The notes under the pieces are model-generated. The model was not told the DNA's origin. It made no database searches and worked only from the letters and a program-made list of their open reading frames with translations. A DNA stretch of 64,000 nucleotides from Alphaproteobacteria bacterium (lineage in GTDB: Bacteria; Pseudomonadota; Alphaproteobacteria; JAVJVX01): positions 62,001 through 126,000 of the forward strand of contig JAVJVX010000007.1 in the NCBI GenBank assembly GCA_040220875.1. The letters run 5' to 3'. Both the position numbers and the translations under genes were made by a program. Of the stretch, positions 1-64,000 are shown in pieces. Each line of letters begins with the position of its first letter. The stretch's first letter is position 1.

Positions 1-338
1 TGAGTGCGCTGCCGCCAGCTTACGACGATCTTGAGCCCTTCGTGCCGGTCTGGGCCCATCCGACGGAAAACGAACGCTCCCGCCGCCGCTGGGCCGCAGC
101 GCCCGAGGATTTTCAGCAGTTTTATGACGCCATGCTGCCCCGGATCGAGGCGATCCTGACGGATCTCGACCGGCACGACCTGAACGACCTACCCGAATCT
201 GCCCGACCACTCTATTACCTGGCCCTCGCCTTCGCCGAGGTCGCCCCCCATATCGAGCTCTACGGCGGAAGCGCCGAAGTGCCCAACAGCTTTCTCGCCA
301 GCCGCGTCATCGCCGGTCACGGGGACCGCGAAGATTGA
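1..338 (+). CDS. Small conserved protein of a catabolic cluster (first base of start codon outside window)
   Basis: The reading frame is open from the left edge. Bases 1-2 are TG followed by AGT GCG CTG, so the start codon is very probably an ATG whose A is the last base before the window, giving a protein of about 112 residues. It is rich in acidic and aromatic residues, with no signal peptide, membrane segment or cofactor motif. From memory, similar small proteins sit beside ring-hydroxylating oxygenase genes, which fits the ferredoxin and reductase genes downstream, but I cannot give it a function. The start codon would overlap a TGA, suggesting translational coupling to an upstream gene. 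Confidence 0.7.
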   Translation, partial: SALPPAYDDLEPFVPVWAHPTENERSRRRWAAAPEDFQQFYDAMLPRIEAILTDLDRHDLNDLPESARPLYYLALAFAEVAPHIELYGGSAEVPNSFLASRVIAGHGDRED

Positions 339-501
339 GGCAACGACCCTGAAAACGGGTCCGGCTGTTGGTCCGGAGTGGGTGGGGGCCTGTATTTTCC
401 CGGCCATGCCGGATAGTCTCGAACCAGCGAGCGCCGCGCGGCGGTGGCCGGCGCCCGTCGCAAAACGCACCATTGTCACCGGGGATGAGGAAGGGGAAAC
501 C

Positions 502-981
502 ATGTCGGCCGATTTGGAAAAGCGGATCCAGCGCCTCGAGGATATCGAGGAAATCAAGAAAATGATCGCGCGCTACGCGCAGGCGGGGGACGATAAAAAT
601 AATCCCGACATATTTGGACCGATGATTACCGAGGACGCGATCTGGGAAGCGGAGGGATTCGGCCAGCACAAGGGCCGCGACGTGATCACCAAGGTCCTTT
701 CGGAAGTCGCGCAGGAAAAGATTCTATGGGCGCTACATTTCATGACCTCGCCCCTGATCGATATCGCCGAGGACGGCAAGACCGCGACGGCCATGTGGTA
801 TCTTTGGGAGACCGCCATTGCCCGGGATGACAGGGAGGCCGAGGGAAAATCGACCTGGATCGGCGGCTGGTACGAAACCGATCTGCGCCGGGAAGCTGAT
901 GGGAAATGGCGCTGGAACCATATCCGGCTGATGCTCAAGCTGTTCAGTCCCAATGAAAAGCCCGAATGGGACATTCTCTAA
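502..981 (+). CDS. SnoaL-like / NTF2-fold protein
   Basis: A 159-residue protein with the SnoaL-like arrangement: an N-terminal helix (residues 4-26, LEKRIQRLEDIEEIKKMIAR), an acidic turn (TEDAIWEA) and a C-terminal sheet with WRWNHIRL. The fold forms a cone-shaped pocket used by small hydrolases, isomerases and oxygenase beta subunits. The reading frame extends further upstream, but the ATG at 502 is preceded by AGGAAGGGGA and begins the recognisable domain, so I chose it. It lies in a co-directional run with a flavin reductase and Rieske ferredoxin. It could be an accessory or beta-like subunit of an oxygenase, or a stand-alone enzyme; the sequence does not decide. Confidence 0.8.
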   Translation: MSADLEKRIQRLEDIEEIKKMIARYAQAGDDKNNPDIFGPMITEDAIWEAEGFGQHKGRDVITKVLSEVAQEKILWALHFMTSPLIDIAEDGKTATAMWYLWETAIARDDREAEGKSTWIGGWYETDLRREADGKWRWNHIRLMLKLFSPNEKPEWDIL

Positions 982-1138
982 AAACATTCTCTAGGTAACA
1001 GGTATATCCGCTCGTCGTCCCGGTGGGACCGCCGCATACCGGTGCCCCGTCGACCAACCGTATTCGAATGACACGCGCGCACCGGGCGTCCGCGCGACGC
1101 CGCAAACGATCAATCCGACTGGTTCAGGAGAAGAATGA

Positions 1139-1657
1139 ATGGCTGTTTTTGACGTTGAATGGAAGGAAGAGGACGGGCCGCTCAATTCGCGGGATTTAAG
1201 GCACGGTTTTGGTGCCTTCGCGACCGGTGTCACGATCGTCACGGCCCGCTCGGAAGATGGCGTGCCGGTTGGCTGCACGGCCAATTCCTTTAGTTCCGTG
1301 TCCGTAGACCCTCCCCTTCTTCTCTGGAACATCGCTGAAAGCGCGCAAAGCTATCAGGCCTATCGCGAGGCCCGGCATTTTGGCGTCAACATCCTGGCTC
1401 GGGACCAGATGGAGCTGGCCATGCGGTTCGCCACGCCGGAAGTGGATAAATTCGCCGACGGCACCTGGACTGACGGGCTGGCGGGTGTGCCGATCCTTGA
1501 CGGCGCCCTGGCGCATTTCGAGTGCTCGACCGAGGCGATCTACCCCGGGGGCGACCATGCGATCGTTCTGGGTCGCATTCACCGCTTCCGCTGGAGTGAC
1601 GGCCAGCCGCTCCTGTTCTATCGCGGCAAGTTCCCGCAATTGGCGACAGAAGATTGA
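1139..1657 (+). CDS. Flavin reductase family protein (HpaC-like)
   Basis: A 172-residue flavin reductase-like domain protein. Family hallmarks are visible: FATGVTIVT (residues 27-35), GCTANSFSSVSVDPPL (45-60) that forms the flavin pocket, and FGVNILA (81-87). Such enzymes use NAD(P)H to reduce free FMN or FAD and hand it to a two-component monooxygenase. The start is the ATG at 1139, with CAGGAG eight bases upstream; an overlapping ATG four bases earlier leads to an immediate stop. No partner monooxygenase is adjacent; the nearest candidate in the window is the class D flavin monooxygenase at 24033-25256, too far away to pair with confidence. Confidence 0.88.
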   Translation: MAVFDVEWKEEDGPLNSRDLRHGFGAFATGVTIVTARSEDGVPVGCTANSFSSVSVDPPLLLWNIAESAQSYQAYREARHFGVNILARDQMELAMRFATPEVDKFADGTWTDGLAGVPILDGALAHFECSTEAIYPGGDHAIVLGRIHRFRWSDGQPLLFYRGKFPQLATED

Positions 1658-1985
1658 TTCGCAGGAGCGCTGTCGCGTCACCCCGTCGCATTTTCCCCGG
1701 GCTCGAAAGCCCCTTGAAAAATAAGGGAAAACAGGCGGGATCGGGCTGGAAATCCGCGCCAAATCCGGGCTAGGAGTCCGATGTTGTTTCGGTTACAAAG
1801 GCCCCGCCAGCCCCGGGGCCGGCACCGCGCCGGGCGCCGGCGCGCCGACCTCGAGAGAAGGACCGCCGGGGAACGGTGGTCCCCCGGCCTCCCCGGATCA
1901 GGGGAAGACCGGGCTGGATGAAGCCCGGCCCCAACGGGCCGCCAAAAGGCCCCGGTGGGGCGCGACACGGAGTTTGGTGAGGATT
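1658..1985. other. Intergenic stretch with no supported gene
   Basis: About 330 bases between the flavin reductase and the Rieske ferredoxin. The right part is extremely G+C-rich with C and G runs. The only reading frames are antisense, rich in Arg, Gly and Pro, and look non-coding. A slightly A+T-richer patch around 1780-1800 might hold a promoter for the ferredoxin gene, but I see no convincing -35/-10 pair or terminator. Confidence 0.5.
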
Positions 1986-2300
1986 ATGACAAAGATCGAA
2001 GTGTGCAAGGTCGGGGATCTCGAGGAAAACGCCGTCAAGCAGGTCGAGATCGACGATCGCCCCCCCTTGGCCGTCTATAACCTGGGTGGGAAATTTTACT
2101 GCACGGACGATATCTGCACGCACGGCATGGCTTCCATGTCGGACGGCGATATCGAGGGCGAGGACATCGTCTGCCCCTGGCACGAGGGCACGTTCAATAT
2201 CAAGACGGGCGAGGCGACAGGCGCGCCCTGCACGATACCGCTGAAGACCTATAAAGCGGTGATCGAGGGCGATACAGTCTTTGTCGAGTTGCCTGACTAG
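1986..2300 (+). CDS. Rieske [2Fe-2S] ferredoxin
   Basis: A 104-residue protein with one Rieske cluster motif: Cys44-x-His46 (CTHG) and Cys63-x2-His66 (CPWH), 16 residues between the pairs as in dioxygenase ferredoxins. It would carry electrons from a reductase to a ring-hydroxylating oxygenase in the cytoplasm. An in-frame TTG lies four codons upstream, but the ATG has GGTGAGG just before it and gives the usual family N-terminus. The next gene encodes a matching iron-sulfur flavoprotein reductase, so the two probably form an electron transfer pair. The similar NirD-type ferredoxins are less likely because no nitrite reductase is nearby. Confidence 0.92.
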   Translation: MTKIEVCKVGDLEENAVKQVEIDDRPPLAVYNLGGKFYCTDDICTHGMASMSDGDIEGEDIVCPWHEGTFNIKTGEATGAPCTIPLKTYKAVIEGDTVFVELPD

Positions 2301-2378
2301 CCCTTGTGCGAACGCGCGGAATAAGTCCGCGCCCCTGTCCGAACGCCGCCGGCGGCACAAATCACAACGGGTCCGAGA

Positions 2379-3401
2379 ATGCCAAAGATCAGCTTAGAAG
2401 ACGGGTCAGCATCCTTCGAGTGCGCGCCGAACGACACAATTCTGAGGGCCGGCTTGCGGGCGGGCGAGCCGATGCCCTACGAATGCAATGTGGGAGCCTG
2501 TGGCACCTGCAAGTTCGAGCTCGTCGACGGTGAGGTGGATGTTCTCTGGGACGAAGCGACCGGTTTGAGCGAGCGCGACCTCCGTAAGGGGCGCAAGCTG
2601 GCCTGCCAGTGCGTTCCCAAGACAGACAGCGTCATCAAGCTGCGCCTGGACGAGGCCTGTCGCCCCCATGTAATCCCGCGGCGGTTTGAAGGCGAGCTGA
2701 TCGCGGTTCACGATCTCACCCATGACATGAAAGAGTTCCGCTTCAAGGGTGAGGGGCCGGCTGAATTTCTACCGGGACAATATGCCTTGATGTCCCTCCC
2801 CGGGGTCGGCGGCGTGCGGGCCTATTCCATGTCAAACATCGCGAATCGGGAAGGCATCTGGGATTTCCAGATCAAGCGCGTGCCTGACGGCGCGGGGACA
2901 GGGTATCTTTTTGGCGACGACGGCTTCGGGCTGGGACAGAAGATCGAACTGGACGGGCCTTACGGCGTGGCCTATTTGCGCCCCGAGGTCGAGCGCGATA
3001 TCGTTTGTGTCGCGGGCGGTTCCGGCCTGGCGCCGGTCGTATCGATTGCTCGGGGCATGGTGACCGATCCGCGCATGGACGGGCGCAAGATGCATTTTTT
3101 CTATGGCTGCCGGGGGCCGATGGACCTCTGCGGAGAGGATATGCTGGCGGAGTTGCCGGGCTATGGCGACCGCATCAAATTCCATGTCGCCATCAGCATG
3201 CCCGAGCTGGATGCCAACAAGACCTGGAAGGGGCGAACCGGCTTCATCCACGAGGTGGTTAAGGAGGTGCTGGGGGATAGCATCCCCGAGTTCGAATATT
3301 ACATGGCGGGGCCACCACCCATGGTCGATGCCGTTCAGCGCATGTTGATGATGGAATACGAGGTATCGCACCAGCACGTTCATTTCGACCGGTTCTTTTA
3401 G
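2379..3401 (+). CDS. Ferredoxin-fused FAD/NAD(P)H oxidoreductase (oxygenase reductase component)
   Basis: A 340-residue, three-domain reductase. Residues 1-90 are a plant-type [2Fe-2S] ferredoxin with Cys36, Cys41, Cys44 and a distal Cys at 76 in LACQC. An FAD-binding barrel follows (RAYSMSN motif), then an NAD(P)-binding domain with GGSGLAPVVSIARG and, near the end, YYMAGPPPMV. The order matches reductases of phenol hydroxylases and other multicomponent oxygenases. It takes electrons from NAD(P)H through FAD to iron-sulfur acceptors. Its place directly after the Rieske ferredoxin argues that it reduces that ferredoxin. The 78-base gap after the ferredoxin gene is compatible with one transcript. 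Confidence 0.92.
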   Translation: MPKISLEDGSASFECAPNDTILRAGLRAGEPMPYECNVGACGTCKFELVDGEVDVLWDEATGLSERDLRKGRKLACQCVPKTDSVIKLRLDEACRPHVIPRRFEGELIAVHDLTHDMKEFRFKGEGPAEFLPGQYALMSLPGVGGVRAYSMSNIANREGIWDFQIKRVPDGAGTGYLFGDDGFGLGQKIELDGPYGVAYLRPEVERDIVCVAGGSGLAPVVSIARGMVTDPRMDGRKMHFFYGCRGPMDLCGEDMLAELPGYGDRIKFHVAISMPELDANKTWKGRTGFIHEVVKEVLGDSIPEFEYYMAGPPPMVDAVQRMLMMEYEVSHQHVHFDRFF

Positions 3402-3514
3402 ACTGGGCGCAGTCGTTCGACCGCCGTGCTCGTAGCCCGGCAGGCGCCGGTGGACGGTTTTCGGCGAATAGGGTAGTGTCAGTGTGATCGGACACGTCCC
3501 TAGCGAGACGAGAA

Positions 3515-4039
3515 ATGACCTATTCTGTCAAGATCGAAGGGCTTCACCACAACGCGTATCGAATCCGCGATTCCGAGGAAACTCGCAAGTTCTACGAAGA
3601 TTTTCTGGGTCTGCGACTGTCGTCGGCACTGGACGTCGAGCAAAGCTATACTCGGCGCAAGGTGCAGTTCCTCCACACATTTTACGAAATGAATGATGGC
3701 TCCTTTCTGGCCTTCTTCGAAGTGCCGAAGGGGCAGGAGGAATTCGATTTCAGCGACAAGTCGGATTTCGATCTTCATATCGCTGTCGAGGTGACCGACC
3801 GCGCGGCCCTCGAGGAATACATGGAAAAGGCGCGGCAAGCGGGAATTCCGTTCCGCGGGCCGAGCGATCACAAGCTCATGCACTCCATCTACTTTCGCGA
3901 CCCGAACGGGTACGTCATCGAACTGACGGCGAAAGACGAAAATTACGATGAATTAATGGCGCAGGAAATCAGGACCGCCCATGACGTCCTGAAGAACTGG
4001 CAGGCGCGCAAGGCGCGCGGTCAACTCGCTGCCGAATAG
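3515..4039 (+). CDS. VOC superfamily protein (glyoxalase / extradiol dioxygenase-like)
   Basis: A 174-residue vicinal oxygen chelate protein. Two beta-alpha-beta-beta-beta modules are recognisable, with candidate metal ligands in GLHHNAY (residues 9-15), FFEV, DLHIAVEV and the final DPNGYVIELT. It could be a small ring-cleavage dioxygenase, a glyoxalase or an isomerase; these share the fold and cannot be separated by reading alone. A charged C-terminal helix after residue 140 (ENYDELMAQE onward) extends beyond the usual domain. Its place after the ferredoxin and reductase genes fits ring cleavage following ring hydroxylation. The ATG start has a weak GACGAG upstream. Confidence 0.82.
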   Translation: MTYSVKIEGLHHNAYRIRDSEETRKFYEDFLGLRLSSALDVEQSYTRRKVQFLHTFYEMNDGSFLAFFEVPKGQEEFDFSDKSDFDLHIAVEVTDRAALEEYMEKARQAGIPFRGPSDHKLMHSIYFRDPNGYVIELTAKDENYDELMAQEIRTAHDVLKNWQARKARGQLAAE

Positions 4040-4043
4040 GCCG

Positions 4044-4064
4044 GCCGGCATTCCACGAGCCGGC
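4044..4064. terminator. GC hairpin between convergent genes
   Basis: Inverted repeat GCCGGC / GCCGGC (4044-4049 and 4059-4064) with a nine-base loop, just after the VOC gene stop and before the convergent MFS gene end. There is no T tract on either strand, so intrinsic terminator function is uncertain. Confidence 0.3.
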
Positions 4065-4134
4065 TGAGACGCTGCGTCGGCGCCCGGAAATCACCCGACT
4101 TAATGACAGGCGCGCCGCGGGCAGGCGGCCCCTG

Positions 4135-5370
4135 CTATGTCGGGCGGCGCTGGTGGTTGGGCCCGCCGGGGGCGGCGTCGGCCCAGAGGGCCGCCAGGGC
4201 CGTGTAGATGATGGCCAGCACCAGGATCGTATCAACCGGGACGCCCGTTTCGAGCGCCCAGCCGAAAATCGCGGGTGCGGCGGCGGCGGCAAAGACCATC
4301 AGGGTCGCTGCCAGTGACCGGACGGCCCCCAGATTGGCCGTGCCGTAGACCTCGGCCCAGAGCGCCGTGGACAGGTTGATATAGAAGCCCATCGCCAGCC
4401 CCGCGAGGCCGAGATAGATCATCCCCATCCATCCGGGGCCGCCGACCCATAGAGCGGCGAGCGCCAGCCCGAAGGGAATGGCGTTGAAGGGGAAGAGCCG
4501 GGCCGCGCCCAGCCGGTCAACGATTGGCCCGATTGCGATAGCCCCCGTCGCGTGGCCCATGGCAAAGAGGAAGAACACCGAGGCGAGGTACTGGATGCCC
4601 CATCCTTTTGCCTCGCCGATAAACCCCTGATGAAAGATCAGTCCGGTCAGCACGAAAGGAGAGGCGGCCGCCAGCGGCAGAATGTGGCGGAAATGCCGGC
4701 TGCGGATGATTTCCAGTGTCGTGATGCCGCCCGCGCCCGCGTCGGCTGTCTCTCGGCCCGGATCTTCCCGAGCGGATTGCACACCTTTCCGCCCCACCAG
4801 GCAGCGCGACAGGGGCAGAAACGCAACCAGCACCAGCTCCCCCACAGCCGCGAGGGTCATGCGCCAGTCGGTCAGCCCGACCAGCACGACCAGGAGGAGG
4901 GGGAAAACCGCTTCGCCAAGTGGCATGCCGAGACTGGTCACCCCCAGCGCCTTGCCTCGGCTGGGGCCGAAATACCGGCCCGTGGCGGTCGCGCCGATAT
5001 GTGTCATCAGCCCCTGACCGGTCAGCCGCATCAGGAAAAGCCCAAGGGTCAGGGCGATGGCGCCGGGCGCGAAGGCTGTGGCCAGGCAGCCTGTCGCCAT
5101 GCCCGCGCCAACGACAAGGCTGTAGCGGCCGAGATCCACCCGGTCGATAAGCCGGCCCAGATAGGGAATGGTCGCCGCGCTGGCGAGCGAGACGATGGTG
5201 TAGATCACACCCAGAGACGCCTCCGAAAGATCGAGACTGAGCGCTATGAAGGGAGTCAGGACCGCGATGGCATAGGTCTGGCCCGGACTCGAGAAAAACG
5301 AGTGCAGCGCGCCGAAGGCGAGGGGCTTCGGATGGTCCCGAACGACCCGTAAATAGGGGGCTAGATACAT
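4135..5370 (-). CDS. MFS transporter
   Basis: A 411-residue, very hydrophobic protein with about 12 predicted membrane segments in two halves joined by a charged loop near residues 190-215 (RKGVQSAREDPGRETADAGAG). The motif after helix 2 is degenerate (YLGRLIDRVDLGRY). It would be a proton-coupled carrier in the inner membrane; the substrate cannot be read. It is divergent from a MarR-type regulator with an A+T-rich gap between them, a common layout for a regulator and the uptake or export gene it controls, and it lies inside the catabolic cluster. ATG at 5370. Confidence 0.88.
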   Translation of the reverse strand: MYLAPYLRVVRDHPKPLAFGALHSFFSSPGQTYAIAVLTPFIALSLDLSEASLGVIYTIVSLASAATIPYLGRLIDRVDLGRYSLVVGAGMATGCLATAFAPGAIALTLGLFLMRLTGQGLMTHIGATATGRYFGPSRGKALGVTSLGMPLGEAVFPLLLVVLVGLTDWRMTLAAVGELVLVAFLPLSRCLVGRKGVQSAREDPGRETADAGAGGITTLEIIRSRHFRHILPLAAASPFVLTGLIFHQGFIGEAKGWGIQYLASVFFLFAMGHATGAIAIGPIVDRLGAARLFPFNAIPFGLALAALWVGGPGWMGMIYLGLAGLAMGFYINLSTALWAEVYGTANLGAVRSLAATLMVFAAAAAPAIFGWALETGVPVDTILVLAIIYTALAALWADAAPGGPNHQRRPT

Positions 5371-5558
5371 GCGGCGGGAAATCCTGGCGGGCCGCGCCCG
5401 ATTTTTAGGAATACATAATTAAATCAACGGAATAATAGGTCTTACAGAGAATATAAAGCTTAAATTTTTTGATATCGACGGGCAGATTAAGTAAAATTCT
5501 CAAGTTGTATGGCTAGGCGGGCCGGAGCGGGCGCGCGGCCGTTCCGAGGGGGGTGCTC
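5371..5558. promoter_or_regulatory. A+T-rich divergent promoter region between MFS and MarR genes
   Basis: The stretch from about 5400 to 5510 is strikingly A+T-rich for this window (for example TTTTTAGGAATACATAATTA and AAGCTTAAATTTTTTGATAT). Both flanking genes start here and point away from each other. It almost certainly holds promoters for both, and probably the MarR-type operator. I could not find one convincing palindrome; the nearest is an imperfect pairing of CTTAAATTTT with AAAATTCTCAAG. Confidence 0.6.
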
Positions 5559-6218
5559 ATGGATGAACCAGGAAAACCGGTCGGGATCGACGTGGACCAG
5601 GCAGGTGGGCAGGGCCGGTCTGATAGCGTGGGCACGGGCATGGGCCGGGAAGGCGAGACCCTGGATCGCACCTGGCATCTGGCTAAATCCGAACACTCGC
5701 TGGCCGTGGCCGAATTCGAGCATACGATCCTGCAGTTATCGGAAGCCTTCAATCGTTGGAACATCGAGTGCGAGGCGCTCGGCATGGGTGAATATATGAG
5801 CCAGCCGGAGGTGTCGATACTGCATGTCATCCGGATGCGTGACAGGCCCAAAAGCCTCTCCGATATCGTCAAGTTCCTCAACCGCGACGATAGCGCCAAT
5901 ATCCAGTACAGCCTGCGAAAGCTCGAAAAATCCGGATACGTCGCCAAGACGCCACGTGCCTCCAAGCGCCAGACCACTTACGTGGTTACGGAAAAGGGGC
6001 GCAAGGCAACGGATGCTTTCGCCAGCGTGCGCGAGTCCATCCTGATTCCCCTGACATCGGCCCTGCACGACACGCATCTCTCGATCGAGGAAGCGACCAA
6101 GACCATGCAGCTCATGATCGGTATCTACGACCTGGCCGCGCGTACGGCCGGCAGTTACCGGTCCGACAGCGCCGATGGCGCCGGGAGCCCGCCGCCGGCT
6201 CGACGGGGCCGCGCCTAG
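5559..6218 (+). CDS. MarR-family winged-helix transcriptional regulator
   Basis: A 219-residue regulator. After about 50 polar, poorly conserved residues, a winged-helix domain runs from roughly residue 60 to 165: SQPEVSILHVIRM (helix before the HTH), SLSDIVKFLNRDDSANIQYSL (HTH), KLEKSGYVAKT and a wing with RQTTYVVTEKGR. MarR proteins are dimers that release their operator on binding a phenolic or similar ligand. The frame opens with GTG-CTC-ATG; I chose the ATG because GAGGGGGG lies at the right distance. It is divergent from the MFS gene and upstream of the GST and CoA-ligase genes, which are its likely targets. The C-terminal tail is Arg/Pro/Ser-rich and probably disordered. Confidence 0.88.
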   Translation: MDEPGKPVGIDVDQAGGQGRSDSVGTGMGREGETLDRTWHLAKSEHSLAVAEFEHTILQLSEAFNRWNIECEALGMGEYMSQPEVSILHVIRMRDRPKSLSDIVKFLNRDDSANIQYSLRKLEKSGYVAKTPRASKRQTTYVVTEKGRKATDAFASVRESILIPLTSALHDTHLSIEEATKTMQLMIGIYDLAARTAGSYRSDSADGAGSPPPARRGRA

Positions 6219-6389
6219 GCGAGCGCGGGTGCCCCCTCCCGACCGGCGCCGCGCAGCCGCAACATATGGACATTGTCCGGGCTTCGGGCAGAATGGCGTG
6301 CGCCGAACGGTATCGCAAAAGGGCCTGGTCCGGGGCAACGAGGAGGCCAGCGGTCGTTTGCGATGGGAGCATTCTCCAGGGGGGGGCAT

Positions 6390-7064
6390 ATGGGCAAACC
6401 GCTACTTTATCAGTTCGGCATTTCACCTACCTGCCAGCGGGTCTTTGCCACATTGGCTCACAAGGGCATCGAGTACGACACGTTTGAAGTCGACATCAGC
6501 CAGAAGCAGCGTCCCGAGGAATTTAACAAGGTGTCGCCCTACGGGAAGGTGCCTCTGCTCGTACATGACGGACACAGGATCGTCGAATCCATCAACATCA
6601 TCACCTATGTCGACGAGGTCTGGCCGACCCCGCCAATGCTTCCTGCCGATGCGGCGGGACGGGCCTATGCGCGCCAGTGGCTGATCTTTGCCGACCGTGA
6701 GATTCTCGACAAGGACGCGCAGTTCACACATGTCGAGCGTGACCTCGACCGCAAGCGGGAGATCTGCCACGGTCTCTTCGCCGGGCTCTCGGCGCTCGAG
6801 TCCGAACTGGCCGACAAGACAGGCCTTTTCCTGGGCAGGGATCTCAGCCTGGTTGACTGCGCCCTCGCACCCACCATGGCGTTTCTGCCCGTCTGGTCGC
6901 GGATCGTGGACGACCGGTGCTATGGCGACTACCGCCATATCCGGGCCTATACGGATCGTCTGCGCGCCCACCCCACCCTGGCGGCGACGGTGTTCAACAT
7001 TCCCGAAGACGTCTATCAGGGATTTTTCGAAGCCGTGCTCGGACAGGGACTGACGGTGCCCTGA
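6390..7064 (+). CDS. Glutathione S-transferase family protein
   Basis: A 224-residue protein with a thioredoxin-like N-terminal domain (YQFGISPTCQRV near residues 7-18; YGKVPLLV with the cis-proline; VESINII that binds the glutathione gamma-glutamyl group) and an all-helical C-terminal domain (DLSLVDCALAPTM). It would conjugate or reduce substrates with glutathione. In catabolic clusters such enzymes may act as maleylpyruvate-type isomerases or dehalogenases, but nothing here fixes the reaction. The open frame extends upstream; the ATG at 6390 follows a run of G residues (GGGGGGG) and gives the standard family N-terminus. Confidence 0.88.
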   Translation: MGKPLLYQFGISPTCQRVFATLAHKGIEYDTFEVDISQKQRPEEFNKVSPYGKVPLLVHDGHRIVESINIITYVDEVWPTPPMLPADAAGRAYARQWLIFADREILDKDAQFTHVERDLDRKREICHGLFAGLSALESELADKTGLFLGRDLSLVDCALAPTMAFLPVWSRIVDDRCYGDYRHIRAYTDRLRAHPTLAATVFNIPEDVYQGFFEAVLGQGLTVP

Positions 7065-7294
7065 AGGGCCAGGGCCCGGCCGATCTGTCCGGACGGGACG
7101 GGCCAGGCGGCTTCAAGGCATTTATCTCTTGTCTGCGGGCGGTTTCATCAATTTATTGCGCCAGAACCGGGGTGCACGTCGCCATTCGCAAGGACATTCC
7201 CTGCCGCCTCCCTTAATCTTCCGGACGTAGAGGGGGCCGAGCGGGAAGCGGGCAGCGCCAGACTGCTCAGCACCCTCCCGGGGGAAACACAGAG

Positions 7295-8629
7295 TTGGGT
7301 AAATCGATGATTCTAGACAAGGAAATTGAGACACGTGATCCGGTGGATCAGTCAAAGGAGGACGACCGGCTCTATCGCAAGCAGATCGAATACCTCTTCG
7401 CCAATTCCGGCTTCTACCGTCGCCGCCTGGGAGAGGCCGGTTTCAACTCGGCCAAGGATGTCGGTGGGCTCGATAACATCCGCAACTTGCCGTTCACGGT
7501 AAAGGACGATATCCGTGAAAACCAGGCGAGCTATCCGCCGCTGGGGGATTTCCTCGCGGCCGATCCCAAGAATATCAGCCGAATTTTCTCGACCAGTGGC
7601 ACGACGGGAACGCCGTGCTACGTGGCGCTGACGATGAGCGACCTGCAGGACGTGTGGGCTGTCAATACCGCGCGTTCCTATGCGGCCGCCGGCTTCCGGC
7701 CGAGCCAGCGTCTCGTCGTGGCGTTCAACGCGGGGCCTTTTGTGGCCGGCGCGGCCTATTTCGGCTTCGACCGGCTGGGCGCGACCGTCATTCCTGTCGG
7801 GACCGGCAATACCGAGCGGTTTGTCAGGGCCATCCAGCTCCTGGGGGGCACGGGGATCAGCTGCACGCCATCCTATGCGCTCTATCTGATCGACTGGTGT
7901 ACCGAGCGGGGGATTGATGCTGCTTCCCTCGGCCTGACCAACATCGTGACGGCCGGCGAGCCTGGCGGCGGTGATCCGGCTATCCGCGAGCGTGTTCAGA
8001 GCGCCTTCAATTGCCAGCTTCGCGAAGCCATGGGCACGGGCGACATCTCAACCTCGATCTGGGGCGAGTGTGAACATGAGGGCGGCATGCATTTCTCCGC
8101 GCGCGGGAATACCCATGTGGAGTTGATCGACGCTGAAACCGGCGCGCCCCTGCCCTGGGAAGACGGCGCCGAGGGCGAACTCGTCTACACCTCGCTGAAG
8201 CGCGAGGCCATGCCGGTCCTGCGCATGCGCAGCCGCGACCATGTCACGGTCAATATGGAGCCCTGCGCCTGTGGCCGTACCACGCCCCGCATCCGCTGCA
8301 TCGGGCGTACCGACGACATGCTGATCGTGCGCGGGGTCAATTTGTTTCCGACGGCCATACGGAGCCTGCTCAACGATTTCCGCCCGAAAGTGGGGGAGAC
8401 CTTCCGGATCCGGCCGGCCCGCAAGGGGGTCTCGCAGGAGCCGCCCCTGCCCGTCGCGATTGAACTGGGCGAGGGACTCGACCGGCCGCCCGAAGGGCTG
8501 GCGGAGGAGATCAAGACAGCGATCCGCCAGACACTCCTGGTGACGACGGATGTCCACCTGGTGCCCTACGGTTCCCTGCCGCGCGAAGAATACAAGTCCA
8601 AGCTGGTGGATTATTCGGCGGCGAAGTGA
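7295..8629 (+). CDS. Phenylacetate-CoA ligase-like AMP-forming acyl/aryl-CoA ligase
   Basis: A 444-residue member of the ANL adenylating superfamily, closest in layout to phenylacetate-CoA ligase. It has the ATP-loop STSGTTGTP (residues 99-107), EAMGTGDIS, a CACGR-type cysteine patch (EPCACGRTTPR) and the hinge TDDMLIVRGVNLFPT (near 340). It would activate a carboxylic acid with ATP and CoA, feeding a CoA-dependent pathway. Start choice: TTG at 7295 has GGGGGA about nine bases upstream; ATG at 7307 (MILDKEIE) has no well-spaced ribosome site but begins an equally plausible protein. It follows the GST gene after about 230 bases with no visible gene. Confidence 0.85.
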   Translation: MGKSMILDKEIETRDPVDQSKEDDRLYRKQIEYLFANSGFYRRRLGEAGFNSAKDVGGLDNIRNLPFTVKDDIRENQASYPPLGDFLAADPKNISRIFSTSGTTGTPCYVALTMSDLQDVWAVNTARSYAAAGFRPSQRLVVAFNAGPFVAGAAYFGFDRLGATVIPVGTGNTERFVRAIQLLGGTGISCTPSYALYLIDWCTERGIDAASLGLTNIVTAGEPGGGDPAIRERVQSAFNCQLREAMGTGDISTSIWGECEHEGGMHFSARGNTHVELIDAETGAPLPWEDGAEGELVYTSLKREAMPVLRMRSRDHVTVNMEPCACGRTTPRIRCIGRTDDMLIVRGVNLFPTAIRSLLNDFRPKVGETFRIRPARKGVSQEPPLPVAIELGEGLDRPPEGLAEEIKTAIRQTLLVTTDVHLVPYGSLPREEYKSKLVDYSAAK

Positions 8630-8774
8630 CTTTGGGCGTGCTCCTGCGCGTGCGGCCGGCCGCCGCCGAAAGAGCGGCGCGCCGGTAGCGGGTCCCAACC
8701 AACAGGTTACCGAGGGGACCGGGGGCTTGTTTTCTGGCGCGGCTCTTCATCCGGCCGCCTGACCGGCCCGAGGC

Positions 8775-9545
8775 TCAGGATTTCTCGCCCACATAGGGGA
8801 TGCCTTCTTCCACCATGTGCCAGACCCGGGCGGCACTGGGTTCCTCCATCTCCTCGAGGAGATGGCCCACCAGCCCCGCGCAGCGCGACACCATGACGAC
8901 CCCGCGCATGATGTGGGCGGGTATGCCCGCCTCACGCAGCACGGCGCCGATGGCGGCACTGGCGTTGATGACCAGGGTCTTGTTGATCTCGGCATTCATG
9001 GCTTCGCCGAGCAGGTTCATGGCGTCGATATATTTGCCTTCGGCGCCTGCCTCCAGGGCGATATCGCAGAGCCGGGTTGTCCGGGCGTCACTCGACTTGT
9101 GGATCGGATGGCCGTATCCCGGCAGCGGCGTCCGCGTCTCGCGGTGGCGTTGGGCGATTTTTCTGGCGACAGCCTCCCAGTCGGCCCTGGGCGCAGCCAC
9201 GATCTCATCGAGCAACTTTGCACAATCGCCGGCCGTGCCGGCAAAGCGGCTGCCCACGCCGAGCAGCCCGGCCGCAACGGCCCCCTGCAGGGATTCGGGT
9301 GCGCCCAGAAACGTCTGGCGTGCTGCGATCGCGGATGGGGTCAGGCCATGTTCCATGATCGTGATCAGAACGGCATCGAGGATGGTCGTCTGCATCGGCG
9401 TTGGTGGCTTTTTCAGGAAATGAAACAGCATCATTTCCGTGAATGTCATGTGGCCGATCAGATCGCGCACCAGTTGCTTGCCGCGGATCCAGATATGGTG
9501 CTCGTCAGCCGTGCAGATATGGGTGACCGGATTTTCCTTGCTCAT
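8775..9545 (-). CDS. Citrate synthase-like protein (annotated family: citryl-CoA lyase)
   Basis: A 256-residue, single-unit citrate-synthase-fold protein, much shorter than full citrate synthases (about 430). Two of the three catalytic positions are recognisable: a His in IMEHGLTPSAIAAR (His66) and a His in GYGHPIHK (His146). The third, normally Asp in a segment like NVDFYSG, appears here as NASAAIG (194 onward), so the Asp seems replaced. The likely reaction class is cleavage or formation of a citryl-CoA-type thioester, but the altered site makes this uncertain. The ATG at 9545 has a CAGGGGG ribosome site at good spacing; a TTG two codons earlier is too close to it. It follows the E1 gene on the same strand. 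Confidence 0.75.
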   Translation of the reverse strand: MSKENPVTHICTADEHHIWIRGKQLVRDLIGHMTFTEMMLFHFLKKPPTPMQTTILDAVLITIMEHGLTPSAIAARQTFLGAPESLQGAVAAGLLGVGSRFAGTAGDCAKLLDEIVAAPRADWEAVARKIAQRHRETRTPLPGYGHPIHKSSDARTTRLCDIALEAGAEGKYIDAMNLLGEAMNAEINKTLVINASAAIGAVLREAGIPAHIMRGVVMVSRCAGLVGHLLEEMEEPSAARVWHMVEEGIPYVGEKS

Positions 9546-9679
9546 GTTCAACCCCCTGAACCCGGAGTCCTGTCCGGTGCGGTCCCGGCTGTTCCCGGTC
9601 CCGGCTGGCGGAACTCCTTCCTGTTTATGACTGCCACCTTACGCGCTGCCGGCCGCGCGTGCATCCGATGTCTCCGCCC

Positions 9680-12052
9680 TTAGGGCGTTTCAAGGATGAG
9701 GGCGGCCACCCCGTCGAGAATGGCATCGGTGTCCAGTCCGTAATAATGGTAAAGGTCGGGAATGTCTCCCGACTGGCCAAAACGGTCCACGCCAAGCGGA
9801 TGGACGCGGTAAGGTCCGACGCTGCCGAGCCAGGACAGGGTGAGGGGGAAGCCGTCAAGCACGGTCAGCAGACCCGCCCCTTGCGCCAGCGGCGCCAGCA
9901 GGGACTGGATATGGCTTTGGGTGCCGGTCAGGCGCGCGCGGCGCCAATCCGCATAGAGCCGGTCGGGCGACGTGACGGCCAGGATTCCAAGTCCCGGGAT
10001 ATCGCCCGCGAGCGCCTCGGCCGCGGCCATGACCTCAGGCGCGACGGCGCCCGAGTAGACGAGCGCCGTGTCGGCGCCGTTGCCGGGCGGGGTCCGCCAG
10101 TAGGCGCCCTTCAGCAGGTCATCGCGGATCGCGTCGATATCGCGCGCCGGCTGGTCCAGCGGGCGTGTGGAGAGGCGCAGATAGACCGAGCCGCCATCCT
10201 CCTCCTGCATGTGCTCGAACGACCACCTCATGATCTCCGCCAGCTCGTCCACATAGGCGGGTTCGAACAGGGTAAGCCCCTCCTGGCCCATGCCGATGAG
10301 TGGCGTATAGACGGACTGGTGTGCGCCGCCCTCGGGCGCGAGGCTGATGCCGGAAGGCGTTGAGATCAGCATGAACCGCGAGTCCTGGTAGCAGGCGTAA
10401 TTCAGTGAATCGAGGCCCCGCGCGATGAACGGGTCATAAAGCGCGCCGATAGGCAGGAGGCGCGTGCCGAACAGCTCGCCCGACAGCCCCAATGCTGCGA
10501 GCAAAAGGAAAAGGTTGTTTTCCGCAATCCCCAGTTCGAGGTGCTGCCCCTCGGGCGACGCCCCCCATTTCTGGGCCGAGACGACCCGCTCGGTCTGAAA
10601 GGTGTCGTCGTGACGGGCGCGGTCGAAGCGTCCGCGCCGGTTGACCCAGGCGCCGAGATTGGTAGTGACCGTGACATCGGGCGAACTCGTCACGATAGCG
10701 TCGGCAAAAGGGCTCTTCTCGCGCGCGATTTCGTTCAGGATCCGCCCGAATCCTTCCTGGGTCGAACCCTTCTTGACGGTGGGACAGGGCAATCGGCTGG
10801 GGATTTCGATCCGCGGCGCGGTCGGCCGCCTCGGCTGGTCGGTCCTGAAGGGAACGGTCTCGAGAAAGGCCTCAAGGGATTCGGCCGGCAGGTCCAGCCC
10901 GGCGAACCTGTCCCATTCCGCGCCGTCCGCAATCCCCATCTGTGTCTTGAAGGCCGCCATCTGGTCGGGGTTCATGAGGCCGCCGTGATTGTCCTTATGG
11001 CCGGCGAACGGAAGGCCGTAGCCCTTCACCGTATACGCAAGAAAGCAGGTTGGCGCGTCATCCGTCACATTGTGGAAGGCATCGAGGACGGCTTCCATGT
11101 CGTGGCCGCCGAGATTGGTCATCAGCCGGCTCAACCCGTCATCGCTATAATCGTCGAGAAGCCCCCGGATGCCCGAGACGCCCTTGAGGTCGCGCGAAAG
11201 ATGTTCGCGCCAGGCGCCGCCGCCCTGGAAGGTCAGCGCGGAATAAAGATCGTTCGGACAATTGTCGACCCAGTCGCGCAGGGAATCGCCCCCCGGTGCC
11301 TCGAAGGCCTGCTGGAGCTGCTTGCCGTATTTGAGCTCGATCACATTCCAGTTCATGCCCCGGAAGAGATCGAGAATCCGGCGCACCATCAGATCAGGCA
11401 CGAAGGCATCCAGACTTTGGCGGTTGTAATCGATCACCCACCAGACATTGCGAATATCGTGCTTCCAGCCCTCGAGGATGGCTTCATAGATATTGCCCTC
11501 ATCCAGCTCCGCATCGCCGACCAGCGCGACCATGCGTCCCGCATGGCGCTGTGACGTTCCGCGTTTCTTGAGGCGCAGGTAGTCCTGGACCAGGGACGCG
11601 AACAGCGTGACTGCGACGCCAAGACCGACGGAGCCGGTCGAGAAATCGACGTCGTCACTGTCCTTGGTCCGCGACGGGTAGGACTGTGCCCCGCCAAAGC
11701 TGCGGAAATTCTGCAGCTTGTCGAGAGTCTGCTGCCCCAGGAGGTACTGGATTGCATGGAAAACCGGGCTCGCATGTGGCTTGACCGCAACCCGGTCCTC
11801 GGGCCGCAGGACATCCATATAAAGGGCCGTCATCAGGGTAACGATGGACGCGCTCGAGGCCTGATGCCCGCCCACCTTGATGCCGCTGCGATTGGGTCTG
11901 ATGTGGTTAGCGTGGTGAATGATCCAGGCGGAGAGCCAGAGGATTTTCTTCTCGAGCGCCATCAATGCCGCCAGCTTGTCGCCATCCATGTCGATAGCCG
12001 CGGGCGTGCCGGTATGGGGCGAGGGGGCACCGGTGTCGAGGAGCTTGGACAT
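9680..12052 (-). CDS. Thiamine-diphosphate 2-oxoacid dehydrogenase E1, homodimeric AceE/MdeB-like
   Basis: A 790-residue transketolase-superfamily enzyme. The N-terminal domain has the thiamine-diphosphate motif GDAELDEG followed by WVIDYNRQSLD, the form seen in homodimeric pyruvate dehydrogenase E1 rather than transketolase. Then come a pyrimidine-binding domain (LELGIAENN, PIGALYDPF) and a C-terminal domain. It would decarboxylate a 2-oxoacid such as pyruvate or 2-oxobutyrate. In Pseudomonas putida the related MdeB acts on 2-oxobutyrate from methionine and lies beside the Lrp-type regulator MdeR; here an Lrp/AsnC gene lies immediately upstream on the same strand. No E2 or E3 subunit gene is nearby. 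Substrate is inferred, not shown. Confidence 0.82.
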   Translation of the reverse strand: MSKLLDTGAPSPHTGTPAAIDMDGDKLAALMALEKKILWLSAWIIHHANHIRPNRSGIKVGGHQASSASIVTLMTALYMDVLRPEDRVAVKPHASPVFHAIQYLLGQQTLDKLQNFRSFGGAQSYPSRTKDSDDVDFSTGSVGLGVAVTLFASLVQDYLRLKKRGTSQRHAGRMVALVGDAELDEGNIYEAILEGWKHDIRNVWWVIDYNRQSLDAFVPDLMVRRILDLFRGMNWNVIELKYGKQLQQAFEAPGGDSLRDWVDNCPNDLYSALTFQGGGAWREHLSRDLKGVSGIRGLLDDYSDDGLSRLMTNLGGHDMEAVLDAFHNVTDDAPTCFLAYTVKGYGLPFAGHKDNHGGLMNPDQMAAFKTQMGIADGAEWDRFAGLDLPAESLEAFLETVPFRTDQPRRPTAPRIEIPSRLPCPTVKKGSTQEGFGRILNEIAREKSPFADAIVTSSPDVTVTTNLGAWVNRRGRFDRARHDDTFQTERVVSAQKWGASPEGQHLELGIAENNLFLLLAALGLSGELFGTRLLPIGALYDPFIARGLDSLNYACYQDSRFMLISTPSGISLAPEGGAHQSVYTPLIGMGQEGLTLFEPAYVDELAEIMRWSFEHMQEEDGGSVYLRLSTRPLDQPARDIDAIRDDLLKGAYWRTPPGNGADTALVYSGAVAPEVMAAAEALAGDIPGLGILAVTSPDRLYADWRRARLTGTQSHIQSLLAPLAQGAGLLTVLDGFPLTLSWLGSVGPYRVHPLGVDRFGQSGDIPDLYHYYGLDTDAILDGVAALILETP

Positions 12053-12111
12053 GGTCGGAGCTTAGCTCCGGCCCTGGGGCATGTCCTTGCTAAATAATGC
12101 GGGAGACAGAG

Positions 12112-12138
12112 GTTTTCAGCAATAAAATTCCTGAAAAC
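12112..12138. promoter_or_regulatory. Perfect dyad, candidate Lrp-type operator
   Basis: GTTTTCAG (12112-12119) and CTGAAAAC (12131-12138) are exact inverted repeats separated by 11 A+T-rich bases. The site lies 60-86 bases upstream of the E1 gene and just downstream of the Lrp/AsnC gene. The core CAG...CTG with an A/T-rich centre resembles Lrp-family sites, though it is two bases longer than the classic 15-base Lrp consensus. There is no T tract, so I favour an operator over a terminator. Confidence 0.5.
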
Positions 12139-12160
12139 ATCAGGTTATAGCCATTTTACG

Positions 12161-12643
12161 TTAATATCCGGGTTCGGTGGCAGTTTCGGACAGGGGCAGG
12201 GCGGTACCGTACTTGACCTGACGCAGGGCAAAGCTGGATTTGATGCTGGCGACGCTGGGGATATGAGTCAGCCGATCGAGGACGAAGCGCTGATAGGCGT
12301 CTATATCGCTGGCCACGACTCGCAACAGGTAATCGCTGTCGCCGGTCATCAAGTAGCATTCCATGACCTCGGGCCATTGGCGGACGGCGCTTTCGAAATC
12401 CTCGAGCGCCCCCTCGGTCTGGCGCTCCAGCGTGACATTGACGAAAACGCTGACCGGCATGCCGGCCCGTGCGGGGTCGAGAAGCGTGGCGTACCCGCGG
12501 ATGACGCCGGATTTTTCAAGCTCGCGCACGCGGCGCAGGCACGGGCTCGCGCTCAGCCCCACCTGGGCGGCCAACTCGACATTGGTGATCCGCGCGTTGT
12601 TCTGAAGCGCGTCCAGGATTTTGCGACTTGTTGCGTCGATCAC
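12161..12643 (-). CDS. Lrp/AsnC family transcriptional regulator
   Basis: A 160-residue regulator: N-terminal helix-turn-helix (residues 3-60; DATSRKILDALQNNARITNVELAAQ, then SASPCLRRVRELEKSG) and a C-terminal RAM/ligand-binding ferredoxin-like domain with GDSDYLLRVVASD. Members bind amino acids and assemble as dimers to octamers on DNA. Neighbouring the MdeB-like E1 gene suggests control of amino-acid-derived 2-oxoacid oxidation, like MdeR in Pseudomonas. A dyad symmetric site lies between the two genes. ATG start; the A+T-rich stretch upstream (around 12665-12690) is the probable promoter. Confidence 0.92.
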   Translation of the reverse strand: MIDATSRKILDALQNNARITNVELAAQVGLSASPCLRRVRELEKSGVIRGYATLLDPARAGMPVSVFVNVTLERQTEGALEDFESAVRQWPEVMECYLMTGDSDYLLRVVASDIDAYQRFVLDRLTHIPSVASIKSSFALRQVKYGTALPLSETATEPGY

Positions 12644-12726
12644 GGTCTTCCCCGCCCGATAGTGCTAATATCAGATTTATTATAGCACGGAACGGGCCGG
12701 AGGCCGATGTCGGGTAGTGGTGCCGT

Positions 12727-14157
12727 TCAGGCGGTCCGCCGGACCGGGCGCAGCAGAAATGCCGGCGTATGGTCGCCCAGGCCGCGCACGGGCTCGTCCC
12801 GGTCCTGCCGGTCTTCGCCCTTACCGTCGGTGTCAGGCGCGGATTTTGCCTGCGCGCGCCGTTTGTCGTCGTTGGCGCGGGTATCGCCGCCGCCGCGCGG
12901 GCTTTCCTCATCGGTGTCTTTGCTGGTTTCTTTGCCCGCGTCTTTCCTGCCGTCGCGCTTGCTTGCACCCTTCCGGCTGCGGGATGGTTTTTTCGTCGCT
13001 TCGTCGCCCGCGTCGGGGCTTCTCTCCGCCGGGGCGCTGACGCCTTCGACCTGCAGTGGCACCAGGTTTTTCTTGATCAATTTCTCGATGGCCGTCAGCG
13101 CCTTGCCATCCTCGGGCGTTACCAGCATGAAGGCCCGCCCGCTGCGTCCCGCCCGTCCGGTGCGCCCGATCCGGTGAACGTAGTCATCGGCGTGGTGCGG
13201 GACGTCGAAATTGACGACATGGCTGACGTCGTCGATATCGAGTCCGCGCGCGGCGACATCACTGGCCACGAGGATGGTAATTTCGCCGCGTTTGAACTTG
13301 TCCAGCGTGTCCATGCGCACCGACTGCGGCAAATCGCCATGCAGGCTGCCGGCGCTGAAGCCATGACGTGTCAGCGATTGTGCCACGGCCGCGATATCGC
13401 GCTTGCGGTTGCAGAAGACGAGGGCGCTCTTGACTTGCTCCGTACGGAGCAGCGTATGAAGGGCCTCACGCTTCTCCTTCAGGGACGTGCGCAGAATGTA
13501 CTGGCTGACGGTATCCGCCGTGGTCGCGGGCGCCGAGACCATGATTTCCTTGGGATTGGTCAGGAACTTATCGGCCAGCCGGCGGATTTCCTTTGGCATG
13601 GTGGCCGAGAAAAAAAGCGTCTGCCGCGTCCAGGGCAGCTTGGCGACGATGCTTTCCACATCGGGCATGAAGCCCATGTCGAGCATCCTGTCCGCCTCGT
13701 CGATGACGAGAAGCTTGACGTCCGACATGAGGATATTGCCGCGGTCGAAGAGATCCAGGAGGCGTCCCGGCGTGGCGATCAGAACATCCACGCCCCGCAT
13801 GAGGATCCGCTGCTGGTCGCCCATCGATTCGCCGCCGATCAGCAGCGCCGTGGAGAGTTTGTGGTATTTCCCGTAAACGGCGAAATTTTCCGCCACCTGG
13901 GCCGCCAGCTCCCGCGTCGGCTCGAGGATGAGGGAGCGGGGCATTCGGGCCTTGGCCTTGCCGGAGGCCAGGATGTCAATCATCGGCAGGGTGAAGGAGG
14001 CGGTCTTGCCTGTCCCGGTCTGGGCACAGCCGAGAATGTCTCGGCCCATCAGAACCTGGGGAATTGCCTGCGCCTGAATGGGTGTTGGGCTTTCGTATCC
14101 CGCGTCCGCAACGGCGCGGAGAACGTCTTCGCTTAAATCGAGGTCTGTAAACTTCAT
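12727..14157 (-). CDS. DEAD-box ATP-dependent RNA helicase (RhlE-like)
   Basis: A 476-residue helicase. Motifs in order: Q-motif (F3, PTPIQ), Walker A AQTGTGKT (45-52), PTRELA (80-85), DEAD (153-156), SAT (184-186), ARGLDI and HRIGRTGR (near 330). It unwinds short RNA duplexes in ribosome assembly, RNA decay or cold adaptation. The last 100 or so residues are a disordered tail crowded with Lys, Arg, Asp and Glu (KKPSRSRKGASKRDGRK), typical of RhlE/CsdA-type proteins, where it adds non-specific RNA binding. It stands alone, divergent from the isochorismatase-like gene; the gap at 14158-14333 contains an A+T-rich patch (CATATATAGGTGTTTATC) likely to hold a promoter. Confidence 0.95.
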   Translation of the reverse strand: MKFTDLDLSEDVLRAVADAGYESPTPIQAQAIPQVLMGRDILGCAQTGTGKTASFTLPMIDILASGKAKARMPRSLILEPTRELAAQVAENFAVYGKYHKLSTALLIGGESMGDQQRILMRGVDVLIATPGRLLDLFDRGNILMSDVKLLVIDEADRMLDMGFMPDVESIVAKLPWTRQTLFFSATMPKEIRRLADKFLTNPKEIMVSAPATTADTVSQYILRTSLKEKREALHTLLRTEQVKSALVFCNRKRDIAAVAQSLTRHGFSAGSLHGDLPQSVRMDTLDKFKRGEITILVASDVAARGLDIDDVSHVVNFDVPHHADDYVHRIGRTGRAGRSGRAFMLVTPEDGKALTAIEKLIKKNLVPLQVEGVSAPAERSPDAGDEATKKPSRSRKGASKRDGRKDAGKETSKDTDEESPRGGGDTRANDDKRRAQAKSAPDTDGKGEDRQDRDEPVRGLGDHTPAFLLRPVRRTA

Positions 14158-14333
14158 GGAGTCCTTTTGGGCCCGATTCCCGGCAGAATCGCGTTACGGG
14201 GCAGATTTCGGGCCTGATTTCAGTGCATATATAGGTGTTTATCGGGTCAAGTCAAACAATCGCTGGACGAATCTGCGGTTTTTCGAAAGATTCAGTCCTG
14301 CCCGGCCAGGGGCCCGGCAGCAGGGGGCGAAGT

Positions 14334-14876
14334 ATGAAGCTGAACGCCGACAACTCGGCGCATCTCGCGATCGATCTACAGGAGCGGTTGCTGCCGGCCA
14401 TGGCGGCGCCGGGTGCCGTCATCCAGAATGTGGAACGGTTGATCAAGGGAGCTCGGTTCCTCGGCGTGCCGCAACTCGCATCCGTCCATTATCCCAGGGG
14501 GCTCGGCCCGCTGGTCACCCATCTGGAGGAGTTGTTGCGGGCCGACGAGGCGATGGAAAAAATCGCTTTCTCGTGCATGGGCGATGACGGAATCGCCCGG
14601 CGGGTCCGCGAGCTTGGCCGGCTGCAGGTCATCCTCTCTGGTATCGAGGCCCATATCTGCGTGCTGCAGACGGCCCTCGATCTCAAGGCTTTGGGCTACC
14701 ACGTCTTCGTCGTGAGTGATGCCGTCAGCTCGCGGACGGAAGCAAGCAAGGCGGCCGCGCTGGACCGGCTGCGGGGCGAGGATGTGGCGATCGTTACGAC
14801 GGAAATGGTGCTTTTCGAGTGGCTGGGCAAGGCCGGCAGCCCCGAGTTCAAAAAAATTTCCGCGCTCGTGAAGTAG
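14334..14876 (+). CDS. Isochorismatase-fold cysteine hydrolase (YcaC-like)
   Basis: A 180-residue cysteine hydrolase. The family triad is visible: Asp14 in AIDLQERL, Lys76 in MEKIAFSC and Cys109 in GIEAHICVLQT. Such enzymes hydrolyse amides or vinyl ethers; this short form resembles YcaC and related hydrolases of unknown substrate rather than true isochorismatases. The ATG at 14334 has GCAGGGGGC upstream, whereas the longer upstream frame lacks a plausible start. An alpha/beta hydrolase gene follows 18 bases after the stop, so the two are probably co-transcribed. Confidence 0.88.
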   Translation: MKLNADNSAHLAIDLQERLLPAMAAPGAVIQNVERLIKGARFLGVPQLASVHYPRGLGPLVTHLEELLRADEAMEKIAFSCMGDDGIARRVRELGRLQVILSGIEAHICVLQTALDLKALGYHVFVVSDAVSSRTEASKAAALDRLRGEDVAIVTTEMVLFEWLGKAGSPEFKKISALVK

Positions 14877-14894
14877 CAGGCTGTCCCAGGCACC

Positions 14895-15623
14895 ATGACC
14901 AACCGCGTTCCTCTCATCCTGCTGCCGGGCCTCCTGTGCGACGAGGCGCTTTACGCGCATCAGACCACCCATCTGGCCGACATGGCCGATATGCGCGTGG
15001 CGGATCTGACCCGGCACGATTCGATCGAGGAAATGGCGCGGGCGGTGCTTGATGCGGCGCCCGACCGTTTCTCTCTCCTTGGGCTTTCCATGGGCGGCTA
15101 TGTGGCGCAGCACGTGGCGCTGATGGCGCCTGACAGGGTCGCGCGCCTTGCCCTTCTCGACACCAACGCGCGCAGCGATAACGACGAGCAACGCGCGCGC
15201 CGGCGCGGCCTGATCGAGCTCGCCCAGAAGGGACAGTTCAAAGGCGTTACGGACAGGCTGCTCCCGCTCCTGGTGCATGACCGGCACCTGGAAAACACGC
15301 AGGTGGTCGAAACCGTAAAGGCGATGGCACAGCATGTCGGCAAGGAGGCGTTTCTGCGTCAGCAGGCAGCGCTCCTCGGACGGGCCGACCAGCGCGACCG
15401 GCTCGGGGAGATCCGGTGCCCGACCCTCGTCCTTTGCGGGCGCGAGGATAAGCTCTCGCCGGTCAAGGTGCACGCCGAGATGCATCGGCTTCTGCCCATA
15501 TCGAAGCTGGTTGTCGTCGAGGATTGCGGGCATCTGCCGCCGCTGGAGCAGCCCGTCGCGACCACGGCGGTACTGCGCTACTGGCTGCAGGAAATCGCCG
15601 GCATGGATCGGGCGGGAGACTGA
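14895..15623 (+). CDS. Alpha/beta hydrolase
   Basis: A 242-residue alpha/beta hydrolase. It has an oxyanion loop LLPGLLCD (residues 9-16), a nucleophile elbow GLSMGG with Ser65, the acid in CGREDKLSP and the general base His in DCGHLPPLEQP. Short cap region, no signal peptide, so cytoplasmic. Candidate reactions include ester, lactone or thioester hydrolysis; the substrate is unknown. Tight spacing to the isochorismatase-fold gene upstream suggests a shared transcript, and a MAPEG gene follows on the same strand. Confidence 0.9.
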   Translation: MTNRVPLILLPGLLCDEALYAHQTTHLADMADMRVADLTRHDSIEEMARAVLDAAPDRFSLLGLSMGGYVAQHVALMAPDRVARLALLDTNARSDNDEQRARRRGLIELAQKGQFKGVTDRLLPLLVHDRHLENTQVVETVKAMAQHVGKEAFLRQQAALLGRADQRDRLGEIRCPTLVLCGREDKLSPVKVHAEMHRLLPISKLVVVEDCGHLPPLEQPVATTAVLRYWLQEIAGMDRAGD

Positions 15624-15696
15624 AAGAATTTACCCGCCCGTGGGGCGGGAACCGGCGCCGGGTCATGGGATCCGGGCCATACAAAGGGAGGAAGGA

Positions 15697-16134
15697 ATGG
15701 AAGAAGCTTTGTCCAACGCCGTCTCGTCGGCCACCGCGGTGATGCCGTCTATCACGGCATTTTACGCGGCCTTGCTGGGGCTCCTGATCGTGATCCTCAG
15801 TTTCCGGGTCGTGCGCGGACGCGAAAGCAAGAACATCCTGGTTGGCGACGGCGGCGATCAGGAGATGATGCTGCGCATCCGGTGTCATGGAAACCTGATC
15901 GAAAACGCGCCCATTGCGATTATTCTGATCGGCTTCGTCGAGGTGCAGGACTGGACATCCTGGGTCGTTCATTTGCTGGGTGCGGGCTTCTTCATCGCGC
16001 GCCTGCTTCACGCGCATGGCCTGGGCACCGGGACTATGCCTACCCGTGTCGCGGGCACCGTGGGCACCTGGGCGACCATCGCGGGCGCGAGCATCCTGAT
16101 CCTTTACGATTACGCCGTCGCCTATATGTCATAA
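15697..16134 (+). CDS. MAPEG family membrane protein (YecN-like)
   Basis: A 145-residue protein with four membrane segments and the family signature CHGNLIENAPIAIILIGFVE near residues 64-83, in which Arg, His and Glu/Asn contact glutathione in characterised members. MAPEG proteins are glutathione-dependent transferases or peroxidases of the inner membrane; the bacterial YecN-type function is unknown. The frame is open well upstream because it overlaps the hydrolase gene in another frame; I chose the ATG that follows the strong site AAAGGGAGGAAGGA and begins the first membrane segment. Confidence 0.9.
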   Translation: MEEALSNAVSSATAVMPSITAFYAALLGLLIVILSFRVVRGRESKNILVGDGGDQEMMLRIRCHGNLIENAPIAIILIGFVEVQDWTSWVVHLLGAGFFIARLLHAHGLGTGTMPTRVAGTVGTWATIAGASILILYDYAVAYMS

Positions 16135-16155
16135 GCGTCGCAAGGCGGGGCTCTG

Positions 16156-16182
16156 CCGGCGGTCGGAGGTTCCGGCCGCCGG
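16156..16182. terminator. GC-rich hairpin between convergent MAPEG and parE genes
   Basis: CCGGCGG (16156-16162) pairs with CCGCCGG (16176-16182), with an inner GGA/TCC stem after a short bulge. It sits between the stops of two converging genes, a good place for a bidirectional terminator, but it has no T tract. Confidence 0.4.
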
Positions 16183-16190
16183 AGAGTACC

Positions 16191-18260
16191 TCAGATATCG
16201 AGTTCCTCGACCGAGAGAGCGTGGTCCTGAAGATATCTGAGCCGTAACTCGGGCTTGCGGCCCATCAGGGACTCCACGATCCGCACGGTCTCCTTGAAGG
16301 CGGCCGACTCTCCCTTCTGCCCCTTGTCAGGCAGGCACACGCGGATCAGATTCCGGTTCGCCGGGTCCATGGTGGTTTCCTTGAGCTGGCTGGCCGCCAT
16401 CTCGCCCAGGCCCTTGAAGCGGCTGACCTCCACCTTTCCGGCCCCCTTGAAGGTGGTCTTCATCAGTTTTTCCAGTTGCCGGTCGTCATGGGCGTAAGCC
16501 ACGACGCCGCCGCGCGACAGCCGATAGAGCGGCGGCATGGCGAGGTAGAGATGGCCGTCGAGGATTAGCTGCGGCATTTCCTGATAAAAAAACGTCATCA
16601 GCAGAGAGGCGATGTGAGCGCCGTCCACGTCAGCGTCCGTCATGATGACCACGCGGTCGTAGCGCAGGTTGTCTTCGCGGTAATTGTCTCCCGTCCCGCA
16701 GCCGAGCGCGAGAAGCAGGTCCTGGATCTCCTGATTGGCTTTCTGCTTCTCCTTCGTGGCGCTGGCGACATTGAGGATCTTGCCGCGCAAGGGCAGGATG
16801 GCCTGAGTTTCACGGCGGCGGGCCTGTTTGGCGGAGCCGCCGGCCGAATCGCCTTCGACGAGAAAAATCTCCGTGCCCGCGCGCGAACCGCTCGAACAAT
16901 CGGCGAGCTTGCCGGGCAGCCGGACCTTGCGGGTCGCCGTCTTGCGGGCAAGGTCCTTGGTCTCCCGGCGCGCGCGGCGCGCTTCGGCCCGGCGGATGAT
17001 ATGTTCAAGAAGGTCGTTGGCGTCGCGCCGGTTGTCCGAAAGCCAGTGTTCGAAGTGATCGCCTACTGTCGACTCGATCAGCTTCTGCGCGTCGGGCATC
17101 GCGAGGCGTTCCTTCGTCTGCCCCTGGAAAAGCGGATCACGAATGAAAAGGGACAGGACGATTTCCGCCCCGTCGGCCACGTCGTCCGCCGTAATCTGCG
17201 CCGCCTTCCGGTTTTTGGTCAGAACGCCAAAGCGCTTGAGTCCGCGCATCAGGCCCGAGCGCAGGCCCGATTCATGGCTGCCCCCGTCCGGAGTGGGGAC
17301 GGTATTGCAGAAGCTGTGCAGGCTGCCTTCCTCGTCCAGTGGCCAGGTAATCGCCCATTCGACGTGGCCGGCCCCTTCGGCGAGCTGCGCATCATCGCAA
17401 AAGGGCTGTTCCGTGACGGTCCCGCGATCGCCGGCCAGCGTCGCGAGATAGTCGCCGAGCCCGCCCGGGAAATGGAGTGTGTCCTTCTCGGGCGTCTCCT
17501 CGCCTCGGACGAGAAATTTGCGATCGACCTGCCAGCGGATTTCGACACCGCTGAAAAGATAGGCCTTGGCCCGGGCCATGGCATAGAGCCGCGCCGGCTT
17601 GAATGCCGTGCCGGCGCCGAAGATATTGGGATCGGGATGAAATGTGATCAGGGTGCCGCGCCGGTTCTTGGCGGGGCCGAGCTTTGCAAGTTTTCCCTTT
17701 GGCTTGCCGCGGGCGTAGTCCTGGCGCCAGAGTGTCCGGTCGCGGGCGACCTCGACCCTGAGCCGGTCGGAGAGCGCGTTGACCACGGAAACGCCGACGC
17801 CATGCAGCCCGCCTGAAGTATTGTAGACCTTGTTGTCGAACTTGGCGCCGGAATGCAGCGTCGTCAGGATGACTTCGACGGCCGATTTCTTCTTGTCCCT
17901 GGGATGGGGGTCCACGGGAATGCCGCGTCCGTTATCCTGCACCGAGACCGAGCCGTCGGCGTCGAGCGAGACGGAGATCCAGGACGCGTGTCCGGCCACG
18001 GCCTCATCCATGGCGTTGTCCAGCACCTCCGCCGCCAGGTGATGCAGGGCGCGCTCGTCCGTTCCGCCGATATACATGCCGGGCCGGCGCCGGACCGGCT
18101 CGAGCCCCTCCAGCACCTCGATATCGCGGGCGGAATAGCCCGATTTCTGCCCGGAACCGCCAGAGCCGCCGGCCCCGCGGACGGCGCCAGGCCGCTTCTG
18201 CGCGGGTTTTTTTCGGGCGCCCTTGCCTCGCGCCGGGGTTTTATCGAAAAGATCAGCCAT
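16191..18260 (-). CDS. parE: DNA topoisomerase IV subunit B
   Basis: A 689-residue type IIA topoisomerase ATPase subunit. After a basic N-terminal extension (RGKGARKKPAQKRPG) come the GHKL ATPase motifs EVLDNAMDEA and DNGRGIPVDPHPRDKKK, a transducer domain, and the TOPRIM motifs LVEGDSAGGSAKQ and MTDADVDGAHI. With ParC it decatenates daughter chromosomes. I call ParE rather than GyrB because of the PHPRDKKKSAVEV loop, which is typical of alphaproteobacterial ParE, and the shorter C-terminal part; gyrB normally lies near dnaN/recF, absent here. ATG start; divergent from the YciA-like gene. Confidence 0.93.
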   Translation of the reverse strand: MADLFDKTPARGKGARKKPAQKRPGAVRGAGGSGGSGQKSGYSARDIEVLEGLEPVRRRPGMYIGGTDERALHHLAAEVLDNAMDEAVAGHASWISVSLDADGSVSVQDNGRGIPVDPHPRDKKKSAVEVILTTLHSGAKFDNKVYNTSGGLHGVGVSVVNALSDRLRVEVARDRTLWRQDYARGKPKGKLAKLGPAKNRRGTLITFHPDPNIFGAGTAFKPARLYAMARAKAYLFSGVEIRWQVDRKFLVRGEETPEKDTLHFPGGLGDYLATLAGDRGTVTEQPFCDDAQLAEGAGHVEWAITWPLDEEGSLHSFCNTVPTPDGGSHESGLRSGLMRGLKRFGVLTKNRKAAQITADDVADGAEIVLSLFIRDPLFQGQTKERLAMPDAQKLIESTVGDHFEHWLSDNRRDANDLLEHIIRRAEARRARRETKDLARKTATRKVRLPGKLADCSSGSRAGTEIFLVEGDSAGGSAKQARRRETQAILPLRGKILNVASATKEKQKANQEIQDLLLALGCGTGDNYREDNLRYDRVVIMTDADVDGAHIASLLMTFFYQEMPQLILDGHLYLAMPPLYRLSRGGVVAYAHDDRQLEKLMKTTFKGAGKVEVSRFKGLGEMAASQLKETTMDPANRNLIRVCLPDKGQKGESAAFKETVRIVESLMGRKPELRLRYLQDHALSVEELDI

Positions 18261-18355
18261 GGCGGCATTATATGGGCGCGCCGCGGTGCAGCAAGTGTAT
18301 CCTGTGATCGCCGGCGCGGTTGCAACAAGATATGGTGGTTAAGAAGGACAGGTCG

Positions 18356-18748
18356 ATGAACGATTCGGACGGTCAATTACCTCATCCGGCTATCCGCGTG
18401 GCGGCGATGCCGTCGGATGCCAACCCTTCGGGGGATATTTTCGGTGGCTGGATTCTCGGCCAGATGGATATCGCCGGCGGTATCATCGCCGCCCTCAAGG
18501 CGAAGGGGCGGGTCGTGACCGTCGGTGTCGAGGCCATGAGCTTCCACCTGCCGGTCTTTATCGGCGATCTGGTCAGTTGCTATGGCGATGTCGAGAGGAT
18601 CGGGCGTACCTCGATTTCGATCCGGGTGGAAACCTGGGTGCGCCGGCGAGAGGGCGGCGAGCGGGTCAAGGTTACCGAAGGGGTTTTCACTTATGTCGCC
18701 CTGGACAGCCGTCGCAAGCCCAGGTTGATCAAGGCCGATGACGACTGA
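18356..18748 (+). CDS. YciA-like hotdog acyl-CoA thioesterase
   Basis: A 130-residue hotdog-fold thioesterase with the signature MPSDANPSGDIFGGWILGQMD-like stretch (near residues 18-38), in which the Asp of the GDIFGGW turn is the usual catalytic acid. YciA enzymes hydrolyse a broad range of acyl-CoAs as cytoplasmic hexamers. A TTG 12 codons upstream is in frame, but the ATG at 18356 has AAGAAGGA seven bases before it. The last 11 bases overlap the following DUF2182 gene, implying translational coupling. Confidence 0.9.
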   Translation: MNDSDGQLPHPAIRVAAMPSDANPSGDIFGGWILGQMDIAGGIIAALKAKGRVVTVGVEAMSFHLPVFIGDLVSCYGDVERIGRTSISIRVETWVRRREGGERVKVTEGVFTYVALDSRRKPRLIKADDD

Positions 18749-19517
18749 TCCCGCCTCGCGCCCCGTCGGGTTCGCGGAAAGAATGCTGCGCGACGACCGT
18801 CTCGTCGCGCTTGGTGGCGTCGCGCTCATCAGCCTGCTGTCCTGGGGCTACCTCTTGGCCGGCGCGGGCATGACCATGCCGCTCGAGCGGGTGACCTGGA
18901 CCCCGGGCTATGCGCTGGTGATGTTCGTCATGTGGTGGGTGATGATGATCGCAATGATGGTTCCGGGCGCCACACCCATGATCCTTATGTTTGCCACGAT
19001 CAACCGCCATCGGCGCGAGGGTGGTGGCAAGGCCATCAATGTGGCCTTCTTTCTGTCCGGCTATGCCCTGGCCTGGGGTGCTTTCAGCCTGATGGCGACG
19101 GCGGTGCAATACGCGTTCGACCGGTCCGGGCTTCTGTCCCCGATGATGGCCACGACGGATCTCCTCTTTGGCGCCGCCATTCTGGCGATTGCCGGGGTCT
19201 GGCAGCTCACGCCGCTCAAGGAGGTCTGTCTGCGCCACTGCCGCTCACCCATGGCTTTCATCACCAACAGCTGGCGTGAAGGCCGGCTCGGGGCGCTGGC
19301 GATGGGCGTGCATCACGGCGCCTATTGCCTGGGCTGTTGCTGGTTTCTGATGGGACTGCTTTTCGTGGGCGGCATCATGAATCTCTACTGGATCGCGGGG
19401 CTGGCGATCTTTGTTCTGCTGGAAAAAATTGTCCCGATGGGCGAGGCGCTGGCCCGCCTGACCGGATGGATGCTTGTCGCCTGGGCAGTTGGCCTCGTCG
19501 TACTGACGGCGACGTGA
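18738..19517 (+). CDS. DUF2182 polytopic membrane protein
   Basis: A 259-residue integral membrane protein with about six to seven hydrophobic segments. It carries the features of the predicted metal-binding DUF2182 family: the Met/Trp-rich helix VMFVMWWVMMIAMMVPGATPM, the CLRHCRSP motif and the HHGAYCLGCCWFLM motif with clustered His and Cys. These suggest a metal-related role, but no member has an established function that I know of. The ATG overlaps the end of the thioesterase gene, so the two are co-translated. A strong terminator follows its stop. Confidence 0.9.
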   Translation: MTTDPASRPVGFAERMLRDDRLVALGGVALISLLSWGYLLAGAGMTMPLERVTWTPGYALVMFVMWWVMMIAMMVPGATPMILMFATINRHRREGGGKAINVAFFLSGYALAWGAFSLMATAVQYAFDRSGLLSPMMATTDLLFGAAILAIAGVWQLTPLKEVCLRHCRSPMAFITNSWREGRLGALAMGVHHGAYCLGCCWFLMGLLFVGGIMNLYWIAGLAIFVLLEKIVPMGEALARLTGWMLVAWAVGLVVLTAT

Positions 19518-19526
19518 GGGCACAAA

Positions 19527-19554
19527 AAACCCCGCGGCGAGCCGCGGGGTTTCT
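19527..19554. terminator. Strong bidirectional intrinsic terminator
   Basis: AAACCCCGCGGC (19527-19538) and GCCGCGGGGTTT (19541-19552) form a perfect 12-base-pair stem, with A residues on one side and T residues on the other. It lies between the converging DUF2182 and glnA genes and can serve both strands. Confidence 0.9.
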
Positions 19555-19572
19555 GTCGGCCGGACGTCGGGC

Positions 19573-20982
19573 CTAAACGCTGTAGTACATCTGGAATTCA
19601 ACCGGATGCGGCGTCTGCATGAAGCGGGTGATCTCTTCCTGCTTCAACTCGATATAGCCATCGATCTGCTCGTCCGAGAACACGTCGCCTTTCTTGAGAA
19701 AGTCGCGATCGGCGTCGAGCGCGTCCACCGCCTCTTTCAGGCTGGAGCAGACCGTGGGCACGCCGGCGAGTTCCTCGGGCGGCAGGTCGTAAAGGTTCTT
19801 GTCCATCGGATCGCCGGGATGGATCTTGTTGGCGATCCCGTCCAGCCCGGCCATCAGCATGGCCGAAAAGGCGAGATAGGGATTGGCCGCCGGGTCCGGG
19901 AAACGGACCTCCACGCGCTTGCCCTTGGGACTGGCGACGTGCGGGATCCGGCACGACGCCGAACGGTTGCGCGAGGAGTAGGCCAGCAGAACCGGCGCCT
20001 CGAAGCCCGGCACCAGCCGCTTGTAGCTGTTGGTGGACGGGTTGGTGAACGCGTTGAGCGCCCGCGCGTGCTTGATGATGCCGCCAATATAGTAGAGCGC
20101 CATCTCGGAAAGATCCGCATAGCCTGTGCCGGCGAAAAGCGGCTTGCCGTCCTTGAAGATGGACTGATGGGTGTGCATGCCCGATCCGTTGTCGTTAAAG
20201 ACCGGTTTGGGCATGAAGGTTGCCGTCAGGCCATAGGCATGGGCGACGTTATGAACGGCGAATTTGTAGAGCTGCATGTTGTCGGCAGTTTTCAGCAGCG
20301 TGTCGAAGGTGATGCCCAACTCGTGCTGGCTGGGTGCCACTTCGTGGTGATGTTTTTCCACGGTCACGCCGAGCTCGTTCAGCACCGTGAGTATCTCGGC
20401 CCGGAGGTCCGTCCCCGAATCGACGGGAGGAACGGGGAAGTAGCCGCCCTTCGGCCCCGGGCGATGGCCCAGATTGCCGTCTTCCATCTTCTTGCCGCTG
20501 ACATAGGGGCCTTCTTCCGAATCGATTTCGAAGAAGGTCAGGTTCTGATCCACCTGAAAGCGGACGTCGTCAAAGACGAAAAACTCCGCTTCCGGGCCGA
20601 AATAGGCGGTGTCACCGATGCCGCTCGAGTTGAGATAGGCCTCGGCGCGCTTTGCCGTCGAGCGCGGATCACGGCTATAGGGCTGGCCGGTGGTGGGCTC
20701 AATGATATCGCAGAACAGGATCAACTGGGGCTGCGCCGTGAACGGATCCATGATCGCAGAATCCAGGTCGGGCATGAGGATCATGTCCGATTCGTTGATA
20801 GACTTCCATCCGGCGATGGACGAGCCGTCGAACATGATGCCTTCGGCGAGGCTTTCTTCGTTGATCGTGTCCACGTACTGAGCCGTGTGCTGCCATTTGC
20901 CACGGGGGTCCGTAAACCGGAAGTCCACAAACTTTACGTCGTTGTCCTGGATCATCTGCAGGACGGATTTGGCGTCAGCCAT
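19573..20982 (-). CDS. glnA: Glutamine synthetase, type I
   Basis: A 469-residue GSI enzyme making glutamine from glutamate, ammonia and ATP. Recognisable segments: the beta-grasp domain with [31 protein letters not shown], the metal and ammonia-site region [14 protein letters not shown], the ATP loop [22 protein letters not shown], and NLYDLPPEE, whose Tyr (about 397) is the usual adenylylation site of the GlnE-regulated beta-type enzyme. It follows glnB on the same strand after 111 bases, the standard alphaproteobacterial glnBA operon, and ends at a strong terminator. Confidence 0.97.
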
Positions 20983-21093
20983 TTTTTTCCTCGTTATTCG
21001 TCGTTGGGTTGCGTGTGGTGATTTGGCATGAGCCGGCGGGGTCCGGGGTGATGGCCCCGTATTCCCGACCGCCTCGCGGAATTCAAGATCGGT

Positions 21094-21453
<360 letters not shown>

Positions 21454-21565
21454 CTACGCCGGCAAGGCCCCGGTCTCCCGGCGCCGTCCGGCTCGCTCTG
21501 TCATGCTGTTGCCCGCCTGGCCATGCCCGCGTGGCCCGTCCTTTCGGACCATACGCCTTTCGGAT

Positions 21566-21581
21566 TGCACGCCTTGTGCCA
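21566..21581 (-). promoter_or_regulatory. Sigma-54 (-24/-12) promoter candidate for glnBA
   Basis: Read on the minus strand the site is TGGCACAAGGCGTGCA. It keeps the essential GG and GC doublets with the required 12-base offset and differs from TGGCACG-N4-TTGCA at only two positions. Transcription would begin about 120 bases before the glnB start codon. NtrC-regulated glnBA operons in proteobacteria usually have such a promoter. Confidence 0.7.
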
Positions 21582-21733
21582 GTTTGGGGAGTTCCCCTAA
21601 AAGCTTGATCCGACGTTTAATTTTCGATTTGGCGTCACCGGGATTAGGGGGCAGGGAGACATTTTGGCCGCTGAATGCCCAATGTTTAGGCGGTCTGCCT
21701 ATTTGTTAGGCGGCAAGAATTCCGGCTGGCGCC
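21582..21733. promoter_or_regulatory. Upstream region of glnBA, with repeats
   Basis: This gap lies between the sigma-54 element and the aminotransferase stop. It contains two direct copies of TTAGGCGG (21686-21693 and 21706-21713, 20 bases apart) and the small dyad TAGGC-GGTCT-GCCTA (21687-21701). It is where NtrC enhancer sites would be expected, but I see no match to the TGCACC-N5-GGTGCA consensus. Confidence 0.35.
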
Positions 21734-22933
21734 CTAAGAGGCCGCCTGACTGGCGTTCTGATCAAGAAAGGCCCTGACCCTGGTCATGGCCTGGCGGATA
21801 TTCTCGACGCTATTGGCGTAAGAAAACCGGAGATATCCCTGGCCCGCCGCGCCGAAGCTGGTGCCGGAAATCACCGCCACACCGGCTTCGGCCAAGAGCT
21901 TCTGCTCGAGCGTGCGCGATGGGAGACCGGTCCCGGTCACATTGGCGAAGGCGTAGAACGCCCCGCCCGGTCGGACACAGGAGATCCCAGGCAGGGCGTT
22001 GAGGGCATCCACGATCACGTCGCGCCGCTCCGCAAAGGCCCCGACCATTTCGGCAACTCTTTCGCGCGGGCCCTCGAGGGCCGCAATCCCGGCATACTGG
22101 GTCGCCGCGTTGGTGCAGGAATGGATGTTGATGGCCAGCCGTTCCGCCAGCGGAAAAAGCGATTTCGGCCACAGGCTGTAGCCCAGTCGCCAGCCGGTCA
22201 TGGCATAGGTCTTCGAGAAGCCGTCCAGCAGGATGAGCCGGTCGCGCAACTCGGGATAGCCGAGAAGGGTCACGTGCGTCCGGCCGTCATAGAGAATCTC
22301 GGAATAAATCTCGTCGCTCATCACCGTGACGTGGGGCTGCGCCGCGAGGCCAGCTACCAGCCTGTCCATCTCTTCGCGCGGGACGACACCGCCCGTCGGG
22401 TTTGCGGGGCTGTTGAGAATGAGGAGACGGGTGGCAGGCGTGACCTTCGCCAGCACTTCCTCGGCCCGGAAGGAGAACCCGTCGGTTTCGTGCAGCGTCA
22501 TGGGGACGGGGCGGGCGCCGGTAAACCGGATGAGGGACTCGTAGATCGGGAAGCCCGGGTCAGGGTAAATGATTTCCGTGCCGGGCTGGCCGAACATCAG
22601 GATCGAAAAAAACATCGTGACCTTGCCGCCCGGCATCACCATGAGCAGATCGGGGTCGATCTCGAGGCCGTAGCGGCGCACGTAATCAGCCGCGATCGCC
22701 TCGCGCAGGGGCCGGATGCCATTCGCCGGCGTGTAACCGTGATGCCCGTCGCGCAAGGCCTTTACCGCGGCATCGACCACGTGTTCGGGGGTCCGGAAAT
22801 CGGGCTGCCCTATCCCGAGATTGATGATATCGGCGCCGGCCTCCTCGAGCTTTTTGGCGCGGGCCAGCACCTCAAAGGCGGATTCGGTGCCCAGCCGCTG
22901 AAGGCCGGGAATGAGCAGGGAAGGATCGGTCAC
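21734..22933 (-). CDS. Pyridoxal-phosphate aminotransferase, class I/II (aspartate aminotransferase-like)
   Basis: A 399-residue fold-type I aminotransferase. Visible landmarks: NLGIGQPDFRTP near the N-terminus, the NSPANPTGGV loop, SDEIYSEILYDG, the Schiff-base lysine in FSKTYAMTGWRLGY, and the substrate-carboxylate Arg in LRFSYANS near the end. It belongs to the aspartate/aromatic/alanine subgroup; the exact amino donor cannot be read. The ATG has no strong ribosome site. It is upstream of and co-directional with glnB, but the 300-base gap with its own promoter argues for separate transcription. Confidence 0.9.
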   Translation of the reverse strand: MTDPSLLIPGLQRLGTESAFEVLARAKKLEEAGADIINLGIGQPDFRTPEHVVDAAVKALRDGHHGYTPANGIRPLREAIAADYVRRYGLEIDPDLLMVMPGGKVTMFFSILMFGQPGTEIIYPDPGFPIYESLIRFTGARPVPMTLHETDGFSFRAEEVLAKVTPATRLLILNSPANPTGGVVPREEMDRLVAGLAAQPHVTVMSDEIYSEILYDGRTHVTLLGYPELRDRLILLDGFSKTYAMTGWRLGYSLWPKSLFPLAERLAINIHSCTNAATQYAGIAALEGPRERVAEMVGAFAERRDVIVDALNALPGISCVRPGGAFYAFANVTGTGLPSRTLEQKLLAEAGVAVISGTSFGAAGQGYLRFSYANSVENIRQAMTRVRAFLDQNASQAAS

Positions 22934-23118
22934 GCAAGTTCCTCAAAAAGATGAAAGGCGCTGGTCGCAGGCCGGGCGCGCCGTGGCGGGAGCATTCTAT
23001 GCCGTGCCGGTGGCGCCCGGGCAATCCCCGGGACGGGAGGGGCAGCAGTGCCCGGAGGCACTATCGCCGCGCTTGACGCTGAACGCGGGGGACGCCTACA
23101 ACACGTCCCTCGCGCGAT

Positions 23119-23196
23119 GGTGGCCGTAGCTCAGCCGGTTAGAGCACTGGTTTGTGGTACCAGATGTCGCGGGTTCGAATCCCGTCGGCCACCCCA
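23119..23196 (+). tRNA. tRNA-His (anticodon GTG)
   Basis: A full cloverleaf with anticodon GTG in the loop TTGTGGT, flanked by the stem CTGGT/ACCAG. The acceptor stem GTGGCCG/CGGCCAC has the extra G at position -1 facing C73, the identity mark of tRNA-His. TTCGAAT forms the T loop and the CCA end is encoded. Confidence 0.97.
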
Positions 23197-23249
23197 CGCC
23201 CCAGACCTACCCTCCCGGCTGGCCAGGAAGGGCCGCCGGGGCCGGCCCT

Positions 23250-23975
23250 CTACGACGTCCCGGCAATATCCTTCAGATGACCCACGAAAGCGTCGTGATC
23301 CGCAAACATCGGCGAATGGTCGGTGTCCATGCGGATCACCTCCTGACACGGCATTTCCCTGACCATGAGCTCCTGATACTGGGTCGGGATCGCATTGTCC
23401 TGGAGGGCCATGATGTAGTAGCGCGGCACGCGGCCGAAGCGCTCGTCCGTCAGCTTGAGGGGCGTACCGAGCGGCTTGCGGCTCATCGGCCGGAGCCGGC
23501 CCGCCGCATTCTTGACGGCAGATTCGGGGGACGTGTTGAAGATCAGTCCGGCGAGCGCGTCCGCATGGAAGGTCACGACCCCGTCTTCCGAAACATCGGA
23601 ATTCTTTATGACGGGTGACGGTGCGCCGAGGCCCTCGTAGAAATGCCGCGGCGAGCTGCCATCGGGCAGGAGGAAGCCGGCGACATAGACCAGCTTTGCG
23701 ACCTTCTCCGGCACTGCCTCGGCCGTCTGCGAGATAACAATCCCGGCAAGGCTGTGGCCGACCAGGATGACCGGCTCGCTCTGCGCGTTAACGGCCTGGA
23801 CGATGCGATCGACATAAGCGTCGAGCCCGAGCCCGACGGGAGATGTCGGGTCGTCGCCCATGCTGGGCAGGTCGGGCGTTTCCACCTCATGTCCTGCCCC
23901 GCGAAGGTCGGCCGCCACGGCGTCCCACGTCCAGCCGCCGAAAAACGCACCATGTACCAGTACATACGTTGCCAT
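23250..23975 (-). CDS. Alpha/beta hydrolase (plant esterase/SABP2-like)
   Basis: A 241-residue hydrolase with LVHGAFFGGWTW (residues 6-17) as oxyanion loop, the nucleophile elbow VGHSLAG with Ser75, and the general base His in MDTDHSPMFADHD. The layout matches the methylesterase / hydroxynitrile lyase group of small cap-domain esterases. The frame extends 19 codons upstream, but the chosen ATG has AGGAGAGA at ideal spacing and begins with the first beta strand. Located between tRNA-His and the flavin monooxygenase on the same strand as the latter; the 57-base gap allows co-transcription. Confidence 0.88.
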   Translation of the reverse strand: MATYVLVHGAFFGGWTWDAVAADLRGAGHEVETPDLPSMGDDPTSPVGLGLDAYVDRIVQAVNAQSEPVILVGHSLAGIVISQTAEAVPEKVAKLVYVAGFLLPDGSSPRHFYEGLGAPSPVIKNSDVSEDGVVTFHADALAGLIFNTSPESAVKNAAGRLRPMSRKPLGTPLKLTDERFGRVPRYYIMALQDNAIPTQYQELMVREMPCQEVIRMDTDHSPMFADHDAFVGHLKDIAGTS

Positions 23976-24032
23976 AAAAATCTCTCCTGGATGGTCATGC
24001 AAAACTGTCTTTTGGGTAACGAGACGGGCCAC

Positions 24033-25256
24033 TCACACAAAGGGCGTCGACAGTGACTTGCCCATGGCTGCGCGTCCGTAGAGCTTCATGTTGGTTTTAT
24101 AAGGCAGAATCGCATGCGCCGCAATGGCGTGAACATCGCGCTGCCATCGTTGCATAGGGTGCTCGCGGTGCAGAGCGCCGCCGCCGCTTGCGAGGGAGAG
24201 GAGGTCCACCGCTTCGACACAGGCGCGCACCGCCCAGGCGGCATCCCGGCGGACCTGCGCGCGGGCGAGCAAGGGCATGTCCACACCCTGTTCGCTGTAC
24301 TGCCGGACACGGCCTGCGCTCTCGCGCAGCACCAGCCGCGCGGCATCGGCCTTCGCCGAGGCCTCGGCGATCTGGATATGCGTTTCCCCCGCATCCCCCT
24401 GCATCTCGCCGGAAAATGCGAGGAACCGCCCGTCCGCCCGTGCCATGAAATCGGCCAGCGCCGCGACTGCCGTGCCGAGGGCGGGGGCGGTGACGTTGAG
24501 CGTCAGCATCGGGACAAAGGCGGCGCGCTGCACCGCGTCGGCCCCGGCGGTCTGGCCCGGGGCCGTGCCGGCCAGCAGCTCCGAGAAACGGGTCACGTGC
24601 CGCGCCGGAACGAAGCGGGGCGCCGCCACGATGGATTTGCTGCCGGTCCCCTTGAGGCCGGAGACGAACCAGTCATCCTCGAGCGTCCAACTGTCGGGAG
24701 CCAGCAGACACATGGCGGGCGCGGGCTCGGCCCCTTCATCCTGGATCATCGCGCCCACGACCGCCCAACGCCCGTAATCGCCGCCCGAGGCGAAGGGCCA
24801 CGGGCCGCCTTCGAGGCGGAAGCCCTCCTGGCCCCGCTCGGTGACGGCGGCCAGCGTGCCGCGCGGCTGCAGGGAGCCGGCGATGACCGTGTTCGCGCCC
24901 TCGGGTCCGCCAAACACGTCTTCCTGGGCCTCGGGCGCCATCAGGCTGACCAGCCAGGCATGAATCTGATAGACGGCGAGGACCCAGGCGCTGGAGCCGC
25001 AACCGCGCGCGAGCGCTTCGATCACGCCAAGGCCGGTTTCCATCGGCGCGCCATGGCCACCGAACCGGGTCGGCGCGTAAAGCCCGACGAGCCGGGCCGC
25101 CTGATAGGCCTCCACTGTGGCACGGGGGACCTGGCGCGCCTCTTCGCAGGCGGTCGCCCGTATCTCGAGATCGGGCACAAGGGCGCTGGCGCGCGCCAGC
25201 ACCGATTCGCCCCCCTCGGCCGAAAAACCGGTTTCCTCATCTTTCGGCAGTGCCAT
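24033..25256 (-). CDS. Class D flavin-dependent monooxygenase, acyl-CoA dehydrogenase fold (HsaA/DszC-like)
   Basis: A 407-residue acyl-CoA-dehydrogenase-fold protein. It lacks the catalytic Glu context of true dehydrogenases and ends with GGGALHREHPMQRWQRDVHA, close to the C-terminal flavin-site motif of HsaA, HpaB-type C2 subunits and DszC. Such enzymes use reduced FMN or FAD from a separate reductase to hydroxylate aromatic or sulfur compounds. The ATG at 25256 follows GGGGAGGA, so I prefer it to the in-frame start 14 codons upstream. Divergent from the RidA-fold gene. The reductase partner is not adjacent; the flavin reductase at 1139-1657 is the only candidate in the window. Confidence 0.82.
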   Translation of the reverse strand: MALPKDEETGFSAEGGESVLARASALVPDLEIRATACEEARQVPRATVEAYQAARLVGLYAPTRFGGHGAPMETGLGVIEALARGCGSSAWVLAVYQIHAWLVSLMAPEAQEDVFGGPEGANTVIAGSLQPRGTLAAVTERGQEGFRLEGGPWPFASGGDYGRWAVVGAMIQDEGAEPAPAMCLLAPDSWTLEDDWFVSGLKGTGSKSIVAAPRFVPARHVTRFSELLAGTAPGQTAGADAVQRAAFVPMLTLNVTAPALGTAVAALADFMARADGRFLAFSGEMQGDAGETHIQIAEASAKADAARLVLRESAGRVRQYSEQGVDMPLLARAQVRRDAAWAVRACVEAVDLLSLASGGGALHREHPMQRWQRDVHAIAAHAILPYKTNMKLYGRAAMGKSLSTPFV

Positions 25257-25354
25257 GGTTCCTCCCCGCTTGCCTTGACGGCGGCCAGTCTCCAACATCA
25301 GATGGAGGGGTGTACAGCCTGGAAAAATATACAGCGGACAGGGAGAAGAGAGTC

Positions 25355-25759
25355 ATGGCGGAAAGCAAGCGGGTTCACGTCAGTCCGGACTGGTATGCGC
25401 CATATCAGATCGCCCAGGCCTACCGGGCGGGGGATATCCTCTATCAGTCAGGCCAGGCGGCGTGCGCCGATGATGGATCACCCTATGCGCCGGGCGATAT
25501 CCGGGCCCAGGCGAAGCGGTGCTTCGAGCAGATGAACGCAGTCCTCGAAAAAGCCGGCGGCAGCCTCGATAACGTCATCAAGCTGACCATCTACCTGACC
25601 GATATGTCGAACATGGCGGCCTATTACGAAGTCTATAACAGCTATTTCTCGGATCCCTGGCCGGCGGCGACACTGGTCGAGGTCTCCTCGCTCGCATTGC
25701 CGGAACTGATGATCGAGATTGACGCGACGGCCAACCTCGCCTCGGTGCGACAGAATTGA
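25355..25759 (+). CDS. RidA/YjgF-family protein lacking the canonical catalytic Arg
   Basis: A 134-residue protein with the RidA fold: YQSGQAACADDG, AQAKRCFEQMNAVLEKAGGSLDNVIKLTIYL and the C-terminal VEVSSLALPELMIEIDA. In RidA an Arg in a PAR-T motif binds the imine substrate; here the matching segment is PAAT, with Ala105 in that place. Subfamilies lacking this Arg do not deaminate enamines, so another role (binding or a different lyase activity in a catabolic pathway) is likely. The ATG follows GGGAGAAGAGA. Divergent from the flavin monooxygenase and followed by an MFS gene 69 bases later. Confidence 0.88.
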   Translation: MAESKRVHVSPDWYAPYQIAQAYRAGDILYQSGQAACADDGSPYAPGDIRAQAKRCFEQMNAVLEKAGGSLDNVIKLTIYLTDMSNMAAYYEVYNSYFSDPWPAATLVEVSSLALPELMIEIDATANLASVRQN

Positions 25760-25828
25760 GTGCCGGCGCCGCGTGACACCCGTTATCCATGAGGGCAGGC
25801 CCCGATCGGGCCCGCTTCGCCTGCAATC

Positions 25829-27067
25829 GTGACGAAAGCGAGCCAGCCCGTGTCCGGGGTCGCCAAGCCGCTTGTCCTGATGCTGGTCGTTCAGGTCCTG
25901 CTCACCATGGGGCAGTTGACCATACCCGTCCTCGCGCCGGCGGCGGCGCATGACCTTGGCGTCAGCCCCAACCTGGTCGGGCTATACACGGGCCTTGTGT
26001 ATCTTGGCGCCATGGTCGGCGCCCTTCTGTCGGGGCAGGGGATCGCCGTGCTGGGGCCGCTCCGCCTCAGTCAGATCTGCCTCATCCTGATCGCGCTCTC
26101 GCTATGTCTGTTCGTGGCTCCGCTTCTTGGCCTCGTTGCGGCCAGCGCGATCGTCATGGGGCTTGGCTATGGCCCGGCCACGCCCGCGAGTTCGGAAATT
26201 CTCACAAGACGAACCAGCGACCGGCACCGCAACCTGGTCTTTTCCCTCAAGCAGACCGGGGTGCCGGCGGGCGGCATGCTGGCGGGCGCGCTGGTCCCCA
26301 GCCTGGTGCTCGTGTTGGGCTGGCGGATGGCGGCGATTACCGTCGGCGTCGCGCTGTTGGTAATGGCAGTCCTGCTCTTGCCCTATCGGCAGGAATTCGA
26401 TTCCGACTATCTCCGCGCCCGGGCATCCGCGGCGCGCCCCCGGGCAGACATTCTGTCGCTGCTGCGGCGTAACATCTCCGAACCGCTCGCCCTTGTTCTG
26501 AAGGACGAGGCTCTGCGCCCGCTCGTTATCCTCTCTTTCACCATGGCCAGTATGCAGCTTTGCCTGGCGGCCTTCCTGGTCGTCTATCTGACCGGGGAAC
26601 TTGACTACAGCCTGACCATGGCCGGCATGGCGCTTGCGGTGGCCCAAGGGGCCGGCATGGTGGCGCGTCCGGTGTGGGGCTGGCTGGCCGACCGGGCGAT
26701 CAGCCCAGCCCGGTTGCTGTTGCTGCTGGCTTTCGTCAACGCGCTGAGTGCGGCGCTGACTGCCGGATTTGACAAATCCTGGCCGGTTGGCGCGGTGTTG
26801 GCGGTCCTCGCCATGTTCGGCGTGGCGGCGATCGCCTGGACCGGGGTGTATCTGGCGGAGGTGGCGCGTCTCGCGCCCGAGGGAGAGGTCGGCCGCGCGA
26901 CCGGCGGCGCCTTCTTCGTGACCTTCGCGGGCGCCTTCGTGGGGCCGCCTGTTTTCGGCCTGCTGCATGACGCGACCGGCAGTTATCGCGCCTGTTTTCT
27001 GATTTTCGCGGTACTGGCGGGGCTGGTCGCCTTCTATGTCACGGTCCGGTCCCGACGCACGGCTTAG
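25829..27067 (+). CDS. MFS transporter
   Basis: A 412-residue protein with about 12 membrane segments, a central charged loop (residues about 190-215, EFDSDYLRARASAARPRAD) and a loop GLADRAISPARL-type motif (WGWLADRAISP) between helices 8 and 9, typical of MFS carriers. It starts at GTG. Its position after the RidA-like gene, opposite the flavin monooxygenase, suggests uptake or export of the same unknown compound, but substrate cannot be read. It converges with bioB; only one base separates the two stop codons' ends, so no terminator fits between them. Confidence 0.85.
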   Translation: MTKASQPVSGVAKPLVLMLVVQVLLTMGQLTIPVLAPAAAHDLGVSPNLVGLYTGLVYLGAMVGALLSGQGIAVLGPLRLSQICLILIALSLCLFVAPLLGLVAASAIVMGLGYGPATPASSEILTRRTSDRHRNLVFSLKQTGVPAGGMLAGALVPSLVLVLGWRMAAITVGVALLVMAVLLLPYRQEFDSDYLRARASAARPRADILSLLRRNISEPLALVLKDEALRPLVILSFTMASMQLCLAAFLVVYLTGELDYSLTMAGMALAVAQGAGMVARPVWGWLADRAISPARLLLLLAFVNALSAALTAGFDKSWPVGAVLAVLAMFGVAAIAWTGVYLAEVARLAPEGEVGRATGGAFFVTFAGAFVGPPVFGLLHDATGSYRACFLIFAVLAGLVAFYVTVRSRRTA

Positions 27068-27068
27068 G

Positions 27069-28043
27069 CTATTCGGCCGCGACCCCGTCCGGGACCAGCG
27101 CCTCGGCTCCAAGGTCGCGCAGCAGGGCCAGATCCTCGTTATCGGCGTTATTGGGCGTTGTCAGAAGCCGTTCGCCATAAAAGATCGAATTGGCGCCGGC
27201 AAGGAAGCACAGGGTCTGGGCCTCGCGCGAGAGGGCGAGGCGACCGGCGCTCAGGCGGACACGGGAGTTCGGCATGGTGATGCGGGCCGCCGCGCACATC
27301 CGCACCAGATCGAGCGGGTCGATCGGCGGCCGGTCGGCCAGCGGGGTGCCCTTGACCGCCACCAGCGCATTGATCGGCACGCTTTCCGGGTGCGGGTCGA
27401 GCGTCGCCAGGACGCGCAGCATATCGGCCCGGTCGCGCGTCGATTCGCCCATGCCGATGATGCCCCCGCAACAGATATCGATGCCCGCCTGGCGGACATG
27501 GCCCAAGGTTTCAAGACGGTCCTCGTAGGTCCGGGTCGAGATAATATCGCCGTAAAATTCCGGCCCGGTATCGAGATTATGGTTATAGGCGCTGAGCCCG
27601 GCCGTCTTGAGCCGCCGGGCCTGCTCGGCCGTGAGCATGCCAAGGGTGACACAGGCTTCCATGCCAAGCCGGCGGACGCCCGCGACCATTTCGAGCACCG
27701 ATTCGAACTCCGCCCCGTCGCGAACCTCGCGCCACGCCGCACCCATGCAAAACCGAGTCGCCCCCGCCGCCTTGGCCGCCTTCGCCTCGGCCAGCACCCT
27801 GGGCACCGCCATCAGGGCTTCGCGCGGGCTTTCGGTCTTGTGGTGGGCCGATTGCGGGCAATAGGCACAATCTTCAGGGCAGCCGCCGGTTTTGATGGAA
27901 AGCAGGCTGGCGAGCTGAACCTGATTGGCCGGGTTATGGGCGCGGTGGACCGTCTGGGCCCGGTAGACCAGATCGAGGAGCGGCGCGGCGATCAGCGCCT
28001 CGATTTCTTCGCTTGTCCAGTCATGCCGGATTTCTTCAGTCAT
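27069..28043 (-). CDS. bioB: Biotin synthase
   Basis: A 324-residue radical SAM enzyme that inserts sulfur into dethiobiotin. The [4Fe-4S] motif is Cys55-x3-Cys59-x2-Cys62 in [12 protein letters not shown]; conserved biotin synthase segments include [30 protein letters not shown] and the Arg-containing RLSAGR that contacts the second cluster. The frame extends 53 codons upstream with a low-complexity sequence; I chose the ATG preceded by AAGGAAGGGG. No other bio gene is in the window; bioB is separate from bioFDA here. Divergent from nnr. Confidence 0.96.
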
Positions 28044-28233
28044 CGACGGCCCCTTCCTTGGCATCGTGGTCTGGCGCGTGGCGGGCGGCGCTTTCGGCCC
28101 GAAGATTTCCAACCATGGACCGGCCCCGCATTTGCCGCGACAATACAGGGGCCGGGCAGGGCGAGGCCAGCTTTCCCTGCCGGATCCCCCGCCGGGGTTC
28201 AACGGTACGGGTCAACAGCGCGCTCCATAAGCC

Positions 28234-29793
28234 ATGAAACATGAATTTCCAACTCTGGATCGCCATTATCTCGCGGCCGTTCTGACCGTCAGCGAGATGA
28301 GTGCGGCCGACCGCGCCGCCGTCAGAGCCGGCGTGCCGGGCCACGAGTTGATGGAAAACGCGGGCGCCGCCGTTGCGCATGCGGTGCGTCTGCGCTTTCC
28401 GCCCGGGCCGGTCCTGGTCCTGTGCGGTCCGGGCAATAATGGCGGGGACGGGTTTGTTGCCGCGCGCCATTTGCGCGCTCGGGGCTGGCCGGTCACGGTC
28501 GCGCTTTCGGGCAAGCTGGAAAATCTTGCCGGGGACGCGGCGTTTCATGCCAGGCGCTGGTCGGGGCCTGTGGTGACGCTCGATCCGATTCATCTCCGCG
28601 GCGCCCATCTCGTGATCGATGCGCTTTTTGGGGCCGGGCTATCGCGGCCCCTCACCGGGGCCGTCCGTCGCGTGGTCGAAGCGGTCAATCGCGCGCGGCG
28701 GGCTCGCGGCCTCAGGGTGGTCGCGATCGATCTGCCGAGCGGCATCGCTGGCGATACGGGGGACGTGCTGGGGGCCGCGCCCGTGGCGGATCTAACGGTA
28801 ACCTTTTTTCGTAAGAAAACAGCACATCTAATTGATAATAAAAAAGATATGTTTGGAGAAATTATCGTTGAGCAAATTGGAATCCCGGCCGGGGTCCTGC
28901 CCGGGATCGCCCCAAGCCAGTTTGAGAACGGCCCGCTCCTTTGGGCGGAGGAGGTTCCCGGCCCCGCGCCGGCCGATCACAAATATCGCCGCGGGCATCT
29001 TCTCGTGCTGGGCGGTCCAGAGATGACGGGGGCGGCACGGTTGGCGGCCACGGCGGCTCGCCGGGTCGGGGCGGGGCTGGTGACGATCGGGGCACCGGCC
29101 GACGCCTTGCCCGCCTATCGTACGGGCGACCCGGGCCTGCTCACTGCCGCCGCCGGCGACGGCTTGGCGGTCAGCCGGCTGGCCCGGGCCCGCAAACGCA
29201 ACGCCGCGGTAGCCGGGCCGGGGCTCGGTGTTTGCGAAACGACCCGCGAGCAGGTGATGGCCATCCTTGATGCCCGGTTGCCGGCGGTGCTCGATGCCGA
29301 TGGGCTCACGGTCTTCGCGGACGCACCCGAGACCCTGTTCCGGGCACATCGCGGCAATCTGGTGCTGACCCCTCATGAAGGTGAATTCGCGCGCCTTTTC
29401 AATAAGGTAAGGGGTGTTCTTACGAAAGATTCCCGTATCGCCCGGGTGCGCGCGGCGGCCAGGATCAGTGGCGCTGTGGTCCTGCTCAAGGGGCCGACCA
29501 CGGTGATATCCGATCCGGAGGGTCGGGTGCTTTTGAACTGCAACGCGCCGGCCGATCTCGCGACGGGCGGTACCGGCGACACGCTGTCGGGGCTGATCGG
29601 CGGGCTTCTGGCCCAAGGCGTGAGCCCATTCACGGCGGCCGGGATCGGGGCCTGGATGCATGGCGCGGCCGCCCGCCGGGTGGGGCCGGGGCTCATCGCG
29701 GAGGATCTCGCGGTCCATCTTTCCCCGGTTCTGGCCCGGCTGCGGGCCATGGCGCGGCGCGGCCCGCCAGAGGCGCCACCGATCTGTGGATAA
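28234..29793 (+). CDS. nnr: Bifunctional NAD(P)HX epimerase / ADP-dependent NAD(P)HX dehydratase
   Basis: A 519-residue, two-domain repair enzyme. The N-terminal YjeF domain (residues 1-220) has CGPGNNGGDGFVAARHL and IDALFGAGLSR; the C-terminal ribokinase-like domain has NLVLTPHEGEFARLF, LLKGPTTVI and TGGTGDTLSGLIGGLLAQG with the catalytic Asp. Together they restore damaged hydrated NADH and NADPH. The DNA for the end of the first domain (about 28800-28880) is unusually A+T-rich (23 G/C of 80 bases) with codons rare elsewhere in the gene, such as CTA, ATT, AAT and GGA. ATG start, no strong ribosome site. A hairpin follows the stop. Confidence 0.95.
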   Translation: MKHEFPTLDRHYLAAVLTVSEMSAADRAAVRAGVPGHELMENAGAAVAHAVRLRFPPGPVLVLCGPGNNGGDGFVAARHLRARGWPVTVALSGKLENLAGDAAFHARRWSGPVVTLDPIHLRGAHLVIDALFGAGLSRPLTGAVRRVVEAVNRARRARGLRVVAIDLPSGIAGDTGDVLGAAPVADLTVTFFRKKTAHLIDNKKDMFGEIIVEQIGIPAGVLPGIAPSQFENGPLLWAEEVPGPAPADHKYRRGHLLVLGGPEMTGAARLAATAARRVGAGLVTIGAPADALPAYRTGDPGLLTAAAGDGLAVSRLARARKRNAAVAGPGLGVCETTREQVMAILDARLPAVLDADGLTVFADAPETLFRAHRGNLVLTPHEGEFARLFNKVRGVLTKDSRIARVRAAARISGAVVLLKGPTTVISDPEGRVLLNCNAPADLATGGTGDTLSGLIGGLLAQGVSPFTAAGIGAWMHGAAARRVGPGLIAEDLAVHLSPVLARLRAMARRGPPEAPPICG

Positions 29794-29841
29794 GGCGGAT
29801 TTCGCCGGCGCGAGATGGCTGTGGCCGGTCGGGTGGCCACC

Positions 29842-29866
29842 CGGTCCGATCGGGACCGTTTAAATC
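29842..29866 (+). terminator. Probable intrinsic terminator of nnr
   Basis: CGGTCC (29842-29847) and GGACCG (29853-29858) form a six-base-pair stem with a five-base loop, followed by TTTAAATC. The stem is short and the T run brief, so efficiency is uncertain. Confidence 0.5.
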
Positions 29867-29888
29867 ACTGTTTTCCTTTTATCTTTCC

Positions 29889-29903
29889 TTAACTTGATGT
29901 TAA
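29889..29903. promoter_or_regulatory. Perfect CtrA-type box (TTAA-N7-TTAA)
   Basis: TTAACTTGATGTTAA matches the alphaproteobacterial CtrA full site exactly. A third TTAAC half-site lies at 29915-29919 within GGTTAACC. The site is in the A+T-rich gap after nnr and about 140 bases before the small conserved gene at 30042. By composition such a match is rare in this G+C-rich window, though the local stretch is A+T-rich. Confidence 0.5.
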
Positions 29904-30041
29904 ATGCCCCGGGGTTAACCTTAGCGATGACAGGCCGGGCCAGGATGATATTCGGACGGCCGGGACCGGAGGGGCCGCATCGAGCGCGCGGCCGTCGCTG
30001 GGAAAACACGCCGGGAGCCGGCCCGCGGGCCGGGGGTCGCA

Positions 30042-30305
30042 ATGCCGCAAATGGGGGCGGTCGTGTTCAGGAAGCCGCGACAGAACCTTGAGATACGGGC
30101 CGGACAGCGCTTTCGCCGCGTGCTGGCGGATCGCGCCGTCGAGACCGCGCAGGTCCTGTCGGTCGGCAAGGACGCAACCGGAATTCCACATGTCAGGTTC
30201 AACGTCGTGCGGTCACGTCCAAGCTGCATAGACTACAAGGAAGGCCCCCGCGTACTGGCGCTCGACAGTTTCTGGACGAACTATTCCGAGGCGGTCGAAG
30301 CCTGA
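30042..30305 (+). CDS. Small conserved alphaproteobacterial protein of unknown function
   Basis: An 87-residue basic protein. Residues 9-87 match a pattern I recall from many alphaproteobacteria: FRKPRQNLEIRAGQRFRR, ETAQVLSVGKDATGIPHVRF, and EGPRVLALDSFWTNY. It looks like a small beta-rich domain; there is no signal peptide, membrane segment or cysteine cluster, and the function is unknown. ATG at 30042 has GGGGG at suitable spacing; another ATG three codons later is possible. It is flanked by nnr and tRNA-Leu and has a CtrA-type box in its upstream region. Confidence 0.75.
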   Translation: MPQMGAVVFRKPRQNLEIRAGQRFRRVLADRAVETAQVLSVGKDATGIPHVRFNVVRSRPSCIDYKEGPRVLALDSFWTNYSEAVEA

Positions 30306-30499
30306 ATCGCTTCCCGCCCTCCTGAACCAGCCAAAATGCCTTATGCGCCGGGCGATTCCGCGCGCCACCGCGAGCCGGGCGCCGTTTGACCCGCAATTCT
30401 TTCGTGCTATAGAGGGCGCCCTTGTCTCGACGCGCCAGTTTCCGGATGGCGGCCGTCTGACAGTTTCATCGAGTGATGGCCCGGCGGGCACGGGGATGC

Positions 30500-30584
30500 G
30501 CGGGCGTGGTGGAATTGGTAGACACGCCAGATTTAGGATCTGGTGACGAAAGTCGTGGGGGTTCAAGTCCCTCCGCCCGCACCA
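30500..30584 (+). tRNA. tRNA-Leu (anticodon TAG)
   Basis: An 85-base class II tRNA with a long variable arm. Acceptor stem GCGGGCG/CGCCCGC, anticodon stem CCAGA/TCTGG around loop TTTAGGA (anticodon TAG), T loop TTCAAGT, discriminator A and an encoded CCA end. Confidence 0.97.
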
Positions 30585-30664
30585 ATTTACCGCGGATCTC
30601 CAGTGGCGCCGGCCCGGCCCGGCGACGGGCCGCAAACGTAACAGAGTTTTCGAACGGAAGCCCG

Positions 30665-32146
30665 ATGCAGGTTGAAGAAACGAAATCAGACGGTCTCGCC
30701 CTCGAACTGAAGGTGACGGTGCCGGCAGAGGACATTCAGGCCAAGATCGATGACCGGCTGGCCCGGCTCGGCCGGAACGCGCGCGTTCCGGGCTTCCGCC
30801 CCGGCAAGATCCCGCTCAAGGTATTGCGCGGACGCTACGCCAAGCAGGTGCTCGGCGAAGTGCTGGAGGAACTGGTCTCCAACTCGTCCCAGGAAGTCCT
30901 GCGCGAGCGCGAGATCAAGCCGGCGCTTCAGCCGCAGATCAGCATCGATTCCTATGACGAAGGCCAGGCGCTCGAATACAGCATGGCCATCGATCTGATG
31001 CCGGAAACCGGCGATGTGGACCTCAAGGGTATCTCGGTGACCCGCCCGGTGGCGGAGGTGTCCGACAGCGACATCGACAAGGTGCTCGAGAATATCGCGG
31101 CCCGGAACAAGCAGTTCAAGCCGGTCGAGAAGCCACGCGCCGCGAAGGAGGGCGATCAGGCGGTGATCGATTTCGTCGGTCGCGTCGATGGCGAGGAATT
31201 CGAGGGCGGCAAGGCGGAAGACGCGCCGCTCGAACTGGGGTCCGGCATGTTCATCCCCGGTTTCGAGGAGCAGCTCCTGGGGGCCAAGCCGGGCGACCGG
31301 GTCGAGGTCAAAGTCACCTTCCCCGAAGAATACGGCAGCGCCGCGCTGGCCGGGAAGGATGCCATCTTCGATGTGACGGTCAAGGAGATCAAGGAACCGG
31401 CAGAAACCAGCATCGATGACGATTTTGCCAAAAATCTCGGCTTTGATGAGTTGAAGCCGCTGCGCGAGGCGGTCAGGGAACAGATCCTTGCCGATTGCCA
31501 GCAGGCGGCGCGCCAGCGCATGAAACAGCAGATCATGGACCAGCTTCATGAGGGGCGCGACTTCGAACTGCCGCCGCGGATGCTCGAAATGGAATTCGAT
31601 GCGCTCTGGAAGGAGCGGGAGCAGCACAAGGGCCACGGCCACCAGCATGAGGAAGAGGAAGGCAAGTCCGAGGAAGAGGTCAGGGCCGAGTATCAGGATG
31701 CCGCCGCCCGCCGGGTCCGTCTTGGGCTGATGCTGTCGAAAATCGGCGAGGACGCCGGCGTCAAGGTGAGCGAGGAGGAGACCAACGCCGCCCTCATGCG
31801 CGAAGCCCAGCGTTACCAGGGGAACGAACAGCAGGTCATGGAATTCTACCGGAGCAATCCGCAGGCCATGGCCAATCTGAATGCGCCGCTCTATGAAAAC
31901 AAGGTCGTCGATTACATCCTGGAAATGGCGTCCGTAACGGACGAAAAGACAACGGTCGACGCCGTTCTCAATCCGGAGCCGGAAGAACAAAAGCCCGCGG
32001 CCGAAAAAAAGACCAGGGCAGCGGCAAAACCGAAATCGAAAACCGCCACCAAGTCGAAGACCACGACGGCGAAGAAAAAGACAGCCACCTCGGCAAAGAC
32101 CAAGACAGCGGCCAGGAAAAAGGCCGCACCGAAAAAAAGTCGCTAG
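30665..32146 (+). CDS. tig: Trigger factor with histone H1-like C-terminal tail
   Basis: A 493-residue ribosome-associated chaperone. The N-terminal domain carries the ribosome-binding loop GFRPGKIP (residues 43-50). A FKBP-type peptidyl-prolyl isomerase domain follows (about 165-250, with GDQAVIDFVGRVDG), then a helical substrate-binding domain. A His/Glu-rich insert HKGHGHQHEEEEGKSEEE sits near residue 322. The last 46 residues are almost only Lys, Ala, Thr, Ser and Arg (16 Lys, 3 Arg, no acidic), resembling bacterial histone H1-like tails. Usual trigger factors are 430-450 residues, so the tail is an extra. ATG at 30665 with GGAAG upstream; the frame is open further up through the tRNA. 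Heads the tig-clpP-clpX-lon block. Confidence 0.97.
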   Translation: MQVEETKSDGLALELKVTVPAEDIQAKIDDRLARLGRNARVPGFRPGKIPLKVLRGRYAKQVLGEVLEELVSNSSQEVLREREIKPALQPQISIDSYDEGQALEYSMAIDLMPETGDVDLKGISVTRPVAEVSDSDIDKVLENIAARNKQFKPVEKPRAAKEGDQAVIDFVGRVDGEEFEGGKAEDAPLELGSGMFIPGFEEQLLGAKPGDRVEVKVTFPEEYGSAALAGKDAIFDVTVKEIKEPAETSIDDDFAKNLGFDELKPLREAVREQILADCQQAARQRMKQQIMDQLHEGRDFELPPRMLEMEFDALWKEREQHKGHGHQHEEEEGKSEEEVRAEYQDAAARRVRLGLMLSKIGEDAGVKVSEEETNAALMREAQRYQGNEQQVMEFYRSNPQAMANLNAPLYENKVVDYILEMASVTDEKTTVDAVLNPEPEEQKPAAEKKTRAAAKPKSKTATKSKTTTAKKKTATSAKTKTAARKKAAPKKSR

Positions 32147-32198
32147 GCCGTTCCCGCTAACGCGCGGGGATCGCCCGCGAACATAGAGAGATCTGAGG

Positions 32199-32834
32199 AT
32201 GAGTGCACAGGAACCTTACATGAGCCCGCTGGTCCCCATGGTGGTCGAGCAGACGAACCGCGGCGAACGGGCTTACGACATCTATTCCCGCTTGCTGAAG
32301 GAGCGGATTGTATTCCTCACCGGTCCGGTCAACGATCAGGTTGCGAGCGTCATTTCCGCCGAGCTTCTCTATCTCGAATCAGAAAATCCGGATAAAGACA
32401 TTTCATTCTACATCAACTCGCCAGGCGGCATCGTGACCTCCGGCCTCGCGATCTACGATACGATGCAGTACATCAGACCGGACGTTTCAACCGTTTGCGT
32501 CGGTCAGGCGGCCAGCATGGGATCGCTGCTTCTGGCGGCAGGCAGCAAGGGCAAGCGGTTTGCGCTGCCAAATGCCCGGATCATGGTTCATCAGCCATCG
32601 GGCGGCTTTCAGGGGCAGGCGACGGATATCGAGATCCACGCGCGCGAAATCCTCGATCTCCGCCAGCGTCTCAACAGCATGTATGTCGATCTGACTGGCC
32701 AGCCCATCAGCGTGGTTGAGGAAGCGATGGAGCGCGACCGTTTCATGTCGCCGGCGGTAGCCATGGAGTTCGGCATCATCGACCAGGTCGTCCACAAGCG
32801 GGCGCCAAGCACGGCAGACGGCCAAAAGAGTTAA
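32199..32834 (+). CDS. clpP: ATP-dependent Clp protease proteolytic subunit
   Basis: A 211-residue serine protease subunit that forms the double-heptamer chamber. The catalytic triad is Ser106 in GQAASMGS, His131 in MVHQPSGG and Asp180 in MERDRFMS. Start ATG with GAGAGATCTGAGG upstream. It lies between tig and clpX; a weak inverted repeat (GGAAG ... CTTCC near 32859-32876) is just after its stop and may separate it partly from clpX. Confidence 0.98.
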
Positions 32835-33061
32835 GAAAAAGCACTCGGAAGGATTAAGTCTTCCTTCAAAATCTTTGGGGAGACTGGGTCCACTCGCTTG
32901 AACAGGCCGTAATCGTAGGGAGCGGGCTCGTGGAAGCCGGGTTGGTCCGGGCGGCGGGCTCTTGCCGGCACTCCCCCAGATTTGGCATTGTCCGTCGGGG
33001 GCGGCTGCGTCTAAGCTGGCGGGCCTAGAAGATAGATTGTTTGGCCGGGAACGGTGCTGTT

Positions 33062-34327
<1,266 letters not shown>

Positions 34328-34430
34328 GTCAGGGGTTCGGTCGGGAGATCGCACCGCGGGCCTCCCCCTTTCAGGACGGGCTGCCGCCTCTCCCGCGCCC
34401 ATTTCAGCCGCTCGAGCCCTCCTCTGCGCC

Positions 34431-34459
34431 CTTGAAAACCTGCCGGCAGCGCCCCATCT
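34431..34459 (+). promoter_or_regulatory. Near-consensus sigma-32 (heat shock) promoter for lon
   Basis: CTTGAAA (34431-34437) and CCCCATCT (34452-34459) are separated by 14 bases. This fits the E. coli sigma-32 pattern CTTGAAA-N11-16-CCCCATNT at every fixed position. Transcription would start about 100 bases before the lon ATG. Heat-shock control of lon is well known in proteobacteria. Confidence 0.75.
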
Positions 34460-34566
34460 TTTGATCTGCCCCCTACATGTTGTGTGCGGGGACAACTACG
34501 CTCATATTCGTGGGCAGTCGAGTTCCACTGAATCCGCGGCCTTCGTGCCCGAAAGGATCCGATCAA

Positions 34567-36963
34567 ATGACCGAAGCGCTGTATCCCGTCCTGCCGTTGC
34601 GTGACATCGTTGTGTTCCCGCACATGATCGTCCCGCTTTTCGTGGGGCGAGAGAAATCTGTCCAGGCGCTGGACAGCGTCATGAATGACGACAAGCAGAT
34701 CCTGCTGGTGACCCAGCGGGATGCGGGCGAAGACGACCCGTCTCCGGCAGACATCTACGAGCTGGGGACTATCGGCACGGTGCTTCAGCTTCTCAAGCTG
34801 CCCGACGGCACGGTGAAGGTGCTGGTTGAAGGCGGCCAGCGCGCCAGGATCAGCCGCTACAGCGACAATCCGGATTATTTCGAGGCTTATGCCGACGTGG
34901 TCGAGGAAGTCCCGTCGGAGGGCGAGGAAACCAAGGCCCTGGGGCGGTCGGTGGTGAGCCAGTTCGAGCAGTACATCAAGCTCAACCGCAAGATTCCGCC
35001 CGAAGTCCTGGTGACGGTGAACCAGATCGAGGACGAGGCAAAGCTCGCCGACACCGTGGCGTCGCACCTGGCCCTGAAAATTGCCGAAAAACAGGATCTC
35101 CTGGAGACTCTTTCGGTCGCGGCGCGGCTGGAAAAGGTCTTCGGCCTCATGGAGGGCGAGATCGGCGTTCTTCAGGTGGAAAAACGTATTCGCAGCCGGG
35201 TCAAGCGCCAGATGGAGAAGACCCAGCGCGAGTACTATCTGAACGAGCAGATGAAGGCCATCCAGAAGGAATTGGGCGAGGGCGAGGACGGGCGTGACGA
35301 ACTGGCCGAGCTCGAGGAAAAAATCAGGAAAGCCCGCATGCCGAAGGAGGCAAGGGAAAAGTGCGAAGCTGAGATGAAGAAGCTGCGCGCCATGAGCCCG
35401 ATGTCGGCCGAAGCGACCGTGGTGCGCAACTATCTCGATTGGATGATTTCCATCCCCTGGAAGAAGCGCTCGCGGACCAGGGTCGATTTGAAGCAGGCGG
35501 AAAAGATCCTGGATGCCGATCACTTTGGCCTCGAGAAGGTCAAGGAACGGATTCTGGAATACCTGGCCGTGCAAGGCCGCGTGGGCAAGATGAAGGGGCC
35601 GATCCTTTGCCTGGTGGGCCCGCCGGGCGTCGGCAAGACGTCGCTTGGCAAGTCCGTCGCCCGCGCGACGGGGCGCAAATTCGTGCGCATGTCACTGGGT
35701 GGCGTGCGTGATGAGGCGGAAATCCGCGGGCATCGGCGCACCTATATCGGGTCCATGCCGGGCAAGGTCATCCAGGGCATGAAAAAGGCCAAGACGAGCA
35801 ATCCGCTTTTCCTCCTGGACGAGGTCGACAAGCTTGGGGCGGACTGGCGGGGCGACCCGACCTCAGCGCTGCTCGAGGTGCTGGATCCCGAACAGAACAA
35901 CGCTTTCAACGATCATTATCTCGAGGTGGATTACGATCTGTCTGATGTCATGTTCGTCACTACGGCGAACACGCTACGCATGCCGCAGCCGCTTCTTGAC
36001 CGGATGGAAATCATCCGCCTCTCCGGATACACGGAAGACGAGAAGGTGGAAATCGCCAAGCGCCACCTGATTCCGAAGCAGGTCGAGGCACATGGACTGA
36101 AATCGGACGAGTTCACGATTTCGGATCCCGCCCTTTTTGACCTGATCCGGTATTACACGCGCGAGGCCGGCGTGCGGAATCTCGAGCGCGAGCTCGCCAA
36201 CCTGGCACGAAAGGCGGTTCGTGAGCTGGCGATCGGGCGTAAGAAGAAAATCGCCGTCACTCAGCGCAATCTGGACAAGTTTGCGGGTGTTCGCCGTTAC
36301 CGCTTCGGCGAGGCGGAGGCCGACGACCTGGTCGGCGTCACGACGGGACTGGCCTGGACCGAGGTTGGTGGCGAGCTGCTCTCTATCGAGGCGGTGGTGC
36401 TGCCCGGCAAGGGCAGGGTGACCAGCACCGGCAAGCTCGGCGACGTGATGAAGGAATCCGTCCAGGCAGCGGAAAGCTACGTGCGCTCCCGCTCGGCCCT
36501 GTTCGGCATTCGGCCTACCGATTTCGAGAAGAAGGACATCCATGTCCACGTCCCCGAGGGGGCGACGCCCAAGGACGGGCCGTCGGCCGGTGTTGCGATG
36601 ATGACATCAATCCTCTCGGCCCTGGCGGGAATTCCGGTCCGGCGGGATGTTGCCATGACCGGCGAAATAAGCCTGCGCGGACGGGTCCTGCCGATCGGAG
36701 GGCTTAAGGAGAAACTTTTGGCGGCATTGCGTGGCGGGCTTAAGACCGTTCTCATCCCGAAGGAAAACGAGAAGGATCTTGCCGAGATTCCGGACAACGT
36801 CAAAAAGGGCCTCGAGATCGTTCCGGTCTCGACAGTCGACGAGGTGCTGGAACGTGCGTTGGTTCGACCGCTCGTGCCGATCGAATGGCCGGAACCGTCC
36901 GAGGTAGACCAGGTAGGTGCGAAGTCGACCGACGACGGCCGCGAAAATATCGTCACGCATTAG
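34567..36963 (+). CDS. lon: ATP-dependent protease Lon
   Basis: A 798-residue LonA protease. The N-terminal substrate-binding domain begins [15 protein letters not shown]; a coiled-coil follows ([16 protein letters not shown]); the AAA+ domain has [13 protein letters not shown] and FLLDEVDK; the protease domain has the catalytic Ser in [11 protein letters not shown] and Lys about 43 residues later ([10 protein letters not shown]). It degrades misfolded and regulatory proteins in the cytoplasm. The ATG follows GAAAGGA; the frame is open for 30 codons upstream over the promoter, which I excluded. Confidence 0.98.
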
Positions 36964-37378
36964 ATTTTGCGTGTGCAGAAACGCGTTCGATCTGGACTCA
37001 TCGGTCGAGTGACACGCTTAAATCCGCAAACCGGCTGGAAAGGCGCAAAAAACCGGGGAATCCGGTCCTTTCCCGATTGACGGGCGCGCAGCATGCTGTT
37101 TAGATTTTTCCCGGCTACCAAGCCGTCGGATCACGGGACACTGATCGTCGGGCCGTCGCGTCGGGGATATCGTTCTAAGGGATGTCGTTCTTATTGAAGG
37201 CTGTGAGCATCGGCCTCTTGATTCGGTCGGGATCTTTCTCTGGGATGCGGATCACACTTGCGACGGCACGATCACGCGGCGGCGTAGATAGCGACGGTAT
37301 GGACAGCGACGGCGAAGGGACACCTTGTGCCGTTTCAATTTCTTCAATTTATCTCACCAAAACAAAGGGGGCCTGAAA
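36964..37378. other. Gap between lon and hupB with promoter-like and hairpin elements
   Basis: About 415 bases without a convincing gene. A short frame at 37182-37376 has no ribosome site and biased composition. ACCGG-GGAAT-CCGGT after a run of A (around 37049-37068) with a following CCTTT may terminate lon transcription. TTGACG (37077-37082) and TTAGAT (37100-37105) with a 17-base spacer is a possible sigma-70 promoter, leaving a long leader before hupB. Confidence 0.4.
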
Positions 37379-37651
37379 GTGAACAAAAACGATCTGGTGG
37401 CAGCAGTCGCGGACAGCACCGGTCTATCCAAAGCGGATGCCAATCGTGCGGTTGAAAGCGTCATCGATACGGTGACGTCGTCGTTGAAGTCCGGCAATGA
37501 AGTGCGCCTTGTCGGTTTCGGCACGTTCAGCGTGACACAGCGCCGGGCGACGGAAGGCCGCAATCCGCGCACGGGAGAGACCATCAAGATTCCGGCCTCC
37601 AAACAGCCCAAGTTCAAGGCCGGCAAGGCGTTGAAGGACGCCGTCAACTAG
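37379..37651 (+). CDS. hupB: DNA-binding protein HU (beta-type)
   Basis: A 90-residue histone-like protein, exactly the usual HU length. It begins NKNDLVAAVAD and has the DNA-intercalating arm region GRNPRTGETIKIPASKQPKFKAGKALK. HU dimers bend and compact DNA. The start is GTG at 37379, preceded by AAAGGGGGCC; an upstream TTG would add 18 unlikely residues. hupB directly after lon is a standard proteobacterial pairing. A strong terminator follows. Confidence 0.97.
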   Translation: MNKNDLVAAVADSTGLSKADANRAVESVIDTVTSSLKSGNEVRLVGFGTFSVTQRRATEGRNPRTGETIKIPASKQPKFKAGKALKDAVN

Positions 37652-37675
37652 GTTTTCAGCCAGTTTCAGCGCAGG

Positions 37676-37707
37676 CGGCCGCTCCCCGGGGAGCGGCCGT
37701 TCTGTTT
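37676..37707 (+). terminator. Intrinsic terminator of hupB
   Basis: A perfect 24-base palindrome (37676-37699, CGGCCGCTCCCC and its complement) forms a ten-base-pair stem with a four-base loop, followed by TTCTGTTTT. Confidence 0.85.
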
Positions 37708-37789
37708 TCGGAACGCGGCCGGGAAGCCGGCGCATGGCCTGGAATCTTGAATGTCGCGCGAGCACCCGGCATAAAACCGGACGGCGCGT

Positions 37790-37865
37790 GGGCGATTAGC
37801 TCAGCTGGCAGAGCATCTCGTTTACACCGAGAGGGTCGGCGGTTCGATCCCGTCATCGCCCACCA
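37790..37865 (+). tRNA. tRNA-Val (anticodon TAC)
   Basis: A 76-base cloverleaf: acceptor GGGCGAT/ATCGCCC, D arm with AGCTCAGCTGGCAGAGC, anticodon stem TCTCG/CGAGA around loop TTTACAC (anticodon TAC), T loop TTCGATC, discriminator A and encoded CCA. Confidence 0.97.
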
Positions 37866-37866
37866 G

Positions 37867-37912
37867 CGCCGGTTTTCCGGCGGCGCGCGGATGCCGCCCG
37901 CGGCGCGGGCGG
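37867..37912. terminator. Two consecutive GC hairpins after tRNA-Val
   Basis: CGCCGG-TTTT-CCGGCG (37867-37882) is a six-base-pair stem with a TTTT loop, and CCGCCCGC-GGC-GCGGGCGG (37894-37912) is an eight-base-pair stem. They begin right after the tRNA's CCA and could stop transcription or protect the 3' end. Neither has a T tract. Confidence 0.4.
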
Positions 37913-38110
37913 TAGGATTATGATCTCCCGATTTTGTGAACCGCCGCCGAAACGGACCAAAAGTCCAAAAAACTCCGGGTTTCAGGCTTCACACGCCGTG
38001 GGTGAGCCACCATAATCGTGGGCGTTCACGTGGACAGGCGGGCATTCACGCGGAAACGGAGGGTGTTCGGGTCTTTACCCTTCGGTTTCGCCCCGACGAA
38101 AGAGAGCCAG

Positions 38111-38824
38111 ATGGAACGACGGAATTCGCATCAGTGCCGTCTCACAGCACGGTCAGCGGGGAAGGCGCGTGCCGCCGCCGCGCGCACCGACAGCCGAGAC
38201 GGCCGACTCGCATTTGGAACAGCTGTTCTGATATGTGCGATTGCCCTTGTCCTCGGCGCATGTGCCGGTGCGCGCCCCGGGGGCGTGGCAGCGGGACAGC
38301 GAGCGGCGTCCCCGGTCCTGAGCGCCGCGGCGCCGGCCGGCGCCAGCGGGGCATCCTACACCGGTCACGCCAGTCGCCTGGGAGCGGCCGACGAAGCGCT
38401 TTGCGCCGAGTTCCGGAGTGAATGGGTCAATAACTTCATCAAGAAGGTCTACGATCTGCCCGCCAATGCCTATCCGGCGGACGCGCCGCTGCTGCACCGG
38501 GCCGGGTACGATGCCGACCTTCACGCCAAGGTCGCGGCCGAGGGGCTCGATGCCGATACCTGCGTCGTGCCAACCTGTTTCGTGTTGCCGCACCAGAACT
38601 GGTGGGAGCCTCATTGCGGCTATCGGATTCCGGACCGGACGGGGGAGAACCTCTATGACTGGGCGACCTGGAAGGACGGGCTGCGTCCGCCTGATCCCCA
38701 GGAAATGGCCATGGTGCGCGCCCGGGAGCTCGAGGCCAATTCGCGTGTCCGGGGATGCCCCAATTGTTCGACACGGCCGCCCGAGTACCGTGACCGTGAC
38801 TTTGGCACCGGTGACGAAAGCTGA
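38111..38824 (+). CDS. Cysteine-rich lipoprotein of unknown function, first of a tandem pair
   Basis: A 237-residue predicted lipoprotein. After a basic, Arg-rich lead (residues 1-33) comes a hydrophobic segment ending in the lipobox LGAC, with lipidated Cys51. A low-complexity Ala/Gly linker leads to a conserved domain (about 93-222): EALCAEFRSEWVNNFIKK, DTCVVPTCFVLP, WWEPHCGYRIPD (164-175), ENLYDWATWKDGL and GCPNCST. Six Cys (98, 151, 156, 169, 216, 219) match the next gene exactly in spacing. I do not recognise the family. The ATG at 38111 is the first that gives a near-normal signal; an in-frame GTG or TTG cannot be excluded. Confidence 0.75.
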   Translation: MERRNSHQCRLTARSAGKARAAAARTDSRDGRLAFGTAVLICAIALVLGACAGARPGGVAAGQRAASPVLSAAAPAGASGASYTGHASRLGAADEALCAEFRSEWVNNFIKKVYDLPANAYPADAPLLHRAGYDADLHAKVAAEGLDADTCVVPTCFVLPHQNWWEPHCGYRIPDRTGENLYDWATWKDGLRPPDPQEMAMVRARELEANSRVRGCPNCSTRPPEYRDRDFGTGDES

Positions 38825-38910
38825 TGGCCAGCTAGGCATTTTTCGTAATGAGTGGTCCGGAATCGATTTCGCATTGGTCCGGGTGCCGAATAGGACAGGG
38901 GGTCAGGCAA

Positions 38911-39654
38911 GTGCGTTTATTCATTCCGGTACTGTTGAGTAGCCTGTTGTTGGGTGCCTGCGCGGCCTCAGGGCCGGGCCGGGGCCCGGGCGGACCAATG
39001 GCGGGGGCCGAACCCGGCGTCACTGGCGACGGGCAGCGCGTGGCGGCGGTGTCGGCCCGGAGAACGGTCGAGACCAGCCGGCCCGGTGGAATCGCGCTGA
39101 CGCCGCCATCGGGTAAATATGCCGCGGGCACGACAAACACTTATGTCACGGCGAGCTCGTACAGGAACAAGGCGGCCGAAGACCTCGAATATTATGGTAA
39201 GCGCGTGGGCGATCATCCCAGCCTCAAGCTGACGGCGACGCAAGAAGCCATGTGCCAGGGGTTCCGCTCGGAGTGGGTGCGCAACTATATCGGTCGCATG
39301 TATGACAACAAGTTCAACGATGCGCCCTCTGGCGCCGTCAATCGGACGGCCGGCTCCTCGAACAACATCATTAACCGCATGGACGATGCGGGCCTGGATC
39401 GCGAAAGCTGCCGTATCCCGGAATGCTATTCGATCCCCCATTCGGGCTGGTGGGAGCCCCATTGCGGCTATCGGGTGCCGGATTCCGAAGGTGAGGACCT
39501 CTACGCCTGGGTCGAATGGCGTGACGGGCTGGAGCCCCCCTCGCTGCATGCGCTGGCCGAGCGAAAGCAAGAGGAACTGCGCGCCAATCTGCGCGGCTGC
39601 CCCACCTGCACCGGCCGCCACCTCAAGGTATTCGGGAACGAATCAGTCGATTGA
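38911..39654 (+). CDS. Cysteine-rich lipoprotein of unknown function, second of a tandem pair
   Basis: A 247-residue predicted lipoprotein and paralogue of its neighbour. Starting at the GTG at 38911 (AGGGGGTCAGG upstream) the signal peptide is ideal: MRLFIPVLLSSLLLGAC with lipidated Cys17; the ATG at 38848 would add 21 polar residues before it. After a Gly/Pro-rich linker the shared domain runs from about 110 to 235: EAMCQGFRSEWVRNYIGRM, ESCRIPECYSIP, WWEPHCGYRVPD, EDLYAWVEWRDGL and GCPTCTG. Six Cys (115, 167, 172, 185, 230, 233) match the first copy in spacing. It adds a 20-residue insert with NRTAGSSNNIINRM. Probably anchored in the outer membrane facing the periplasm. Confidence 0.8.
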   Translation: MRLFIPVLLSSLLLGACAASGPGRGPGGPMAGAEPGVTGDGQRVAAVSARRTVETSRPGGIALTPPSGKYAAGTTNTYVTASSYRNKAAEDLEYYGKRVGDHPSLKLTATQEAMCQGFRSEWVRNYIGRMYDNKFNDAPSGAVNRTAGSSNNIINRMDDAGLDRESCRIPECYSIPHSGWWEPHCGYRVPDSEGEDLYAWVEWRDGLEPPSLHALAERKQEELRANLRGCPTCTGRHLKVFGNESVD

Positions 39655-39805
39655 GCGCCCCGGTGCCAACCCGGCACCGGCGTGCGTCGGCGGCTGGCCG
39701 GCTCTCTCGATCGCCCGGTTTTCCCGGGGATTCCGGGCAATTCGGCCGCTCTGTCCTGCTTGACACCCTATGGGGCGTGCAGTACACCGAGCGCGCTTCT
39801 TGTTC

Positions 39806-39882
39806 GGGGGTGTAGCTCAGTTGGTTAGAGCGCTGGCCTGTCACGCCAGAGGCCGCGGGTTCAAGTCCCGTCACTCCCGCCA
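39806..39882 (+). tRNA. tRNA-Asp (anticodon GTC)
   Basis: A 77-base cloverleaf: acceptor GGGGGTG/CACTCCC with one G:U pair, anticodon stem CTGGC/GCCAG around CTGTCAC (anticodon GTC), T loop TTCAAGT, discriminator G and encoded CCA. Confidence 0.97.
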
Positions 39883-39970
39883 CATGTTGCCATGCGCCAC
39901 GCTGCAAGGTCGTGGGGCAGCCCGTGGCCCGAAACATTCTGTCAAGTCGAGTGGGGAAATTCTTTTCCTA

Positions 39971-39999
39971 TTTCAATGACCTACCGGGATGATTACTAT
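39971..39999 (+). promoter_or_regulatory. Candidate sigma-70 promoter of the nuo operon
   Basis: TTTCAA (39971-39976) and TACTAT (39994-39999) have a 17-base spacer, in the A+T-richer stretch between tRNA-Asp and nuoA. The match to TTGACA/TATAAT is moderate. It would give a leader of about 60 bases. Confidence 0.4.
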
Positions 40000-40068
40000 A
40001 CTTCCAAGGTTCCGCTGAGGGCCATCACCCGGCCCATGGCGGGCTAGCGGCCAGAGGAACAGGCGGGT

Positions 40069-40446
40069 ATGCATCCCATCATCAACCCCATCCTGAACGA
40101 CTACCTGCCGATCGTGGTCTTTCTCGCGATCGCCACCGGCCTCGCGATCGTGATGGTCGGGGCCTCACTGCTGGCGGCCCGGCAAAATCCGGACGCCGAA
40201 AAGCTCAGCCCTTATGAATGCGGTTTCGAGCCGTTCAGCGACGCGCGCAGCCAATTTGATGTGCGTTTCTACCTGGTCTCGATCCTGTTTATCATTTTCG
40301 ACCTTGAAGTAGCCTTCCTTTTTCCCTGGGCGATTGCCCTTGGTGATATCGGCCTGCTTGGCTTCTGGTCCATGGTGGTGTTCCTGGCCGTGCTCACCGT
40401 CGGCTTCATCTACGAATGGAAGAAGGGAGCACTGGAATGGGAGTAG
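40069..40446 (+). CDS. nuoA: NADH-quinone oxidoreductase subunit A
   Basis: A 125-residue membrane subunit of complex I with three hydrophobic segments and the conserved loop [44 protein letters not shown] between helices 1 and 2, which contacts the quinone channel (the loop Cys is in YECGFEP). First gene of the operon; its end overlaps nuoB by ten bases, so translation is coupled. Confidence 0.98.
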
Positions 40447-41003
40447 AGCAGAACCGGGCACCGGCGCTTGATACGCGTGGCCTGGACGCCCCCCGTGGTG
40501 GTGGCGAGGCGGCCGCGCTGAAGGCGATCGACCAGGAACTCGGACAGAAGGGGTTTTTGCTCACCAACATCGACCGTCTCGTCAACTGGGCCCGGACCGG
40601 CTCCATGTGGCCCATGACATTCGGGCTGGCCTGTTGCGGCGTCGAGATGATGCACGCCTACATGCCGCGCTACGATCTCGACCGGTTCGGCGTCACCGTG
40701 TTTCCGAGCCCGCGCCAGTCCGACGTGATGATCGTCGCCGGCACTCTGTGCAACAAGATGGCCCCCGCGCTGCGCAAGGTTTACGACCAGATGGCCGAGC
40801 CGCGTTGGGTCATCTCCATGGGCTCCTGTGCCAATGGCGGCGGCTACTATCACTATTCCTATTCAGTGGTGCGCGGCTGCGACCGCGTCGTGCCGGTGGA
40901 TATCTACGTGCCAGGCTGCCCGCCCACCGCGGAAGCACTGCTCTACGGCATCCTGCAACTCCAGAAAAAGATCAGGCGGACGGGCAGCGTCCTGCACCGG
41001 TAG
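40437..41003 (+). CDS. nuoB: NADH-quinone oxidoreductase subunit B
   Basis: A 188-residue peripheral subunit that holds cluster N2, the last iron-sulfur centre before quinone. Ligand cysteines are in [10 protein letters not shown] (adjacent pair), [12 protein letters not shown] and [12 protein letters not shown]. The ATG lies within the end of nuoA; an in-frame ATG seven codons earlier is less usual for the family. The N-terminal 40 residues are variable and Ala/Arg-rich. Confidence 0.98.
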
Positions 41004-41059
41004 GCGCTCCGGACGCGCCACCCGGTTGAACGGAATCACACTCAGAGTTCACAGCCGCG

Positions 41060-41668
41060 ATGGATGAAGCTCTCAAAGAACTAGCTCAGTATATCGAGGC
41101 CAGCCTCGGTCCCGTCGTCCAGGAGACATCTGTCGCCAAGAGCGAGCTGATGATCCTGGTAGGAAGGGACGAGATTGTTCGCGTGATGAGTTTCCTGCGA
41201 GACGATTCCAATTGTCGATTCGCGATGCTGGTGGATCTATGTGGCGCAGATTATCCGGAACGTCCCGAGCGGTTCGAAATCATCTATAACCTCCTCTCGT
41301 TAAGCAATAATCAGCGCATTCGCGTCAAGGTACGCACGGCGGATGAACAGCCTGTTCCGTCCGTGACCGGAGTTTTCCCGTGCGCCAACTGGTTTGAACG
41401 CGAGGCCTGGGATCTCTATGGCGTCGTGTTTTCGGGCCATCCCGATCTTCGCCGGATCCTGACCGATTACGGGTTCGAGGGGCACCCGATGCGCAAGGAA
41501 TTTCCGCTTACCGGGTATGTCGAGGTGCGCTACGACGACGAATTGAAGCGCGTCGTTTACGAGCCGGTCAAGCTGGTGCAGGAGTTTCGGCGTTTTGATT
41601 TCATGAGCCCCTGGGAAGGCGCTCCCTTCGTCTTGCCGGGCGACGAAAAGGCGAGCGATCAGGGCTGA
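41060..41668 (+). CDS. nuoC: NADH-quinone oxidoreductase subunit C
   Basis: A 202-residue subunit (30-kDa family) of the connecting module. Conserved segments: [70 protein letters not shown] split over residues 100-155, and a C-terminal [11 protein letters not shown]. It packs NuoD against the quinone site. It is separate from nuoD, not fused as in E. coli. The 56-base gap after nuoB has no obvious function and a weak ribosome site. Confidence 0.97.
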
Positions 41669-41679
41669 CGGGAACAAAC

Positions 41680-42858
41680 ATGGCCGAAATCGAAATCAAG
41701 CCCTATACGATCAATTTCGGGCCGCAGCATCCGGCGGCCCATGGCGTGCTGCGCCTGGTGATGGAGCTGGATGGTGAGGTTGTCCAGCGTGTCGACCCGC
41801 ATATCGGTCTGCTGCACCGCGGGACCGAAAAGCTGATCGAATACAAGACCTACCTGCAGGCGATCCCGTATTTCGATCGGCTGGACTACGTCTCGCCCAT
41901 GGGGCAGGAACATGCCTTCGCGCTCGCAGTCGAGAAGCTTCTCGGCCTCGATGTGCCGGAAAAGGGCAAATACATCCGCGTTCTGTTCGCGGAGATCACA
42001 CGTATCCTCAATCATCTCCTGAACGTGCCGGCCTATGCCATGGACGTTGGCGCGATCACCCCGTTCTTCTTCTGCTTCGAGCAACGTGAAATCCTGATGG
42101 AGTTCTACGAGCGCGTCAGTGGCGCGCGCATGCATGCCAATTACTTCCGGCCTGGCGGCGTGCATCAGGACATGCCGGCGGGCCTCTGCGACGACATCAT
42201 GGAATGGGCCGGGCAGTTTCCGAAAACGATCGATGATCTTGAAGGACTGCTGACGGAGAACCGGATCTTCCGGCAGCGCTCCGTCGATATCGGGAACACT
42301 TCGGCCGAGGAGGCGATCAGTCTGGGCTTTACAGGCCCCATGCTGCGCGCGAGTGGCGTGCCCTGGGATTTGCGCAAGGCGCAGCCCTACGACGTGTACG
42401 ATCGTATGCGGTTCAATGTTGTCATCGGCAAGAACGGCGATTGTTTCGACCGTTATCTGGTGCGCATCGAGGAAATGCGCGAGAGTCTCAAGATCATCCG
42501 CCAGTGCTGCGAGGAAATGCCGGATGGCCCCGTGAAGACCGAGAATCGCAAGGTGGCGCCACCGCCCCGGGCTGAAATGAAGCGTTCGATGGAAGCCCTA
42601 ATCCACCATTTCAAACTTTATACCGAGGGCTACCACGTGCCCGCGGGCGAGACCTATACGGCGGTCGAGGCGCCCAAGGGGGAATTCGGCGTCTATCTGG
42701 TCTCCGACGGCAGCAACAAGCCTTACCGGTGCAAGATCCGCGCGCCCGGCTTCGTCCATCTGCAGGCCATGGATCACGCGTCCCGGGGTTATATGCTGGC
42801 CGATACCGTCGCCATTCTGGGATCGATGGACATCGTGTTCGGAGAGGTTGACCGATGA
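41680..42858 (+). CDS. nuoD: NADH-quinone oxidoreductase subunit D
   Basis: A 392-residue subunit (49-kDa family) lining the quinone pocket. It begins with [16 protein letters not shown], whose His and the later Tyr region (DRLDYVSPM) contact the quinone head; [18 protein letters not shown] and the C-terminal DIVFGEVDR are also conserved. Derived from the [NiFe]-hydrogenase large subunit but without metal ligands. The stop overlaps the start of nuoE (ATGA). Confidence 0.98.
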
Positions 42859-43466
42859 GTGCTCCGCCAACCGCCGACACCCTGCCCGATATCGACCATT
42901 TCGCCTTTGACGAGGCCAACCGGGCGCGGGCAGAGCGGATCATCGCCCGCTATCCGGCTGGCCGCCAGGCCAGCGCGGTGCTCCCGCTCCTCGACCTGGC
43001 GCAGCGCCAGTGCGGCGGCTGGTTGCCGCGCCGGGCCATGGATTATGTGGCTGATCATCTCGAAATGCCACGCATCCGGGTTTACGAGGTCGCGACCTTT
43101 TATTCGATGTTCAACCTCAGACCCGTCGGCAAGAACTTCATCCAGGTCTGCCGCACCACGCCCTGCTGGCTACGGGGGTCGGACGAATTGACCGAAATGT
43201 GCCGGAATAAACTTGGGGTCGGCCCGGGTGAAGTCACCGATGACGGTTTGTTCACCTATGTCGAGGTTGAATGTCTCGGCGCTTGCGTGAACGCGCCGAT
43301 GGTTCAGATAAACGACAATTACTTCGAGGATCTGGATGCGGCGCGCATGGGGGGGCTGATCGACGACCTGCGTGCAGGCAAGACGCCAGAGCCGGGCCCG
43401 CAGGTGGATCGACAGGCGGCGGCGCCGGTCACTGGACTGACGACGCTCACCGGCAAGGAAGAGTAG
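42855..43466 (+). CDS. nuoE: NADH-quinone oxidoreductase subunit E
   Basis: A 203-residue subunit (24-kDa family) carrying [2Fe-2S] cluster N1a. The four ligand cysteines are in [11 protein letters not shown] and [10 protein letters not shown]. It is longer than the E. coli protein because of extra N- and C-terminal residues (the tail [13 protein letters not shown] is low in complexity), typical for alphaproteobacteria and mitochondria. Its start overlaps the nuoD stop by four bases. Confidence 0.97.
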
Positions 43467-43476
43467 GCAAGGCGGC

Positions 43477-44763
43477 ATGCTTCAGGACAAGGATCGCATC
43501 TTCACGAACCTCTACGGCCAGGATGACTGGCGCCTTGCCGGCGCGCAGCGCCGTGGCGTCTGGTCGGGGATGAAGGACATAGTTGCCATGGGCAGCGATG
43601 CCATCATTGATGCGATCAAGGAGAGCGGCCTGCGCGGCCGGGGCGGGGCGGGCTTTCCCACCGGCCTCAAATGGTCCTTCATGCCAAAGGACACGGGCGG
43701 CCGGGCCAAATACCTTGTCGTCAATGCCGACGAGAGCGAACCGGGGACCTGCAAGGATCGTGAGATCATGCGCTTCGATCCCCACCGGCTTCTCGAAGGG
43801 TGTTTCGTCGCCAGCTTCGCGATGGGCGCGAATGCCTGTTACATCTATATCCGGGGCGAATTCTTCGGCGAGGCCAGCCACGTCCAGCAGGCGATCGACG
43901 AAGCCTACGAGGCCGGACTGCTGGGGCGGAACGCGGCCGGGACGGGCTTTGACCTGGATATCTATCTGCACCGCGGCGCCGGCGCCTATATCTGCGGCGA
44001 GGAAACCGCGCTGCTGGAAAGTCTCGAGGGCCGGAAAGGTCAGCCGCGCCTCAAACCGCCGTTTCCGGCCAATGTCGGGCTCTATGGCTGCCCCACGACC
44101 GTGAACAATGTCGAGACCATCGCCGTCACGCCTGAGATTCTCCGCCGGGGCGCGGCCTGGTTCGCCGGGCTGGGCCGGCCCAACAATGCGGGCACCAAGC
44201 TGTTCTGCATCTCGGGTCACGTGAATGCCCCCTGCACGGTCGAGGAAGAGATGGGCATCCCGCTACGCGAACTTATCGATCGGCATGCGGGCGGCGTCCG
44301 GGGAGGCTGGGACAACCTGCTGGCCGTGGTGCCCGGCGGCTCAAGCGTGCCCTGCCTGCCGAAGCCCGTGTGCGATGATCTTCCAATGGATTTCGACAGT
44401 CTGAGGGAGCAGAAATCCGGCCTGGGCACGGCGGCCGTGATCGTGATGGACAAATCCACGGATATCGTGGAGGCAATCACGCGCTTCTCGCACTTTTACA
44501 AGCATGAAAGCTGTGGCCAGTGCACACCCTGCCGCGAGGGAACGGGATGGATGTGGCGCGTCCTGGAACGCATGCAGAAGGGCCATGCCGAGATCAGCGA
44601 GATCGATACGCTGCTTGAGGTTACGCACGAGATAGAAGGGCACACCATCTGCGCGCTGGGCGACGCGGCGGCCTGGCCCGTGCAGGGTCTGATCCGTCAT
44701 TTCCGTCCCGAGCTGGAGCGGCGCATTCACGAATACAAGAAGACACGCACAGTAGCGGCGTAG
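43477..44763 (+). CDS. nuoF: NADH-quinone oxidoreductase subunit F
   Basis: A 428-residue subunit (51-kDa family) that binds NADH and FMN and holds [4Fe-4S] cluster N3. [17 protein letters not shown] binds FMN and [17 protein letters not shown] binds the nucleotide, and [11 protein letters not shown] with the later HTICALGD provides the four cluster cysteines. It is the electron entry point of complex I. Ten bases follow nuoE; the ribosome site is AAGGCGG. Confidence 0.98.
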
Positions 44764-44771
44764 GGAACGGT

Positions 44772-46832
44772 ATGCCAAAACTCACGATCGACGGACAGGA
44801 AATCGAGGTGCCCGCGGGCATGACCGTCCTCCAGGCCTGCGAAATGGCCGGGAAGGAGATCCCGCGCTTCTGCTATCACGAGCGCCTGTCGATTGCCGGC
44901 AATTGCCGCATGTGCCTCGTCGAAATGGAAAAATCCCCGAAGCCCATCGCCAGTTGCGCGATGCCGGCCGCCGACAACATGGTGATTCATACCGACACGC
45001 CGATGGTGCACAAGGCCCGGCGGGGCGTGATGGAGATGCTGCTGATCAATCATCCGCTTGATTGCCCGATCTGCGATCAGGGCGGCGAGTGCGATCTGCA
45101 GGATCAGGCTATGGGCTACGGCGCCGGCCGCAGCCGGTTCTCCGAGAACAAGCGGGCCGTGCGCGACAAGAATCTGGGGCCGCTGATCAAGACGGTGATG
45201 ACGCGCTGCATCCATTGCACACGCTGTGTACGGTTCGCGACCGAGGTGGCGGGCGTCGAGGAACTCGGCGCGACCGGCCGGGGCGAGGACATGGAGATCG
45301 GCAATTATGTCGAAAAGGCACTGACCTCCGAACTCTCGGGGAACATGATCGACCTGTGCCCGGTGGGCGCACTGACCTCCAAGCCTTTCGCCTTTACCGC
45401 CCGACCGTGGGAACTGCGCAAGACCGAGACCGTGGACGTAATGGACGCGGTCGGGGCCAACGTCCGCGTCGATGCGCGCGGTTCGGAGGTGATGCGCGTG
45501 CTGCCGCGCCTTAACGAGGAAATCAATCAGGAGTGGATCACCGACAAAACCCGCTTCGCCTATGACGGGCTCAAGCGTCAACGCCTCGACCGGCCCTATG
45601 TCCGGCGCGGCGGTCGCCTCGAGGAGGCGAGCTGGCGGGAGGCCTTCGACGCGATTCAGGCGCGGCTGAGCGCGACGCCGCCGGACAGGATCGCAGCCAT
45701 CGCGGGGGATCTGGTGGATGCCGAATCCACCTTCGCTTTGAAATCCCTGATGGGGCGGCTGAACACGCCCCATCTCGATTGCCGGCAGGACGGGGCGCAC
45801 ATCGATCCCGCCGCGCGGGCGGGGTATCTGTTCAATACCACGATCGCCGGCATCATGGATGCGGATGCCTGCCTGCTCGTGGGCACGGATCCGCGCGCCG
45901 AGGCAGCGCTGATTAACGCGCGGCTGCGGGAACGGGCGCTTCGGGGCGGCTTCAAGGTGGCCAATATCGGACCCGCGCTCGATCTGACCTTTCCCGTCAC
46001 CCATCTGGGCGAGAGCGCAGATATCGTCGGGCAGATTGCGACAGGGTCTCATCCGTTTACCGAAACACTGGCCCAGGCGGCGCGGCCGATGCTCATCCTG
46101 GGCGAGGCCGCCCTTGCGCGTGCCGACGGCCCGGCCATTCTGGCTGCGTGCCGCGAGATCGCCGAGCGGACCGGCATGATCCTTGAGGACTGGAACGGGT
46201 TCAACCTGCTGCACAAGGCGGCCGGACGGGTGGGGGCGCTCGATCTCGGTTTCGTGCCTGGCGAGGACGGACGCGGTCTGGCCGGGATTCTCGCCGGCGC
46301 CCGCGCGGGCGAGATCGACATGGTCTATCTCCTTGGCGCGGACGAGATCGATATGGGCGCGCTGGGCGAGGCCTTTGTCATCTATCAGGGTCATCACGGC
46401 GATGCCGGTGCGAACCGGGCGGATGTGATTTTGCCGGGGGCGGCCTATACCGAGAAGGACGCGACCTATGTCAACACGGAAGGGCGGGCGCAGCGGGCCT
46501 ATCTGTCAGTCTTTCCACCCGGCGACGCGCGCGAGGACTGGAAGATCGTCCGGGCCCTGTCGGAACATGTTGGCCACAAGCTCCCCTTTGACAGCCTGGC
46601 CGAACTTCGCCAGCACATGATTAAGGCGGTCCCGGCGCTGGGCCGGCTGGACCGGATCGCTGCGGCGGAATGGGGGCATTTCGGTGCGACCGGAAAGATC
46701 GAGCCCGTGGCTTTCCGCTACCCGATTGGGACCTTTTACATGACCTGCCCCATCAGCCGTGCGTCAGCGACGATGGTGGCCTGCACGGCCGCCGTGCTGG
46801 ACGATCAGCGAAAGACGGGTACCGATGGTTGA
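44772..46832 (+). CDS. nuoG: NADH-quinone oxidoreductase subunit G
   Basis: A 686-residue subunit (75-kDa family). The N-terminus holds [2Fe-2S] N1b ([18 protein letters not shown]), then an N4/N5 region with [20 protein letters not shown]-type cysteines ([18 protein letters not shown]) and [10 protein letters not shown] ... DLCPVGAL. The rest is a molybdopterin-oxidoreductase-like domain that binds no molybdenum here. The E. coli-specific N7 cluster cysteines are not evident, as is usual in alphaproteobacteria. Its last eight bases overlap nuoH. Confidence 0.97.
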
Positions 46833-47832
46833 GCTTTGGGACGGCTATATCTGGCCCGGGATCCTGATCGTCGGACAGATTATCATCTTCACGGTGGTGG
46901 TTCTGCTGGCCATCGCCTATCTGACCCTGGCCGAGCGCAAGGTGCTGGGCTTCATGCAGTATCGCAAGGGACCGACGAATGTGGGGCCTTTCGGCCTGCT
47001 GCAGCCCTTTGCCGATGGTCTCAAGATGTTCATGAAAGAGACCATCATCCCGTCCGGCGCCAACCGCTTCCTTTTCATCATGGCGCCGATGATCACCTTC
47101 ATCCTGTCCCTCGTGGCGTGGGCGGTCATCCCCGTCAGCGCCGGCTGGGTGATCGCCGATATCAACGTAGGCATTCTTTATCTGTTCGCCATTTCCTCGC
47201 TCGGCGTTTACGGAATTATTATCGCCGGCTGGGCGTCGAACTCGCGCTATTCCTTCCTGGGCGCGCTGCGCTCGGCGGCGCAGATGGTCTCTTACGAGGT
47301 ATCGATCGGCTTCGTCATCGTGACGGTCCTGCTCTGTGTCGGTTCTCTCAACCTGACCGATATCGTTATGGCACAGGAGAAGGTCTGGTTCGCCGTACCG
47401 TTGCTGCCAATGTTCGTGATCTACATGGTCTCGGCCCTGGCCGAATCGAACCGGACACCCTTCGATCTGCCCGAGGCGGAAGCCGAGCTGGTCTCGGGGT
47501 ATCATGTGGAATATTCCTCGATGACCTTTGGTCTGTTTTACATCGGCGAATATGGAAACATGATTGTCCTCTCGGCCCTGGGGACGATCCTTTTTCTTGG
47601 CGGCTGGCTGCCACCCTTCCAGATCGAACCCTTCACCTATGTGCCCGAGATCGTCTGGTTTGCGCTCAAGGTGGCGGTATTGCTGTTCTTTTTCCTGTGG
47701 GCGCGGGGCACCCTGCCGCGCTACCGCTACGATCAGTTGATGCGACTCGGCTGGAAGGTTTTCCTGCCCGTCTCGCTGGCCTGGGTGTTCATCACCGCCG
47801 GCGTGCTCGTGACAATGGGATGGACCCCGTGA
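46825..47832 (+). CDS. nuoH: NADH-quinone oxidoreductase subunit H
   Basis: A 335-residue membrane subunit with eight helices that closes the quinone tunnel. Conserved: [45 protein letters not shown] and [26 protein letters not shown], the charged loop next to NuoB and NuoD. The chosen ATG overlaps the end of nuoG; longer upstream frame belongs to nuoG in another frame. Confidence 0.98.
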
Positions 47833-47873
47833 GGGGGTGGACGCTCCCCTGCGGCTGGATTAGGTAGACGGCT

Positions 47874-48362
47874 ATGGCTTGGCTTGACAGAACGGCACGC
47901 GCGGTCCTCCTGACGGAACTGATCAGGGGTTTCGGCATAACGCTGAAATTCATGTTTCGGCAGAAGGTCACGTTGGATTATCCGAACGAGAAAGGACCTC
48001 TCAGCCCGCGTTTCCGGGGTGAGCACGCGTTACGGCGGTATCCGAACGGGGAGGAGCGCTGCATTGCCTGCAAGCTTTGCGAGGCGATCTGCCCGGCGCT
48101 GGCGATCACCATCGAGGCGGAGCCCCGCGATGACGGCAGCCGTCGGACGACGCGTTATGACATCGACATGACGAAATGTATTTATTGCGGTCTTTGCGAG
48201 GAGGCCTGTCCGGTGGATGCCATCGTGGAAGGCCCGAATTTCGAATTCGCGACGGAGACCCGCGAAGAGCTCATGTATAACAAGGACAAGCTTCTGGCAA
48301 ACGGTGACCGGTGGGAAACCGAGCTGGCTCGGAATTTGGCGCTGGACGCGCCTTATCGTTAA
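47874..48362 (+). CDS. nuoI: NADH-quinone oxidoreductase subunit I
   Basis: A 162-residue subunit (TYKY family) with two [4Fe-4S] clusters, N6a and N6b. The ligands are in two classical motifs: [13 protein letters not shown] and [13 protein letters not shown]. It relays electrons from NuoG towards NuoB. An amphipathic N-terminal helix ([18 protein letters not shown]) lies on the membrane arm. Confidence 0.98.
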
Positions 48363-48410
48363 ACGTGGCCGATAAACCCGGCCGATAATACTGGGGTGGA
48401 TGGACTGAAC

Positions 48411-49025
48411 ATGATTCTCTCGGCGCTCGCTTTTTACGTTTTTGCGGCCGTGACGCTGTTCAGCGGCGCAATGGTCGTCGCCGCGCGTAATCCGGTTCAC
48501 TCCGTCCTGTTTCTGATCCTGGCCTTTTTCAATTCGGCCGGCCTGTTCGTGCTTCTGGGTGCCGAGTTCATCGCGATGATCCTGATCATCGTCTATGTCG
48601 GCGCCGTCGCCGTCCTGTTCCTGTTCGTAGTGATGATGCTGGACATAAACTTTGCGCGGCTGCGACAGGGATTTTCCCAGTATCTGCCGATCGGGGGCGT
48701 GATCGGCCTCGTTCTTCTGGCGGAACTGCTGCTGGTGGGGGCCGGCTGGGTTTTTGCGCCCGCGGCCGAGGGGAGCCGCGGCGCACCGACGCCGGCGGCG
48801 AGCGAGGTGACGAACAGTCATGCCCTCGGCAATATTCTCTATACGGACTACATCTATCTGTTCCAGGCGGCGGGCGTGATCCTGCTGGTCGCCATGATTG
48901 GCGCGATCGTGCTGACCCACCGTTTCCGCGAAGGGGTGCGCAAGCAGAAGATCGCGCAGCAAGTGTCGCGCCGGCGCGAGGATTCGGTCGAGGTCGTGGA
49001 CGTGCCGGTGGGCAAGGGGGTCTGA
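48411..49025 (+). CDS. nuoJ: NADH-quinone oxidoreductase subunit J
   Basis: A 204-residue membrane subunit with five helices. Conserved parts: [29 protein letters not shown] and [21 protein letters not shown], which contains the pi-bulge helix central to coupling. The ATG at 48411 is preceded by GGGGTGGATGGA; an in-frame GTG five codons upstream is an alternative. The C-terminal tail ([16 protein letters not shown]) is charged and cytoplasmic. Confidence 0.97.
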
Positions 49026-49027
49026 GA

Positions 49028-49339
49028 ATGCTCGAAATCGGTCTTGCCCATTATCTCGGCGTTGCCGCCATCCTGTTCACGCTCGGGATTTTCGGCATCT
49101 TCCTCAACCGGAAGAACGTCATCATCATCCTCATGTCGATCGAGTTGATGCTGCTGGCTGTCAACATTAATTTCGTCGCATTCTCGGCCTTCCTCGGGGA
49201 CCTCGTGGGGCAGGTCTTCGCCATGTTCGTCCTGACCGTGGCGGCGGCCGAGGCGGCAATCGGCCTTGCGATTCTGGTGATCTATTTCCGCAACCGCGGG
49301 ACGATCGAGGTCGAGAACATCAATCTGATGAAGGGGTAG
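49028..49339 (+). CDS. nuoK: NADH-quinone oxidoreductase subunit K
   Basis: A 103-residue membrane subunit with three helices. The two buried glutamates of the proton path are in [14 protein letters not shown] and [12 protein letters not shown]. It begins two bases after the nuoJ stop and ends five bases before nuoL, in line with tight operon packing. Confidence 0.98.
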
Positions 49340-49344
49340 GGGGG

Positions 49345-51279
49345 TTGATCTTTATCGTCACCGTATTCCTGCCCCTTCTGGGGGCGGTGCTGGCCGGGCT
49401 GTTCGGCCGCGTGCTCGGCGACAAGGGGGCCGAGGTGGTCACCAGCGGCTTCATGCTGGTGTCCGCCGTGCTCTCCGTGCTGATCCTGCAAGACGTCGCG
49501 CTGGAGCAGAACGTCTATAATGTCCATGTGCTGAGCTGGGTGAGCTCGGGCGGTCTGGCCTTCGACTGGGCGCTCAAGATCGATAGCCTTACCGCGGTGA
49601 TGATCTTCGTCGTTACGGTCGTCTCCAGCATGGTGCATGTCTATTCCATCGGCTACATGCACCACGACAAGTCGATCCCGCGATTCTTCTCCTATCTCAG
49701 CCTTTTCACCTTCTTCATGCTCATGCTGGTCACCTCGGACAACCTGGTGCAGCTTTATTTCGGCTGGGAAGGGGTCGGGCTGGCCTCCTACCTCCTGATC
49801 GGGTTCTGGTATGACCGGCCCAGCGCCAATGCGGCCGCGATCAAGGCGTTCCTTGTCAACCGGGTGGGTGATTTCGGCTTTGCGCTCGGCATATTTGCCT
49901 GCTTCGTGCTGTTTGGCACTGTGCAGCTCGATGCGATCTTTGCCGCCGCGCCCGAAAAGGCCGGCATGGTGCTTGAGTTTCTCGGGGCCGAGATCGATGC
50001 GCTGACGCTGGTTTGCCTGTTGCTTTTCGTGGGCGCCATGGGCAAATCGGCGCAACTGCCGCTGCATACCTGGCTGCCCGACGCAATGGAGGGCCCGACG
50101 CCCGTCTCGGCCCTGATCCATGCCGCGACAATGGTAACGGCCGGAGTCTTTCTGGTGTGCCGGATGTCACCGGTTTTCGAATACGCGCCGGCGGCCCTGG
50201 ATGTCGTCGTCTTCGTAGGCGCGACGACGGCGTTCTTCGCCGCCACCGTGGCGCTTACGCAGAACGACATCAAGCGCGTGATTGCCTATTCCACCTGCAG
50301 CCAGCTGGGATACATGTTTTTCGCCGCAGGTGTCGGAGCCTACGGCGCGGCCATGTTCCACCTGATGACGCATGCCTTCTTCAAGGCGCTCCTGTTCCTC
50401 GGCGCGGGCTCCGTGATCCACGCCATGTCGGATGAGCAGGACATGCGCCGGATGGGCGGCATCTGGCGGGAAATCCCCCTGACCTATGCGCTGATGTGGA
50501 TCGGCTCGCTGGCGCTGGCGGGCGTCCCCTTCTTCGCCGGCTATTACTCCAAGGACATGATCCTCGAATCCGCGTGGGCGGCCCAGTCGGGCCTCGGCCG
50601 GTACGCCTTCGTCTTTGGCCTGATCGCAGCGCTCATGACGGCCTTCTATTCCTGGCGGCTCATTATCATGACCTTCCACGGCCGGCCGCGTGCCGACGAG
50701 GCGGTCATGGCACATGTCCACGAATCGCCCAAGGTCATGATCGTGCCGCTTCTGGTGCTGGCCGCCGGCGCGATCTTTTCGGGCTATATCGGTTACGGGC
50801 ATTTCGTGGGCGACAATCTCTCGGCCTTCTGGGGTAACTCCCTCCTGATGCTGGGCGATCCGAACATCATCGAGCGTGCCCACCATGTGCCGGGCTGGGT
50901 GAAGCTGTCGCCCATCGTGATGGGGGCGGCCGGCATCCTCCTCGCCTACCTGCTCTATATGGTCTGGCCGCGCCTGCCCGGCTGGATTGCCACGCATTTC
51001 CGCGAGCTGTATCTCTTTTCCTTCAACAAATGGTATTTCGACGAGCTGTATGACCGGATCTTCGTGAGGCCGGCCAAGCGGTTGGGCTGGGGCCTCTGGA
51101 AGGGAGGCGACGGCGACCTGATCGATGGCGTCGGGCCGGACGGGCTCGCGGCGGTGACACGCAACCTCGCCCGGCGCGCCGTCAGGCTGCAATCAGGTTA
51201 TGTTTATCACTACGCCTTCGCCATGCTGATCGGCGTGGTGATTTTCGTGACCTGGTATCTTTTCGGACTGGTGGGCTAG
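49345..51279 (+). CDS. nuoL: NADH-quinone oxidoreductase subunit L
   Basis: A 644-residue antiporter-like subunit at the far end of the membrane arm. It has about 16 helices. The conserved Glu and Lys residues lie in YFGWEGVGLASYLLIGFWY and MGKSAQLPLHTWLPDAMEGPTPVSALIHAATMV (given in parts), with HAFFKALLFLGAG. The C-terminal lateral helix follows around LYLFSFNKWYFDELYDR. The start codon is TTG at 49345 with AGGGGTAGGGGG upstream, an unusual start in this operon. Confidence 0.97.
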   Translation: MIFIVTVFLPLLGAVLAGLFGRVLGDKGAEVVTSGFMLVSAVLSVLILQDVALEQNVYNVHVLSWVSSGGLAFDWALKIDSLTAVMIFVVTVVSSMVHVYSIGYMHHDKSIPRFFSYLSLFTFFMLMLVTSDNLVQLYFGWEGVGLASYLLIGFWYDRPSANAAAIKAFLVNRVGDFGFALGIFACFVLFGTVQLDAIFAAAPEKAGMVLEFLGAEIDALTLVCLLLFVGAMGKSAQLPLHTWLPDAMEGPTPVSALIHAATMVTAGVFLVCRMSPVFEYAPAALDVVVFVGATTAFFAATVALTQNDIKRVIAYSTCSQLGYMFFAAGVGAYGAAMFHLMTHAFFKALLFLGAGSVIHAMSDEQDMRRMGGIWREIPLTYALMWIGSLALAGVPFFAGYYSKDMILESAWAAQSGLGRYAFVFGLIAALMTAFYSWRLIIMTFHGRPRADEAVMAHVHESPKVMIVPLLVLAAGAIFSGYIGYGHFVGDNLSAFWGNSLLMLGDPNIIERAHHVPGWVKLSPIVMGAAGILLAYLLYMVWPRLPGWIATHFRELYLFSFNKWYFDELYDRIFVRPAKRLGWGLWKGGDGDLIDGVGPDGLAAVTRNLARRAVRLQSGYVYHYAFAMLIGVVIFVTWYLFGLVG

Positions 51280-51282
51280 ACC

Positions 51283-52824
51283 ATGAACGACTGGCCGCTC
51301 CTGTCCCTGCTGATCTTCCTGCCGCTCCTGGGCGCAACATTCGTTCTCATCATCCGGGGCGAGGATGAGACGGTAGTCAATAATGCGCGCAGCGTGGCGC
51401 TGTGGACTTCACTCGTCACCTTTGCCCTGTCACTGGCCCTCTGGATCAATTTCGATACATCGACAGCGGATTTCCAGTTTGTCGAGCGGCGCAACTGGTT
51501 CCCCGAGCTGAACATCGCCTACCACGTGGGCGTCGACGGCATCTCGATGCTTTTTGTTCTGCTCGCCACGTTTCTGACACCAATCTGCATTCTGTCGAGC
51601 TGGGGCGCGGTCAAGACACGCGTCAAGGAATACATGATCGCCTTCCTGGTCCTCGAGACCATGATGGTGGGTATGTTCGTGGCGCTTGACTACGTGCTGT
51701 TCTATCTGTTCTTCGAGGGCGTCCTGATTCCGATGTTTCTGATCATCGGTGTCTGGGGCGGCGAGAGGCGCGTCTACGCCGCTTTCAAGTTCTTTCTGTT
51801 TACGCTCGCGGGCTCGGTCCTGATGCTGGTGGCACTGCTGGCAATGTATCTGCAGGCCGGCACGGCCGATATTCCAACGCTGCTCAAGACCGATTTTCCC
51901 TACGCCATGCAGATCTGGCTGTGGCTGGCGCTTTTTGCCTCCTTCGCCGTGAAGGTGCCGATGTGGCCGGTGCATACATGGCTCCCCGATGCTCATGTGG
52001 AGGCGCCGACGGCGGGATCGGTCATCCTGGCCGGCGTGCTTCTGAAAATGGGTGCTTACGGGTTTCTCAGGTTCTCTATCCCGATGCTGCCCGAGGCGTC
52101 CGCCTTCTTCACGCCCTTCATCTTTACGCTGAGCGTGATCGCCGTGATCTACACCTCCCTCGTCGCGCTGGCGCAGGAGGATATGAAGAAGCTCATCGCC
52201 TATTCATCGGTGGCTCATATGGGCTTTGTGACGATGGGTATCTTTACGGTCAACGTGCAGGGGCTCGAGGGCGCGCTTTTCACGATGCTGAGCCACGGCA
52301 TCGTTTCGGGTGCGCTGTTCCTGTGTGTCGGTGTCGTCTACGATCGGCTGCACACGCGCGAGATCGCGCGCTATGGCGGCCTGGTCCATCGGATGCCCGT
52401 CTACGCTGCGGTTTTCCTGGTGTTCACTCTCGCCTCGATCGGACTTCCCGGCACCAGCGGATTTATCGGCGAATTTCTCAGCCTGGCCGGCGCCTATCAG
52501 GTGAGCACGCTGGTGGCGGCGCTTGCGGCGACGGGTGTGATCCTCGGCGCGGCTTATATGCTGTGGCTGTACCGGCGTGTCGTTTTCGGCAAGCTGGAGA
52601 AGCCGGATCTGAAGAACCTTCTGGATCTTTCTCCGCGGGAAATCATCATCTTCGCGCCGCTCGTTCTCGTCGTGCTGTGGATGGGCATCTATCCGGCACC
52701 GATTCTTGACGTGTTCCATGCCTCCGTCGCCAACCTGATCCAGGATTATGAAACCTCGCTCGCCGCAGCGAATGCCACGGGCCGCGTCGAGGTCGACTTC
52801 GCCTGGCTCGGCGGCGGACGATAG
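51283..52824 (+). CDS. nuoM: NADH-quinone oxidoreductase subunit M
   Basis: A 513-residue antiporter-like proton-pumping subunit with about 14 helices. Conserved motifs: [46 protein letters not shown] (in parts) and [15 protein letters not shown]. It starts three bases after the nuoL stop. Confidence 0.98.
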
Positions 52825-52833
52825 GAGAGCTGG

Positions 52834-54279
52834 ATGGAAGGCCTTAACGATCTTCTCACCGCGTCGCCGGAGCTGTTTCTCGCCCTTTCGGGGATGGGGC
52901 TGCTCATGGCCGGCGTCTATACCAACCAGCAGGCGGTGCGCGCTGTATCCTGGATGGCTCTTGGCGCGTTCGCGCTGTCGGCGGTGCTTCTCTGGACGGT
53001 CGTTCCGACCGGTGCCGTGGTCTTCAACGATCTTTTCATTACCGACCCGTTCGGGCGGTTTATCAAGACGCTGGTTCTCTTGGGTGCCTCGGCGGCATTG
53101 CTCCTGTCCATGGATTACGCCGAACGCGAGGGCATGCGCCGATTCGAATTTCCCGTTCTGATTGTCTTCGCGACACTCGGCATGATGATGATGGTCTCGG
53201 CCAACGGGCTGATCGCCCTTTATGTCGGACTCGAGCTGCAGAGCCTGGCGCTCTACGTGCTGGCCGCCTTTCAGCGCGATTCGACCCGCTCGACCGAAGC
53301 GGGGCTCAAATACTTCGTCCTCGGCGCGCTGTCCTCCGGCATGCTTCTTTACGGTTGCTCGCTCATCTACGGTTTTACCGGGACGACTGAATTCGGTGCC
53401 CTCTCGACAATGTTCGCGGACGGGTTCGAGGTGTCGGTCGGGCTGGTTTTCGGGCTGGTATTCCTGATCTCGGGTCTCGCCTTCAAGGTGTCGGCGGTGC
53501 CGTTCCATATGTGGACGCCCGACGTCTATCAGGGCGCGCCCACGGCCGTGACCGCGTTTTTCGCGGCCGCCCCGAAATTCGCCGCGATGGGGCTTTTCGT
53601 CCGGGTTCTAATCGGACCTTTCGGGGACCTTTCGGCCGAGTGGTCACAGGTGATCGTTCTGCTCGCCATTGCCTCGATGGTGCTGGCTGCCTTTGCGGCG
53701 ATCGGGCAGAGCAACATCAAGAGGCTGATGGCCTACAGCTCCATCGGCCATGTGGGCTATGCGCTTATCGGCCTTGCGACGGCGACCGAAAGCGGCGTCA
53801 ACAGCCTGCTGGTGTACATGTCGATCTATCTGTTCATGGTGATCGGCACCTTCGCCTGCATCATGTGCATGCGCCAGCGCGGCATCATGGCGGAAGAAAT
53901 CACCGACCTTGCGGGGCTGTCGCGAAACCAGCCCGTGCTGGCCTTCATCCTCGCCGCGCTGATGTTCTCGATGGCCGGGATTCCCCCGCTCGCGGGCTTT
54001 TTCGGCAAGCTTTACGTGTTCTTGGCGGCGGTCGAGGCGGGACGCTACATCCTTGCGGTAATCGGCGTCCTCTCAAGTGTCGTGGCTGCCTATTATTATC
54101 TGCGCATCGTCAAGATCATGTATTTTGACGTGCCGGGCGATCTGTTCGACCGGCCAATCGGACGTGAAATTTCCGTGGTGCTGGCTGTATCCGCCGTCGT
54201 GGTCCTGTTTTTCTTTGTTTATCCCGCGCCGATCACGGCCGGGGCCCGGACGGCGGCGGCATCTTTGTTTGCCGGCTAG
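52834..54279 (+). CDS. nuoN: NADH-quinone oxidoreductase subunit N
   Basis: A 481-residue antiporter-like subunit with about 14 helices, last gene of the nuo operon. Conserved: YVGLELQSLALYVLAAF, EAGLKYFVLGALSSGM, KVSAVPFHMWTPDVYQGAPT and KRLMAYSSIGHVGYALIG. The ATG follows GATAGGAGAGCTGG. birA begins nine bases after the stop, so transcription probably reads on. Confidence 0.98.
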   Translation: MEGLNDLLTASPELFLALSGMGLLMAGVYTNQQAVRAVSWMALGAFALSAVLLWTVVPTGAVVFNDLFITDPFGRFIKTLVLLGASAALLLSMDYAEREGMRRFEFPVLIVFATLGMMMMVSANGLIALYVGLELQSLALYVLAAFQRDSTRSTEAGLKYFVLGALSSGMLLYGCSLIYGFTGTTEFGALSTMFADGFEVSVGLVFGLVFLISGLAFKVSAVPFHMWTPDVYQGAPTAVTAFFAAAPKFAAMGLFVRVLIGPFGDLSAEWSQVIVLLAIASMVLAAFAAIGQSNIKRLMAYSSIGHVGYALIGLATATESGVNSLLVYMSIYLFMVIGTFACIMCMRQRGIMAEEITDLAGLSRNQPVLAFILAALMFSMAGIPPLAGFFGKLYVFLAAVEAGRYILAVIGVLSSVVAAYYYLRIVKIMYFDVPGDLFDRPIGREISVVLAVSAVVVLFFFVYPAPITAGARTAAASLFAG

Positions 54280-54288
54280 GCGGACATC

Positions 54289-55044
54289 TTGATCCTCTCC
54301 TGGGACATCCGGTCGTTCGAACGGCTGGAGAGCACGAACCGTGAGGCGCAAGCGCAGGCGGCCGCCGGCGCGCGGGAAGGGGCCGTCATCTGGGCACGCG
54401 AACAAACGGCGGGTTACGGGCGACGGGGCCGGGCCTGGATGGCGGGAACGGACAATCTCACGGCCTCGGTCATTCTGCGGCCCGAACGGGCGGCGCGGGA
54501 GACGGGCCAACTCGCCTTCGTCCTCGCCCTCGCGATCGGCGAGGCACTGTCGGACCCGGCGGCGGCGGGCGGCGCGGCCATCGGGTACAAATGGCCGAAT
54601 GACGTGCTGCTGAACGGACGCAAGCTAGGGGGTATTCTGCTGGAATCAAGTTTCCGGGGGGATCGGGCGGAATGGGTTGTGGCCGGGTTCGGGGTCAATT
54701 TGCGCAATCACCCGACCAATGCGATTTTCCCGGCGACCGATCTTTTGGCTGAAGGCGTCGTCGCGCCCGAACCGGGGGATTGTCTCGACGCGGTGCTGGC
54801 GGCTCTCGCTCCCCTCTATCGGATGTGGACGGGGGACGGGTTCGCTGCCATCCGGGCGCGCTGGCGCGAAAAAGCGGTGGGCCTGGGTGAAATGGCCGAG
54901 CTCCGCCTCGCCGATGAGACCTTCGAGGCGCGGCTCGTCGACCTCGACGACGAGGGGGCGCTTCTGGTTGCCGGGCGAGGGGGGCAAAGACGGATCCACG
55001 CCGGTGAAGTATTCTGGCCACCCCAAGATCGGGAGCCTCTGTGA
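54289..55044 (+). CDS. birA: Biotin-[acetyl-CoA carboxylase] ligase
   Basis: A 251-residue biotin protein ligase without the N-terminal DNA-binding domain of E. coli BirA (group I enzyme, so not a repressor). It has ESTNREAQA, the biotinyl-AMP loop AREQTAGYGRRGRAWMA, and YKWPNDVLLNGRKLGGILLE with the catalytic Lys. A small C-terminal SH3-like domain follows. It starts at TTG nine bases after nuoN and its TGA overlaps the ATG of coaX. Placement after nuoN is common in alphaproteobacteria. Confidence 0.95.
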   Translation: MILSWDIRSFERLESTNREAQAQAAAGAREGAVIWAREQTAGYGRRGRAWMAGTDNLTASVILRPERAARETGQLAFVLALAIGEALSDPAAAGGAAIGYKWPNDVLLNGRKLGGILLESSFRGDRAEWVVAGFGVNLRNHPTNAIFPATDLLAEGVVAPEPGDCLDAVLAALAPLYRMWTGDGFAAIRARWREKAVGLGEMAELRLADETFEARLVDLDDEGALLVAGRGGQRRIHAGEVFWPPQDREPL

Positions 55045-55823
55045 TGCTGGTCGCGATCGATTCGGGAAACACCAATCTCGTGGCAGGGCTTTACCGGGGT
55101 GACAGGCTGCTGGGTTCGTGGCGGCGGGAAACCGGCCGGGACCGCACGGCGGCCGAATTGTACGCCTGGCTGGAAACCGCACTCTCGGAGACCGGGATCG
55201 AGGCGCGGCAGGTCACGGCAGCCGCGATCGCCAACGTGGTCCCGTCGGCCGATTTGATGCTGCAACGCATGTTTACCCGCCATTTTTCCCTGACCCCCCT
55301 TGTCATCGGCGATCCGGACGTCGATCTTGGTATCGAGGTCAGGCTGGACCGCCCGAGTGAGGTCGGCGCCGATCGGCTGGTCAACGCGATTGCCGCGTTC
55401 GCGCGCTATGGCGGCCCGCTGATTGTCGTGGATTTCGGGACCGCAACCACTTTCGACGTCGTCGGGGCAGACGGGGCCTATCTGGGGGGCGCCATCGCAC
55501 CCGGCATCAATCTCTCGCTTGACGCGCTGCATCGCGCGGCCGCGAAGCTGCCGGACATCGCCATCGAAAGGCCCGAGAGGGCGATCGGTCGCTCCACCGT
55601 CCAGGCGATGCAGTCGGGTATTTACTGGGGCTATGTCAGCCTGGTGGAAGGCATGATTGAACGGATCAGACAGGAACAGGGCAACCCCCGCATGGCCGCC
55701 GTCGCCACGGGCGGGCTGGCCCCCCTCTTTCTCGACGAGGTCACGGCGATCTCGAGGGCTGACAGCGATCTCACGCTCTTCGGCCTGTATCTCGTGGCGC
55801 GCGGCAACGGGCTTGTGACATGA
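55044..55823 (+). CDS. coaX: Pantothenate kinase, type III
   Basis: A 259-residue type III pantothenate kinase, the first step to coenzyme A. The ASKHA-fold motifs are DSGNTNLVAGLY (phosphate 1), VVDFGTATTFDVVG (phosphate 2) and GGAIAPGI, with RPSEVGADRLVNAIAA at the substrate site. The ATG overlaps the birA stop (TGATG); a GTG one codon earlier is in frame. Its own stop overlaps the next gene by four bases. Confidence 0.96.
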   Translation: MLVAIDSGNTNLVAGLYRGDRLLGSWRRETGRDRTAAELYAWLETALSETGIEARQVTAAAIANVVPSADLMLQRMFTRHFSLTPLVIGDPDVDLGIEVRLDRPSEVGADRLVNAIAAFARYGGPLIVVDFGTATTFDVVGADGAYLGGAIAPGINLSLDALHRAAAKLPDIAIERPERAIGRSTVQAMQSGIYWGYVSLVEGMIERIRQEQGNPRMAAVATGGLAPLFLDEVTAISRADSDLTLFGLYLVARGNGLVT

Positions 55824-57517
55824 GCGCGGTCTCGATCCCGGCCGGCACGCTGCCCGGCGATTACGTGTCCGGCGCTGAATTGAGTGTCCTGCCATTGGGC
55901 GGGGCGGGCGAGATCGGCATGAATCTCACCCTCTATGGCTGCGACGGGACGTGGCTGATGGTCGATCTTGGCATCACGTTCGGCGATGACACCACGCCGG
56001 GAGTCGATGTGCTGATGCCCGATCCGGCGTTCATCGTCGCCCAGCGCGACCGCCTGGCGGGGCTGGTGCTGACTCATGCCCATGAAGATCATCTCGGCGC
56101 CGTACCGTATCTCTGGTCGCGCCTCAACTGCCCGGTTTACGCCACGCCGTTCGCGGCCGCGATGCTGCGACGGAAGCTGGCGGAGGCCGGGCTCCTCGAC
56201 GAGGTGCCGCTGTATGAAATCCCGCTCTCGGGCGGCATGGATATCGGCCCTTTCCGGCTTTCCTTCATCACACTCACCCATTCGATCCCCGAGCCCAACG
56301 CGCTTGCGATTGAGACTCCCTACGGGCGCGTCCTGCATACGGGCGACTGGAAGCTCGACCCCGATCCGCTGGTCGGGAAAGCGACGGATGAAAAGGCCCT
56401 CAGCGATCTGGGGCGGGCCGGCGTGCTGGCCATGGTATGCGACAGCACCAATGCGCTGCGCCCGGGCGAAGCCGGTTCCGAGGCCGATGTTCGCGATTCT
56501 CTCCGCAAGATCATCGCCGACGCGGGCGCCGCGCGGGTGGTCGCCACCTGCTTCGCCTCCAATCTGGCCAGACTGCTCTCGCTCGCCCGGATCGGCCGGG
56601 AATGCGGCCGTGACGTGGGGCTGGTGGGCCGTTCGCTCTGGCGGATCGTCGAGATCGCGCGCGAGACCGGGTATCTGCCGGACGACATCACCTTTGTCAG
56701 TGAGCGCGATATCGGCCTCGTCCCGGACGAGCACGCGATGATCATCTGCACCGGCTGCCAGGGCGAGCCGCGCTCCGCCCTGTACCGTATGGCGACGGAT
56801 GCCCATCCGCGGGCCCGGATTCATCCGGGCGACCTGGTGATTTTTTCGAGCCGGATCATTCCCGGCAACGAGAAGCCCATCGGCCGGCTGCAATCCCTGA
56901 TCCGGCGGCAGGGCGCGCGCGTGCTGACGGAAAAAGACGGCTTCATCCATGTGTCCGGCCATCCGGCGGAAGACGAATTGGCACGTATGTATGGCTGGGT
57001 TAAACCGGCCATCGCCGTCCCGGTCCATGGGGAATGGCGCCATTTGCGCCGTCATGCCGAATTGGCCCGAAACTGGGGCGCGCGCGAGGCGTTCGAGGTG
57101 GAAAACGGCGATGTGCTGCGTCTGGCACCGGGCCCTGCGGCGGTGGTCGCCCAGGTCCCGGCCGGCCGGCTCTGCCTCGACGGCGCACGGGTCGTGCCCT
57201 TCGGCGGCAAGGTCGTTCGCGACCGGCAGAAGCTCCTGTTCAACGGGGCGGCGGTGGCGACGATCGTCCTGGGCGCCGACAGGATGCTGGCGGCGCCGCT
57301 CCAGCTTTCGCTCCAGGGCGTGCTGGAGGAGGAAGCCTGGGATTCGGCACGCGAGGCGGCTGAAACGGCAGTCAAGGCGGCGCTTGAAGCGACGGTGAGG
57401 GAAGGCGATGATGTCCGGCGTGAAGCCGCCCGGCGGGCGATCCGGCGGAGTCTCTTTCAGGCCACGGGGCGCAAGCCGATGACCGACATCCACCTCCTCC
57501 ATCTGCCCAATGCGTAA
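55820..57517 (+). CDS. rnj: Ribonuclease J
   Basis: A 565-residue metallo-beta-lactamase / beta-CASP ribonuclease that processes and degrades RNA, with 5' exonuclease and endonuclease activity. Metal ligands lie in THAHEDHLGAVPYLW, then HTGDWKLDPDP; the beta-CASP domain has TGCQGEPRSAL and HVSGHPAEDEL, and PVHGEWRHLRRHAELA follows. Alphaproteobacteria have one RNase J beside RNase E. Overlaps coaX by ATGA. Its Ala/Arg-rich C-terminal domain is typical. Confidence 0.95.
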   Translation: MSAVSIPAGTLPGDYVSGAELSVLPLGGAGEIGMNLTLYGCDGTWLMVDLGITFGDDTTPGVDVLMPDPAFIVAQRDRLAGLVLTHAHEDHLGAVPYLWSRLNCPVYATPFAAAMLRRKLAEAGLLDEVPLYEIPLSGGMDIGPFRLSFITLTHSIPEPNALAIETPYGRVLHTGDWKLDPDPLVGKATDEKALSDLGRAGVLAMVCDSTNALRPGEAGSEADVRDSLRKIIADAGAARVVATCFASNLARLLSLARIGRECGRDVGLVGRSLWRIVEIARETGYLPDDITFVSERDIGLVPDEHAMIICTGCQGEPRSALYRMATDAHPRARIHPGDLVIFSSRIIPGNEKPIGRLQSLIRRQGARVLTEKDGFIHVSGHPAEDELARMYGWVKPAIAVPVHGEWRHLRRHAELARNWGAREAFEVENGDVLRLAPGPAAVVAQVPAGRLCLDGARVVPFGGKVVRDRQKLLFNGAAVATIVLGADRMLAAPLQLSLQGVLEEEAWDSAREAAETAVKAALEATVREGDDVRREAARRAIRRSLFQATGRKPMTDIHLLHLPNA

Positions 57518-57562
57518 GAATGATTATATAATAAAAACAAATAATTACGATTGATATTTGAT
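57518..57562 (+). promoter_or_regulatory. A+T-rich leader with TATAAT before mce
   Basis: A 45-base, strongly A+T-rich gap (GATTATATAATAAAAACAAA and following) in a G+C-rich operon. It contains an exact TATAAT at 57527-57532, but the -35 position (TGCCCA) is poor. It lacks a Shine-Dalgarno sequence before the mce ATG. It could be an internal promoter or a translation-enhancing leader. Confidence 0.4.
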
Positions 57563-57967
57563 ATGATAGGCAAGCTCAACCACGTGGCCGTCGTGGTCCC
57601 GGATCTGGCGGCGGCCAGCGCGCTCTACCGCGATACGCTGGGGGGCCGCGTGTCCGCTCCCGAGGACCTGCCCGAGCATGGCGTTACCACGGTTTTTGTC
57701 GATCTTGGCAACACCAAGATCGAGTTGCTGCACCCGCTTGGCGACGACTCGCCCATCCGCGGGTTTCTCGAGCGCAACCCTGCCGGCGGCATGCACCACG
57801 TCTGCCTCGAGGTCGATGATATCGAGACCGCGAGAGAGAAGCTGGAGATTGATGGCGTCCGTGTTCTGGGCGACGGGCGCCCGCGCATCGGAGCTCATGG
57901 CAAGCCGGTCCTTTTCCTGCACCCCAAGGATTTCTGCGGCACGCTGATCGAATTGGAAGAGGTCTGA
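57563..57967 (+). CDS. mce: Methylmalonyl-CoA epimerase
   Basis: A 134-residue VOC-fold enzyme that interconverts the 2R and 2S forms of methylmalonyl-CoA in propionate catabolism. Metal ligands and acid/base residues lie in KLNHVAVVVPDL, NTKIELLHPLG, GMHHVCLEVDD and GTLIELEEV. The ATG start has no ribosome site; an in-frame TTG four codons upstream is no better. It sits between rnj and a DUF1467 gene, an arrangement common in alphaproteobacteria. Confidence 0.94.
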   Translation: MIGKLNHVAVVVPDLAAASALYRDTLGGRVSAPEDLPEHGVTTVFVDLGNTKIELLHPLGDDSPIRGFLERNPAGGMHHVCLEVDDIETAREKLEIDGVRVLGDGRPRIGAHGKPVLFLHPKDFCGTLIELEEV

Positions 57968-57968
57968 C

Positions 57969-58220
57969 ATGAACTGGGTCACCGGCCTGGTCGTCTACGT
58001 GATCTTATGGTGGCTGGTCCTGTTCACCGTGCTGCCCTGGGGCAACCGGGTGCCCGACCCCGAAGACATGGAGGCGGGGCAGGCGACCTCGGCCCCGAGC
58101 AATCCGCGGATTTTGCTGAAAATGGCGATCACGACGGTGATCGCGGGGATCGCATGGGCCGGTGTTTACTGGCTGATCGCGTCCGAAATCATTTCCCTGC
58201 GTCCGACCGTGGCGCCGTGA
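57969..58220 (+). CDS. DUF1467 family membrane protein
   Basis: An 83-residue protein with two membrane segments (VTGLVVYVILWWLVLFTVLPW and AITTVIAGIAWAGVYWLI) joined by an acidic loop (VPDPEDMEAGQAT). The length, spacing and VLPWGNRVPDPED motif match DUF1467, a family of unknown function confined largely to alphaproteobacteria and found next to mce and proS. It begins one base after the mce stop, so it is co-translated. Confidence 0.93.
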   Translation: MNWVTGLVVYVILWWLVLFTVLPWGNRVPDPEDMEAGQATSAPSNPRILLKMAITTVIAGIAWAGVYWLIASEIISLRPTVAP

Positions 58221-58224
58221 GCCG

Positions 58225-58782
58225 ATGGCGGACCCGCCGGCCTTCGAAAAGACCTACTGTGCCATCGCGCCGGGCCACCCGTGGCACGGCCCCTATCATG
58301 ATCGGGAATACGGCTTTCCCCAGGTCGATAACGCGGTGCTTTTCGAGCGGCTTTGCCTCGAGATCAACCAGGCCGGGTTGTCCTGGCTCACGGTCCTGAA
58401 GAAGCGGTCGGCGTTTCGCGAGGCCTTCCGCGGCTTCGACCCCGCCACCGTGGCCGGGTTCGGGGCCCGCGACCGCCGTCGCTTGCTGGCCGATGCCGCG
58501 ATCATCCGTAACCGGCTCAAGGTCGATGCCGTGATCGAAAATGCCGGTCGCGTGCTCGAGCTGATTGCCCGGCACGGGTCGTTCGACGGTTGGCTCCGCG
58601 CCCACCATCCGCTGTCGAAGCCCGCTTGGGTCAAACTGTTCAGGAAAACCTTCAAGTTCACCGGCGGCGAGATCACCGGGGAGTTTCTGATGAGCCTTGG
58701 CTATCTGCCCGGGGCCCATCACCCGGACTGCCCGGTTTTCGAGCGTATCGCCCGCCAGCGGCCACCTTGGATGGCGGCGTAG
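58225..58782 (+). CDS. tag: DNA-3-methyladenine glycosylase I
   Basis: A 185-residue base-excision repair enzyme that removes 3-methyladenine. It has the structural zinc ligands near the ends (KTYCAIAP, YHDREYGFP, AHHPDCPVF) and the core NQAGLSWLTVLKKRSAFREAFRGFDP with the base-pocket Trp. It begins four bases after the DUF1467 gene and ends at a hairpin terminator, closing the transcript that began around nuoA or mce. Confidence 0.95.
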   Translation: MADPPAFEKTYCAIAPGHPWHGPYHDREYGFPQVDNAVLFERLCLEINQAGLSWLTVLKKRSAFREAFRGFDPATVAGFGARDRRRLLADAAIIRNRLKVDAVIENAGRVLELIARHGSFDGWLRAHHPLSKPAWVKLFRKTFKFTGGEITGEFLMSLGYLPGAHHPDCPVFERIARQRPPWMAA

Positions 58783-58795
58783 GAGGCGGGTCAAA

Positions 58796-58834
58796 GAAAA
58801 ACGCAAAACCGGCAGATGCCCGTCTTGCGTTTTC
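58796..58834 (+). terminator. Hairpin terminator after tag
   Basis: AAAACGCAA (58798-58806) pairs with TTGCGTTTT (58825-58833), with a second small stem GGCA-GA-TGCC in the loop. A residues precede and T residues close the stem, so it could work on both strands. Confidence 0.7.
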
Positions 58835-59224
58835 CTGCCCCCTTGCGGGGCTGTCGCTGCGTCCGCGTCCCGTCGCCAAGCAGGCGAAGGGGGGCGGCGC
58901 GGTCCCTCCAGATTTCCCCGGGCCGATCTTTGCCGAATCGGTTGGTCCGAAATCGGTCGGCCCGGGCAGGCGTTTGCCCAGTCTCTCCCCAAACCCGGGC
59001 GATGCGTCGTTATGACGCGAGTGCGGACGAATGTATGTCATTCCGGACTGTTCGTCATGGTGTTTCTGGCCCGCCGGGCTCAGGGAATTCCCTTATATTC
59101 CGCCACTTAGCGGCGGTTGGCCGAGAGGGAGCGGCAGGGGCGGACGGGCGTTCCGGCTTCGCCCGTCTCCTGTGGACAGGCACAATTTACGTATTCTTTA
59201 CAACAGTTTGATACAGGGTTTTGC
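58835..59224. other. Gap before the secreted protein gene, no supported gene
   Basis: About 390 bases. Overlapping frames in both strands are Arg/Pro/Ser-rich, without ribosome sites, and appear non-coding. The last 40 bases (TTTACGTATTCTTTACAACA and on) are A+T-rich and are the most likely promoter and leader for the next gene. Confidence 0.45.
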
Positions 59225-59728
59225 ATGAAAACGTCGTTTCTCCGCCTTATCCTTTTGCTCAGCCTGTATGCCGGTCCCGCCATGGCGGGAGCGCTGGTCT
59301 GGGCCGTGGACGCCTGGGCCGTGGACGCCCGGGCGGCGGACAAGGACGGCGCGGGCCTCGTGGTCCGGACCGGGGACGGGCATGTGGTTCGGGTGAGCGA
59401 CCGGACCTGTCGCGAATTGGTCACCCATTCTCCGTCAAACGATGTCGCCTACGCACCGGGCGTGGACGTCAAGGGTCGGGCCGTGGCGCCGGCCGACCTG
59501 CCCGGCGGCGGTGCCATCGACGTGCCGGACGAGGTGGTGATCGGCGTGGATATCCAGTTGCAGGAGCGGTTCGGCCTGCCCGAAAATTCCGGACAGTACG
59601 AAGGCGAAGCCTATATCGGCGTCGCCACCTATCGGGATGGGCGCGTTTTTTTCAACGGTCAGCCCCTGCGCGACGAATCGCAGGCAAAACTGGAAGCCGC
59701 CTGCGGGCGCCTGGTAAAGGGGGACTGA
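59225..59728 (+). CDS. Secreted conserved protein of unknown function
   Basis: A 167-residue protein with a clear Sec signal peptide: MKTSFLRLILLLSLYAGPAMA then GA, cleavage likely after AMA (residue 21). A duplicated WAVDA (residues 26-35) follows. The mature domain has DRTCRELVTHSPSNDVAYAPGVD, PADLPGGGAIDVPDEVVIGVDIQLQERFGLP (in parts) and AYIGVATYRDGRVFFNGQPL. Two Cys (62 and 160) could form a disulfide. I recall close relatives before proS in other alphaproteobacteria, but no known function. The ATG at 59225 is chosen for the signal peptide; the frame is open for 36 further codons upstream. Confidence 0.8.
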   Translation: MKTSFLRLILLLSLYAGPAMAGALVWAVDAWAVDARAADKDGAGLVVRTGDGHVVRVSDRTCRELVTHSPSNDVAYAPGVDVKGRAVAPADLPGGGAIDVPDEVVIGVDIQLQERFGLPENSGQYEGEAYIGVATYRDGRVFFNGQPLRDESQAKLEAACGRLVKGD

Positions 59729-59887
59729 GCAGAGCGGGTGGCGCGGGCGAGGGTCGGCGCAAGGGCGGCGCGCATTTGCCTTTCGGGCGCCGCCTGGCCT
59801 AAAGTCCGCCCGGTCCTCCCGGACGTCCGGAGTCGCGGGCCAGCGTTCAACCCTTTTCCGCCCGTTCTCTTGCCCGAGGCCCGCCAG

Positions 59888-61192
59888 ATGCGCTTGTCGC
59901 GTTATTTCCTGCCGACTCTCAAGGAAACCCCGTCGGAAGCCCGGATCGCATCGCATCGGCTGATGCTGCGTGCCGGCATGGTCCGGCAGTCGGCCGCCGG
60001 GATCTACACATGGTTGCCGCTGGGTTTCCGGGTCTTGCGCAAGATCGAGAAGATCGTTCGCGCCGAACAGGACCGGGCGGGCGCGCTGGAGGTGCTCATG
60101 CCGACCATCCAGCCGGCCGAATTGTGGCGGGAATCAGGGCGCTACGATGATTACGGCAAGGAAATGCTGCGCATTCGCGACCGCCATGAGCGCGATCTGC
60201 TGTATGGGCCGACCAACGAGGAAATGATCACGGAAGTCTTTCGGGCCTACGTGAAGTCATATCGTGACCTGCCGCAGATTCTCTATCACGTGCAATGGAA
60301 GTTCCGCGACGAGGTCCGCCCGCGTTTTGGTGTGATGCGCGGACGTGAATTCCTGATGAAGGACAGCTATTCGTTCGACCTCGATTTCGAGGGCGCCCGG
60401 CGTTCCTACGACCTGATGTTCGAGACCTATCTGCGGACGTTCCGCCGTCTCGGGCTTCGTGCCATTCCGGTGAAGGCCGATCCTGGCGCGATCGGCGGCG
60501 ATATGAGCCACGAGTTTCATATCCTGGCGGAAACGGGCGAAAGCGACCTCTATTATGATGCTGCCTTTGATTCGCTCGATCCCGACGGCGATATCGAGAC
60601 CTTGAAGACTCTCTACGCCGCGGCGGATGAAAAGCACGATCCGGCCGCGTGCCCCGTGCCGCCCGATCGCCTGCGAACGACCAAGGGCATCGAGATCGGG
60701 CATATTTTCTATTTTGGCACGAAATATTCAGCGCCCATGGAGGCGCTGGTGGCCAGCCCGTCGGGCGACCTTGTCCCGGTCGAGATGGGGTCCTACGGCA
60801 TTGGCGTCTCGCGCCTCGTGGGGGCGATTATCGAGGCCTATCACGACGAGGCCGGCATCATCTGGCCCGAGGAAGTCGCCCCGTTCCGCATCGGTATCGT
60901 GAACCTTCGGGTGTCGGATGCGGCGACGAGCGAGGCCGCCGATGACATGTATCGCCGGCTTTGCGAGGCCGGGCAGGAAGTGCTGCTCGATGACCGCGAT
61001 CTCGGCGCCGGCGCCAAGTTCGCCGACATGGACCTGATCGGTCTTCCCTGGCAGCTCGTGATCGGGCCGCGCGGGGTCAAGGCGGGAACGGTGGAAATCA
61101 AGAACCGCGCCTCCGGCAAAAAGGAGGAAATATCGATTGATGCGGCCCTCGACCGGCTGAGCCGGGGACCCGACCGCAAGGCGGGGGTGTGA
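59888..61192 (+). CDS. proS: Prolyl-tRNA synthetase, short form without editing domain
   Basis: A 434-residue class II aminoacyl-tRNA synthetase. Motif 1 is near [28 protein letters not shown], motif 2 is in [19 protein letters not shown] and motif 3 is [18 protein letters not shown]-terminal anticodon-binding domain follows. E. coli ProS is about 572 residues because an editing domain is inserted between motifs 2 and 3; here it is absent, as in alphaproteobacterial and mitochondrial types, so mischarged Ala-tRNA-Pro must be cleared in trans. The frame is open 50 codons upstream; this ATG gives the family N-terminus [13 protein letters not shown]. Overlaps lolC by one base. Confidence 0.97.
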
Positions 61193-62442
61193 TGTTTCGC
61201 CCGATCGAGCGCTGGATCGCCTTTCGTTACCTGCGGGCCCGGCGTCAGGAAGGGGCGATCAGCCTCATCGCCGGGTTCTCCCTTCTGGGGATCGCGCTCG
61301 GGGTCGCCACGCTGATCGTGGTGATGAGTGTCATGAACGGGTTCCGGGCCGAACTGATGGACCGGATTCTCGGTCTCAACGGGCATCTTGCGCTCTATGG
61401 CGCCGAGCACCGCCTGATCTCCGACTATGATGCGCTGGCCGCGCGCCTCGCCGAAACGCCCGGCGTGGCGCGGGCGACGGCGATCGTGGACGGGCAGGTG
61501 ATGGCGACAGCCCACGGCCGGGCCCAGGGCGCGGTCGTTTTCGGGCTCGATCCGGACGCCTTTGCCGACCGCCCAATCCTGGCCCGTGGCGTCCAGATCG
61601 GCAGCGCCGAGGCGCTCAGGGACCCCGATAACGTGATTGTCGGTCACGAACTGGCGCGTCGCCTCGGGCTCGGCGAAGGCGACCATGTGACCCTGATCTC
61701 GCCCGAGGTCACCGCAACCGCTTTCGGCACACTGCCGCGGACGCGCGCCTACCGGGTAGGCGGGCTGCTCGATGTCGGCATGTTCGAATATGACAGCCGC
61801 ATGATCTACATGCCGATCGCTTCGGCCCAGACATTCCTGCGCGCCAGGGACGGGGCCACGCTGATCGAGGTCTTTCTCGAGGATGCCGATCTTGTCGATG
61901 CCTTGCGACCCGCCATTATCGAGGCGGCCGGCGACACGCGACTTCGGATCGTCGACTGGCAGCAGGCCAACAGCAGTTTCTTCACCGCCCTCAAGGTGGA
62001 GCGAAACGTGATGTTCCTGATCCTCACGCTGATCATCCTGGTCGCCGCCTTCAACATTATTTCGAGTCTGATTATGCTGGTTAAGGACAAGGGCAAGGAC
62101 ATCGCCATCCTGCGTACTGTGGGCGCGTCGCGGGCGACGATCCTGCGCGTGTTCGTGCTGGCGGGGGCCAGTATCGGCGTTCTGGGGACGCTGCTGGGGA
62201 CCGGACTGGGACTGCTCGTGGCCGGCAATGTCGATCGCATCCGGGTTTGGATCGAAGGTCTGACCCGGACCGAGCTCTGGTCGCCCGAGCTGCGGTTCCT
62301 GTCCACGCTTCCATCCATCATTCAGACCATGGATGTTCTCCTCGTTGTGGCAATGGCGCTTGGCCTGTCGTTTCTCGCCACGCTCTATCCCGCCTGGCGG
62401 GCCGCACGTCTGGATCCCGTGGAGGCGCTTCGTTATGAGTAG
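61192..62442 (+). CDS. lolC: Lipoprotein-releasing ABC transporter permease LolC/LolE
   Basis: A 416-residue inner membrane permease of the MacB-like type VII ABC family. It has one N-terminal helix (LIAGFSLLGIALGVATLIVVMSVMNGF), a large periplasmic domain (about residues 48-270) and three C-terminal helices, with AAFNIISSLIMLVKDKGKDIAILRTVGASRATILRVF as coupling region. It releases mature lipoproteins from the inner membrane to LolA. One permease with lolD is the usual alphaproteobacterial version. The ATG overlaps the proS stop; a GTG one codon upstream is in frame. Confidence 0.95.
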   Translation: MFRPIERWIAFRYLRARRQEGAISLIAGFSLLGIALGVATLIVVMSVMNGFRAELMDRILGLNGHLALYGAEHRLISDYDALAARLAETPGVARATAIVDGQVMATAHGRAQGAVVFGLDPDAFADRPILARGVQIGSAEALRDPDNVIVGHELARRLGLGEGDHVTLISPEVTATAFGTLPRTRAYRVGGLLDVGMFEYDSRMIYMPIASAQTFLRARDGATLIEVFLEDADLVDALRPAIIEAAGDTRLRIVDWQQANSSFFTALKVERNVMFLILTLIILVAAFNIISSLIMLVKDKGKDIAILRTVGASRATILRVFVLAGASIGVLGTLLGTGLGLLVAGNVDRIRVWIEGLTRTELWSPELRFLSTLPSIIQTMDVLLVVAMALGLSFLATLYPAWRAARLDPVEALRYE

Positions 62443-62448
62443 GCTGCC

Positions 62449-63129
62449 GTGACCGTCGTGCTTGCGCTCAGGGGGATTGCCCGGACCTTCGTCCAGGGCA
62501 ACCGGCGTCTTGAGATCTTGCGCGGGTGCGATCTCGAGGTCGGGCGCGGGGAGGTGGTGGGCCTGCTCGGACCGTCGGGCTCCGGCAAATCGACGCTGCT
62601 GCACGTGTCCGGACTGCTGGAGCGTCCCGACGGGGGCGAGGTCGAAATCGCGGGTCAGCCATGCGGCCGCCTGGCGGACGAGGCGCGCACGCGGATCCGG
62701 CGTGTGCAGCTCGGGTTCGTCTACCAGTTCCACTACCTGATGGCCGAGTTTACGGCACGCGAAAACGTCATGATCCCGCAGATGATTGCGGGTCTCCCGC
62801 GTCAGGTTTCGCGCGAACGGGCAGACCGCCTTCTCGGCGAACTGGGTCTCTCCGCGCGGGCGGATCATCGCCCGGCGCAACTCTCGGGCGGTGAGCAGCA
62901 GCGCGTGGCAATCGCGCGGGCCATGGCCAACCGGCCGGCTCTCATCCTCGCCGACGAGCCCACGGGAAATCTCGATCCCGGCACGGCCGAGCAGGTTTTC
63001 GGTTCGATCCTCGACGTTGTCCGGAACAGCGGCACGGCCGCCCTGATCGCCACGCATAACGGCGAATTGGCCGGGCGTATGGACCGCACAACGCGCCTCG
63101 AGGACGGGCATCTGGTGCCCGTCGCCTGA
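62449..63129 (+). CDS. lolD: Lipoprotein-releasing ABC transporter ATPase LolD
   Basis: A 226-residue ABC ATPase that powers LolC. Walker A is GPSGSGKST (residues 41-49), the signature [14 protein letters not shown], Walker [13 protein letters not shown], and the switch His is in IATHNGELA. Start GTG six bases after the lolC stop. proS-lolC-lolD-dnaE is a common alphaproteobacterial order. Confidence 0.96.
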
Positions 63130-63206
63130 CAGGCGTCGGAACCGGGGAGTTTTCCACAAGATATTAAAGACACGCGCCGAAGAGAGCTAGAGCGCGGGGG
63201 CGGAGT

Positions 63207-64000
63207 ATGGAATCCTTGGGCATGCCCGTAGCCAAGGTCGATCCCGGTTTCGTTCACCTGCGCGTCCATTCCGCCTATTCGCTGCTGGAAGGCGCGCTCA
63301 AGACCGACGAGATCGTGGCGCTCTGCCACGAGCATGGCATGCCCGCCATCGCCATCACCGACAGTGGTAATTTGTTCGGCGCGCTCGAATTCGCGCAGAA
63401 ATGCGCGGCGCGGGGCATCCAGCCGATCATTGGCTGTCAGATCAATGTGACCCGGCCTGAGGCGGAGTCCGAACTCGATGGACAAAGAGGCGGACGGGCG
63501 GCGGAACCGGATCACCTCATCCTGCTCGTGCAGAACGAGACGGGCTATCGCAATCTGATGGGATTTGTCAGCGCGGCTTTCCTCGAAACCGAGCCTGGCC
63601 AGACGCCCCAGATTTCGCTCGAGACGCTGGCGGACCGGAGCGCGGGCCTGATCGCGCTCTCGGGCGGTCCCCGGGGTACCGTCGGCCGGCTTCTGGCGGA
63701 TGGCCAGGAGGCCCGCGCCGAGACCGTCCTTGCCCGCCTCGCGGGTATCTTCCCCGGACGGTTCTACATCGAACTGATGCGCCACCAGCTTGAGATCGAG
63801 GACCGGATCGAGCCGGGGCTCCTGTCTCTCGCCTATCGCCACGACCTGCCGCTTGTCGCCACCAATGATGTGTTTTTCCGCGATCCCGATATGTTCGAGG
63901 CCCACGATGCCCTGCTCTGCGTCGCGGAAGGGAAATATGTCGAGGACGAAAACCGTCGCCGCGAGACGCTGGATCACTGGCTGAAGCCTGGGGACCAGAT
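63207..64000 (+). CDS. dnaE: DNA polymerase III subunit alpha (N-terminal part; cut by window end)
   Basis: A frame open from the ATG at 63207 (GGGGGCGGAG upstream) to the window end, about 264 residues. It begins with a PHP domain: FVHLRVHSAYSLLEGALKTDE (in parts), PAIAITDSGNLFGALEFAQK, GIQPIIGCQINV, LILLVQNETGYRNLM and FYIELMRH. These are the classic N-terminal segments of the replicative polymerase DnaE. The rest of the roughly 1,150-residue protein lies to the right of the window. It follows lolD after 77 bases and probably has its own promoter in that gap. Confidence 0.96.
   Translation, partial: MESLGMPVAKVDPGFVHLRVHSAYSLLEGALKTDEIVALCHEHGMPAIAITDSGNLFGALEFAQKCAARGIQPIIGCQINVTRPEAESELDGQRGGRAAEPDHLILLVQNETGYRNLMGFVSAAFLETEPGQTPQISLETLADRSAGLIALSGGPRGTVGRLLADGQEARAETVLARLAGIFPGRFYIELMRHQLEIEDRIEPGLLSLAYRHDLPLVATNDVFFRDPDMFEAHDALLCVAEGKYVEDENRRRETLDHWLKPGDQ

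Follow-up and report, generated by a model that had tools for sequence, protein, structure and literature searches.

Two adjacent genes in a 64,000-nucleotide stretch of an alphaproteobacterial genome (contig JAVJVX010000007.1 of assembly GCA_040220875.1, referred to here as the window) code for proteins, P0001 and P0002, which are members of a rare family filed in none of the databases searched. Six relatives were identified elsewhere in the phylum, each present as a single copy, and all six adjoin genes of a DUF1302/DUF1329/YCF48/MMPL system. This link of the relatives to loci for Ame-type hydrophobe transport was not visible in a first-pass annotation, which had been made from the sequence of the window. 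The reading preferred here, tentatively and with somewhat less than even confidence, is that the family is an accessory of divergent Ame-type hydrophobe transport and serves at the outer membrane as a partner for the docking of, or hand-over from, DUF1329 proteins. Two points hold the confidence at this level: the pair has no linkage to Ame genes in its own genome, and there are few linked cases.

The upstream gene, for P0001, extends on the forward strand from the ATG at 38111 to the stop codon at 38824 and codes for 237 amino acids. The downstream gene, for P0002, lies on the same strand at 38848 to 39654 and codes for 268 amino acids when read from the ATG at 38848; judged from its sequence, the GTG at 38911 is the likelier start, which would yield the textbook lipoprotein signal MRLFIPVLLSSLLLGAC. 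In P0001, a long and basic N-region is followed by a hydrophobic stretch up to LVLGAC, with the lipobox cysteine C51 encoded at 38261 to 38263, and in P0002 the corresponding LLLGAC contains C38, encoded at 38959 to 38961 (both on the forward strand), so that LGAC is the lipobox of both proteins. With an N-terminal signal, a hydrophobic stretch and a lipobox cysteine, P0001 and P0002 are predicted to be bacterial lipoproteins, in agreement with the first-pass annotation. Upstream of the pair, a weak promoter-like site was identified on the forward strand at 37988 to 38016 (10/12), with one such site found versus 0.5 expected by chance.

The conserved cysteine core domains, defined by alignments and by the predicted fold, are encoded on the forward strand at 38384 to 38773 in P0001 and at 39229 to 39621 in P0002. 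The two cores, of about 127-130 amino acids, share 46% identity, including the motif WWEPHCGYR. The full-length proteins align locally with a Smith-Waterman score of 357, whereas none of 500 shuffles exceeded 57, so that the resemblance is not due to chance. The annotation of the pair as adjacent paralogues is thereby borne out. Both reading frames are open over their full length, and no stop codon or frameshift was identified in either of them. Comparison of the two genes gave a dN of about 0.58 and a dS of about 1.8, which is near saturation, and a dN/dS ratio of about 0.3. On the basis of this ratio and the intact frames, neither copy looks like a pseudogene, and a pseudogene reading of either copy, which had been named in advance as speaking against the annotation, was rejected. 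The alignment score and the dN/dS ratio together show that both genes are real, homologous and under constraint.

AlphaFold models of both proteins were built on an alignment of eight sequences, comprising the pair and the six relatives. Most of the core is modelled with confidence, in blocks with pLDDT values of mostly 76-93, while the linkers and the C-terminal tail are uncertain, with overall pTM values of 0.59 for P0001 and 0.55 for P0002. In both models, the predicted order of elements is the same, namely a long helix, a short helix, three strands and a helix, with an additional N-terminal helix in the model of P0002. A shared compact fold, which had been anticipated, is thus supported at the level of the models.

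Besides the lipobox cysteine, each protein contains six further cysteines, at positions 98, 151, 156, 169, 216 and 219 in P0001 and at 136, 188, 193, 206, 251 and 254 in P0002. The pattern C..C-x4-C-x12-C..CPxC is identical in the two window copies, as had been noted; across the eight family members, however, only four of the six cysteines are invariant (C98, C151, C156 and C169 in P0001 numbering), together with conserved Pro, Gly, Arg, Leu-Tyr and Trp positions. In the models, the invariant cysteines of the C-x12-C motif are opposed across the turn of the first hairpin, at positions 106 and 119 of mature P0001 and 156 and 169 of mature P0002; the strand ends at 111/114 and 161/164, respectively, are in the same register. 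With a pair of invariant cysteines opposed in this hairpin and no CxxCH motif present, disulfides are likelier than heme or metal as the role of the cysteines. When the hairpin cysteines are paired with each other, the cysteine of the first helix and the first cysteine of C-x4-C form the likely second pair. The predicted disulfides would thus be C98-C151 and C156-C169 in P0001 numbering, a pairing that follows from the secondary structure of the models and not from measured coordinates.

The first-pass annotation had left a disulfide role and a metal- or heme-binding role side by side, and only the former is supported by these data. No CxxCH heme-attachment motif was found in P0001, P0002 or the relative in SJ809, on which ground a c-type cytochrome was rejected, and a metal site was rejected on the eight-member alignment, which contains no invariant histidine and one invariant acidic residue. 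A related proposal, that the family is a periplasmic thiol-redox or metal/heme protein using the C-terminal CPxC as its redox or metal site, would be consistent with the retention of this motif in both window copies (CPNC at 38756 to 38767 in P0001 and CPTC at 39598 to 39609 in P0002, forward strand). However, the complete CPxC pair is present only in these two copies; each of the six relatives has part of it or none. In the models, moreover, the motif is located where the low-confidence C-terminal tail begins. A thioredoxin-like oxidoreductase was rejected on the same grounds and because neither a thioredoxin-like fold nor a match in the PDB was obtained; with the histidine and CxxCH results added, a redox or metal function is very improbable.

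For P0001 and P0002, searches against Pfam, NCBIfam, PHROGs and PADLOC gave no credible match, and neither did Pfam and NCBIfam for all eight family members. Searches of the PDB by sequence and by profile were without a match, and Foldseek comparison to the PDB and to viral models gave nothing at E<=0.001. This upholds the earlier view that the proteins belong to no known family. One of the eight members matched the YcgN family cysteine cluster proteins (NCBIfam NF003507), which likewise contain cysteines, at E=0.036; this identity was rejected, as the value is not significant and concerns a single member.

In the genome of the window organism, no further copies beyond the pair were identified, and neither copy was found in 384 other genomes of the class, a comparison set related to the window organism at class level only. 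A clear relative, P0003, was found by a contig scan in the metagenome-assembled genome SJ809, which is labelled as a member of the Gammaproteobacteria. A core model of three sequences then matched two more genomes of the phylum (E=1.3e-15 and 4.1e-7), and a wider model added relatives in three others (G746, G756 and G1088). No relatives were identified among plasmids and viral contigs, and weak matches in L003, L010 and L017 were dismissed as chance, being a low-complexity frame, an unrelated protein and a short partial match. The WWEPH motif and the last helix are confined to the branch of the window copies and SJ809, and the five most distant relatives have neither of them, nor the CPxC motif, a point against the preferred reading. 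In the tree, P0001, P0002 and the SJ809 protein form a trichotomy, so that the duplication may be older than the lineage of the window organism, as far as these sequences indicate. The tree thus does not establish the lineage-specific local duplication that had been expected, and the predicted co-occurrence of both copies in related genomes did not hold, with none in the 384 genomes of the class and single copies in the relatives elsewhere.

Within the window, the pair is flanked on the forward strand by the genes for tRNA-Val (37790 to 37865) and tRNA-Asp (39806 to 39882), followed by nuoA at 40069, and the gene order is ClpX-Lon-HU-tRNA-Val-pair-tRNA-Asp-NuoA, with hupB coding for HU. Among nuoA loci of the class with both tRNA genes inside the stretch, ten loci have a tRNA-Val to tRNA-Asp spacer of about 75-770 bp, compared to 1,940 bp here. 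The pair thus occupies an old spacer. The location between two tRNA genes had been described correctly; however, since this synteny is old, the flanks carry no information on the role of the pair. None of the four Ame genes (DUF1302, DUF1329, YCF48 and MMPL) was identified within the window, and an AmeABCD-type cassette is therefore absent from it. Elsewhere in the window, at 5553-6218, a protein of about 220 amino acids is encoded which is similar to one encoded at L067:8061-8735 (TWHLA/SWHLA ... EFE), beside a DUF1329-HyuA-HyuB locus of the same genome; from their sequences, the two are possibly MarR-type regulators.

The position of the pair beside hupB and nuoA, without linkage to Ame genes, is in favour of the main rival to the preferred reading. 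It states that the family is a general disulfide-stabilised envelope lipoprotein with a structural or stress function, which hitch-hikes in an Ame cassette in a few lineages, and that the envelope role of the window pair is unrelated to this cassette. This explanation is plausible, if rather doubtful.

The reference system is AmeABCD of Castellaniella defragrans, which consists of a DUF1302, a DUF1329, a YCF48-like and an HAE3 RND protein; the organism needs the system for good growth on monoterpenes and for tolerance of them, and probably exports these compounds by it (PMC6394551). Growth on monoterpenes is impaired when a transposon interrupts ameB, the gene for the DUF1329 protein (PMC6394551), and Delftia deleted for a DUF1329 gene reportedly grows less well on phenanthrene (as cited in PMC13101534). 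A benzene-degrading culture expresses a cluster of DUF1329, YCF48 and MMPL proteins at a high level (PMC13101534), and phenanthrene-linked nanopods contain DUF1302 and DUF1329 proteins (PMC3110197). The loci of all six relatives carry the same families as AmeABCD, four in the case of the cassette and two in SJ809. Unlike these loci, the published fourfold cassette contains no lipoprotein, and the word is absent from the text of the paper (PMC6394551); the window pair itself, unlike the relatives, is not adjacent to genes of these families.

Five of the six loci, from two bacterial families (L049, L050, L051, L083 and L084), share one cassette on a single strand, in the order YCF48-MMPL-DUF1302-DUF1329-HyuA-HyuB-isochorismatase-lipoprotein-LeuC-LeuD-PrpR, with a PrpR-like sigma-54 regulator; all four Ame families are present in three of them, and three families in those of G756 and G746, where the YCF48 end lies outside the stretch covered. 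These five are perhaps one cassette spread by transfer, which would leave no more than two or three independent linkages, and a hitch-hiking lipoprotein gains from this. The SJ809 locus, however, ties the lipoprotein to YCF48 and MMPL in a different setting, in the order YCF48-MMPL-lipoprotein with UbiX and two UbiD-like genes nearby, and so argues against such hitch-hiking.

The SJ809 locus also bears on the proposal that the lipoprotein is a degradation-pathway accessory of the HyuA/HyuB-isochorismatase-LeuCD enzymes and has no part in transport. In the five cassette loci, isochorismatase and LeuC are its nearest neighbours, which fits this proposal. In SJ809, however, YCF48 and MMPL are retained without HyuAB/LeuCD-type neighbours. 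The HyuA/HyuB, isochorismatase and LeuCD enzyme families are, moreover, cytoplasmic, whereas the lipoprotein is exported, and a degradation accessory is improbable.

Among 80 genomes, a divergent DUF1329 subtype, with a best E of about 1e-50 to 1e-66 versus 1e-110 or better, was identified in all seven lipoprotein-positive genomes and in two of 73 negative ones, some of the absences possibly being false, as not every candidate frame was scored per genome. Fisher tests gave p = 1e-8 for all genomes and 1.5e-5 when positives from beyond the class were reduced to four, values which overstate the association, since the genomes share ancestry, the cassette may have travelled as a unit and the subtype cut-off was chosen post hoc. 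In one genus, all three positives have the divergent subtype, and the eight others have none or the other subtype. That presence of the lipoprotein tracks this subtype argues against a hitch-hiking envelope protein, and for a housekeeping function the family is much too rare. The two negative genomes with the subtype, G027 and G042, are of the same class as the window organism and contain 12 and 15 DUF1329 genes, some of them in tandem and the divergent type included; the lipoprotein was not found in them, which counts against the preferred reading.

The 2.5-Mb genome of the window organism itself contains 22 DUF1329 (PF07044) genes, of which 21 are included in the co-occurrence listing. In 19 stretches around these genes (for example, L060-L078), a single-sequence search found no DUF1302, YCF48 or MMPL neighbours, a result which, like the unlinked position of the pair, speaks against the preferred reading. 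The neighbours sampled were Rieske ring hydroxylases, VanA-type and 2OG-type oxygenases, luciferase-like monooxygenases, an amidohydrolase and an extradiol-dioxygenase-like protein.

According to the preferred reading, a family member would be a lipoprotein of the outer-membrane type, with a signal peptide II, a lipidated cysteine, a flexible linker and a small disulfide-stabilised domain. The system served would comprise a DUF1302 barrel, a LolA-like DUF1329 periplasmic protein, a YCF48-like protein and an MMPL/HAE3 pump, and the lipoprotein, held by its lipid anchor on the inner side of the outer membrane, would most likely be the partner to which DUF1329 proteins dock or hand over. LolB is an outer-membrane lipoprotein which receives its cargo from LolA. 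DUF1329 is LolA-like, as PF17131 also matches it, and by analogy only, an outer-membrane lipoprotein could take its cargo as LolB does. Unlike LolB, however, the family has a predicted small helix-helix-three-strand-helix domain; identity with LolB was rejected on this order of elements and because no LolB-like structure was matched by Foldseek in the PDB. Linkage of the relatives to Ame genes and co-occurrence with the DUF1329 subtype are observations; that the lipoprotein resides at the outer membrane, that DUF1329 is its partner and which way transport runs are what we infer. In the window organism, the two diverged copies would serve its DUF1329 proteins in trans.

In a stronger form, which is unlikely, the family would be an unrecognised fifth Ame-type component, a disulfide-locked lipoprotein of the outer membrane receiving cargo from DUF1329 carriers, and in the window organism the carriers would be uncoupled from the pumps and share two lipoproteins.

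To our knowledge, little is understood about how oily compounds such as terpenes and polycyclic aromatics pass through the envelope of Gram-negative bacteria, and Pfam still lists DUF1302 and DUF1329 as families of 'unknown function'. A lipoprotein which tracks one DUF1329 subtype across several lineages would give this hydrophobe machinery an additional component that can be tested, and a 2.5-Mb genome with 22 DUF1329 genes, those sampled having catabolic neighbours such as ring hydroxylases, is a natural system for its study.
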